Below the pieces are notes generated by a model, which saw only the letters and a program-made list of their open reading frames with translations, did not search any database and had not been told where the DNA came from. From the NCBI GenBank assembly GCA_903901875.1, contig CAIUSO010000002.1, positions 1-39,844 of the forward strand: a stretch of DNA of 39,844 nucleotides, given 5' to 3'. Made by a program: the position numbers and the translations under genes. Positions 1 through 39,844 of this stretch are shown here, in pieces; position 1 is the first letter of the stretch; every line of letters starts with the position of its first letter. This DNA comes from an uncultured Geobacteraceae bacterium. Its GTDB lineage: Bacteria; Desulfobacterota; Desulfuromonadia; Geobacterales; Pseudopelobacteraceae.

Positions 1-244
1 CACTCTCGTTTGCTTCTTTTGATATGCGAAGAGTTACCAGAACTATCTACTCTCTACACCACCCAGGATTTTCTCTAGGGATTTTTGACACTACGCAGCG
101 AGGCAAGCCTCAAAAGCGTAGTTGTCTGCTGTTGCATTTGTTAAGTTGGCAATTAATAATTCGCAGATTTTTTAACGCGGGCCATCTGCGTCCCTCGGCT
201 CGCTTCCAATTCCTTTAATCCCCTGTCGAAACCTTTACGCCCCC
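1..244 (-). ncRNA. ssrA: tmRNA (transfer-messenger RNA), 5' portion, cut by window edge
   Basis: Read on the minus strand from 244, the sequence begins GGGGGCGTAAAGGTTTCGAC, the conserved 5' end of tmRNA (compare the GGGG...GGATTCGACGGG start of the E. coli molecule). About 115 nt further in lies a tag reading frame at 129-91 coding ADNYAFEACLAA and ending in TAG. The -LAA end is the usual degradation signal. If the resume codon is the GCA two codons earlier (135), the tag gains A-T in front. tmRNA with SmpB rescues stalled ribosomes and marks the unfinished protein for proteolysis; smpB lies about 780 bp away in the same orientation. Roughly the last 100 nt, with the alanine-acceptor half and CCA, are outside the window. 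The cysteine inside the tag is unusual. Identification is firm; the exact 5' nucleotide and resume codon are inferred. Confidence 0.93.
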
Positions 245-404
245 ATAGCCTGAATGAGTGCATACCCACCATGTCACTACCAACTTTCAAAGTATAAGCG
301 TTGTGCAGAAAATCTGCAATGCAAATTTCACGACAAAACGGTTAATCCTGTGGCGAGATATTTTTACCAGAATACATTTAGTTACTATAATTCAAAAATA
401 ATAA

Positions 405-434
405 TTGTTATTGTGGGACTCTCTCGTGTATAAT
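405..434 (+). promoter_or_regulatory. sigma70-type promoter for the 170-aa gene
   Basis: TTGTTA at 405-410 and a perfect TATAAT at 429-434 are separated by 18 nt, placing a transcription start near 441, about 30 nt before the ATG at 471. The surrounding 60 bp are strongly AT-rich. Prediction from sequence only. Confidence 0.55.
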
Positions 435-470
435 ATTAGTGTAATATAACGAAAGGGCCGGTGTTGTAAC

Positions 471-983
471 ATGAAAGTATTTTTTTATGATTTTGATAAA
501 GTTTCAGGGTTGAAGATGTCCCAGGCCTCGTTACATTATATGGATGAAACCGACAGTCACAGTATGAGTATTGAGGTCGGTGGCAGCACTGTTTCAGTCG
601 ATATTTACCCTGAGGAACTGGCGGGAGTCTATGAGGGGCGTCTTGGCGAATATCTTATACATCGCATTCGGAGAGCCGTAATCAATGAGCAGGTACAGCA
701 TAATCAGAATTTTTTGCTCAACGAACTGAGTCCGATGATTCGTGGGTATGTTTCGGAAATAGCGGAACAGTTGGGAATTGAGATAACCGGGGTGGCTTTT
801 GCCGGTGGTCCGAGCGTTGCGTGTGTTGACTATCGTCTGGAAATATCATCACACACATTTGTGGTATCTGTTATGATCAACAAGTCAGAACTTGAAGTTA
901 TTGAAAAGGGACTGAATAGCGGTTTTCTTGAGCTTAAGATAAGGACGGCTTTGGAAAAATTGAAAATGAAATCGGAGATATAA
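471..983 (+). CDS. Hypothetical protein, 170 aa, not recognised
   Basis: I do not recognise this family. The 170-residue product has no signal peptide or membrane segment and is probably cytoplasmic. It has a mixed alpha/beta look: an acidic N-terminal part (residues 1-55) with alternating hydrophobic residues, a helical middle with basic patches (HRIRRAVINEQ), a Gly/Val-rich strand region around residue 105-130 containing AFAGGPS, and a lysine-rich C-terminal helix. There are no cysteines arranged as a metal site. The start at 471 is supported by the promoter just upstream; the ribosome site is weak (AAAGGG some 15 nt before ATG). It sits alone between ssrA and smpB on the opposite strand and converges on smpB; a weak GC-rich inverted repeat (GGGAG.GCC / GGC..CTCCC, about 995-1035) lies between the two stops. 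Function unknown. Confidence 0.7.
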   Translation: MKVFFYDFDKVSGLKMSQASLHYMDETDSHSMSIEVGGSTVSVDIYPEELAGVYEGRLGEYLIHRIRRAVINEQVQHNQNFLLNELSPMIRGYVSEIAEQLGIEITGVAFAGGPSVACVDYRLEISSHTFVVSVMINKSELEVIEKGLNSGFLELKIRTALEKLKMKSEI

Positions 984-1025
984 TCAGCGGAGGAGGGGAG
1001 AGCCCATTGAAGTTGAGGAAATCGG

Positions 1026-1484
1026 CTACTCCCTGTTACGTGCCTTTAACGCTTGGGACATCTCTCGTCTGCTGTCTTTTTCTTTCATATCTTCCCGTTT
1101 ATCATAGAGCTTTTTACCCTTGGCGAGTCCTATTTCAACTTTAACCAGACCATTTTTGAAGTAAAGTCTCAGTGGTATGACCGAAAGCCCTTTTTCGCGA
1201 ATCCTGCCGAAGAGATGGTTGATTTCACGGCGGTGCAGTAGCAGTTTGCGGTTACGGTCCGGTTGATGGTTCTGACGGTTTCCGAATTCATAATGGGAAA
1301 TGTTCAGGTTATGAAGATACGCTTCACCGTCACGCACCAGCATAAAAGAGTCGTTAAGGTTAGCTTTTCCCGCTCTGAGTGACTTGACTTCGGTCCCCTG
1401 CAGAACCAGACCGGCTTCAAATTTTTCTTCGATGAAGTAATCGTGGTAAGCTTTTTTATTATTACAGATGAGTTTTTCTGACAT
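1026..1484 (-). CDS. smpB: SsrA-binding protein SmpB
   Basis: SmpB binds the tRNA-like domain of tmRNA and delivers it to stalled ribosomes. The 152-aa product shows the family core: KAYHDYFIEEKFEAGLVLQG, TEVKSLRAGKANLNDSF, a DPDR-like segment (QPDRNRKLLLHRREI) and the basic C-terminal tail KGKKLYDKREDMKEKDSRRE. The longer frame starting at 1526 adds 14 residues that the family lacks, so I choose the ATG at 1484, which gives the normal N-terminus MSEKLICNNKKAYHDY. No Shine-Dalgarno precedes this ATG; instead a promoter-like pair (TTTCAA at 1519-1514, 17 nt, TATAGT at 1496-1491) ends so close that transcription could start at the A of the ATG. It lies in the same orientation as ssrA, with one opposite-strand gene between. 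Very sure of identity. Confidence 0.97.
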   Translation of the reverse strand: MSEKLICNNKKAYHDYFIEEKFEAGLVLQGTEVKSLRAGKANLNDSFMLVRDGEAYLHNLNISHYEFGNRQNHQPDRNRKLLLHRREINHLFGRIREKGLSVIPLRLYFKNGLVKVEIGLAKGKKLYDKREDMKEKDSRREMSQALKARNRE

Positions 1485-1490
1485 GTTGCC

Positions 1491-1519
1491 ACTATAGCAG
1501 AGATTATTCGAAATTGAAA
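1491..1519 (-). promoter_or_regulatory. Promoter-like pair before smpB
   Basis: On the minus strand TTTCAA (1519-1514) and TATAGT (1496-1491) are 17 nt apart. The expected start point, 6-7 nt after the -10 box, falls on or next to the ATG at 1484, so the smpB message may be leaderless. This is inference from spacing. Confidence 0.4.
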
Positions 1520-1528
1520 TGCTCATCC

Positions 1529-1557
1529 TTGCATTAGCAACAGGATAAATATATAGT
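1529..1557 (+). promoter_or_regulatory. Promoter before glgP
   Basis: TTGCAT (1529-1534), a 17-nt spacer and TATAGT (1552-1557) predict a start near 1564 and a leader of about 29 nt carrying the AAAGGA ribosome site. It is back to back with the smpB promoter in a 108-bp divergent gap. Confidence 0.5.
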
Positions 1558-1592
1558 TCCCTGATATTATCTCAGTTCAAAGGACGGATGCC

Positions 1593-4085
1593 ATGACTTC
1601 GCCAGAACCGCTCTCCGCCATGAATGAAAAACAGACCACTGTTGAACTGCAACGGGCATTTCTTCGTCACCTTCAATATACGTTAGTAAAAGATAAATTT
1701 ACCGCAACCAAAGGTGATTTGTATCAGGCGTTGGCCTATGCTGTGCGGGATGTGCTGGTTGACCGATGGCTTGATACCCAGCAGACCTATTATGTGAATG
1801 ACGCCAAAAGGGTGTATTACATCTCCATGGAGTTTCTGATGGGGCGTACTCTTGGTAATAGCCTGATGAACCTTGGTATTCTTGAAGAGTGGCAGACCGC
1901 CTTGAAAGAAATGGGCATTGATGTTGTCGAACTGCTGGAACAGGAGTGGGATGCCGGTTTGGGTAACGGCGGTCTGGGGCGACTGGCGGCCTGTTTTCTC
2001 GATTCCATGGCTACCATGGGTCTACCGGCCTATGGATACGGCATTCGGTACGAGTTTGGCATGTTTTATCAAAAAATAGTCGATGGCAATCAATTTGAAG
2101 CACCCGATAACTGGCTTCGTTACGGAAATCCCTGGGAGTTCGGCCGACAGGAACATTTACACAAGATCAAATTTAACGGACGGGTCGCCATGTACCGTGA
2201 TGACCAGGGGCAAAATCGTTTTTCCTGGGTTGATACCGCTGATGTCATGGCCCTGGCAAATGATGTGCCGATTCCCGGATACGGTAACAGCACGGTCAAT
2301 ACGTTGCGGCTCTGGAGTGCAAAATCTACCCGTAATTTTGAGCTTGGTTCTTTCAATCAGGGCAATTACGTGGGGGCGGTTGAATCCAAGATGCGCACCG
2401 AAAATATCTCCAAGGTGCTCTATCCGGCCGATCACGTGGCCGAAGGGAAAGAACTGCGACTGCGTCAGGAATATTTCCTCTCCTCGGCAACGGTACAGGA
2501 TATCTTCTATCGTTTTAACAAGAAACATACCGATCTGATGCTTCTCCCCGAGAAGGTGGCAATTCAATTAAACGACACCCATCCTGCCCTTGCAATTCCC
2601 GAATTGATCAGAATTCTCCTCGATGAAAAGTTTTTGGGATGGGATGATGCCTGGTATATTGCGGTCAATACCTTTGCCTATACCAACCACACGGTGCTTC
2701 CAGAGGCTTTGGAAAAGTGGACGGTAAGGATTCTGGAGACTCTCTTACCCCGTCATCTCCAGATAATTTACCGTATTAATGATGTGCTTATTGAAGAGAT
2801 AAAAAAGCATTTCCCCTGCGATTCCGACCGGTTGCGCCGAATGTCTCTCATTTGTGAAGATGGAGAACAAAGTGTGCGGATGGCGTACCTTGCCATTGTT
2901 GGCAGTCACTCGATTAACGGAGTTTCTGCATTGCATTCCGAAATACTGAAAAATGAACTTTTCCATGATTTTTTTGAGTTGTGGCCCGAACGGTTTAATA
3001 ACAAGACCAACGGTATTACCCAGAGACGCTGGTTGAAACATGCCAATCCCTGGTTGGCAGATCTTATTTCTTCGAAAATTGGTGATGAGTGGGTTACCGA
3101 TCTTGATCAATTAAAAAAGCTGCTTCCACTGGCCGATAACGAGGATTTTCAGCAGCAGTGGCTTGAAGTAAAGCACGCAAATAAACGGGTACTTGCCGAT
3201 TATGTGCGTAAGAAAATGGGCATAACGATATCGCCTGACTCACTGTTTGATTGTCAGACCAAACGGATCCATGAATATAAGCGTCAACTGCTGAATGTGC
3301 TCCATGTCGTATCACGTTATATCAGCATAAAAGATGATCCTGATAGTGATGCCGTACCTCGCACGGTTATATTCAGCGGCAAAGCCGCTCCTTCCTATTA
3401 CATGGCAAAACTGATTATCAAGCTGATCAATTCGGTCGCCGACGTTGTCAACAATGATCCTGAAATTAATAATCGGTTAAAAGTGCTTTTTCTTGCCAAT
3501 TATAATGTGTGGCTGGCCGAGATGATTTTTCCTGCCGCCGACCTTTCTGAACAGATTTCCACCGCAGGTACCGAGGCTTCGGGAACCGGTAACATGAAAT
3601 ATTCCCTGAACGGTGCCCTGACAATAGGTACCCTGGATGGAGCAAATATTGAAATCATGGAAGAGGTCGGCTATGAAAATATCTTTATCTTTGGGCTCAC
3701 TGCGGAGCAGGTGACCGGGTTAAAATCCGCCGGGTACCATCCCTACGACTATTATCGTCACAACGATGCGCTTAAACGGGCAATAGATATGATTGGTAAT
3801 GGTTCTTTTTCTCCCGATGAACCGGACCTGTTCAAGCCGATTGTTGATGAGTTGCTTGGTGTTGACCATTACCTCTTACTTGCCGATTATGCGTCGTATA
3901 TGGTTTCCCAGGAAAGCGTTGATGCATTGTACCGTCATCAGTCTGCCTGGGCGCGAAAGTCGATTATCAATACCGCTTCCATGGGGAAATTTTCCAGTGA
4001 CAGAACCATTGCCGAGTATTCCCGGGATATCTGGAACATCAAACCGGAGAGTGTCAGTCGGCATAGCAGACGTGACTTACGGTGA
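1593..4085 (+). CDS. glgP: Glycogen/maltodextrin phosphorylase
   Basis: This enzyme (GT35) splits alpha-1,4-glucans with phosphate to give glucose-1-phosphate, using pyridoxal phosphate. The product is 830 aa, the normal length. Visible motifs are the N-terminal YYISMEFLMGRTLGN, the glycine-rich AGLGNGGLGRLAACFLDSMA, the substrate-site region NDTHPALAIPELIRIL, the KTNGITQRRWL stretch, KRIHEYKRQLLN, and the PLP site EASGTGNMK with its lysine at residue 669 (codon 3597-3599), followed by LNGALTIGTLDGANIEI. All catalytic landmarks are intact. The start at 1593 is supported by AAAGGA eight bases upstream; an in-frame ATG at 1620 is the alternative. It heads a run of genes that includes phosphofructokinase, which fits glycogen use feeding glycolysis. 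GlgP and MalP cannot be told apart from sequence alone. Confidence 0.96.
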   Translation: MTSPEPLSAMNEKQTTVELQRAFLRHLQYTLVKDKFTATKGDLYQALAYAVRDVLVDRWLDTQQTYYVNDAKRVYYISMEFLMGRTLGNSLMNLGILEEWQTALKEMGIDVVELLEQEWDAGLGNGGLGRLAACFLDSMATMGLPAYGYGIRYEFGMFYQKIVDGNQFEAPDNWLRYGNPWEFGRQEHLHKIKFNGRVAMYRDDQGQNRFSWVDTADVMALANDVPIPGYGNSTVNTLRLWSAKSTRNFELGSFNQGNYVGAVESKMRTENISKVLYPADHVAEGKELRLRQEYFLSSATVQDIFYRFNKKHTDLMLLPEKVAIQLNDTHPALAIPELIRILLDEKFLGWDDAWYIAVNTFAYTNHTVLPEALEKWTVRILETLLPRHLQIIYRINDVLIEEIKKHFPCDSDRLRRMSLICEDGEQSVRMAYLAIVGSHSINGVSALHSEILKNELFHDFFELWPERFNNKTNGITQRRWLKHANPWLADLISSKIGDEWVTDLDQLKKLLPLADNEDFQQQWLEVKHANKRVLADYVRKKMGITISPDSLFDCQTKRIHEYKRQLLNVLHVVSRYISIKDDPDSDAVPRTVIFSGKAAPSYYMAKLIIKLINSVADVVNNDPEINNRLKVLFLANYNVWLAEMIFPAADLSEQISTAGTEASGTGNMKYSLNGALTIGTLDGANIEIMEEVGYENIFIFGLTAEQVTGLKSAGYHPYDYYRHNDALKRAIDMIGNGSFSPDEPDLFKPIVDELLGVDHYLLLADYASYMVSQESVDALYRHQSAWARKSIINTASMGKFSSDRTIAEYSRDIWNIKPESVSRHSRRDLR

Positions 4086-4110
4086 TACTCGTTTCGGAGT
4101 CTCTTCTGCC

Positions 4111-5448
4111 ATGAATATGCCCGATCTCTGGGAACAAAGTTCCGGAGTGGAACTGAAAGCGGGAGTTTCTTCCCATGCTCCCCTTGCCGAACGGATGCGC
4201 CCCCGCTCGATTGCCGAGTTTACCGGTCAAGAACATTTGATCGGTGCCGGTCACATTCTTCGACACATGATCGAGTCAGATTCGTTGGCCTCCCTGATTC
4301 TCTGGGGCCCTCCCGGATGTGGGAAGACTACCCTAGCCCATATCATAGCAGCGGAAACAAGAGCCCATTTCATTTTCTTTTCCGCCATATTAGCGGGGGT
4401 GAAGGAAATTCGTGAGACGTTTCGGGAAGCGGAACGGCAGGGGGCACGGGGTACGCGGACCATACTGTTCATTGATGAAATCCACCGTTTTAACAAGTCC
4501 CAGCAAGATGCTTTTCTTCCCTATATCGAAAAAGGCATTGTCACAATCATCGGGGCGACTACCGAAAACCCGTCATTTGAAGTAATAGCACCCCTGTTGT
4601 CCCGTTGTCGTGTGCTGACCCTGGAACGGTTAACCCCCACCGATGTGGCCGGTTTGTTGCGCTTGGCCCTTGCTGATAGCGAACGTGGTTTGGGAATATT
4701 GTCAGTGGCGGCGACTGATGATGCCCTGAACTTTCTGGCAACTCAGGCGGATGGTGATGCCCGGACCGCCCTCAACACCCTGGAAATATGTGCCGGACTG
4801 GCCTCTGACGGTACGATAACTCTGCAGACAGCCCAGGAGGCGCTGCAGAGGAAAGCACTCCTCTATGATAAAGGGGGAGAAGAACATTACAATGTTATCT
4901 CCGTTTTTATCAAGTCCATGCGTGCCAGTGCTCCCGATGCGGCCCTCTACTGGTTGGCGCGGATGTTGGAAGCCGGTGAAGATCCGCTGTTTATTCTCCG
5001 CCGTATGATCATTCTTGCATCGGAAGACATCGGCAACGCTGACCCACGAGCTCTGCAGGTGGCTGTCTCGGCGTTGCAGGCATTTCAGGTTATCGGTATG
5101 CCTGAAGGACGTATTATTATGGGGCAGGCGGTTACCTATCTGGCTACTGCACCGAAATCAAATGCGTCATATGTTGCCATTGATGCTGCCCTTGGTGAGG
5201 TCAGAAAGAGTGGTGCTTTGCCGGTGCCACTTTCCCTTCGCAATGCACCGACCAGGCTTATGAAGGAGCTTGGCTATAACAAGGGGTACCAATACGCACA
5301 TGATTATTCCGATGGCTATTCCGGTCAGGAGTGTCTGCCCGATAAGCTGGCTGGTCGGAAATTTTATCAACCATCTGGTCACGGTTATGAAAAACATATT
5401 GTCGAACGGATGGAATGGTTAAAAAACAGGAAGGATCGACCGGAATGA
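4111..5448 (+). CDS. rarA: Replication-associated recombination protein A (RarA/MgsA-type AAA+ ATPase)
   Basis: RarA is a clamp-loader-like AAA+ ATPase that acts at stalled replication forks. The 445-aa product has the family's opening [19 protein letters not shown], a Walker A motif GPPGCGKTT at residues 66-74, Walker [17 protein letters not shown] at about 119-134, sensor 1 [11 protein letters not shown], and the arginine-finger region LSRCRVL. The C-terminal half carries the tetramerisation domain ([43 protein letters not shown]). The open frame continues upstream to 3793, but that stretch overlaps glgP and is foreign to the family. I place the start at ATG 4111, 26 bp after the glgP stop, with CGGAG 11 nt ahead; ATG 4117 is possible. 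The 3' end overlaps the next gene by ATGA, implying coupled translation. Confidence 0.95.
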
Positions 5449-5912
5449 TACCGTTTTCGCTGGAACGCAGCCAAGTATTACCAATAACTATTGAAAAAGC
5501 CTGGGATTTTTTTTCTAATCCGCTCAATCTTGCGAAAATAACGCCCGTAGAAATGAAATTCCGGGTGACCTCTTCACCCCAGGGGCCAATCTATGCAGGC
5601 CAGATCATAACCTACACGGTTCGTCCTCTGTTACGGGTAACCGTTAACTGGACTACCGAGATCACCCATGTGAAGGCCCCCCATTTCTTTGTTGACGAGC
5701 AGCGGTTTGGCCCCTATCGTTTCTGGCACCACCAGCACCGGTTTCGTGAGGTCGAGGGGGGGGTAGAAGTATCTGATCTGGTCCATTATCTCCCGCACCA
5801 GGAACAGTTGGCCGGTTTTATTAACTCGCTGATAATTGCTCCCCGACTGAAAAAAATATTTGATTATCGCAGTAAGGTATTGGCAGAACTATTTCCCCAA
5901 ATACAACGATAA
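5445..5912 (+). CDS. SRPBCC-superfamily (START/Bet v1-like) protein
   Basis: A 155-aa cytoplasmic protein of the SRPBCC helix-grip fold, of the COG4276 type (family knowledge). Recognisable parts are the opening strand FSLERSQVLPITIEKAWDFF followed by SNPLNLAKITP, a central YTVRPLLRVTVNWTTEITHV, RFGPYRFWHHQHRF and the terminal helix that covers the pocket (FINSLIIAPRLKKIFDYR). Such proteins bind hydrophobic ligands; the ligand here is unknown. I choose ATG 5445, whose first bases overlap the rarA stop as ATGA and which has AGGAAGGA ten bases ahead; the in-frame ATG at 5415 lies deeper inside rarA. It ends 20 bp before pfkA. Confidence 0.85.
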   Translation: MIPFSLERSQVLPITIEKAWDFFSNPLNLAKITPVEMKFRVTSSPQGPIYAGQIITYTVRPLLRVTVNWTTEITHVKAPHFFVDEQRFGPYRFWHHQHRFREVEGGVEVSDLVHYLPHQEQLAGFINSLIIAPRLKKIFDYRSKVLAELFPQIQR

Positions 5913-5931
5913 GGTACCTGGAGATGACCAT

Positions 5932-6894
5932 ATGAAACGACTTGCAATTCTGACCAGCGGAGGGGACTGCTCCGGCATGAATGCCACCATCCGTGCCGCC
6001 GCAAGAACCGCTATTGCCCATGATATTGAGATGATCGGCTATCGCAAAGGGTATGCCGGACTCTTGAAAAATGACTATATTGTGCTGACCACCCAGGCCG
6101 TTTCAGGAACCATGCAGCGGGGGGGTACTTTTTTACAGTCGGCCCGTTCGGCGGAGTTTCGTACCGAAGAGGGGCGACAAAAGGCTCTTGATAACCTGCT
6201 TAAGGAAAAGGTCGAAGGATTGATTGTTATCGGTGGCGATGGCTCGCTCAATGGTGCCCGTGCCCTCGACAAAATGGGCTTTCCGGTCATCGGGATTCCG
6301 GCCAGTATCGATAATGATATCGCATATACTGATATGGCACTCGGGGTTGACACCGCGCTCAATAACATAATGTATGCCGTAGACTGTATCAAGGACACGG
6401 CCAGTTCCCATGACCGTGCGTTTATTGTAGAGGTCATGGGGCGAAATTCCGGCTATCTGGCATCAACCTCGGCCATTGCGTCCGGTGCCGAGTTTGCCAT
6501 CGTACCGGAAGTCGAACTGGATCTTGGCGAGATGTGCCATCAGCTGCGGCAGCGTTACGATGAGGGGAGAACCAACGCCCTGATCATTATGGCAGAAGGG
6601 GCCGGCCGTGCTCAGGAAGTGGCAGACGGCATCAGAAACGCCATCGGTTTTGAGACCCGCGTTACCGTACTTGGCCATTATCAGCGAGGTGGGGCTCCTT
6701 CCGTTTTTGACCGTCTGCTTGGCAGTCGTTTTGGCATGAGGTCCGTCGAACTTCTCATCTCCGGCACCAAGGGGGTTATGATCGGTCTTGCGGCCAATTC
6801 ATTGACAACGACACTGCTGGAAATGGTGGTCAACGGTGGCCAGAAAAAGCTTAATCAAGAGCTGCTTCATATGGCTGAAACACTCGGCATATAA
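5932..6894 (+). CDS. pfkA: ATP-dependent 6-phosphofructokinase
   Basis: Phosphorylates fructose-6-phosphate to fructose-1,6-bisphosphate, the committed step of glycolysis. The 320-aa product is the short bacterial PfkA form. Seen in order: LAILTSGGDCSGMNATIRAA (ATP site), GGTFLQSARS, VIGGDGSLNGA, PASIDNDIAYTD with the catalytic aspartate, FIVEVMGRNSGYLA (substrate and effector contacts), and VLGHYQRGGAPSVFDRLLGSR. GGDG, rather than GGDD, points to ATP and not pyrophosphate as donor. The frame is open upstream to 5860, but ATG 5932 has CTGGAGA seven bases ahead and gives the normal N-terminus. It follows the SRPBCC gene by 20 bp and precedes corA by 13 bp, so it is probably co-transcribed. Confidence 0.96.
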   Translation: MKRLAILTSGGDCSGMNATIRAAARTAIAHDIEMIGYRKGYAGLLKNDYIVLTTQAVSGTMQRGGTFLQSARSAEFRTEEGRQKALDNLLKEKVEGLIVIGGDGSLNGARALDKMGFPVIGIPASIDNDIAYTDMALGVDTALNNIMYAVDCIKDTASSHDRAFIVEVMGRNSGYLASTSAIASGAEFAIVPEVELDLGEMCHQLRQRYDEGRTNALIIMAEGAGRAQEVADGIRNAIGFETRVTVLGHYQRGGAPSVFDRLLGSRFGMRSVELLISGTKGVMIGLAANSLTTTLLEMVVNGGQKKLNQELLHMAETLGI

Positions 6895-6907
6895 CGGGAT
6901 AATTACT

Positions 6908-8002
6908 ATGAAACAGAAAAATAGTCCGCCCCGTCTCCATCATCGAATTATTCAAAAACGCTCTGTCAAGACCGGGCTTCCTCCCGGTACCCTGGTTCAT
7001 ACCGGTGAACAGAATGACAGCCGGGTGGCCATTTCGGTCATCGGCTATGCCCCCGGTGGGGTGGTGGAACGTCAGTTTGATACGGTCGCCGAATATCTGG
7101 ATAATCCCTGTGAAAGCTCAGTGGTCTGGATAAACGTGGAAGGGGTACATGACATTGAGCTGATTCGTACCCTGGGTGAGCGTCACGGCTTTCACCCACT
7201 GGTTCTGGAAGATATTGTCAATACGGCACAACGCCCCAAAATTGAGGATTATGGAGATTATCTCTTTATTGTGCTGCGGATGCTCAAAACATCGGACTCC
7301 GATGAATTCAGTTCTGAACAGTTAAGTATTTTACTTGGACAGGGGTATGTTTTTACCTTCCAGGAAGGTGTGGCCGGGGATACACTTGAACCGGTGCGAA
7401 ACCGCATTCGGAACGGTAAGGGGAAAATACGGGGAATGGCTGCCGATTATCTGGCCTACGCCCTCATTGATGCTATTGTGGATGGCTATTTTTCCGTATT
7501 GGAGGATGTGGGGGAGCGGATTATTGATGTGGAAGAGGAACTGACCCTGCTTCCTGACCAGAAGGCACTCCATCGGATTATCTCCTTGAAAAAAGAGGTT
7601 ATCTATCTTCGTAAGAGTGTCTGGCCCCTCCGTGAATCGGTCTCGTTTCTGGAGCGGGGGGACAGCCATCTGCTTACTGAGTCAACACGTCTCTATTTCC
7701 GGGATGTCTATGACCATACCGTGCAAGTAATTGATACCGTAGAAACCTATCGTGATTTACTCTCAGGGATGCTTGATCTGTATCTTTCAAGCATCAGTAA
7801 CCGTACCAATGAGGTTATGAAGTTCCTTACGGTGATTGGTACGATCTTCATGCCGTTGACTTTTCTGGTGGGGGTCTATGGTATGAATTTTAAATATTTT
7901 CCTGAGTTGGAATGGCATAACGGCTATTTTATTCTGTGGGGCGCCATGATTTCCATGGCTCTGTTGATGGCCTTTTATTTCAGGAAAAAGAGGTGGTTAT
8001 GA
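6908..8002 (+). CDS. corA: Magnesium/cobalt transporter CorA
   Basis: CorA is a homopentameric inner-membrane channel for Mg2+ and Co2+. The 364-aa product has the long soluble N-terminal funnel (VVWINVEGVHDIELIRTLGERHGFHPLVLEDI), the stalk helix (DLYLSSISNRTNEVMKFLTVIGTIFMPLTFLVGVYGMNF) and two C-terminal transmembrane helices. The hallmark GMN motif sits in VGVYGMNFKYFPEL at the end of the first helix, and the chain ends with the positively charged RKKRWL, as usual. The start ATG 6908 follows pfkA by 13 bp; an upstream in-frame ATG at 6836 lies inside pfkA. The stop overlaps the next gene's ATG at 7999-8002. Confidence 0.95.
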   Translation: MKQKNSPPRLHHRIIQKRSVKTGLPPGTLVHTGEQNDSRVAISVIGYAPGGVVERQFDTVAEYLDNPCESSVVWINVEGVHDIELIRTLGERHGFHPLVLEDIVNTAQRPKIEDYGDYLFIVLRMLKTSDSDEFSSEQLSILLGQGYVFTFQEGVAGDTLEPVRNRIRNGKGKIRGMAADYLAYALIDAIVDGYFSVLEDVGERIIDVEEELTLLPDQKALHRIISLKKEVIYLRKSVWPLRESVSFLERGDSHLLTESTRLYFRDVYDHTVQVIDTVETYRDLLSGMLDLYLSSISNRTNEVMKFLTVIGTIFMPLTFLVGVYGMNFKYFPELEWHNGYFILWGAMISMALLMAFYFRKKRWL

Positions 8003-8343
8003 CCGGTTTGCTCCTTAAATGGCTCCTCAACTGTTGTGCCCTTTTTATCGTGATGAAAGTGATTCCCGGCATACAGATTAATCATATTCAGAATCTTCTG
8101 ATGGCCACGGTGGTCATTGCCCTGTTGAATATGTTTGTGCGTCCGGTCATCATTCTGTTGACGCTCCCGGTCACTCTGCTGACTCTGGGCCTTTTTGCCC
8201 TGGTGGTAAATGGCCTGATATTCTCTCTTGCTGCCCATCTGGTACCCGGATTTTATGTTGCCGGTTTCGGAACAGCTTTTCTGGCTGCTCTGCTTTACAG
8301 CCTGCTGAGTTCGGTACTCAATTTGATGTTCGGTACAAAGTAA
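7999..8343 (+). CDS. Phage-holin-superfamily-IV / YvlD-type small membrane protein
   Basis: A 114-aa protein with four hydrophobic segments (roughly residues 3-22, 32-53, 55-75 and 85-110) and the conserved turn NMFVRPVIILLTLPVTLLTLGLF typical of the PF04020 family (YvlD-like, annotated as phage holin family). The family is common in bacterial chromosomes and despite its name has no shown link to lysis here. Its ATG forms an ATGA overlap with the corA stop, so translation is probably coupled to corA. Its biochemical role is unknown; a structural or stress-related membrane role is only inference. Confidence 0.88.
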   Translation: MTGLLLKWLLNCCALFIVMKVIPGIQINHIQNLLMATVVIALLNMFVRPVIILLTLPVTLLTLGLFALVVNGLIFSLAAHLVPGFYVAGFGTAFLAALLYSLLSSVLNLMFGTK

Positions 8344-8398
8344 TGGGCAATTTTTATAAAACATATCCATCGGTCTGTCGATTGCCATCTCTGTTCCA

Positions 8399-9790
8399 AT
8401 GACTTCTCCCCACGCATCATTCATTTCCCGTATAGGTGACACTATCAACCGCAATGCCCTCTTTGCCCCCGGTGATTCTCTGGTTGTTGCCGTTTCCGGG
8501 GGTGCCGATTCCTCGGCATTGTTAGATATCCTCTTGAAATTACCCGATTATCGGCTTATTATTACGGTTGCTCATCTCAACCACTCTCTGCGTGGTGCCG
8601 AAGCCGACGGTGATGAGGAGTTTTGCCGGACCCTTGCCACCCGATATTGCGTGCCTTTTGTCAGTCGGCGTCTTGATGTGAAGGCTCTGGCGTCAGAACG
8701 AAAGCTGAACCTGGAGGATGCCGGACGACTGGCCCGGATAGCGTTTCTCGATGAAGTCAAAGTTGAACGGGGTGCGAAGGTAGTGGTGCTGGCCCACCAT
8801 GCCGACGATCAGGCCGAAACGTTTTTGATGCGACTGCTGCGGGGAGCAGGCATGACCGGGTTATCGGCCATGGCCTATCATAATGAACGGGGATATGTAC
8901 GCCCCTTACTCGATGTGCGCCGTAAAGAAATTGAGCAGTATCTCCGTGATAACGGGCTTGCGTGGCGGGAAGATTCCACTAATACTGATACCTCTTTTCT
9001 GCGTAATCGAATACGCCACGAGTTGATTCCTGTCTTAAAAGAGTATAATCCAGCCATTGTTGCCAGCCTTGCCGGCACCGCGTTACTCTTGCGGGGAGAT
9101 GATCAGCTGTTAGAGGAAATGACGTCAGAGCTGTGCGCCACAACCTGTCACAGAGGGGAGGGGGGGGAGATGTTCTGCTCTGTCAGACAGCTTCGCAGCT
9201 TCGATTCTGCCAGGCGGTCGAGAATTCTTCGTTACCTGTTTAAGCAGGTTTCCGGAACCTTACAGGGATTTTCCCGTCGTCATCTGGACCGGCTGCATGG
9301 CATGATTGATGGCTCCGCTCCCAATGTCCGGCTTAAGCTTCCTTCCGGCGTGCTGGTTGTGCGTGAGTATGATCAGCTCAGGTGCGGGTTGGATAAACAG
9401 GGAACACCAAACCTTGATTATGAAGTACGAATAACGGGAGCCGGTCGCTATCAACTTCCCGATGGTACACTGCTTGACGTTGGTGAAGAGGCTTTGTCAA
9501 ACCATGAATTGGCGACCCATGTTGCTGAGATTAGTACCATAAAGGTGCCGTTTCCGTGGCTGGTGCGGCGGTTCCGACCGGGAGACCGCATGAGTCCCCT
9601 TGGTATGAATGGCACAAAAAAAATAAAAAATATTTTCATTGATCGAAAGATACCGGCAGATGTACGGGCCAGAACGCCGCTCTTGCTCTGCGGAGAAGAG
9701 GTAATCTGGGTTGCCGGAATCTGTCTGTCAGAGAGGTGTCGAGTAACGGCACCGGAGGATACCGTCATAACGGTACAGTGGCATCCGTAA
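8399..9790 (+). CDS. tilS: tRNA(Ile)-lysidine synthetase
   Basis: TilS converts cytidine 34 of the CAU-anticodon isoleucine tRNA to lysidine, which lets it read AUA. The 463-aa product has the PP-loop SGGADS at residues 33-38 (ATP pyrophosphatase), the conserved VAHLNHSLRG.EADGDEEFC region, LAHHADDQAETFLMRLLRGAGMTGLSAM, the RNRIRHELIPVL motif that marks the family, and the TilS C-terminal domain (WLVRRFRPGDRMSPLGMNGTKKIKN). The start at 8399 gives the right distance to the PP-loop, although the ribosome site is poor. It follows the holin-like gene by 55 bp. An essential single-copy gene, and intact here. Confidence 0.95.
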   Translation: MTSPHASFISRIGDTINRNALFAPGDSLVVAVSGGADSSALLDILLKLPDYRLIITVAHLNHSLRGAEADGDEEFCRTLATRYCVPFVSRRLDVKALASERKLNLEDAGRLARIAFLDEVKVERGAKVVVLAHHADDQAETFLMRLLRGAGMTGLSAMAYHNERGYVRPLLDVRRKEIEQYLRDNGLAWREDSTNTDTSFLRNRIRHELIPVLKEYNPAIVASLAGTALLLRGDDQLLEEMTSELCATTCHRGEGGEMFCSVRQLRSFDSARRSRILRYLFKQVSGTLQGFSRRHLDRLHGMIDGSAPNVRLKLPSGVLVVREYDQLRCGLDKQGTPNLDYEVRITGAGRYQLPDGTLLDVGEEALSNHELATHVAEISTIKVPFPWLVRRFRPGDRMSPLGMNGTKKIKNIFIDRKIPADVRARTPLLLCGEEVIWVAGICLSERCRVTAPEDTVITVQWHP

Positions 9791-9860
9791 GGGTACATTG
9801 TATGTGTCAGAAATAGACAACGTATGTTACGGTTACGAGTTAATCCAGCCGAGTTAAACC

Positions 9861-12794
9861 ATGAAAGAAGTCCCTATGAAACTATTGCTGTTTACGCTGA
9901 CAATTTTCTGTGCGCTGGCTTCCGTTGCTTCTGCCGCCCGTTTTGATGCGTCATTTTCCTTTTCCACCATCGAGACCAGGCATTTCTCAATACATTATCA
10001 CCAGGGACTTGAAACGGTAGCACGAAAAACATCCCGTATTGCCGAAGAAGCCCATGAAAAGCTTCTCAAGAGTTTCTCGTGGGATCCACCGGAAAAAACA
10101 GAAATTGTGCTGGTCGATAACAGTGATTTCTTGAATGGTTCCGCCCTGGTCCTTCCCTATAATGTTATCGTAATCCAAGTGGTCCCCCCCACATTTTCCA
10201 CTATGCTTGGCGAGTTTGATGACTGGCTTAAAACGGTAATTACCCATGAATACGGTCATATTGTCACCATGGACCCATCCCGTGGCTATTCGAGCTTCAT
10301 GAGGTCATTGTTCGGCAAGCCGGTGCCAGGTGCTGATCCGGTGACGGAACTGTTATTTCTGGTAACCGCTCCCCCCAACAATTTACTTCCCCGCTGGTGG
10401 CATGAGGGGATTGCCACCTGGGTGGAAACTGAACATACCGGAACAGGTAGGGGTAAGAGCAGTTATTATGACATGGTGTACCGTATGGCGGTGGCTGAAA
10501 ATAACATACCAACAATAGCCCAGATTAACGGAGATGTGCCGGACTGGCCCGGTGGGGGAATGAGATACCTCTTTGGATACAAACTGTTTCAGTACGTTGC
10601 CGACACCTACGGATCCCAAAGCTTGAACAAGCTGAGTACCGCCCATTCCGGTCGTATCCCCTATGCACTTCATACCCCCCCAGCCACTCTTTTTGATGGT
10701 AAAGGGTATCCGGAACTGTATAGCGGTATGGTCTCTGAATTATATCGCGAGCAGTCTCAACGCATCGCAGCTCTTTCTTCGGTTCCTTTTACTCCCGTTC
10801 GGACAGTAGCAAAAGACGGGCAAGTTTTGATGAATCCGAGATATTCACCCTCGGGATCACTCATAGCGTACCTGAAAAGTGATCCTCACGACCATGTCAG
10901 CTGCGTTATTACTGACCGAGAGGGCAACAAGAAATACGAATTCAGACGGAGTTTTTCCGATGGAAGTCCGACCTGGTCACCCTCTGGCGACAAGCTCTAT
11001 TTTAGTCAACCCCGAGTGACGAACGGGTTCGATATGTATCAGGACCTCTTCAGCTATGAACTCTCAAGTAAGAAAACCAGCAGGCTCACCCACGGAATGC
11101 GTATCGGTGATGTGGACCTTTCACCGCAGGGGGAGCGTTTTGCCGCCGTGGTAAATGGCAAGGGGAGTCAGAATCTGGCATTACTTGATGTGAAAGGTAC
11201 CACTATTTCAGCACCTGAGATGATAACCAGCTATTCAATGCAACGACTCTTCTCCCCCCGCTGGTCTCCCAACGGCACCACTGTTTCCTATGGGGTAACC
11301 GATAACAACGGAATATCATCGATACATCTCTACGATGTTGTCGGTAAGAGCGACATAACCATCTTGTCCTCTCCCCATGTGACCGCATTCCCTGTCTGGT
11401 CACGTGACGGTTCTGCCATCTATTATATCTCCGATGAAAACGGAGTCTTTAACCTCTATTCCTACGATCTCAGGCTGGGTACCAGTACCCAGCTCAGCCA
11501 CCTGCTCGGAGGGGCCATGCAGCCGGAACCATCACCCGATGGTTCTTCAATACTCTTTTCCAGCTACGGCTCCCATGGCTTCACCATCGCTGAAATGTCC
11601 CTTGATCCTGCAAATGTTCTGACCGTTGCTGCCCCTTCAGTGTCACGGAGTGAGCGGGTTGTGCCTCCCACCCAACCGGTGGCAAAACATGGTGAAGCTT
11701 CACTCAAAGGTGGCATTTCCCAGCCCTATTCACCTCTTCACACGTTGCTGCCACGTTTCTGGTTGCCTAAAATTTCCGGTGATGGCTCAAATGGAGCGGT
11801 TGTTGGTTTGTACACCGCAGGTGCAGATGTCCTTGGCTATAACAGATATTTCCTCAATGCGGACTATAGTTTTGGCCGGAATCGGGGCTACTTTGATTTT
11901 GACTACCGGAATGACAATTTTTATCCGACCCTTCTTTTCAAGGCCCGTTCTGAACCATTTCAATATGCCAGTTTGCTCCAGAACGGTGATTATTATGAAT
12001 TGAATCAGGCAATCACCGTTGGAACTATCTGGCCGGTCAATTTTTTTGAATCAAGATTCAGTGTCACTGCAGGCTATCAGCTGCTTGATGTTACTGCACT
12101 CAGTGGGATTAATAGCAACAGTCTTATAAATGGCTTACAGGTATTTCAGGGGAGGCAGGATAATCTGTATGCAGGTATCGGCTTCTCAAGCGTCCGCCGA
12201 TATCCTTATTCGGTAAGTCCCGAGGAGGGTAGCCACGTTTCACTGCTGTATCGACGCTATTCCCGCTTGCTTGGCGGTGATCTGGATCAATCCCAGTATA
12301 CCGCCTCCTATGAAGAGTACTTTCGTATTCCCACAGAATCGCCCCGTCACAACGTTGTGTATCTGCGTCTTGCCGGAGCCTTTGCCGATACACGTTCAAA
12401 CTACGCCCAACAAGCGTTCCAATTGGGTGGCATTCCCTCGGAACTTAATCCCTATTCACTCCGTGGCTTTCCTTCCCGTATCTATACCGGCAAATATATT
12501 ACAACCGGGACCCTGGAATTCAGGGCACCAATCTCCTATCCCATGGGGGGGGCGGGGGTGTTTCCCTATTTTTTTGAAAAACTTCATCTGGCACTTTTTC
12601 TCGATGGAGGTGAAGTGTGGAACGACCAGACTCCGGCCTCGTTGAATTCTATTCTCGCGGGGGCAGGGGCCGAGGTACGGATGGATGTGATTACGGGGTA
12701 TTGGCTGAAGCTCACACCGGCAATCGGTGTGGCGCACGGATTAAGCAAGGGTGGTGAAAATCAGCTCTATTTTACCATTTATATGAATATGTAA
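9861..12794 (+). CDS. Exported protein: peptidase-MA-like metallopeptidase domain, TolB-like beta-propeller, C-terminal outer-membrane barrel
   Basis: A 977-aa envelope protein with three recognisable parts. (1) A signal peptide (LLLFTLTIFCALASVASAA) is followed by a gluzincin-like domain with the zinc motif HEYGH at residues 129-133 and WWHEGIATWVE about 50 residues on, whose Glu182 could be the third ligand. (2) Residues about 310-610 hold at least six PD40/WD40-like blades of the form (W)SPDG...L.Y (for example SPTWSPSGDKLYFS, FPVWSRDGSAIYYIS), as in TolB. (3) Residues about 650-977 are alternating beta-strands with aromatic ends resembling an Omp85/surface-antigen barrel. Start 9861 is used; ATG 9876 is equally plausible. 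It lies 70 bp after tilS and its stop is one base from the opposite-strand kinase. A cell-surface or outer-membrane processing or assembly role is inferred. Confidence 0.85.
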   Translation: MKEVPMKLLLFTLTIFCALASVASAARFDASFSFSTIETRHFSIHYHQGLETVARKTSRIAEEAHEKLLKSFSWDPPEKTEIVLVDNSDFLNGSALVLPYNVIVIQVVPPTFSTMLGEFDDWLKTVITHEYGHIVTMDPSRGYSSFMRSLFGKPVPGADPVTELLFLVTAPPNNLLPRWWHEGIATWVETEHTGTGRGKSSYYDMVYRMAVAENNIPTIAQINGDVPDWPGGGMRYLFGYKLFQYVADTYGSQSLNKLSTAHSGRIPYALHTPPATLFDGKGYPELYSGMVSELYREQSQRIAALSSVPFTPVRTVAKDGQVLMNPRYSPSGSLIAYLKSDPHDHVSCVITDREGNKKYEFRRSFSDGSPTWSPSGDKLYFSQPRVTNGFDMYQDLFSYELSSKKTSRLTHGMRIGDVDLSPQGERFAAVVNGKGSQNLALLDVKGTTISAPEMITSYSMQRLFSPRWSPNGTTVSYGVTDNNGISSIHLYDVVGKSDITILSSPHVTAFPVWSRDGSAIYYISDENGVFNLYSYDLRLGTSTQLSHLLGGAMQPEPSPDGSSILFSSYGSHGFTIAEMSLDPANVLTVAAPSVSRSERVVPPTQPVAKHGEASLKGGISQPYSPLHTLLPRFWLPKISGDGSNGAVVGLYTAGADVLGYNRYFLNADYSFGRNRGYFDFDYRNDNFYPTLLFKARSEPFQYASLLQNGDYYELNQAITVGTIWPVNFFESRFSVTAGYQLLDVTALSGINSNSLINGLQVFQGRQDNLYAGIGFSSVRRYPYSVSPEEGSHVSLLYRRYSRLLGGDLDQSQYTASYEEYFRIPTESPRHNVVYLRLAGAFADTRSNYAQQAFQLGGIPSELNPYSLRGFPSRIYTGKYITTGTLEFRAPISYPMGGAGVFPYFFEKLHLALFLDGGEVWNDQTPASLNSILAGAGAEVRMDVITGYWLKLTPAIGVAHGLSKGGENQLYFTIYMNM

Positions 12795-12795
12795 G

Positions 12796-15582
12796 CTATT
12801 TCATAAGTGTGTCGGCACATTCCCTCAGCGCCTTATTCAGTCGTTCTCCCGAAAGCGGCTTAACTTCGTACTTCAATATTCCCAGGTCTTGATACTGTTC
12901 TGAACTTTCGGGCATTTCATAGGCTGACAGGATGATTGCCGGTATGGTTTTGTCTGTGGTGCGAACTTCTTTCAGCATGGTGAAGCCATCCATTACCGGC
13001 ATTGATATATCGGTGATGACAATATCAGGATGGTGCTCATAATAGGCAGCGAGTCCTTCTGCACCATCTTTGGCCGTGAGTAACGTACCTACCATACGGG
13101 TTAAATACTGGCTGTACTGCTCCCTTGTTTCATCGTCATCTTCAATGTAAAGAACCGTCAGTTTTTTCAGTCGATCAATATCCTCTTCTCCCACTTCGAT
13201 GCTCTTTTTGCGGAGCAGGTGGGCACTCTGGAGCCACTTTTCCAGGGTGGCAGCAAGGACCTCTTTTTTAACCGGCTTGGACAGATAATCATCCATACCC
13301 GCCTGGAGGCAGTTGTCCCGATCCTCTGCCAGAGCATTGGCCGTCATGGCTATGATCGGCACGTTATGATTCAAAACCGCTGAGTCCGTATTACGTATTG
13401 TGGCTGTTGCCGCATACCCATCCATTTCGGGCATCATGCAATCCATCAGTACAATATCATAATTGAAATTTGATAACGCTTCTACGGCATCTTTGCCATT
13501 CAGTGCCACATCAACCGTATATCCCAAGGTATTCAGCATCCGGAGCGCAACTTTCTGATTAATGAGGTTGTCTTCGGCAAGCAGAATGTGTGCCGTCAGA
13601 TCGGCTACCCGTTCAACAGTACGGCAGATACTCTGCGTTGGCTCCTTTACTGCCTCTCTCTGTTGCTTTTCAAGTCGGGCGGTAAACCAGAAGGTTGATC
13701 CACTCCTTTCAACACTGGTAACGCCGATTTCCCCCCCCATCAACTCTGCCAACTGTTTACAAATTGCCAAACCAAGACCGGTGCCCCCATATTTTCGGGA
13801 GGTTGAGCCATCCACCTGGGTAAAAGGCTCAAAAATGGCCCCTAATCGTGACTGCGGAATTCCTATGCCGCTGTCATGGACGGAGAACTTGACTGTTGCA
13901 TATGAATCCTGCTCGGATACAAGAGAAACGGTGACATCAACTGCGCCCTGGTGGGTAAATTTCAGGGCGTTATTGACCAGATTGATGATGACCTGCCGAA
14001 TCCTTCCGGGATCACCTTTTAAATGGAGTGGTACGGTTGATTCCACGCGACTCGTCAGGCTAAGTCCCGTTTCAATTGCCCGATATTCGAGCATTTTTAT
14101 CGTGTCATGCAGGGTGATAGCCAAGTCAAAATCGAGTACTTCCATCGTAAGTTGGGCAGACTCATTTTTTGAAAAATCAAGGATATCATTGATCAACCCC
14201 AGGAGGGACTCACCACTTCTGCAAATTATTTCGGCGTACTCTCGTTGCTCTCCTGTCAGGGGGGTATCCAGAAGGATGCCCGACATGCCGATTACCCCAT
14301 TCATGGGGGTTCGGATTTCATGGCTCATGGTAGCCAGAAAGTTACTCTTGGCCCTGGCAGACGTTTCAGCATGGTCCCTTGCAGAGCGAAGGTCATCTAT
14401 GAGACGTTTGTTTTCGGTAACGTCCTCAAAAGTTGCAATAGAGCCGATGGCCGGATCGTGGGGATCTATCTGTTTAACCGAAATTTTTACATAAAATAAT
14501 GAACCGTCTTTTCTCCGGCAGGTGGTTTCATGTGAGGTATTCGATTCACCACTCAGTGGTGAACGGTACAGCTTATTATATACGTTTTCATATTCTTCAC
14601 GGGAAGAGTAGAACATGAGCGTATTCTGCCCGGCAATCTCTTCTTTCGAATATCCCGTCATGTCGCAAAAACTAGAATTGGCCATGACAATCGTTCGATC
14701 AACCAGTTTGAGAATGCCGATAGGTGCCGAATTTACAATTGTCGATAATTCCTGAAACAGTTCCGCACCGTTTTTATTGCTTTTCCTCAGGCCGTCAGAG
14801 ATCTCTTCCAGCACGGTTTCCCGGTCACGCAATGTTACTATAAGGCCGCTTTGAACGGTGAGATACTCTTCCAGGCTGCGGCGGTATGAAATAATGGACA
14901 GAATGCCCAGGAGCCAGATGCATCCGTGTCCGACCAACTCTTGGGCCATCTTCTCTTTAAGTCGCGTTTTGTGAGGTAACCAGGGTACCGCAATACTGAG
15001 TCCACCCCGAATGTCACCTGTTTTATACCCCTGACCACCATGACATTCCAGGCAGGCCGCCTCAATCTTGAGGGGACGCATGAAACGCATATAGGGCACA
15101 CCTTCCATTGTTTCCAGTGATGAGTACTCCGTAACACCTTTTTCAAAATAGTTTAATGCCCTCTCTTCCCAGACGTCGGGAGCATTTAGTGCCCGAATCG
15201 GTTTAAGACTTGTCAGGTGCCCCCGTACTCCCTTTTTGGTGTAACTCATTTCCTGTATCTGTCTGGTAATGTAGGATGGTGTGATGCGGGTAAGGTTGGT
15301 GCCGGATGAACGGATAGTATTCTGCTCTGATTTTTCGCCCGCTGTTTTGCTGCCATTCGTATGGGGAGCAATTATGTAAAGATCGCCAATACTGGCCAAC
15401 CAGTGCCGATACATGATATCCTTTTCGTGGTTGGTTGTTGCGATGGAAATGGCACTAACGTATTCAGTATTGTAGTCCTTATTGATGTTCCATCCGCAAA
15501 AGACAGCAATAAGTGCGGACCAGCTGACAAACAGCAGGGAAAGCGGTAGATGTACCAGATCAAAGCGATGTCCGAATGTCAT
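12796..15582 (-). CDS. Hybrid sensor histidine kinase with haem-c DUF3365-type sensor, PAS, and two receiver domains
   Basis: A 928-aa membrane-bound hybrid kinase. Residues about 10-32 are a transmembrane helix. The periplasmic region resembles the DUF3365 (Tll0287-like) sensor and carries one c-type haem site, CLECH, at 177-181. A second helix is near 215-235. Then come a PAS domain (about 280-395, MANSSFCDMTGYSKEEIAGQ), a HisKA helix with the phosphorylated His421 in MSHEIRTPMNG, an HATPase domain (N box NLVNNALKFT, G1 DSGIGIP, G2 GGTGLGLAI), a receiver with Asp714 (VLMDCMMPEMDG) and a second receiver with Asp858 (VITDISMPVMDG). AAGGGG six bases before the ATG supports the start. Haem plus PAS suggests sensing of redox state or a diatomic gas; the output partner is not in the window. 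Upstream, the perfect palindrome at 15663-15682 separates it from the pyr operon. Confidence 0.93.
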   Translation of the reverse strand: MTFGHRFDLVHLPLSLLFVSWSALIAVFCGWNINKDYNTEYVSAISIATTNHEKDIMYRHWLASIGDLYIIAPHTNGSKTAGEKSEQNTIRSSGTNLTRITPSYITRQIQEMSYTKKGVRGHLTSLKPIRALNAPDVWEERALNYFEKGVTEYSSLETMEGVPYMRFMRPLKIEAACLECHGGQGYKTGDIRGGLSIAVPWLPHKTRLKEKMAQELVGHGCIWLLGILSIISYRRSLEEYLTVQSGLIVTLRDRETVLEEISDGLRKSNKNGAELFQELSTIVNSAPIGILKLVDRTIVMANSSFCDMTGYSKEEIAGQNTLMFYSSREEYENVYNKLYRSPLSGESNTSHETTCRRKDGSLFYVKISVKQIDPHDPAIGSIATFEDVTENKRLIDDLRSARDHAETSARAKSNFLATMSHEIRTPMNGVIGMSGILLDTPLTGEQREYAEIICRSGESLLGLINDILDFSKNESAQLTMEVLDFDLAITLHDTIKMLEYRAIETGLSLTSRVESTVPLHLKGDPGRIRQVIINLVNNALKFTHQGAVDVTVSLVSEQDSYATVKFSVHDSGIGIPQSRLGAIFEPFTQVDGSTSRKYGGTGLGLAICKQLAELMGGEIGVTSVERSGSTFWFTARLEKQQREAVKEPTQSICRTVERVADLTAHILLAEDNLINQKVALRMLNTLGYTVDVALNGKDAVEALSNFNYDIVLMDCMMPEMDGYAATATIRNTDSAVLNHNVPIIAMTANALAEDRDNCLQAGMDDYLSKPVKKEVLAATLEKWLQSAHLLRKKSIEVGEEDIDRLKKLTVLYIEDDDETREQYSQYLTRMVGTLLTAKDGAEGLAAYYEHHPDIVITDISMPVMDGFTMLKEVRTTDKTIPAIILSAYEMPESSEQYQDLGILKYEVKPLSGERLNKALRECADTLMK

Positions 15583-15662
15583 AGAGTACCCCTTGAATGG
15601 TGCATACCTAAGCGTCGTTTTAAGTATAACAGAGATTGGATTATAATGAAGTCCCTATTGTT

Positions 15663-15682
15663 CTGACAGATAAAGCTGTCAG
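15663..15682. promoter_or_regulatory. Perfect inverted repeat CTGACAG-N6-CTGTCAG, possible operator
   Basis: Two perfect 7-bp arms, CTGACAG (15663-15669) and CTGTCAG (15676-15682), stand 6 bp apart in the 340-bp divergent gap between the kinase and pyrR. The next bases toward the kinase gene contain a TATAAT on the minus strand (15645-15640), so a dimeric regulator here could cover the kinase promoter's -35 zone. No known factor is assigned. Confidence 0.4.
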
Positions 15683-15757
15683 CATACTACACCCAAACAT
15701 AGGTTGAAGGCATATCTATGTGATGATTTATGTCAAAAAGATATTTTCAAATCGTGC

Positions 15758-15786
15758 TTGCCAGTTTATGCAGAGAATGGTACAGT
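15758..15786 (+). promoter_or_regulatory. Promoter of the pyr operon
   Basis: TTGCCA (15758-15763) and TACAGT (15781-15786) are spaced by 17 nt and predict a start near 15793, just before the PyrR-binding hairpin. This leaves a leader of about 130 nt with the attenuator. Confidence 0.6.
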
Positions 15787-15800
15787 ACGAACAGTTTTGA

Positions 15801-15833
15801 TCCTTTTAATCTGGTCCGAGAGACCAGCAAGGG
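15801..15833 (+). promoter_or_regulatory. PyrR-binding RNA element in the pyr leader
   Basis: The leader folds as an interrupted hairpin: an outer stem CCTT/AAGG, an internal bulge, an inner stem CTGGTC/GACCAG and the loop CGAGA. This matches the form of the PyrR-binding loops known from pyrimidine operons (conserved UUUAA bulge region, GAGA-containing loop, AAGG closing arm). PyrR with UMP would stabilise this hairpin and so favour the terminator at 15869-15905. The element lies directly upstream of pyrR itself, as in the classic autoregulated layout. Confidence 0.75.
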
Positions 15834-15868
15834 TGTTTCGATGACGTTTACCCATAAAACATACTGAG

Positions 15869-16459
<591 letters not shown>

Positions 16460-16473
16460 GGGGGTGAACGGTC

Positions 16474-17406
16474 ATGGCCGAGTTCAAGCATAAACATATT
16501 ATTGCGTTGCGGGACTTGTCGAAAGAGGATATCGAACTTCTGATCTCCACCGCAGAAAGTATGCGGGAAATAAACAGCAGGGAGATCAAAAAAGTACCGA
16601 CGTTACGGGGTAAAACGATCATCAACCTGTTTTACGAGTCATCAACCCGTACCCGCACCTCCTTTGAAATTGCCGGTAAGCGGCTTTCTGCCGATACGGT
16701 CAATATAGCATCTTCCAACAGTTCGGCCACCAAGGGGGAAACCCTGTCCGACACCGCTCTCAATCTGCTGGCAATGAAACCTGATATCATCGTGATGCGC
16801 CATGCGGTATCCGGTGCCCACTATTTTCTGGCCGGTAAAGTCAACTGCTCAATCATCAACGCCGGGGATGGGGCACATGAGCATCCCTCCCAGGGACTTC
16901 TCGATATGCTTACCATGAAGGACCGGTATGGTCGCCTTGACGGTCTCAAAGTGGCAATTGTGGGGGATATTACCCACAGCCGCGTTGCCCGCTCCAATAT
17001 TCAGGGCTTGACCAAGCTGGGTTCATCGGTCTTTCTGGCCGGTCCCCCCACCATGATTCCTCCCGAAGCGGAGAAACTTGGTAATGTTACGGTCTGTTCC
17101 TCCATGAATGAAGCGTTACAGGATGCTGATGTGGTGATGATGCTCCGTATTCAGCAGGAGCGGCAGGGGAAAACCCTCATGCCCAACGCCCGTGAATACT
17201 CTCGCTATTTCGGTCTCAATCCGAACAATATCAAACTCGCAAAGCCCAACGCCATGGTCATGCATCCCGGACCCATCAATCGTGGTGTGGAGATGTCTTC
17301 GAGCATGGTTGACGGTAATCAGTCCTGGGTGTTGAAACAGGTGGAAAACGGAGTGGCGGTGAGAATGGCCATGCTGTATCACGTCTGCGGTGGGGAGTTG
17401 GAATAG
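16474..17406 (+). CDS. pyrB: Aspartate carbamoyltransferase catalytic subunit
   Basis: Condenses carbamoyl phosphate with aspartate in step two of de novo pyrimidine synthesis. The 310-aa product contains the carbamoyl-phosphate loop STRTR at 57-61, the 80s loop region [40 protein letters not shown] and the C-terminal [11 protein letters not shown]. No pyrI regulatory subunit is nearby, so control probably rests on PyrR. GTGAAC with GGGGG upstream serves as ribosome site. Followed by an unusually long, repeat-filled gap before pyrC. Confidence 0.97.
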
Positions 17407-17426
17407 TTTCCGTTCGGAAAGGGTGC

Positions 17427-17523
17427 TTTTTTCCCCTGGCGGCGTCAATCTTCGGCTTTACTTGTGCGGCGTACTGGTGTACGCCTCCGCGTAATTCCTT
17501 GATTTCCTTGCCAGGAGAAAAAA
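17427..17523. repeat. Palindromic repeat element A
   Basis: TTTTTTCCCCTGGC (17427-17440) and GCCAGGAGAAAAAA (17510-17523) form inverted ends with one mismatch in 14. Inside is a second perfect hairpin, GGCGTAC-TGGT-GTACGCC (17468-17485). The 97-bp unit looks like a mobile or dispersed palindromic element; no protein is needed to explain it. Copy number elsewhere cannot be seen. Confidence 0.65.
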
Positions 17524-17531
17524 TCACCGCT

Positions 17532-17555
17532 TTCCGCTCCGGAAACGAATCGGTG
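17532..17555 (+). repeat. Direct repeat copy 1 (TTCCGCTCCGGAAAC...TCGGTG)
   Basis: A 24-bp sequence matching 17865-17888 at 22 of 24 positions. Its core TTCCGCTCCGGAA is itself nearly palindromic, and a related TTCCGTTCGGAA occurs right after the pyrB stop (17408-17419). Confidence 0.7.
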
Positions 17556-17610
17556 AGCAGGCATTGTTTTTTTCTTGTAAGGAGAGGCTCTTGCAAAAGT
17601 CAAAAACGAT

Positions 17611-17694
17611 GTCATTCCTGCAGGTTTTAGGCCGGAATCCAGATTTTAACTGTCTGAAAAACCTGGATCCCCGATAAAGGCATTCGGGGATGAC
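17611..17694. repeat. Palindromic repeat element B (GTCATTCC...GGGATGAC type)
   Basis: GTCATTCC (17611-17618) and GGGATGAC (17687-17694) mark imperfect inverted ends; inner arms GGAATCCAG and CCTGGATCC continue the pairing. This has the form of the widely dispersed 'GTCATTCC...GGAATCCAG' intergenic palindromes of proteobacteria. Its exact boundaries are uncertain. Confidence 0.6.
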
Positions 17695-17726
17695 AATTTA
17701 TTTGCAACCGGCTCAGGAGAATAAAA

Positions 17727-17854
17727 TATCAGCGTTGTCCGGTTAGTTTTTTGCGTAAGGCAACGGTTCGCCCTCATCCGCCCTGCCGAAGGCCGGATGA
17801 GGGGATAAGGCAGCGTTTTTCGCCATGCAATTTTCTAACCGGACAACACTGATA
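17727..17854. mobile_element. MITE-like element C, 128 bp with 20-bp terminal inverted repeats
   Basis: The ends TATCAGCGTTGTCCGGTTAG (17727-17746) and its complement (17835-17854) match at 19 of 20 positions, which is the structure of a miniature inverted-repeat element or IS remnant without a transposase. The middle carries a hairpin CCCTCATCCG...CGGATGAGGG (17771-17803). I see no clear target-site duplication. The parent transposase is not in this window. Confidence 0.65.
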
Positions 17855-17864
17855 GAATGTAGCC

Positions 17865-17888
17865 TTCCGCTCCGGAAACAAGTCGGTG
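17865..17888 (+). repeat. Direct repeat copy 2 (TTCCGCTCCGGAAAC...TCGGTG)
   Basis: Second copy of the 24-bp repeat at 17532-17555, differing at two positions. The two copies bracket elements B and C, which suggests that the material between was inserted or duplicated within an older pyrB-pyrC gap. Confidence 0.7.
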
Positions 17889-17936
17889 TGTAACTTTTTT
17901 GTATGTATCTAATTACTATCTCTATGGGGTGAACGT

Positions 17937-19211
17937 ATGAGTCTTTTGATTAAAAACGGACGGGTTATTGACCCATCACAAAACCTTGACGGTAATTTCG
18001 ATGTTCTGGTTGAAAACGGCCTGGTGAAGGAAATCGCTGCCAATGTGAATGCTCCTTCCGATTGCATCATCATTGATGCCTCCGGAAAGTATGTGGTGCC
18101 CGGATTGATTGATATGCACGTCCATCTCCGTGATCCGGGGCTTGAGTACAAGGAGGATATTGTCAGCGGCACCAAAGCTGCGGTTGCCGGTGGCTTTACG
18201 TCACTCTGCTGTATGCCCAATACCAAGCCGGTCATTGATAACAAAACCGTTGCAAGTTATATCATTAACAAAGCCAAAGCCGAGGGTTTCTGCAATGTTT
18301 TCCCCGTTGGAACCATTACCTATGGACTTTCCGGTGAACGGATGTCTGAAATGGGGGAGCTGAAGGAGTCGGGCTGTGTGGCGGTATCCGATGACGGCAA
18401 ACCGGTCCACAACAGTGAAATGATGATGCGTGCCATGCAATATGCGGCAGGGATCGGAATTATGGTTATTTCCCATGCCGAAGAGCTTGAGCTGGTTGGC
18501 GAGGGGGTTATGAATGAAGGGTACACGTCCACAGAACTGGGATTAAAGGGGATTCCCCGGGTTGCTGAAGATATTGCCACGGCCCGTGAAACCATGCTGG
18601 CTGAGTACACCGGTTCATCCATCCATATCGCCCATGTTTCTACCAAAGGTGCCGTACGGATTATTCGTGAGGCCAAAGCACGGGGTGTCAAGGTTACCTG
18701 TGAAACGGCTCCCCACTATTTTACTCTCACCGATGACGCGGTACGCGGTTACAACACCAATGCCAAAATGAATCCCCCGCTTCGTGAGGCTGACGACGTT
18801 GCCGCCATCAAAGAGGGATTACGGGACGGTACTATTGATGCCATAGCCACCGATCATGCACCCCATCATCTTGACGAGAAAGATATAGAATTCAATCTGG
18901 CCATGAACGGCATAATCGGTCTGGAAACGTCTCTCCCCTTGTCACTGCAACTGGTGAGGGATGGGATACTTACTCTGAATGAACTGATTGATAAAATGTC
19001 ATGTAAACCTTCACATCTTCTCGGACTTGATCGGGGAACGTTGAAAGCTGGTGCCATTGCCGACATTACGGTTATCGATCCCGATCTGTCATGGCGGGTT
19101 GAGGCTGAACTGTTGGCGAGTAAATCAAAAAATTCACCCTGGCTCGGTCAGAACATGACCGGCGGGGCCACTGCAACCGTTGTAAACGGTATTCCGGTTT
19201 TTACCCGATAA
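17937..19211 (+). CDS. pyrC: Dihydroorotase
   Basis: Cyclises carbamoyl-aspartate to dihydroorotate (pyrimidine step three). The 424-aa product is a class-I, amidohydrolase-fold enzyme. Metal-site motifs: [10 protein letters not shown] with HVH at 61-63, the ISHAEE and IAHVST histidines, [12 protein letters not shown], and [13 protein letters not shown] with the catalytic aspartate. GGGGTG five bases before ATG 17937 supports the start. Downstream carA begins 25 bp after the stop. It is separated from pyrB by 530 bp of repeats, so it could have acquired its own promoter, though none is obvious. Confidence 0.97.
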
Positions 19212-19236
19212 TACAGAACGTGAGGAGCTCCCTGTT

Positions 19237-20364
19237 ATGAAAGCAATTCTTGCGCTCGCCGATGGGCGCATCTTTGAAGGAAAATCATTTGGTGCGCCGG
19301 GAGAGGCCACCGGTGAAGTCGTATTTAATACCGCCATGTCCGGATACCAGGAGGTTCTCACCGATCCTTCCTATAAGGGGCAGATGGTTACCATGACCTA
19401 TCCGCAAATCGGCAACACCGGCATTAACCCGGAAGATATTGAAAGCCGCGGACTTTTTCTGTCCGGTTTTATCGTCAAGGAATACCTTGATTGCTACTCA
19501 AACTGGCGTGCCACCATGAGCCTTGCCGCCTATTTGCAGGAGAACGGGGTGGTTGGTATTCAGGGCATTGATACCCGTGCTTTGACCCGCCATTTGCGGG
19601 ACAAGGGTGCCCAGAATGGCATTATTTCCACAACCGATCTTGATCCGGTCAGCCTGGTGGCAAAAGCTGCGGCAATTCCCTCCATGACCGGCCTTGATCT
19701 TGCGTCCGGTGTCAGTTGTGAAAGACCGTATCACTGGTCAGAAGGGGCCTGGGATCTGGAAGACGGCTACCCCCAGGTTGATCCGACCACCCTGAAATAC
19801 AAGGTCGTGGCCTATGATTTCGGTATTAAGTACAATATCCTCCGCTGCCTGGTCCAGGCTGGGTGTGATGTAACCGTCGTTCCGTCAAATTTTCCCGCAG
19901 AGCAGGTGCTTGCCATGAATCCTGACGGCATCTTCCTCAGCAATGGGCCGGGAGACCCGGAACCACTGGTGGATGTGCAGGCTGAAATACGCACGTTCAT
20001 CGGCAAAAAACCGATCTTCGGCATCTGTCTGGGGCATCAATTACTCGGTCTTGCCCTTGGTGGCACCACCGTGAAACTTCCCTTTGGCAACCATGGCTCA
20101 AACCTGCCGGTCATGGATATGCAGACGAGAAAAGTAGAGATTACTTCCCAAAACCATGGCTTTGCCGTTGACCTTGACTCTCTTGGTTCTTCCGCCTGTC
20201 TGGGGCATAAAAACCTGAACGATCAGACCGTTGAAGGTATTCGTCATTGTGACCTGCCGATTTTTTCGGTACAGCATCATCCGGAGGCATCGCCCGGTCC
20301 CCATGATTCAAATTATCTTTTTGCACGTTTTGTGGAAATGATGGAAAAGCACAAGGGACAGTAA
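19237..20364 (+). CDS. carA: Carbamoyl-phosphate synthase small (glutaminase) subunit
   Basis: Hydrolyses glutamine and passes ammonia to CarB. The 375-aa product has the N-terminal CPSase domain (GEVVFNTAMSGYQEVLTDPSY, GIDTRALTRHLRDKGAQNG) and a class-I glutamine amidotransferase domain with SNGPGDPEPL, the nucleophile Cys264 in GICLGHQLLGLALGG and the His/Glu pair in SVQHHPEASPGPHDS. GTGAGGAG upstream is the ribosome site. Two unrelated genes separate it from carB. Confidence 0.97.
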   Translation: MKAILALADGRIFEGKSFGAPGEATGEVVFNTAMSGYQEVLTDPSYKGQMVTMTYPQIGNTGINPEDIESRGLFLSGFIVKEYLDCYSNWRATMSLAAYLQENGVVGIQGIDTRALTRHLRDKGAQNGIISTTDLDPVSLVAKAAAIPSMTGLDLASGVSCERPYHWSEGAWDLEDGYPQVDPTTLKYKVVAYDFGIKYNILRCLVQAGCDVTVVPSNFPAEQVLAMNPDGIFLSNGPGDPEPLVDVQAEIRTFIGKKPIFGICLGHQLLGLALGGTTVKLPFGNHGSNLPVMDMQTRKVEITSQNHGFAVDLDSLGSSACLGHKNLNDQTVEGIRHCDLPIFSVQHHPEASPGPHDSNYLFARFVEMMEKHKGQ

Positions 20365-20384
20365 GATTTGTCTCCGGTTATGCC

Positions 20385-21311
20385 ATGAATTATGTAGATC
20401 TTTATCAATCGGGTGAATTGCTCAAGAGAGTTCGTGAAGCCTACCACCGACTTGGTTCTTGCGACCTCTGTCCCCATGACTGTCGCGTCAATCGCCTGAG
20501 CGGAGAACGGGGCTTCTGCGGAGCGGGGTTTCGGCCTAAAATTGCTTCGGCCAACCTCCATAAGGGGGAGGAGCCTCCCATTTCAGGCGTGAACGGTTCG
20601 GGAACTGTTTTTCTTTCCGGCTGCTCCCTGAAATGTTCGTTCTGCCAGAATTTCCCCATCAGCCAATTGGGCAATGGGGAAGAAATTTCCATCAGGGAAT
20701 TGGCAACGCGGATGCTGAAGCTCCAGAAACGCCGGGCTCACAATATTAATTTTGTGACGCCCAGCCATTTTTTGCCGCAGATTCTTGCGGCCCTCTGGCA
20801 GGCTATACCGCTCGGGTTTACGCTCCCCATCGTCTGGAACAGCAGTGGGTATGAAAAACCCGACGCACTTGAGCTCTTGGCGGGGATTGTTTCCATCTAT
20901 CTGCCCGATATGAAGTATGCCGATGACAGTCAGGCGTTTTCGGTTTCCGGCATTTCTGGCTATAGTGGCAGTAATAGAGCGGCCGTCAGCGAGATGTTCC
21001 GGCAGGTGGGGCATCTGGAAACTGACGGAGATGGAATCGGTGTTAAGGGTCTCATTGTCAGACATCTGGTACTGCCGGAAGGAAAGGGGGGCTCGGTTGA
21101 TACCATCGCCTGGATAGCCGATACCCTTGGTCAGGAAACCCACATAGCCTTGATGAGCCAGTATTTTCCTGCGCACCGGGCAACCGGCATTTCTGGTATG
21201 GACCGTGCCCTCACCCATGAAGAATATGACGAAGCGGTGGAGGCACTGGAGCATGGGGGCCTTGAGAATGGCTGGGTGCAGGAACTTGACGAAGAGCGTG
21301 GTGCCGTATGA
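20385..21311 (+). CDS. Radical SAM protein, PflA-like (COG1313 type)
   Basis: A 308-aa radical S-adenosylmethionine protein. The iron-sulfur motif CxxxCxxC is at Cys80, Cys84 and Cys87 (GCSLKCSFCQNF). Before it lies a second cysteine set (Cys26, Cys29, Cys33, Cys45 in CDLCPHDC..NR and GFCGAGF), typical of the uncharacterised 'putative pyruvate formate-lyase activating enzyme' group of COG1313. Later motifs are NSSGYEKPDALELL and YLPDMKYAD. The substrate is unknown. It lies inside the pyrimidine operon, 20 bp after carA, and its stop overlaps the next start by ATGA. The ribosome site is weak. Confidence 0.9.
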   Translation: MNYVDLYQSGELLKRVREAYHRLGSCDLCPHDCRVNRLSGERGFCGAGFRPKIASANLHKGEEPPISGVNGSGTVFLSGCSLKCSFCQNFPISQLGNGEEISIRELATRMLKLQKRRAHNINFVTPSHFLPQILAALWQAIPLGFTLPIVWNSSGYEKPDALELLAGIVSIYLPDMKYADDSQAFSVSGISGYSGSNRAAVSEMFRQVGHLETDGDGIGVKGLIVRHLVLPEGKGGSVDTIAWIADTLGQETHIALMSQYFPAHRATGISGMDRALTHEEYDEAVEALEHGGLENGWVQELDEERGAV

Positions 21312-21634
21312 GAACGGTGTTTCTGCTGGTTCTTTCCAATATATTTATGACCTTTGCCTGGTACGCTCACCTGAAGAACCTCCGTACCCGGCATTGGTTG
21401 ATTGCGGTGGCACTTTCGTGGGGAATTGCGTTTTTTGAATACCTCATACAGGTGCCGGCAAATCGTATCGGTTACGGCAGATTCAGCCTGGCCCAACTTA
21501 AAATAATACAGGAAGTTATCACCTTGACGGTATTTGTGCCCTTTGCCGTATTTTACATGGGCACATCCCTCACGTGGAATTATCTCTGGGCCGGATTCTG
21601 TCTGGCTGGAGCGGTTTTTTTCATATTTCGCTAA
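21308..21634 (+). CDS. DMT-superfamily small membrane protein (DUF486)
   Basis: A 108-aa inner-membrane protein with four hydrophobic helices (about 3-22, 29-48, 66-86, 90-107). The stretch NLRTRHWLIAVALSWGIAFFEYLIQVPANRIGY is the signature of the DUF486 (PF04342) group of the drug/metabolite transporter superfamily. Substrate unknown. Its ATG overlaps the radical SAM stop (ATGA), so the pair is probably translated together, and carB follows 23 bp later. Confidence 0.92.
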   Translation: MRTVFLLVLSNIFMTFAWYAHLKNLRTRHWLIAVALSWGIAFFEYLIQVPANRIGYGRFSLAQLKIIQEVITLTVFVPFAVFYMGTSLTWNYLWAGFCLAGAVFFIFR

Positions 21635-21657
21635 AAAAATGAAGGAGTATTACGTAC

Positions 21658-24600
21658 ATGCCTAAACGAACTGATATCAAAAAGATTCTTATCATCGGTG
21701 CCGGACCCATTGTCATCGGTCAGGCGTGCGAGTTTGATTATTCCGGCACCCAGGCCTGTAAATCACTGAAAGAAGAAGGGTATGAAGTTGTTCTGCTCAA
21801 CAGTAATCCGGCAACAATCATGACAGATCCGGATTTTGCCGATCGTACCTACATTGAGCCGGTTACCCCGGAAATCCTGGCAAAAATCATCGAAAAAGAG
21901 CGCCCCGATGCGCTACTGCCGACCCTTGGTGGTCAGACAGCTCTCAATACCGCGGTTTCGGTGGCTGAAATGGGTATTCTTGAAAAGTTTGGTGTCGAGT
22001 TGATCGGTGCCAAGCTACCGGCCATCAAAAAAGCAGAAGATCGCACTCTCTTTAAAGCTGCCATGGAAAAAATAGGGCTTGCCGTACCTAAATCCGGTTT
22101 GGCCCACAACCAGATGGAGGCGATGGAAGTTGTTAAAACCATCGGTTTTCCCGCCATCATCAGGCCTTCATTTACCCTGGGGGGAAGCGGCGGCGGTATC
22201 GCCTATAATCTTGAAGAGTATGAACGGATGGCTCTGGGGGGGATCGATGCCTCTCCAACCGATGAAATCCTTGTGGAGGAGTCGGTTATTGGCTGGAAGG
22301 AGTTCGAACTGGAGGTTATGCGGGATACGGCGGATAATGTGGTCATTATCTGTTCCATAGAAAACTTTGATCCCATGGGGGTCCACACCGGGGATTCCAT
22401 AACCATCGCACCGGCTCAGACATTGACCGACAAGGAATACCAGATTCTTCGTGATGCTTCGCTGAAAATTATCCGTGAAATCGGTGTTGATACCGGTGGT
22501 TCCAATATTCAGTTTGGTATCAATCCCCGTGACGGCCGTCTGGTGGTCATCGAGATGAATCCCCGTGTCTCCCGCTCGTCGGCTCTGGCATCCAAGGCCA
22601 CCGGTTTTCCGATTGCCAAGATTGCCGCCAAGCTTGCGGTGGGGTATACCCTTGACGAGGTTACCAATGACATTACCCGTGAAACTCCGGCCTGTTTTGA
22701 GCCGAGCATCGACTATGTGGTAACGAAAATACCTCGCTTTACCTTCGAAAAATTTCCGGCTGCCGACGCAACGTTGACGACCCAGATGAAATCGGTTGGT
22801 GAAGTTATGTCAATTGGACGTACCTTCAAGGAGTCGTTCCAAAAGGCCCTCCGCTCACTGGAGATCGGTGTCTCCGGATTTGACTCAAAGATGTTTGAGC
22901 TGGGGAGCGAGACGCGCCGTGGACTGACCGGCAAGGAACAGCAGCTTTTGCTGGAAAAGTTGCGGGTGCCAAATGCCGATCGGCTCTGGTATGTGGGGGA
23001 CGCTCTGCGCAGCGGTATGACCGTTGAAGAAATTTACAAACACACGGCAATCGACCCCTGGTTCCTCCATAATATCCGCCAGATTATCGAAAAAGAGGAT
23101 GAGTTGAAGTCAATCCCCTTTTCGGATATTACGGCGGACATCCTGCGGGATGCCAAACAGTATGGTTTTTCTGACAAGTTCCTGTCACAGCTCTGGTGCG
23201 TGAAAGAAGACACACTGCGCGAACTCCGGTGGTCATTGAAGGTGCGACCGGTATACAAGCGTGTTGACACCTGTGCCGCCGAATTTGAAGCCTACACACC
23301 CTACATGTATTCAACCTATGAGGAAGAGTGTGAGGCAGCACCGACGGACCGAAAGAAAATCATGATTCTCGGTGGGGGACCGAACCGCATAGGGCAGGGG
23401 ATTGAATTTGATTACTGCTGCGTTCATGGTGCCTTTGCACTTGCGGAAGACGGTTTTGAAACCATCATGGTAAACTGTAATCCTGAAACCGTATCAACCG
23501 ATTATGATACCTCCGACCGTCTCTATTTTGAGCCGCTTACCCTTGAGGATGTGTTGGAAATCGTTGCGGTTGAGAAACCGGTTGGAGTTATCGTGCAGTT
23601 TGGCGGACAGACACCCCTTAAGCTTGCCGTGGCATTGGAAAAAGCCGGTGTGCCCATAATCGGGACTTCTCCCGATGCAATTGACCGGGCGGAAGATCGG
23701 GAGCGTTTTCAGGAAATGCTCCATAAACTTTCACTGCTGCAACCTGAGAATGGTACGGCCCGTTCCTTCGAAGAGGCTGAAAAGGTCGTGGAGCGGATCG
23801 GTTATCCGGTGGTGGTGCGTCCTTCCTATGTTCTCGGTGGACGAGCCATGGAAATTGTTTATGACCGGGATAATCTTCAGCGGTATATGACAACCGCCGT
23901 TCTTGTGTCGCCTGAGCACCCCATACTTCTTGACAGTTTTCTCGATGAGGCAATTGAAATAGATGTTGATGCACTCTGTGACGGAACCGATGTTGTTATT
24001 GGCGGCATTATGGAGCATATTGAAGAGGCCGGTATCCATTCAGGGGATTCTGCGTGCAGCCTTCCCCCCTATTCAATTAGTCCTGAAATCGTTGCGGAAA
24101 TTCGTCGTCAAACGGTGGCCATGGCCCTTGAGCTGGGGGTTAAGGGATTAATGAATGTGCAGTATGCCGTCAAGGGGAGTGAGGTCTACATTCTGGAAGT
24201 CAATCCCCGTGCTTCCCGCACCTCTCCCTTCGTTTCCAAGGCCACCGGGCGCCCCCTTGCCAAGATAGCAGCCCGCGTTATGGCCGGGAAGAGCCTTAAG
24301 GAGCTGGGAATCACTGAAGACATCATACCGACCCACATTTCGGTGAAGGAGGCCGTTTTTCCTTTCGTTAAATTCCCCGGTGTGGATACTCTTCTTGGGC
24401 CGGAGATGAAATCGACCGGTGAGGTTATGGGGATAGGGACAACCTTTGCGGAGGCGTTTGCCAAGTCACAGCTCGGTGCCAACGTCAAACTCCCGCTTTC
24501 CGGCAATGTTTTCATCAGTGTTCGGGATGCCGACAAGAAACATGTTGTCAGCGCGGCTGAAAAACTGTATAAAGCCGGATTCGGGATTGTTGCTACCGGT

Positions 24601-24891
24601 GGTACGGCCCAGTTTCTGGAGGATAAGGGAATTCCGGTGCGTCGGGTTAATAAGGTGCTTGAAGGGCGTCCCCACATTGTTGATGCCATCAAAAACGGTG
24701 AAATTCAGCTGGTAATGAATACAACCCACGGCCCCCAGGCCGTTGCCGATTCTTTTTCAATTCGGCGGGAAGCACTGATGCATGGGTTGGCATATTATAC
24801 AACCGTTGCCGGAGCAAAGGCTGTGGCTGACAGTATCGTTCTTCTGAAAAACCAGGAACTTGGTGTTACGCCCATACAGGATTATCTGTAA
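21658..24891 (+). CDS. carB: Carbamoyl-phosphate synthase large subunit
   Basis: Makes carbamoyl phosphate from bicarbonate, ammonia and two ATP, for pyrimidines and arginine. The 1077-aa product is full length: two homologous ATP-grasp halves, each starting with IL..G.GP..IGQ..EFDYS/C (residues about 10-30 and 563-583), the paired [16 protein letters not shown] and [16 protein letters not shown] motifs, and a C-terminal MGS-like regulatory domain ([25 protein letters not shown]) where UMP and other effectors bind. AAGGAG 13 bases before the ATG is the ribosome site. It follows the DUF486 gene and precedes greA by 40 bp. Confidence 0.98.
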
Positions 24892-24931
24892 GGAAATGTT
24901 TATTAAATAATGTACAGGAGTAGATACCTCG

Positions 24932-25408
24932 ATGTCCCATTCAATACCGTTGACAAAAGAGAGTTTTGAGTCATTACAGGAAGAACTGAAGCGCTTGATC
25001 CGTGAGGAGCGTCCCAAAGTTATACAGGATATCGCCGAGGCGCGGGCCCATGGCGATCTTTCAGAAAACGCCGAGTACGATGCCGCTAAAAACCGTCAGG
25101 GTTTTATTGAAGGCCGCATTCAGGAAATCAATGGAAAGCTGGCACGTGCCCATGTTGTTGATTTATCCGGTTTGAAGCCGGACAAGGTTGTCTTTGGCTG
25201 CACGGTGACGGTATACGATATTGCCTCAGAGGAAGAGGTCACCTATAAAATTGTCGGTGAAGATGAGGCGGACATCAAGCTGAGCAAGATTTCCTGCACA
25301 TCCCCCGTCGGTAAGGCATTGATCGGTCACAAGCTCGATGATTCGGTGCGGGTTATTGTGCCGTCCGGTACCAGGGAATATGAGATTATCGATATAAAGT
25401 ACGAGTAG
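24932..25408 (+). CDS. greA: Transcription elongation factor GreA
   Basis: GreA enters the secondary channel of RNA polymerase and triggers cleavage of backtracked transcripts. The 158-aa product has the N-terminal coiled coil (LTKESFESLQEELKRLIREERPKVIQDIAEARAHGDLSENAEYDAAK) with the acidic tip DLSENAEYD, and the C-terminal FKBP-like domain ending in SPVGKALIGHKLDDSVRVIVPSG. CAGGAG upstream supports the start. The carB-greA order is common in related bacteria (general knowledge). Confidence 0.97.
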   Translation: MSHSIPLTKESFESLQEELKRLIREERPKVIQDIAEARAHGDLSENAEYDAAKNRQGFIEGRIQEINGKLARAHVVDLSGLKPDKVVFGCTVTVYDIASEEEVTYKIVGEDEADIKLSKISCTSPVGKALIGHKLDDSVRVIVPSGTREYEIIDIKYE

Positions 25409-25442
25409 CATACTAACGGTAGAGTTGATATAAGGAGCTTAT

Positions 25443-25640
25443 ATGGCAGAAATATCGAAAGATATGACATTCTTTGAGTTAATGCGTACGTATCCTGAAT
25501 CCGTCAAGGTTCTTCAAAAGCATAACCTTGGCTGTATCGGCTGCATGGGAGCGCAGAATGAAAGTCTTGAACAGGGGGCACGGGCCCATGGGCTGAATGT
25601 GGAAACTCTCTTGCAGGATCTGAAGGCGGCATTACTCTAA
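25443..25640 (+). CDS. DUF1858 domain protein
   Basis: A 65-aa protein consisting of one DUF1858 domain: ITK-like opening ISKDMTFFELMRTYPESVKVLQKHNLGCIGCMGAQNES, with the redox-type CIGC pair at about residues 31-34. Similar small proteins occur beside hybrid-cluster and other redox proteins in anaerobes; the role is unproven. AAGGAG before ATG 25443 is a good ribosome site. It is the last gene of the pyr/car cluster, 34 bp after greA. Confidence 0.88.
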   Translation: MAEISKDMTFFELMRTYPESVKVLQKHNLGCIGCMGAQNESLEQGARAHGLNVETLLQDLKAALL

Positions 25641-25664
25641 AAAATGTTTCTACAGGTAGAAAGT

Positions 25665-25697
25665 GTGCCCTCCTCGGAGTTGCTTCGTGGGGGGCAC
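25665..25697. terminator. GC-rich hairpin after the DUF1858 gene, possible weak terminator
   Basis: GTGCCCTCC (25665-25673) can pair with GGGGGGCAC (25689-25697) in a 9-bp stem with one G-T pair, between the plus-strand operon end and the minus-strand small gene. It lacks a T-tract, so intrinsic termination is uncertain. Confidence 0.4.
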
Positions 25698-25721
25698 CTC
25701 TGTTATGACAAGCAGTGGTAC

Positions 25722-25958
25722 TCAGGAATATTTTCGGTGAGTAAGTACGCTGTTTTCCAGCTTTACTTCGGCACAGATTTTTTCGGTTTCCTGGGCGGTC
25801 AAGCCCACACTGGGGTGGTTTCCCATCCAGTGGGTCACATCCCCCTTGGGAGTGACAAGTGGCGTGGGGTGGGGAGGGCCGGGAATAAAACGACCATCAA
25901 TGTAGAGAGCAGCTTGATAGGCGTTTTCAATCTGAACGAGGGATACGTCGACTTTCAA
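25722..25958 (-). CDS. Small hypothetical protein, about 78 aa
   Basis: I do not recognise a named family. The minus-strand frame reads like a real protein: an amphipathic start (VDVSLVQIENAYQAALYIDG), a proline-rich turn RFIPGPPHPTP, then GDVTHWMGNHPSVGLTAQETEKI and a polar tail. The opposite plus-strand frame (25644-26006) has low-complexity composition and is the likelier shadow. The only near start is TTG at 25958, without a good ribosome site; the frame stays open for about 24 codons further upstream without an ATG. It is convergent with the pyr/car operon. Moderate confidence that it is expressed; function unknown. Confidence 0.5.
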   Translation of the reverse strand: MKVDVSLVQIENAYQAALYIDGRFIPGPPHPTPLVTPKGDVTHWMGNHPSVGLTAQETEKICAEVKLENSVLTHRKYS

Positions 25959-26104
25959 GCCATTGGAGAGTATTTTACTGATAATATTCTTTTGAAAATC
26001 ATGTGAAGACCCCTCGTCATATTTTTCTTACAGGTATAACATAATTCTGTCAGACTGTTCAATAGATGTTTAGTCGCAAAATGATGATATTATATCAAAA
26101 ATAG

Positions 26105-26133
26105 TTGACTTTACGTGTTAGTTACGTTATAAG
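26105..26133 (+). promoter_or_regulatory. Promoter of tRNA-His
   Basis: TTGACT (26105-26110), a 17-nt spacer and TATAAG (26128-26133) lie 14 nt before the mature tRNA 5' end, giving a start near 26140. Confidence 0.7.
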
Positions 26134-26146
26134 GTGGGTTCAATAT

Positions 26147-26223
26147 GGTGGCTATGGTGAAGCGGTTAACACATACGACTGTGACTCGTACATACGAGGG
26201 TTCAAATCCCTCTAGCCACCCCA
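26147..26223 (+). tRNA. tRNA-His (GTG)
   Basis: A complete cloverleaf: acceptor arms GTGGCTA/TAGCCAC, D-arm with AAGCGGTTAA, anticodon stem TACGA/TCGTA around the loop CTGTGAC (anticodon GTG), T-arm GAGGGTTCAAATCCCTC, discriminator C and an encoded CCA at 26221-26223. G-1 at 26147 faces discriminator C73, the identity pair special to histidine tRNA. It has its own promoter and terminator. Confidence 0.97.
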
Positions 26224-26233
26224 ATTAAAAAGT

Positions 26234-26265
26234 AAAGGCCATCTTCTTGGAAGATGGCCTTTTTT
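26234..26265 (+). terminator. Rho-independent terminator after tRNA-His
   Basis: AAGGCCATCTT (26235-26245) pairs with AAGATGGCCTT (26251-26261) over a short loop and is followed by a T-run. It lies 10 nt after the tRNA CCA. Confidence 0.9.
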
Positions 26266-26285
26266 AAATGCGGGGACTTTTATGC

Positions 26286-26322
26286 AAAAAGCCGGCAAGG
26301 AGTAAATCCCTGTCGGCTTTTT
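26286..26322. terminator. Bidirectional terminator between tRNA-His and the cytochrome gene
   Basis: AAAAAGCCGGCAAGG and CCTGTCGGCTTTTT form a stem flanked by A-run and T-run, so it can work on both strands. On the minus strand it is the first good terminator after the cytochrome stop. Confidence 0.8.
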
Positions 26323-26330
26323 GTTAGTAA

Positions 26331-26367
26331 GTAGTTCATCCACTTCGGTAAGAGGTGGATGAACTAC
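26331..26367. repeat. Perfect 13-bp inverted repeat 3' of the cytochrome gene
   Basis: GTAGTTCATCCAC (26331-26343) and GTGGATGAACTAC (26355-26367) are perfect complements with an 11-nt loop, 11 bp beyond the cytochrome stop codon. There is no adjacent T-run, so it may protect the 3' end of the message rather than terminate. Confidence 0.75.
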
Positions 26368-26377
26368 GTTGTGCATA

Positions 26378-28456
26378 CTACGGACGTTCTGAAGCAGAGT
26401 ACCACGCGTTTGTGGTGCGGTTGTAAGCTTTCAGATACTGCAGACTGGTCGTTGCAGTTGCTGCGCTGGTGGCAGTAGAGATGTTGTAGATAGTCGGATT
26501 GTAAATTGCTGCACTGGCCGTAACCGACATATTCATTGCGCCATCATCAAGGAAGTCGATGGTGTCATAGAGCAGTCTGCGGACGTAAGTACGGGCGTGA
26601 ACGAATGCAGCAGGTTCACGGTGTACCAGATTGATGTTGAAGCAGGCACCAGCCAGTTTCTTGGCCTGAGCAGTTGTCAGGGCACCACCAAGGGTCCAGT
26701 CCGTGAAAGCCGTTGTCGTATTTGCAACATAGAAATACGGGTAGGCTGCATCGTTATAGTCGATATTATATTTGGTTTTCAGTAACGACAGAGCAAAGTT
26801 AACCGCATTGGTAAACGGCACGGACTGTTCTTCCACAAAGCCGGTTTTGATGGTGGTTGCAGTGGCTTCTGAGTAGTGGCAGTTGATGCAGGCTTTGTTG
26901 TAGGAGTCTGCATTGATTTCCCATGTGTGGTTTGCGTTGCCCATATGGCAGCTCAGGCATGGTCCACGGGTTGTCATGGTCAAAGAAGCGGTCTTGGCAC
27001 CGGAAGCATCGGTGTGTGTGTCAAACTTGATTGCGTCGGTACCGAGGATACGGTGGGTACTGGAAACGGCACCACCATCGGAGCTGGAGGTCAGTGTGTT
27101 GCCATAGGTGTACTGGTAGCCGTTCGGGATCGATGTGTACTTGCGGAATACGCCGTCAGCTGCAAAGAGCGGCACGCCTGCTGAAGCTGATGTTGAAGCG
27201 GATGCGTTGTTAACTTTAACCGGTGCAGATGCGCTGGTGAAAGCTGTGAAGCCGTTTTTCATGTACATGAGGCCGGCTGCAGCCATGTAGTGTGAATTGA
27301 AGGTGCCGAAGTTGGTGTTAGCAAGGTTGCCAGTGTAACCTTCAACAATTTTGCCGCTGTTCAGGCCGGAGTGGCAAGGAATGCAGACCTGCGAATTACC
27401 AATGAAGCCGCCGTTAGGGATAACGGTTGAAGCAACTGAAGAAGCGGTGTAAGGAACAGAATATCCGGTTGAAAGGGGACGGACACTGTTTTTGAAATCG
27501 TTGCTGCTGTGACAGGCGTCGCAGGTAAGAACCTGTTTGCCAAGAGTCGTTGTTGAAAGGGCTTTTTTGTCAGTGAAGTTATTGTTCACTGCTTTTGCAA
27601 AACCGGCTGATGTATGGCAAGAGTTGCAGGTATCGCGTGTGGTGAAGTCATAGTGTGACCAAGCCAGCCCTTTCAGTTTGGCGTGACCGGAGTCTTCCCA
27701 CTGTTCACGCTGAAGCTTGCCCGTACCTTCGATCGGGTTGTGTGGTTCATGGCAGGCAGAACAGTTGGTGCCGTTAAGGTTAAGGTAACGGGCAGCATTT
27801 GCTTCGCCGGCAGTCAGTGCGGAAGAACTTGTGTGCTTGAGGCTCAAAGAAGAACCGTGGCACTCAAAGCATCTGCCGCTGTCTGAAGGCTTGGGATCCT
27901 GGTGCTGTGTGCCGTGGCAGCCTGCGCAGCCGGGGAGTGAAGCACCATTTTTAGGAAGACCGGTCGTCCAGGAGTCGTTTGTGTAGTGACCGGACTGTTT
28001 GTAGCTGGCAAGCAGGTTCTGGCCGGTTATGTCACGGTAACTTTCGTGGCAGGACTGGCAGGGCTGGTTTTCGGCTTTGACAACAGGAGGGTTGGTAGTG
28101 ATGGTAAAGGTAGGATTGTTACCACTGACAATAGTTACGTTGCTTTGGTAGCCTTCATACGCGATTGAACCGTCTGCTTTCAATCCCTGGGCGGTAACGA
28201 TCAGATCGCTGCCGGGGTATACCTCAAGTGTACCACCGGAGTTACCTGCAAAATCATGCTTAGCAATGGGAATCAGCGGACCGGTAACAATCAGACGGGT
28301 TTTTGTAACATCGGCCGAAGATGCTACCACCTTCACTGTTACCTTACTGGTGCTCCCGTCGCCAATTGTGGCAACATTGCTCGCCCCGCAGCCATTCAGG
28401 GCAAGTAGCGCCAAGCCATACAACACATAGCGAGCTTTACTTACGTTGATACTCAT
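26378..28456 (-). CDS. Nine-haem c-type cytochrome lipoprotein
   Basis: A 692-aa exported multihaem cytochrome. The signal peptide ends in a lipobox (LALNGC, lipidated Cys23), so the protein should be membrane-anchored, possibly in the outer membrane. Nine CxxCH haem sites are seen between residues 133 and 527: CQSCH, CAGCH, CFECH, CSACH, CNSCH, CDACH, CIPCH, CLSCH and CINCH. Residues 30-125 form a haem-free beta domain (Ig or carboxypeptidase-regulatory type), and the last 165 residues are also haem-free. AGGAGA before ATG 28456 is a strong ribosome site. Such proteins carry electrons to metals, electrodes or partners in dissimilatory metal reducers (family knowledge); the acceptor here is unknown. 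It is monocistronic, with terminators downstream. Confidence 0.93.
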   Translation of the reverse strand: MSINVSKARYVLYGLALLALNGCGASNVATIGDGSTSKVTVKVVASSADVTKTRLIVTGPLIPIAKHDFAGNSGGTLEVYPGSDLIVTAQGLKADGSIAYEGYQSNVTIVSGNNPTFTITTNPPVVKAENQPCQSCHESYRDITGQNLLASYKQSGHYTNDSWTTGLPKNGASLPGCAGCHGTQHQDPKPSDSGRCFECHGSSLSLKHTSSSALTAGEANAARYLNLNGTNCSACHEPHNPIEGTGKLQREQWEDSGHAKLKGLAWSHYDFTTRDTCNSCHTSAGFAKAVNNNFTDKKALSTTTLGKQVLTCDACHSSNDFKNSVRPLSTGYSVPYTASSVASTVIPNGGFIGNSQVCIPCHSGLNSGKIVEGYTGNLANTNFGTFNSHYMAAAGLMYMKNGFTAFTSASAPVKVNNASASTSASAGVPLFAADGVFRKYTSIPNGYQYTYGNTLTSSSDGGAVSSTHRILGTDAIKFDTHTDASGAKTASLTMTTRGPCLSCHMGNANHTWEINADSYNKACINCHYSEATATTIKTGFVEEQSVPFTNAVNFALSLLKTKYNIDYNDAAYPYFYVANTTTAFTDWTLGGALTTAQAKKLAGACFNINLVHREPAAFVHARTYVRRLLYDTIDFLDDGAMNMSVTASAAIYNPTIYNISTATSAATATTSLQYLKAYNRTTNAWYSASERP

Positions 28457-28509
28457 GCTGTCTTCTCCTTTTTTCTGGTTTTTTAACCAAATTTATTCAC
28501 ATATCTCTG

Positions 28510-28537
28510 AATCTAACAAAACTGTATGGCAAGTCAA
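28510..28537 (-). promoter_or_regulatory. Promoter of the cytochrome gene
   Basis: Minus strand: TTGACT (28537-28532), 16-nt spacer, TAGATT (28515-28510), giving a start near 28503 and a leader of about 47 nt with the AGGAGA ribosome site. Confidence 0.5.
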
Positions 28538-28707
28538 GAATTAACTTACCTAATAGATGTTTTTTTAGTTAGTTTTTTACTCTTAAATTTTCAATTGTAG
28601 ATATTTACTCATAAGCTGGGTAATGGCTCTATGGGGCGTTTGAACAAAGGAAGAGGGCTCGATACTTCATAATGTAATTACGGCTTGTCGTTTTCCCTGA
28701 AATTGCG

Positions 28708-28736
28708 TTGACACCACCGCACACCGGGTGTATTTT
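28708..28736 (+). promoter_or_regulatory. Promoter of the caspase-like gene cluster
   Basis: A consensus TTGACA (28708-28713), a 17-nt spacer and TATTTT (28731-28736) predict a start near 28743, about 125 nt before the first ATG. The rest of the 411-bp gap between the cytochrome and this cluster is AT-rich and shows no gene I can support. Confidence 0.5.
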
Positions 28737-28867
28737 GGCTCGGTAAATAAAGTTTTTATTAATATATTTTCTTCCCGTCACATGTTTGCCAGAATACAAG
28801 ATAACCCTACGTGTCGCATTCAGTTCCAATCCACATACTTACATAATCTTCTGAAAGGCTGTACACC

Positions 28868-30733
28868 ATGAAATTACTTCTCCTGCGATTGATATGTTTT
28901 GCGGGCACCCTCGTGTTTGCCCTTCCGATCCTTGCCAACGAAGTCGCCACAAATAGTAAAATCAGCAAAACCGTTGTCGAAAACGATCAAAGCGTCGTGG
29001 TGGTGGAAAAGGGGAGTGAAAGCCGTAAACGCATTGCCCTGGTAATCGGCAATGGTAATTACCGCTTTACTGACAGCCTGTCAAAACTGTCCAATCCGGG
29101 GCACGATGCCGAAGATATTGCCGTGGCCCTGCGCAGTTTTGGTTTTGAGGTCATGGAGAAGAACGACCAGACAAAAGAACAAATGGATGAGGCTATTACG
29201 GAATTTGGGCGCAGGATCAGCGGCAGCGAAGCGGCGTTATTTTATTTTGCCGGCCATGGCTTGCAAGTGAAAGGTCAAAACTACCTTATTCCTGTTGATG
29301 CCAGAATCGATTCCGATGCCCAGATCCCCTACAAAAGTATCAATGTAAATCAGATTCTTGATGAAATGGACAATGGGAAAAGTCAGGCCAATATCGTGAT
29401 GCTTGATGCCTGTCGTAACAACCCTATCAGCGGCAAATTCAGGTCTGGTTCGACGCGCGGACTGGCGGCCCCGGCAAGCACGCCCAAGGGGACGGTAATC
29501 GTGTATGCCACGGACCCGGGTAATGTGGCCGCCGATGGTAACGGCAGGAATGGCCTGTTTACGGCTGGACTGCTGCTTGCTTTCAAAGGGAATGACTTAA
29601 GCCTTGGCGGCGTCCTGGCGCGGGCGAGCGAAGAGGTGGAGCGGGGGAGCGAGCAGACGCAGACCCCCTATGTCAATGGGCCCGCTACCTTGCAGAAAAA
29701 TTTCCAATTTGCCGCCAACCCAGTTGCAAAGGGAGATGAGAAAGCGGCACCACAGCCGCCGGTGTATGTCAAGAGCAGTGAGGAAATTGAACGGGAAAGC
29801 TGGGAAAGTGCCAGTGCGAGTGCCAGTATCAATGCAATCGATGAATATCTCACGCAGTACCCCCAAGGACGTTTTACCGATCTGGCCAGAGCTGACTTTG
29901 CCCATTTGAAATCAGAAGCAGCCAAAGCAGCGATGAAGAGCGATTCAGCTGCCCGTAAGATCGCGGAAGCATTGTTGTGGGCAGAAGTGCAGAAGGGTGA
30001 CAGTCAAAGTGACTATGATGCTTATCTGGCTCAATTCCCTCATGGGGAGCATGCTGTGCAGGCTACAAGTCGCAGCAGCATATTGCATGAAGCGGCCACT
30101 TCAGCTGCCACTGATAAACGCAATAACGAAACTGCTGAATTTCGTACACAGCTTGAGGCGGCTGAAAAGGGCGATGTGGAAGCCATGAAGAAACTGGCCA
30201 ACTACTATGACGCCGGCTTCGGAGTGAAAAAAGATGCGTTGACCGCCACCGCCTGGCGGAATAAGGTTGAAGCGGCAGTAGCGCAACAGCAACTGCGAGC
30301 TGCCAACCAGGGAAATGTGGCCGCCATGCTCGATGTCGCTGAAAGATATGCTACCGGTTCAGGCATTGAAAAAGATCCGGCAAAAGCCACGTTGTGGCGT
30401 GCCGCTGCTGCCAGAGGTCAGGAAGTAGAAAAAAACAGGCAGTTGGCGGAATACAAAATCAAGAACTTTACCTATCTGGAAGATACCACACGCTTGATCA
30501 AGCAGAATGATGTGGACAGGAACCAAAGTTCGACGTGCATCACGAGTCTGCCGATTGTGGTTATAGTCGGTTTGGTTGAGGATGCTTTTTTTTCGCCGAC
30601 AAAGTCCTATGAATTGTCCGAGTTGAAAAAGGCGGTTGCCCTGCGTCCCGCCACATGGGGTAAGCCGGATTCCATGATCGCACGGGCTTCGAGACAGCTT
30701 GAGGCACGACAGTCCGCCTTTAACGATCAGTAA
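28868..30733 (+). CDS. Exported caspase-like (peptidase C14) protein with Sel1-like repeats, copy 1
   Basis: A 621-aa protein with an N-terminal signal peptide (LLLLRLICFAGTLVFALPILA) and a caspase p20-like domain at about 53-275. The domain opens with RIALVIGNGNY and holds the dyad: His130 in LFYFAGHGLQ and Cys182 in VMLDACRNNP. The middle (about 305-410) has TPR-like units ending in YLTQYPQGRF and YLAQFPHGEH. Two Sel1-like repeats follow (GDVEAMKKLANYYDAGFGVKKD, GNVAAMLDVAERYATGSGIEKD), then a hydrophobic stretch (557-576) and the tail ATWGKPDSMIAR (595-606). The family cleaves after basic or acidic residues depending on member; specificity here is unknown. AAAGG nine bases upstream supports the start. 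The next gene, 41 bp on, is a paralogue. Confidence 0.93.
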   Translation: MKLLLLRLICFAGTLVFALPILANEVATNSKISKTVVENDQSVVVVEKGSESRKRIALVIGNGNYRFTDSLSKLSNPGHDAEDIAVALRSFGFEVMEKNDQTKEQMDEAITEFGRRISGSEAALFYFAGHGLQVKGQNYLIPVDARIDSDAQIPYKSINVNQILDEMDNGKSQANIVMLDACRNNPISGKFRSGSTRGLAAPASTPKGTVIVYATDPGNVAADGNGRNGLFTAGLLLAFKGNDLSLGGVLARASEEVERGSEQTQTPYVNGPATLQKNFQFAANPVAKGDEKAAPQPPVYVKSSEEIERESWESASASASINAIDEYLTQYPQGRFTDLARADFAHLKSEAAKAAMKSDSAARKIAEALLWAEVQKGDSQSDYDAYLAQFPHGEHAVQATSRSSILHEAATSAATDKRNNETAEFRTQLEAAEKGDVEAMKKLANYYDAGFGVKKDALTATAWRNKVEAAVAQQQLRAANQGNVAAMLDVAERYATGSGIEKDPAKATLWRAAAARGQEVEKNRQLAEYKIKNFTYLEDTTRLIKQNDVDRNQSSTCITSLPIVVIVGLVEDAFFSPTKSYELSELKKAVALRPATWGKPDSMIARASRQLEARQSAFNDQ

Positions 30734-30774
30734 GGTTACGTCACTATTTCAGTAACAGTCCAGGAGCATTATCT

Positions 30775-32628
30775 ATGCGAAGTTGTACAACTGTTATCAT
30801 GATGTTCGTCCTATTAGTCACTGCTTCAGTTTGTGCCGCTACAGGGGAAGAGAAACAACCCTCTGTAGGTCGCGGATTGGTGGTGGCGGAAAAAAAAGGT
30901 GGCAACTTCGGCAAGCGCGTTGCGCTGGTAATCGGCAACGGTAATTACCGCCACTCTGACAGCCTCCCAACGCTGTCCAATCCTGCCCATGATGCCGAAG
31001 ATATTGCCGCTGCATTGCGCGGTTTCGGTTTTGAGGTCATGGAAAAGAAAAACATGACCAAAGAAGAAATGGATGAAACAATTGCTGAGTTTGGTCGTAA
31101 AATCATCGATAGCGAAGCGGCGTTATTTTATTTTGCCGGCCATGGCTTGCAAGTGAAAGGTCAAAACTACCTGATCCCGGTTGATGTTCGGATCGATTCC
31201 GATGCCCAGGTTCCCTACAAAAGTATCAATGTAAACCTGGTGCTTGATGAAATGGATACCGGGAAAAATCGTGCTAATATTGTCATGCTCGATGCCTGTC
31301 GGAACAATCCAATAAGCGGCAAGTTCAGGTCCGGTGCGACACGGGGGTTGGCTCCACCGGCAAACACGCCAAAAGGAACCATCATTGTCTATGCAACAGA
31401 TCCGGGCAATGTGGCTGCGGATGGGGATGGTCGTAACGGCCTTTTCACGTCCGGCCTGCTCCATGCGTTCAATGGGAACGATTTAAGTCTCGGCAGCGTC
31501 TTGGCGCGGGCAAGTGAAGAGGTGGAGCGTGGCAGTGGGCAGAAACAGACCCCCTATATCAATGGTCCGGCTTCCCTGCAGAAGAATTTCCAGTTTGCCG
31601 CCAATCGTGTGGTTGAAGACGTACTGACGGCGGCATATATCAAAAGCGGTGATGAAATTGAACAGGAAAGTTGGGAAAGTTCCCGGACTAACCCCACGAT
31701 CGCCGGCATCAGTGAGTATATGCGGCAATATCCGAAAGGGCGTTTTGCCGGCCAGGCAAAAATACTTCTTGTCACATTGAAAGACGCTGCCACCAAAGCA
31801 GAGAACCCTGTCGTAGATGAAGGTCCTGAACTTGCACTGTGGGACTCGGCGCAAAAACAGGATACTGTCTCAGAATATGAGGCGTTTCTTGCCGCGTACC
31901 CCAAAGGGAAACATAGTGTGTTGGCTAAGAGCCGCATTATTAAAATACAAGATAAAATGGCTGCTGAAGCAAGCACAAAACTTAAGAACGATGAGGATGA
32001 AGCCCGCTCGCAACTGGCTGTGGCAGAAAGTGGTGACATTGAAGCAATGAAAAAGGTGAGCCACTATTATGAAGCTGGTATTGGCTTTACGAAGGATGCT
32101 GTGCAAGCCGATACCTGGCGTAGTAAGGCAGAGACGGCGATAGCAAAGGAGCAGCTTCAGTTGGCCACTACCGGGGATATCGGTGCGATGCGTAGCCTGG
32201 CAACCAGCTATGACAACGGTCTTGGCGTTGCAAAAGATCGGGATCAGGCAAAGATGTGGAGGGAGAAAGCGGCCGAGGCGGCACGTAGGAAGGAGGCACA
32301 GGAACGGGCTCGAATCAAGGAAGAACGGATTAACAATATTTCTTTCCTGAGCCAAACCAAAGGTCTTTTTGAGGCGGGTAAGAAAGATGGTTTTAAAGGG
32401 ATTTTTTCGCTGGTGCTCCTTTCACCATTTTTTTTACCATTCTCTCTGGTGGCTGATGCTTCGGAAGCTCCCGGAAAATCAACTGATTTGAACAGAATAA
32501 AGAACGAGGCTTCCGTTCACCCCTCAACCTGGGGCAAGCCTGATTCCATGATCGCCCGTTTTGCAAGACAACAGATGGCCTCAAGCGCGGCTATGGAAGT
32601 AGCAGGAAGCGTCGTAACTGCCGAATGA
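30775..32628 (+). CDS. Exported caspase-like (peptidase C14) protein with Sel1-like repeats, copy 2
   Basis: A 617-aa paralogue of the preceding protein with the same architecture: signal peptide (TTVIMMFVLLVTASVCA), caspase domain with RVALVIGNGNY, His123 (YFAGHGLQ) and Cys175 (MLDACRNNP), TPR-like YMRQYPKGRF and YEAFLAAYPKGKH units, two Sel1-like repeats (SGDIEAMKKVSHYYEAGIG, TGDIGAMRSLATSYDNGLG), a charged coiled stretch (AAEAARRKEAQERARIKEER), a hydrophobic segment (542-561) and the tail STWGKPDSMIAR (584-595). Both catalytic residues are kept, so neither copy looks degenerate. The catalytic-His region shares 62 identical bases with copy 1. The stop overlaps the next start as ATGA, so the lipoprotein is coupled to it. 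Confidence 0.93.
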   Translation: MRSCTTVIMMFVLLVTASVCAATGEEKQPSVGRGLVVAEKKGGNFGKRVALVIGNGNYRHSDSLPTLSNPAHDAEDIAAALRGFGFEVMEKKNMTKEEMDETIAEFGRKIIDSEAALFYFAGHGLQVKGQNYLIPVDVRIDSDAQVPYKSINVNLVLDEMDTGKNRANIVMLDACRNNPISGKFRSGATRGLAPPANTPKGTIIVYATDPGNVAADGDGRNGLFTSGLLHAFNGNDLSLGSVLARASEEVERGSGQKQTPYINGPASLQKNFQFAANRVVEDVLTAAYIKSGDEIEQESWESSRTNPTIAGISEYMRQYPKGRFAGQAKILLVTLKDAATKAENPVVDEGPELALWDSAQKQDTVSEYEAFLAAYPKGKHSVLAKSRIIKIQDKMAAEASTKLKNDEDEARSQLAVAESGDIEAMKKVSHYYEAGIGFTKDAVQADTWRSKAETAIAKEQLQLATTGDIGAMRSLATSYDNGLGVAKDRDQAKMWREKAAEAARRKEAQERARIKEERINNISFLSQTKGLFEAGKKDGFKGIFSLVLLSPFFLPFSLVADASEAPGKSTDLNRIKNEASVHPSTWGKPDSMIARFARQQMASSAAMEVAGSVVTAE

Positions 32629-34163
32629 GCCGGTGTGCAATATTGCTGGTTGCAGCCCTGATTTGTGGCTGCATAACTACTTCACAACCAGCGGTCGTTG
32701 CCGTACCACTTTCTCAGTCGGGCCAGGGGGAGTTGCTACCTGCTGGCAATCAGGAGTTCTTAGTCGATAAGGAATTTGCTGCGCTGCATGATGTCGTAAA
32801 TGGTGCTGACAATCAGCTACAACAATCCTACACCCGCGCGTTGGACGATTACCTCAATCAGGCCGATTTCCCTTGTCAGCAGCCGATCTACGCGCGCTAT
32901 TTCGATCGTAAGTTTGCCGCCCATACTATGGAGCGGCAATGCCGTTCCAAAGTTCCCTTTTCCGTAATTACCCCATATGATGGTGCTCGGACAGTTTGGC
33001 TGGATCCAGAGCGTGTTTCGTCAATCCACCTCTTGTTTGCCAGTAAAAGTAAGAGTTTGGCTTCGCGCTTTGGCCATGTTGCCTTGAGGTTGGTGGTCTG
33101 TCCGGAAGGGGATAACAGTGTGGCTGCTTGTGATGCCAACCTTGAGGAGCATCTGGTGGTCGGGTTCCGGGCGCACATTGATGAATTTTCGCTGAACACA
33201 CTCAAAGCACTTTCCGGAGAGTATAAGGCATATCTTTTCACTAACCATTTTATGAACGTTTACGAAGAATACGCCATTGGTGAATTTCGCGAACTCTACT
33301 CACTGCCACTGCGCATGGAGGCGATACAACGTCAATTGCTGGTACGGGAGCTGGCCAATATTCACTGGGGCTATGGGGGAAGCTACCGTTTTTTTACGCG
33401 GAATTGCTCCACAATGATGCAGAATGCCTTACGGACAATCTGGCCCGCATTCGCGGACAACCGTTCAGTTAAGACTGACTTTATGCGCCCGGATAGCCTG
33501 TTCGAGGCGATCAGGTCCAGCACACTGGCTGAAGGGTTCCGACTTGACTCGCTGGATATTGCTGAGCGTGAGGGGTATTTCTTTTCCAGCACCAGACAGT
33601 TTTATGACAGTGCGCTCAAAGAGGTTAAGGAAGCCATGACAAGGCCGCTTTTTACCGATATTGACAGTTATATTCAAATAAACCCGATCAAACGCCGCGT
33701 GGAGCAGGTGGAAGATGCCCGGTTTCACCATCTGCTGGTTTCGGATCGGCACCTGCGGGAGGCGCAAATCATGCTGGAGGAGTATGCTGTCCTGCGCAGT
33801 GAGCGGATGATGCAGATTGAGGGGGCGCGATACTTTGAAGAACAAAACTTTCTGCCCAAGGCGGACGATATCCAGAGCCAGCTTGACACGGTGCACGCTA
33901 AAGTGTTTGACGATTGCCTGCTGTCTCCAATCAGGCAATACAGCTCTCCCCTTAAGCGATTAAAAGGGATACCGACGCTCGAGGAAATGCCGGCCGAGGC
34001 TGATCGGATATCCGGTTGTCAAACGACTCTGAGCAGGCAGTTGTTACATGAAGCTATAGTCTTGATCAAGAATGCAAAATCTGAACAATGGCAGCGGGTA
34101 AATGAAATATCCGGCTACTGGTCGGAGAGCATCGTAAATCTGGAGCTGCTGAAAAAACTGTGA
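32625..34163 (+). CDS. DUF4105 / Lnb N-terminal-type lipoprotein, probable cysteine-hydrolase-like fold
   Basis: A 512-aa protein with a lipoprotein-like signal (ILLVAALICGC, candidate lipidated Cys16). The region from about 115 to 290 resembles the DUF4105/Lnb N-terminal periplasmic domain: SSIHLLFASKSKSLASRFGHVALRL with His151, then LPLRMEAIQRQLLVRELANIHW and YRFFTRNCSTMMQNAL with Cys261. A His and a Cys in these conserved places suggest a cysteine-hydrolase-type site, which is inference. The C-terminal 200 residues are helical and charged, without a recognised domain. It starts at ATG 32625 overlapping the second caspase gene's stop and lies 300 bp before the giant adhesin, so a shared envelope role is likely. 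Confidence 0.82.
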   Translation: MSRCAILLVAALICGCITTSQPAVVAVPLSQSGQGELLPAGNQEFLVDKEFAALHDVVNGADNQLQQSYTRALDDYLNQADFPCQQPIYARYFDRKFAAHTMERQCRSKVPFSVITPYDGARTVWLDPERVSSIHLLFASKSKSLASRFGHVALRLVVCPEGDNSVAACDANLEEHLVVGFRAHIDEFSLNTLKALSGEYKAYLFTNHFMNVYEEYAIGEFRELYSLPLRMEAIQRQLLVRELANIHWGYGGSYRFFTRNCSTMMQNALRTIWPAFADNRSVKTDFMRPDSLFEAIRSSTLAEGFRLDSLDIAEREGYFFSSTRQFYDSALKEVKEAMTRPLFTDIDSYIQINPIKRRVEQVEDARFHHLLVSDRHLREAQIMLEEYAVLRSERMMQIEGARYFEEQNFLPKADDIQSQLDTVHAKVFDDCLLSPIRQYSSPLKRLKGIPTLEEMPAEADRISGCQTTLSRQLLHEAIVLIKNAKSEQWQRVNEISGYWSESIVNLELLKKL

Positions 34164-34329
34164 CCTCTACGCTCAATCCTACAAACTCCAATAGTTTTGA
34201 AAAACATTTTGGCAACAATTTCCGAATCCTTCCGCAGCTCCCCGTAATCCCACAAACCTTACCGTTATTCTGATTGTTTCATAAATTTAAAGTTATCAAT
34301 CAGCACTTACATACATTTGCCTACAGTAT

Positions 34330-34358
34330 ACGGCATATGTGCCATAAAAGTGTGCCGT
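34330..34358. promoter_or_regulatory. Inverted repeat next to the giant-gene promoter, possible operator
   Basis: ACGGCA (34330-34335) and TGCCGT (34353-34358) are perfect 6-bp arms around GGCATATGTGCC-like sequence, 6 bp upstream of the -35 box. A dimeric regulator could bind here. The rest of the 300-bp gap 34164-34463 is AT-rich with no supported gene. Confidence 0.35.
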
Positions 34359-34364
34359 TAAAAG

Positions 34365-34393
34365 TTGAAATAAAATTATTATTATTCTATAAT
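34365..34393 (+). promoter_or_regulatory. Near-consensus sigma70 promoter of the giant gene
   Basis: TTGAAA (34365-34370), exactly 17 nt of AT-only-like spacer, and a perfect TATAAT (34388-34393). The start should be near 34400, leaving a leader of about 64 nt with GGGAGA seven bases before the ATG. Confidence 0.8.
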
Positions 34394-34463
34394 GGGAAAT
34401 TAATTTAGAATAGACAAATTACGTTACGTGAACCATTATGATGAGTCAACGGGAGATACCTGC

Positions 34464-37400
34464 ATGAACCGAGCCTATCGACATATTTGGAGTGCCGTGA
34501 AGGGTGCATGGGTTGTAGCCGCCGAGATCGTTAAAAGCAAAGGGCGTGGAGGGGTAAGAATTGTTGCGCCCTCGACGACAGTATTACGTGCGATCGGCAG
34601 GTCAGGTTCTGATACTTCTCAGGGTGGGAGAGGTGGGGTGTCTGTGAGGGATTACTCCCGGAGCATGTCATCATTTCCACTCATCATGGCCTTGGAACCC
34701 CGTTTTATGTTTGATGCCGCCGTGGCGGCAACGTTGGATGCTGCCGTAGACAAACCAACTGATTTCGTGACTGATAAATCGGTTGCTGTCGGCCAGTCTG
34801 CAATTCCTGATATAAGCCTGATACTTGCTAAAGTAGTAAGTGCAACACCCTCAGATCAAGCTTCGGTGCCAATAGTGCCGATTAATCATGAGATTCTTTT
34901 TGTGGATCCAACGGTAGCTAATTATCAAGAACTAATTAAGGATATTCGCACAGATGTTGATGTTGTTATCCTGACATCAGGGCAGGATCCCTGGCAGCAA
35001 ATGGGAGAGACAATTTCTCATTATCAAAACATTACCGCTGTCCATCTGGTTTCCCATGGTGCTGTAGCAGAAATAATTATTGGTGATCATGGTTACCGGG
35101 TTGCTGACGTTCTCGCAGAGTCTACTCAGCTTGCATCCTGGCAATCCCACCTGGCACCCGGTGCCGACATTCTTCTCTATGGGTGTGATATTGGTGCGGG
35201 AAGTGAAGGTAAAACCCTCGTATCTACCCTGTCACAACTGACTCAGGCCGATGTGGCTGCTTCCGGCGACGCTACCGGTTCATCCCAACTTGGTGGAAAC
35301 TGGGTACTTGAGACGGTAACCGGTGATGTTACCAGTCGCAGTGCGTTTACCGATGCCGTGGCAAAGGATTACAATCAGTTGCTGGTGGCAGCACCTCAAA
35401 CGGTGGTGGTAACCACCGGTACCAATGTTGACACCACTTCGGCAACCACTGGTCTTGTGGGGGCTGGACGACTTATTACGTTTGATCCGGTGACAATTAC
35501 GACCGGTGCCACTTCTAACTTGATGGTTATCAAGGCCTATGACGTTGACTACGGGATGAAGGACTCTTCCGGTAACCCGTATGCTGTGGGCAATGCAGCC
35601 TCTGAATGGGATGGGGTGTATATCAAACTTGATGGTGCGGTGGATACCACCGCTAACTGGAAATTCGTCGGCTATCTGAGTGGTTTTAACAATACCTGGA
35701 ATACAACTACCTTTGATATTACCACTCAACTGACCGGTTTGGGTACGGCTGCCGGAGCAAGCGGTTCCTATGACATACGGGTTGTTCCCGATGATAACGG
35801 GACCCAGACCCAGGGTAATAATGCGGGACGTTGGGTTGTGGGAGTCTCGTCAGCGCAATTTATTATCGATGGTGGTAGCACTTCCCGGACGGCAACCCTG
35901 GCGACGCCGACCGAAAGTAATGCCACCGTTTCAGTGGCGGTAACTCCGACCACAACGGCAACTTACACGGTCCAATTCAATCTGCTTGACAGTACGGGGC
36001 ATTATGTTGCTGCCTATAGCGCAACAACGCCGATGACGTCCGGCAGTGCCACAACGGTTACCGGTTCCCTGCTTGCCAACACAACCCTCTATTCCAGCAC
36101 CGCTTTTTCCAACGTTCCATCGGGTACCTATACTCTGCAGGTCAACCTTCTTGACAGTAGCGGTGTCATTCAGGATACAAAGACAGTCACCAATCAGATC
36201 GTTATTTCTACTGCCGGTACCAGCGGCTCAACGTCCATTTATACCACGTCGAGCAACCGGATTATTATTGCGGGAAATACCTCGTGGACCGGGCTTTCAC
36301 TGAATGATATCAATCATGTGGCAACTACTGATACGACCCCGACGTTGACCGGTTATACGAACTCCAACGGAAGAACGGTTACGGTGTATGAAGGGAACAC
36401 GCTTGTCGGGACCGGTACCTCGGGAACCACAAAAATTACAGTAAACGGAAAAATTGTGGGTTATTTGTGGACAATTGACCTTTCAGCCCAGAGTGTCGGT
36501 ACCCACTCGTATATTGCCAAATATACCAGAAATTCTACCACCTATACTTCGGCAGCCTATGCCCTTACTATTGATGCACCAATAACGATCCCCCAGCCGG
36601 CCATAACAGCCCTGGACGCTACGGTGTCGAATCATCAGACTACCACCGCTACACCAACCCTGTCAGGAACTTCAGCACCACTTGCTACGATATATATTTA
36701 TGATAACGGCACCTTGATCGGTGCCACCACGGCGGGGAATGCCGGTGCCTGGACGTTTACCGAACCGGGGAATGCTCCGCTGGCCAATGGTACCCGAAAT
36801 TTTACGGTCAAGGATTATACCAATCAGGCAACCCTTGCGGCGCAGGCGACATCGGCGACATATTCGGTTACTATTGCCTCTACCGCTCCGACGATTTCGG
36901 TCAGTGGTATTCAAATTTCCAATGATACCGGTTCAAGTTCCAGCGATTTTATCACTGCAGCCCAACAGCAGAATATTTCGGCCGTCTTGAGTGGAGGTCT
37001 CGGTAGCAATACTCTGCTTGGTTCCCTCGATGGCGGTAAAACCTGGACCGATATTACCAGTACCGTGTCCGGCACATCTGTTAACTGGAGCAGTCAGTTG
37101 CTGCGGGGGGGCTATGCCGACCCGACCCAGTACGTGCCGTGGCAGATTCAGTTTAAGGTGAGTGATGGGGGAAATACTCCCCAATTCGGCTTGGTTGCTT
37201 CTCAGGATTATCGCTATATCGGCAATCTGGCGGACCCGGTCATTACCCGTACCGGGTGGGCCACCGCCAGTACGCCGACACTTTACGGAACCGCAGATGC
37301 CAACTCCATCGTCACTATCAAGAGTGGTACCTCAATTTTGGGCACGGCAACTCCTGATAGTCAGGGTAACTGGAGTTTTACTCCATCGGCACCCTTCGCC

Positions 37401-39844
37401 AATGGCAGTTATACGCTTTCCGTATCGGCCTCAGATCCTTATTCTGGTGCATCTTCAGCCCATTCGGCAAGTATCTCCCTCACAATTGATTCAGCGTTGC
37501 CTGTTATTAGCATCAACAGCATTTCAAATGATACCGGCACCAGCGGTGATTACATCACCTCTTCAGCAGCCCAGACAATAACGGGGACCCTTTCCAAGGC
37601 ATTGGTGACCGGTCAGACGTTATATGGTTCACTTGATGGGGGTATTTCATGGATAGATGTTGTCGCGAGTGGAGGCACCATAACCGGAAGCGGAACCACA
37701 AAGACTATAACCTGGGGAAGTAGAACTCTTGTTGGTAGCAACAGCATACAATTTCAGGTACGTACTGCCACATCGAAAGGTGCCATTGCATCAAAGGATT
37801 ATGTGCTGGATACGGTGGTTCCCATTCTGGTGACTTCGAGCAACGTTGCCACCTTTGACAGCAATGATCAAACAGTGACGCTGGTGTTTAATGAGACCGG
37901 TTCAGGTCTGGACTCCAACGCTATTCCCAATACGACTGCTTTTACCGTAAAAGATACGCAAGGGAGTACTATCAGCAGTGATGTAACCGCAGTAGCCATT
38001 GATCCATCTACAAATAGCATTATTCTCTCACTGTCTTCCGCAACTGTCGTTGGCAGTGTGACCTATACGAAACCTTCCAGTGGAACAGTGCTGCAAGATG
38101 TAGCGGGTAATGCGATTGCAACAATTTCCTCCAGGACGGTACTTGATGTCAGTGCCATTACGGCACCCCCCGGACAACCGGTGTTGACGCTGGTTGCTGG
38201 ATCAGATAGTGGGGTTGATATCACGGATTTGATAACTACGGTTAATACCCCCACCGTGCGTGTTGGACTTTCTTCTCCGACCAGCGGTGATGTTGTTGAT
38301 GTCTATGCCAATGGCGTGAGTGTGGGGCAAGCCATCTTAAACGCAACGAATGTCTCTAACGGGTTTGTCAACGTTACTCTTTCCAACTTGGGGAGTGATG
38401 GTTTCAAAAGTATTACTGCCACGGAAACCAACGCTGCCGGATTGGTTTCGACTGCATCAACTTCGCTGGATATGGTTCTGGACCGGACAGTCCCGGTTTT
38501 GGATACTGCTGCAGTCAGCAGTACGTCGTTGGTACTGTATATGAGTGAGTTTGGCTCTGGTTTAGCCAACATTACTCCGGCAACCGGTGATTTTACGGTT
38601 ACTCGAAACGGCAGTGCCACAATAGCCGTCAGTGCGGTGTCAGTTAATGTACTGGCAAATACCGTCACACTGACACTTGGTTCGGCTGTTACCAGTACCG
38701 ATGTCATTACATTCTCCTATACGTCCGGTGCATCGAATAAACTTCAGGATGTGGCAGGTAACAACTTTGCCAACATGAGTAATCAGGCGGTAATCAATAA
38801 AATTCCCACTTTTACTGAAGGTACCGGGTATGGCGTTCAGGGTGCTGCAGTAAGTGTTTTTAACGGCGAATCGATTGCCGCAGCGGTAAATAATGCATCA
38901 GTCACCGGGCTGACTTTTACTGTGGGGGGATTGATTGATGGCTCCTCTGAAACTATCAAGGTTGATGGGACTACTATTTCTTTAGGATCAAATAATTCAG
39001 GCACCACATCAAGTCATGCACTGAGCTATACCGTTACCACAGCTAGTGGAACTGCAACAGTAGTGCTTACAAGTTCCGGTGTGTCAGCAGCCATTATTGA
39101 TTCGATGATCAATAGTATGACGTATCAGAATACCAGTCTTGATAATCCGACAGCCGGTAACAGGACTTTTACATTGACGCAAGCAAATAGTGTAAGTCTC
39201 AGTATCGCTTCATCAGTGAATGTTGTGCCGGTTAATGATACACCGACGATTGTGGTGGCATCAACTACGGCCAGTGGCTCAATTACAGAGCTGGCCGGGG
39301 TCACCGGTTCGGGAACTTTTGATACTGCCAACGGCACTATCGCTTTCAGTGATGTGGATATCACTGATATTCATTCAGCCAGTTCCGTACTTAAAAGCTC
39401 GGTCTGGTCCGGTGGCACATTGAGCACGGACCAAGTTGCGGCTTTAAGTAATGCTTTTGTGCTGGGAGCGTTGAATGATACTACCGGTACGGGCATCGGT
39501 GGCACGCAGGTATGGAATTTTAGCGCGGCTGATGCCACGTTTGATTTCCTGGCATCGGGTCAGACTATCACGGCAATTTACACGGTATCTATAAGTGATG
39601 GAAATGGTGGCATGGTTGCAAAGGATGTCACGGTGACGATTACCGGCAGTAACGATGCCCCGGTGATCACGTCCAGTGCCACCCAATCGGTTAACGAAAA
39701 TAGTGCCTTGAACGTGGCACTTACCTCAACGGATGTTGATATGGTGGGTGCCAATCCAGCCACTTTCACCATCACCGGTGGCACTGATCAGGCCATGTTC
39801 AGCATCAACGGCTCCGGCAATCTGACTATGTTGGCCAAGAATTA
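34464..39844 (+). CDS. Giant DUF4347 surface protein/adhesin with Ig- and cadherin-like repeats, 3' end beyond window
   Basis: The frame from ATG 34464 stays open to the window edge: 1793 codons and no stop. N-terminus: an ESPR-like stretch (AYRHIWSAVKGAWVVAAE), without a clear hydrophobic signal core after it, then ALEPRFMFDAA at 77-87, the LEPR-type motif seen in giant type-I-secreted proteins. Residues about 142-285 are a DUF4347 domain: EILFVDPTVANYQELI, VHLVSHGA with His198, ILLYGCDIGAG with Cys241 and GGNWVLE. This His-Gly and Gly-Cys pairing resembles clan CD (caspase/gingipain-like) active sites. The remainder is Thr/Ser/Gly-rich beta repeats: Ig-like modules (two similar ones near residues 813 and 1014 with ISNDTG...LGSLDGG/LYGSLDGG), and cadherin/VCBS-like modules near the end (VNDTPTI, GSNDAPVITSSATQSVNENSA). 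GGGAGA upstream fixes the start. Secretion by a type I system is inferred; no secretion genes are in view. Confidence 0.9.
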   Translation, partial: MNRAYRHIWSAVKGAWVVAAEIVKSKGRGGVRIVAPSTTVLRAIGRSGSDTSQGGRGGVSVRDYSRSMSSFPLIMALEPRFMFDAAVAATLDAAVDKPTDFVTDKSVAVGQSAIPDISLILAKVVSATPSDQASVPIVPINHEILFVDPTVANYQELIKDIRTDVDVVILTSGQDPWQQMGETISHYQNITAVHLVSHGAVAEIIIGDHGYRVADVLAESTQLASWQSHLAPGADILLYGCDIGAGSEGKTLVSTLSQLTQADVAASGDATGSSQLGGNWVLETVTGDVTSRSAFTDAVAKDYNQLLVAAPQTVVVTTGTNVDTTSATTGLVGAGRLITFDPVTITTGATSNLMVIKAYDVDYGMKDSSGNPYAVGNAASEWDGVYIKLDGAVDTTANWKFVGYLSGFNNTWNTTTFDITTQLTGLGTAAGASGSYDIRVVPDDNGTQTQGNNAGRWVVGVSSAQFIIDGGSTSRTATLATPTESNATVSVAVTPTTTATYTVQFNLLDSTGHYVAAYSATTPMTSGSATTVTGSLLANTTLYSSTAFSNVPSGTYTLQVNLLDSSGVIQDTKTVTNQIVISTAGTSGSTSIYTTSSNRIIIAGNTSWTGLSLNDINHVATTDTTPTLTGYTNSNGRTVTVYEGNTLVGTGTSGTTKITVNGKIVGYLWTIDLSAQSVGTHSYIAKYTRNSTTYTSAAYALTIDAPITIPQPAITALDATVSNHQTTTATPTLSGTSAPLATIYIYDNGTLIGATTAGNAGAWTFTEPGNAPLANGTRNFTVKDYTNQATLAAQATSATYSVTIASTAPTISVSGIQISNDTGSSSSDFITAAQQQNISAVLSGGLGSNTLLGSLDGGKTWTDITSTVSGTSVNWSSQLLRGGYADPTQYVPWQIQFKVSDGGNTPQFGLVASQDYRYIGNLADPVITRTGWATASTPTLYGTADANSIVTIKSGTSILGTATPDSQGNWSFTPSAPFANGSYTLSVSASDPYSGASSAHSASISLTIDSALPVISINSISNDTGTSGDYITSSAAQTITGTLSKALVTGQTLYGSLDGGISWIDVVASGGTITGSGTTKTITWGSRTLVGSNSIQFQVRTATSKGAIASKDYVLDTVVPILVTSSNVATFDSNDQTVTLVFNETGSGLDSNAIPNTTAFTVKDTQGSTISSDVTAVAIDPSTNSIILSLSSATVVGSVTYTKPSSGTVLQDVAGNAIATISSRTVLDVSAITAPPGQPVLTLVAGSDSGVDITDLITTVNTPTVRVGLSSPTSGDVVDVYANGVSVGQAILNATNVSNGFVNVTLSNLGSDGFKSITATETNAAGLVSTASTSLDMVLDRTVPVLDTAAVSSTSLVLYMSEFGSGLANITPATGDFTVTRNGSATIAVSAVSVNVLANTVTLTLGSAVTSTDVITFSYTSGASNKLQDVAGNNFANMSNQAVINKIPTFTEGTGYGVQGAAVSVFNGESIAAAVNNASVTGLTFTVGGLIDGSSETIKVDGTTISLGSNNSGTTSSHALSYTVTTASGTATVVLTSSGVSAAIIDSMINSMTYQNTSLDNPTAGNRTFTLTQANSVSLSIASSVNVVPVNDTPTIVVASTTASGSITELAGVTGSGTFDTANGTIAFSDVDITDIHSASSVLKSSVWSGGTLSTDQVAALSNAFVLGALNDTTGTGIGGTQVWNFSAADATFDFLASGQTITAIYTVSISDGNGGMVAKDVTVTITGSNDAPVITSSATQSVNENSALNVALTSTDVDMVGANPATFTITGGTDQAMFSINGSGNLTMLAKN

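Follow-up and report, generated by a model that had tools for sequence, protein, structure and literature searches.

The conserved relation at this locus is between a Sel1-like-repeat protein with a common C-terminal tail and the product of the adjoining gene, C, a probable Lnb-like lipoprotein; it is probably not a relation between caspases and an adhesin, as had been proposed from the DNA of this stretch. We analysed one entire contig of 39,844 bases (hereafter the window) from a 4.3 Mb draft genome, in which the tail protein occurs twice, as A and B, each time with a caspase domain as its N-terminal head, and found that in most related loci this head is of PEGA type. To our knowledge, the role of bacterial caspase homologs outside the cytoplasm is largely unknown. 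At this locus such a probably exported caspase has a constant partner in the Lnb-like lipoprotein, and operons bearing a PEGA-type head instead offer a natural control, which makes the roles of exported caspases and of DUF4105 proteins outside Bacteroides directly testable; it also removes a misleading caspase-adhesin link. Sel1-bearing bacterial metacaspases and Lnb are already known, while the literature searched showed neither the tail module nor a pairing of it with C nor an exchange of heads; the tail-C unit is not described there, including the portions of PMC12994826, PMC3501461, PMC12345273 and PMC10318531 that were available to us.

Results and Discussion

The A-B-C gene unit

The four open reading frames, A to D, lie at the positions and on the forward strand given for them in the sequence-only reading, which had also correctly grouped the first three as a compact unit: 41 nt separate A from B, and B overlaps C by 4 nt. 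Gene A (28868..30733) encodes a signal-like N-terminus, a caspase head (PF00656, 29027..29680), a linker, Sel1-like repeats and an alpha-type tail (30395..30730) in which a hydrophobic stretch is followed by a WGKPDSM motif. Gene B (30775..32628) has the same succession of parts, with its caspase domain at 30913..31566 and a beta-type tail at 32257..32622. Gene C (32625..34163) encodes a probable lipoprotein with an Lnb_N-like domain (PF13387, the old DUF4105, at 33000..33461). Gene D (34464..39842) encodes an ESPR, a DUF4347 domain and Ig-like repeats, and is probably outside the unit. The Pfam families found in A to D at E-values up to 0.01 were Peptidase_C14, Sel1, YfiO, Peptidase_C25, Lnb_N, DUF4347, ESPR and Ig-/cadherin-like repeats. 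A promoter-like site upstream of A (28708..28736, forward strand) is a consensus match only (10/12). A terminator-like hairpin followed by eight T lies at 32411-32427, within the tail region of B and just 5' of C; it may reflect attenuation or chance, there being nine such features in the stretch compared with 7.3 expected.

The tail protein and C occur together

The searches made here yielded nine C loci. These are the window, L036 (genome G015), L037 (G069), L056 (G115, which belongs to another family of the same order), L058 (Photobacterium lipolyticum), L059 (a Deltaproteobacteria MAG), L060 (a Psychromonas MAG), and L068 and L069, from two genomes of the Photobacterium family. Gene C is thus rare: strong matches occur in four of 141 order genomes (ten at E-values up to 0.001, the other six at ~20 bits, where larger Lnb_N-type frames lie), in three of 296 genomes drawn from the Photobacterium family, and in one of 395 drawn from the phylum, that one being the window genome itself. 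A search with the tail alone (A5) matched four of the 141 order genomes, identical to the four with strong C matches, and strong matches to tail and C coincide also in three of the 76 family genomes. Treating the genomes as independent, a hand calculation (141 choose 4) puts the odds of so exact a match at 1 in 15.8 million; this is an indication only, as the genomes are not independent and both A5 and the tail models were built from genomes that were counted.

A Sel1-like-repeat protein with the common tail directly adjoins C in eight of the nine loci. In eight of nine (the remnant in L068 included) the start of C lies 1–4 nt inside the partner frame, while in L069 a gap of 13 nt separates them. 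At L068 an intact C stands beside a degenerate partner of 108 residues (7070-7396, reverse strand) with a partial PEGA-type head and no tail. The tail itself has a moderately hydrophobic stretch (best 18-residue mean hydropathy 1.07 to 2.19 in 11 proteins) ahead of a W[GA]KP[DN]SM-type motif, which is not strict, reading WAKSDS in the second G115 protein (G115_2) and WAEPDSL in that of G069. Five of the nine loci also encode, 3' of C, a coiled-coil-like protein whose start is signal-like; its gene was not found in the window or G115, the two caspase loci, nor in L060 or L068. Located 3' of the G115 caspase locus (L056, 12429-14793) are a protein with, by eye, the same linker motif as A and B, and a DUF4384 protein.

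Gene C resembles the lipoprotein acyltransferase Lnb

The sequence-only reading had named C a probable His/Cys hydrolase and lipoprotein, and in our searches C does look like a His/Cys lipoprotein enzyme, in which the proposed pair, His151 and Cys261, is present. Pfam assigned it PF13387 Lnb_N at 59.8 bits (cut-off 22.2), a weaker score than the 183–198 bits of the 12 strongest Lnb_N places in the family. H151 and C261 are kept in all seven aligned C orthologs (alignment A6), and in a profile comparison they aligned with the His and Cys of Lnb_N proteins (probability 92.5, E-value 4.8e-7); the comparison set was of 16 plus-strand open reading frames from 24 loci (L011-L034; printed representative L012), three of which (L018, L023 and L025, from minus-strand matches) are probably wrong frames. 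By eye, the hydrophobic start of C closes with Gly-Cys in the fashion of a lipoprotein, and a Cys is found at this position in seven of the eight other orthologs, the G069 ortholog having no lipobox-like Cys. Past residue 70 we detected no strongly hydrophobic stretch (best 18-residue mean hydropathy 0.94).

The excerpts of PMC12994826 available to us describe DUF4105 as a permuted NlpC/P60 family whose sister is the phospholipase toxin Tox-Act1, with Lnb, the Bacteroides lipoprotein N-acyltransferase, among its members; an earlier classification had DUF4105 as papain-like, with a guessed role in supporting resistance transporters or translocation (PMC10318531, in part). The likeness of C to Lnb consists in the PF13387 match over the cut-off, and the His/Cys alignment is to Lnb_N proteins of the same bacterial family rather than to the Bacteroides enzyme itself. 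C differs from Lnb in its weaker domain match and lipoprotein-like start, and it shows no membrane-spanning part beyond the N-terminal domain, a part we attribute to Lnb from the Pfam name.

Other searches with C gave little. There was no NCBIfam match at E-values up to 0.01, related solved structures were matched at chance level only, and the predicted structure (mean pLDDT 47.8) was too poor to use. A pattern scan of genomes with C alone gave 23 matches, none a relative; repeated with alignment A4 it found five loci, two of which, L057 and L061, are the same as L036 and L037. We also considered a phage or plasmid origin for C and rejected it, as no relative was identified in viral_contigs (one scan) or in plasmids. 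A general linkage of caspases with Lnb_N proteins in the family was likewise rejected: only one of 26 Lnb_N places, the window, has a caspase within 5 kb, distances being compared by hand. At G029:C53 a caspase lies ~10 kb from a large Lnb_N protein.

The caspase heads of A and B

The His/Cys pairs proposed for the two caspases, His130/Cys182 in A and His123/Cys175 in B, were confirmed in the translations, and PF00656 scored 134.1 and 132.3 bits, respectively, far over the cut-off of 21.4; the Sel1 repeats of both proteins score under theirs. The proposal that A and B are exported likewise found support, since each has a hydrophobic, signal-like N-terminal stretch when read by eye. The head sequences are 84% identical within the window genome and 99% identical within G115, and 78–79% identical between the two genomes. 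In all four of these caspases the dyad is intact, as are two Asp residues (D80 and D180 in A, D73 and D173 in B) that are candidates for S1-type residues. The best solved match to B was the MALT1 paracaspase, in which the His, the Cys and both Asp have counterparts; the aligned Asp are, we take it, D365 and D462 of the S1 pocket, which presumably confer specificity for Arg. From this alignment the heads of A and B are predicted to cut after Arg or Lys.

We also considered whether the heads could be pseudo-enzymes with a structural role, binding ligands and no more, as a PEGA domain would. PEGA domains are not known to be enzymes, and the exchange of caspase heads with PEGA-type domains described below would suit such a role; the intact dyad and candidate S1-type Asp in four of four proteins speak against it, and we consider it quite improbable.

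A and B share with metacaspases and paracaspases the PF00656 domain, the intact His/Cys, the N-terminal hydrophobic signal and the Sel1 repeats. In the available portion of a 2012 survey of bacterial metacaspases (PMC3501461), Sel1 ranks within the top four partner domains, occurring in 40 of 671 sequences, some Sel1-bearing members have N-terminal helices that may be signal peptides, and location could not be assigned for 529 of the 671. Unlike the metacaspases described in that portion of the survey, A and B have the tail module, the pairing with C and the exchange of heads with PEGA.

Other family-level matches were poor. To the EACC1-associated caspase model (NF047832) A and B scored 68.2 and 67.9 bits, under the NCBIfam cut-off of 140. 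PADLOC, used to look for known anti-phage caspase systems, gave weak caspase matches of 40.1 and 38.5 bits to part of a 453-position model and weak PtuA matches in the Sel1 regions (E-values 4.3e-6 and 0.0027), and no match to C. In the predicted structure of B the Sel1 region is confident and the caspase region poor.

These matches bear on a reading in which C hydrolyses lipids or peptidoglycan and the locus serves for self-lysis or competition, with the caspases activating C, in effect an exported counterpart of caspase-gated killing. It would fit the sister relation of DUF4105 to Tox-Act1 noted above (PMC12994826, in part), and also the position of a caspase whose tail has a hydrophobic stretch next to an enzyme that is probably membrane-anchored. 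However, no toxin-delivery or immunity family was identified among the genes individually scanned with Pfam, the PADLOC matches are weak, and the PEGA versions of the locus are without a protease, and we judge this reading to be distinctly unlikely.

The nearest other Geobacteraceae caspases that we compared differ from A and B in having a C-terminal part that by eye is FGE-sulfatase-like; their heads are 70–75% identical to A/B-type heads, and such fusions are a possible source of the caspase head. In the same family, signal-like caspases with C-termini of this kind were seen, again by eye, in L070 (10476-12413, reverse strand), L072 (6477-8144) and L073 (2076-4049, reverse strand), and L070 has four Pfam caspase domains, plus a fifth weak one detected with a profile made here, within 16 kb.

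Exchange of heads between diverged tails

The head of the tail protein is of PEGA type in five loci (six genes; L036, L037, L058, L059 and L069) and a caspase in the window and G115 (four genes), so that just two loci are known to have the caspase version; L060 has no head, and L068 retains a remnant. Pfam searches of four of the PEGA-type proteins placed one over the PEGA cut-off and two under it and gave no match for the fourth, and a profile built from five of the heads links all six.

Three genomes, those of the window, G115 and G015, have two tail genes. In each there is one alpha tail (A, G115_2 and G015_2) and one beta tail (B, G115_1 and G015_1), and in each both tails bear the same kind of head. 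The alpha/beta split has 98% ultrafast bootstrap support in a six-sequence tail tree built on roughly 100 columns. With all tails included, beta forms a group at 85% and alpha does not form a clade; with the Sel1 repeats added to the tail, the split is not recovered, and the G015 pair comes out together at 30%.

The G115 pair shows a sharp contrast along its length. In blocks of 30 codons its DNA identity is 98–100% over codons 31–330, 74–98% over codons 331–450 and 28–65% over the remainder, and third positions agree at 0.93–1.00 over codons 31–330 versus 0.10–0.37 over the last ~117 codons. From this contrast between head and tail we infer a recent recombination in G115 that copied the head from one long-standing tail to the other. 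For the window pair the contrast is weaker (64–90% in caspase-domain blocks and 39–63% in the last 96 codons; third positions 0.37–0.80 over the caspase domain versus 0.00–0.47 in the tail); the same copying of heads is plausible there, and stronger selection on the caspase may account for some of the pattern. The gene order is alpha-beta-C in the window versus beta-C-alpha in G115; the parts therefore recur and are not merely one inherited arrangement. Taken on these sequence comparisons, the head appears to move as a cassette.

Proposed role of the unit

Building on the gene unit, the co-occurrence, the swap of heads and the conserved residues, we tentatively favour a reading, the leading one here although we give it somewhat less than even odds, in which A, B and C form an envelope complex, and swappable caspase heads, paired on tails that assemble with C, probably control an Lnb-like enzyme. 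The unit would be periplasmic or at the outer membrane, and its constant core would be the Sel1-repeat tail protein made together with C, the latter a putative membrane-anchored Lnb-like His/Cys enzyme probably acting on lipids or lipoproteins. The Sel1 protein would bear an interchangeable N-terminal head, mostly of PEGA type and a caspase here and in G115, and its hydrophobic tail stretch may touch the membrane. Because both tail types carry the same kind of head in a given genome, we infer that alpha and beta tails assemble with C as a heteromer, which would keep two caspase heads near each other. Proximity might activate heads paired in this way, which would then cleave C or another envelope protein close by and so switch the activity of C. 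A narrower proposal is unlikely as it stands: exported paracaspase-like heads, a cassette carried by recombination between the two diverged tails, would act as the protease that switches an Lnb-type acyltransferase or lipase anchored as a lipoprotein; if true, it would put lipoprotein or membrane-lipid modification under caspase control outside the cytoplasm.

Another account would make the tail a mere envelope anchor, with the caspases acting on unrelated exported proteins and C independent and only co-expressed. The signal-like caspases of the family with other, FGE-sulfatase-like C-termini (by eye) favour it, as do the PEGA-type heads in relatives, which imply that C needs no caspase. On the other hand, the occurrence of tail and C in the identical four of 141 genomes and their overlapping frames point to a joint function, and we regard this account as rather unlikely, though one to be kept in mind beside the envelope complex that we favour.

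The DUF4347 gene is probably only a neighbour

The giant DUF4347 gene reported 3' of C is present (PF14252 at 173.6 bits, cut-off 24.6, plus an ESPR), though incomplete, as the contig ends inside it. The residues reported for it as His198 and Cys241 hold when counted from the ATG at 34464; counted from a GTG at 34428 they become His210 and Cys253. The site TTGAAA-17-TATAAT between C and D (34365..34393, forward strand) matches the promoter consensus at 11/12, the strongest of the ten promoter-like sites found in the stretch, where shuffles gave 6.6 (sd 2.2), and it too is a consensus match only. Because D has this promoter-like site of its own, it is probably a separate unit.

The sequence-only reading had the two caspases processing, anchoring or releasing this giant protein, in the manner of Lap control with other proteases, and had proposed co-occurrence in other genomes as a check. 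Across the 76 family genomes, 40 have caspase domains, 22 have Lnb_N (26 matches) and 20 have DUF4347 (31 matches); just one of these 31 DUF4347 places, the window, has a caspase or Lnb_N within 20 kb, with positions on contigs compared by hand and many contigs short (the two other DUF4347 genes of the window genome sit on contigs of 4.0 and 6.6 kb, their neighbours out of view). Searches of six other genomes with C loci identified no DUF4347 in four and placed it on a different contig in two. The window is the only one of the nine C loci in which DUF4347 adjoins C, a count resting on searches for six of the eight others and on reading of open reading frames alone for L068 and L069. Adjacency and shared direction of D with A-B-C in the window, both sides looking exported, would favour such a role, and action at a distance is conceivable in the two genomes that have DUF4347 elsewhere; but given how rarely the genes lie together, the four genomes that lack DUF4347 and the promoter-like site of D, the idea has a very slight chance of being right, and the adhesin link did not survive the sampling. 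D is probably a neighbour and not part of the unit. Only in outline does the arrangement resemble the Lap system (LapA/LapG/LapD), in that cysteine proteases lie close to a giant repeat protein; unlike Lap, A to D gave no match to a protease of LapG type or a receptor of LapD type at E-values up to 0.01, and adhesin and proteases do not travel together.

The DUF4347 domain of D has features of its own. Its His (in SHG) and Cys (in YGC) are invariant in five aligned members, the pattern being found in five of six loci and not in L064, and it has a weak match to PDB chain 9qpe_G, itself named DUF4347 (E-values of 0.017 for the sequence and 0.076 for the stretch). Perhaps this domain belongs to the caspase clan and is carried by an ESPR-bearing exoprotein. 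On the reverse strand of the window, a gene at 26378-28456 encodes a multihaem c-type cytochrome whose start is lipoprotein-like and which matches an MtrC/MtrF domain.
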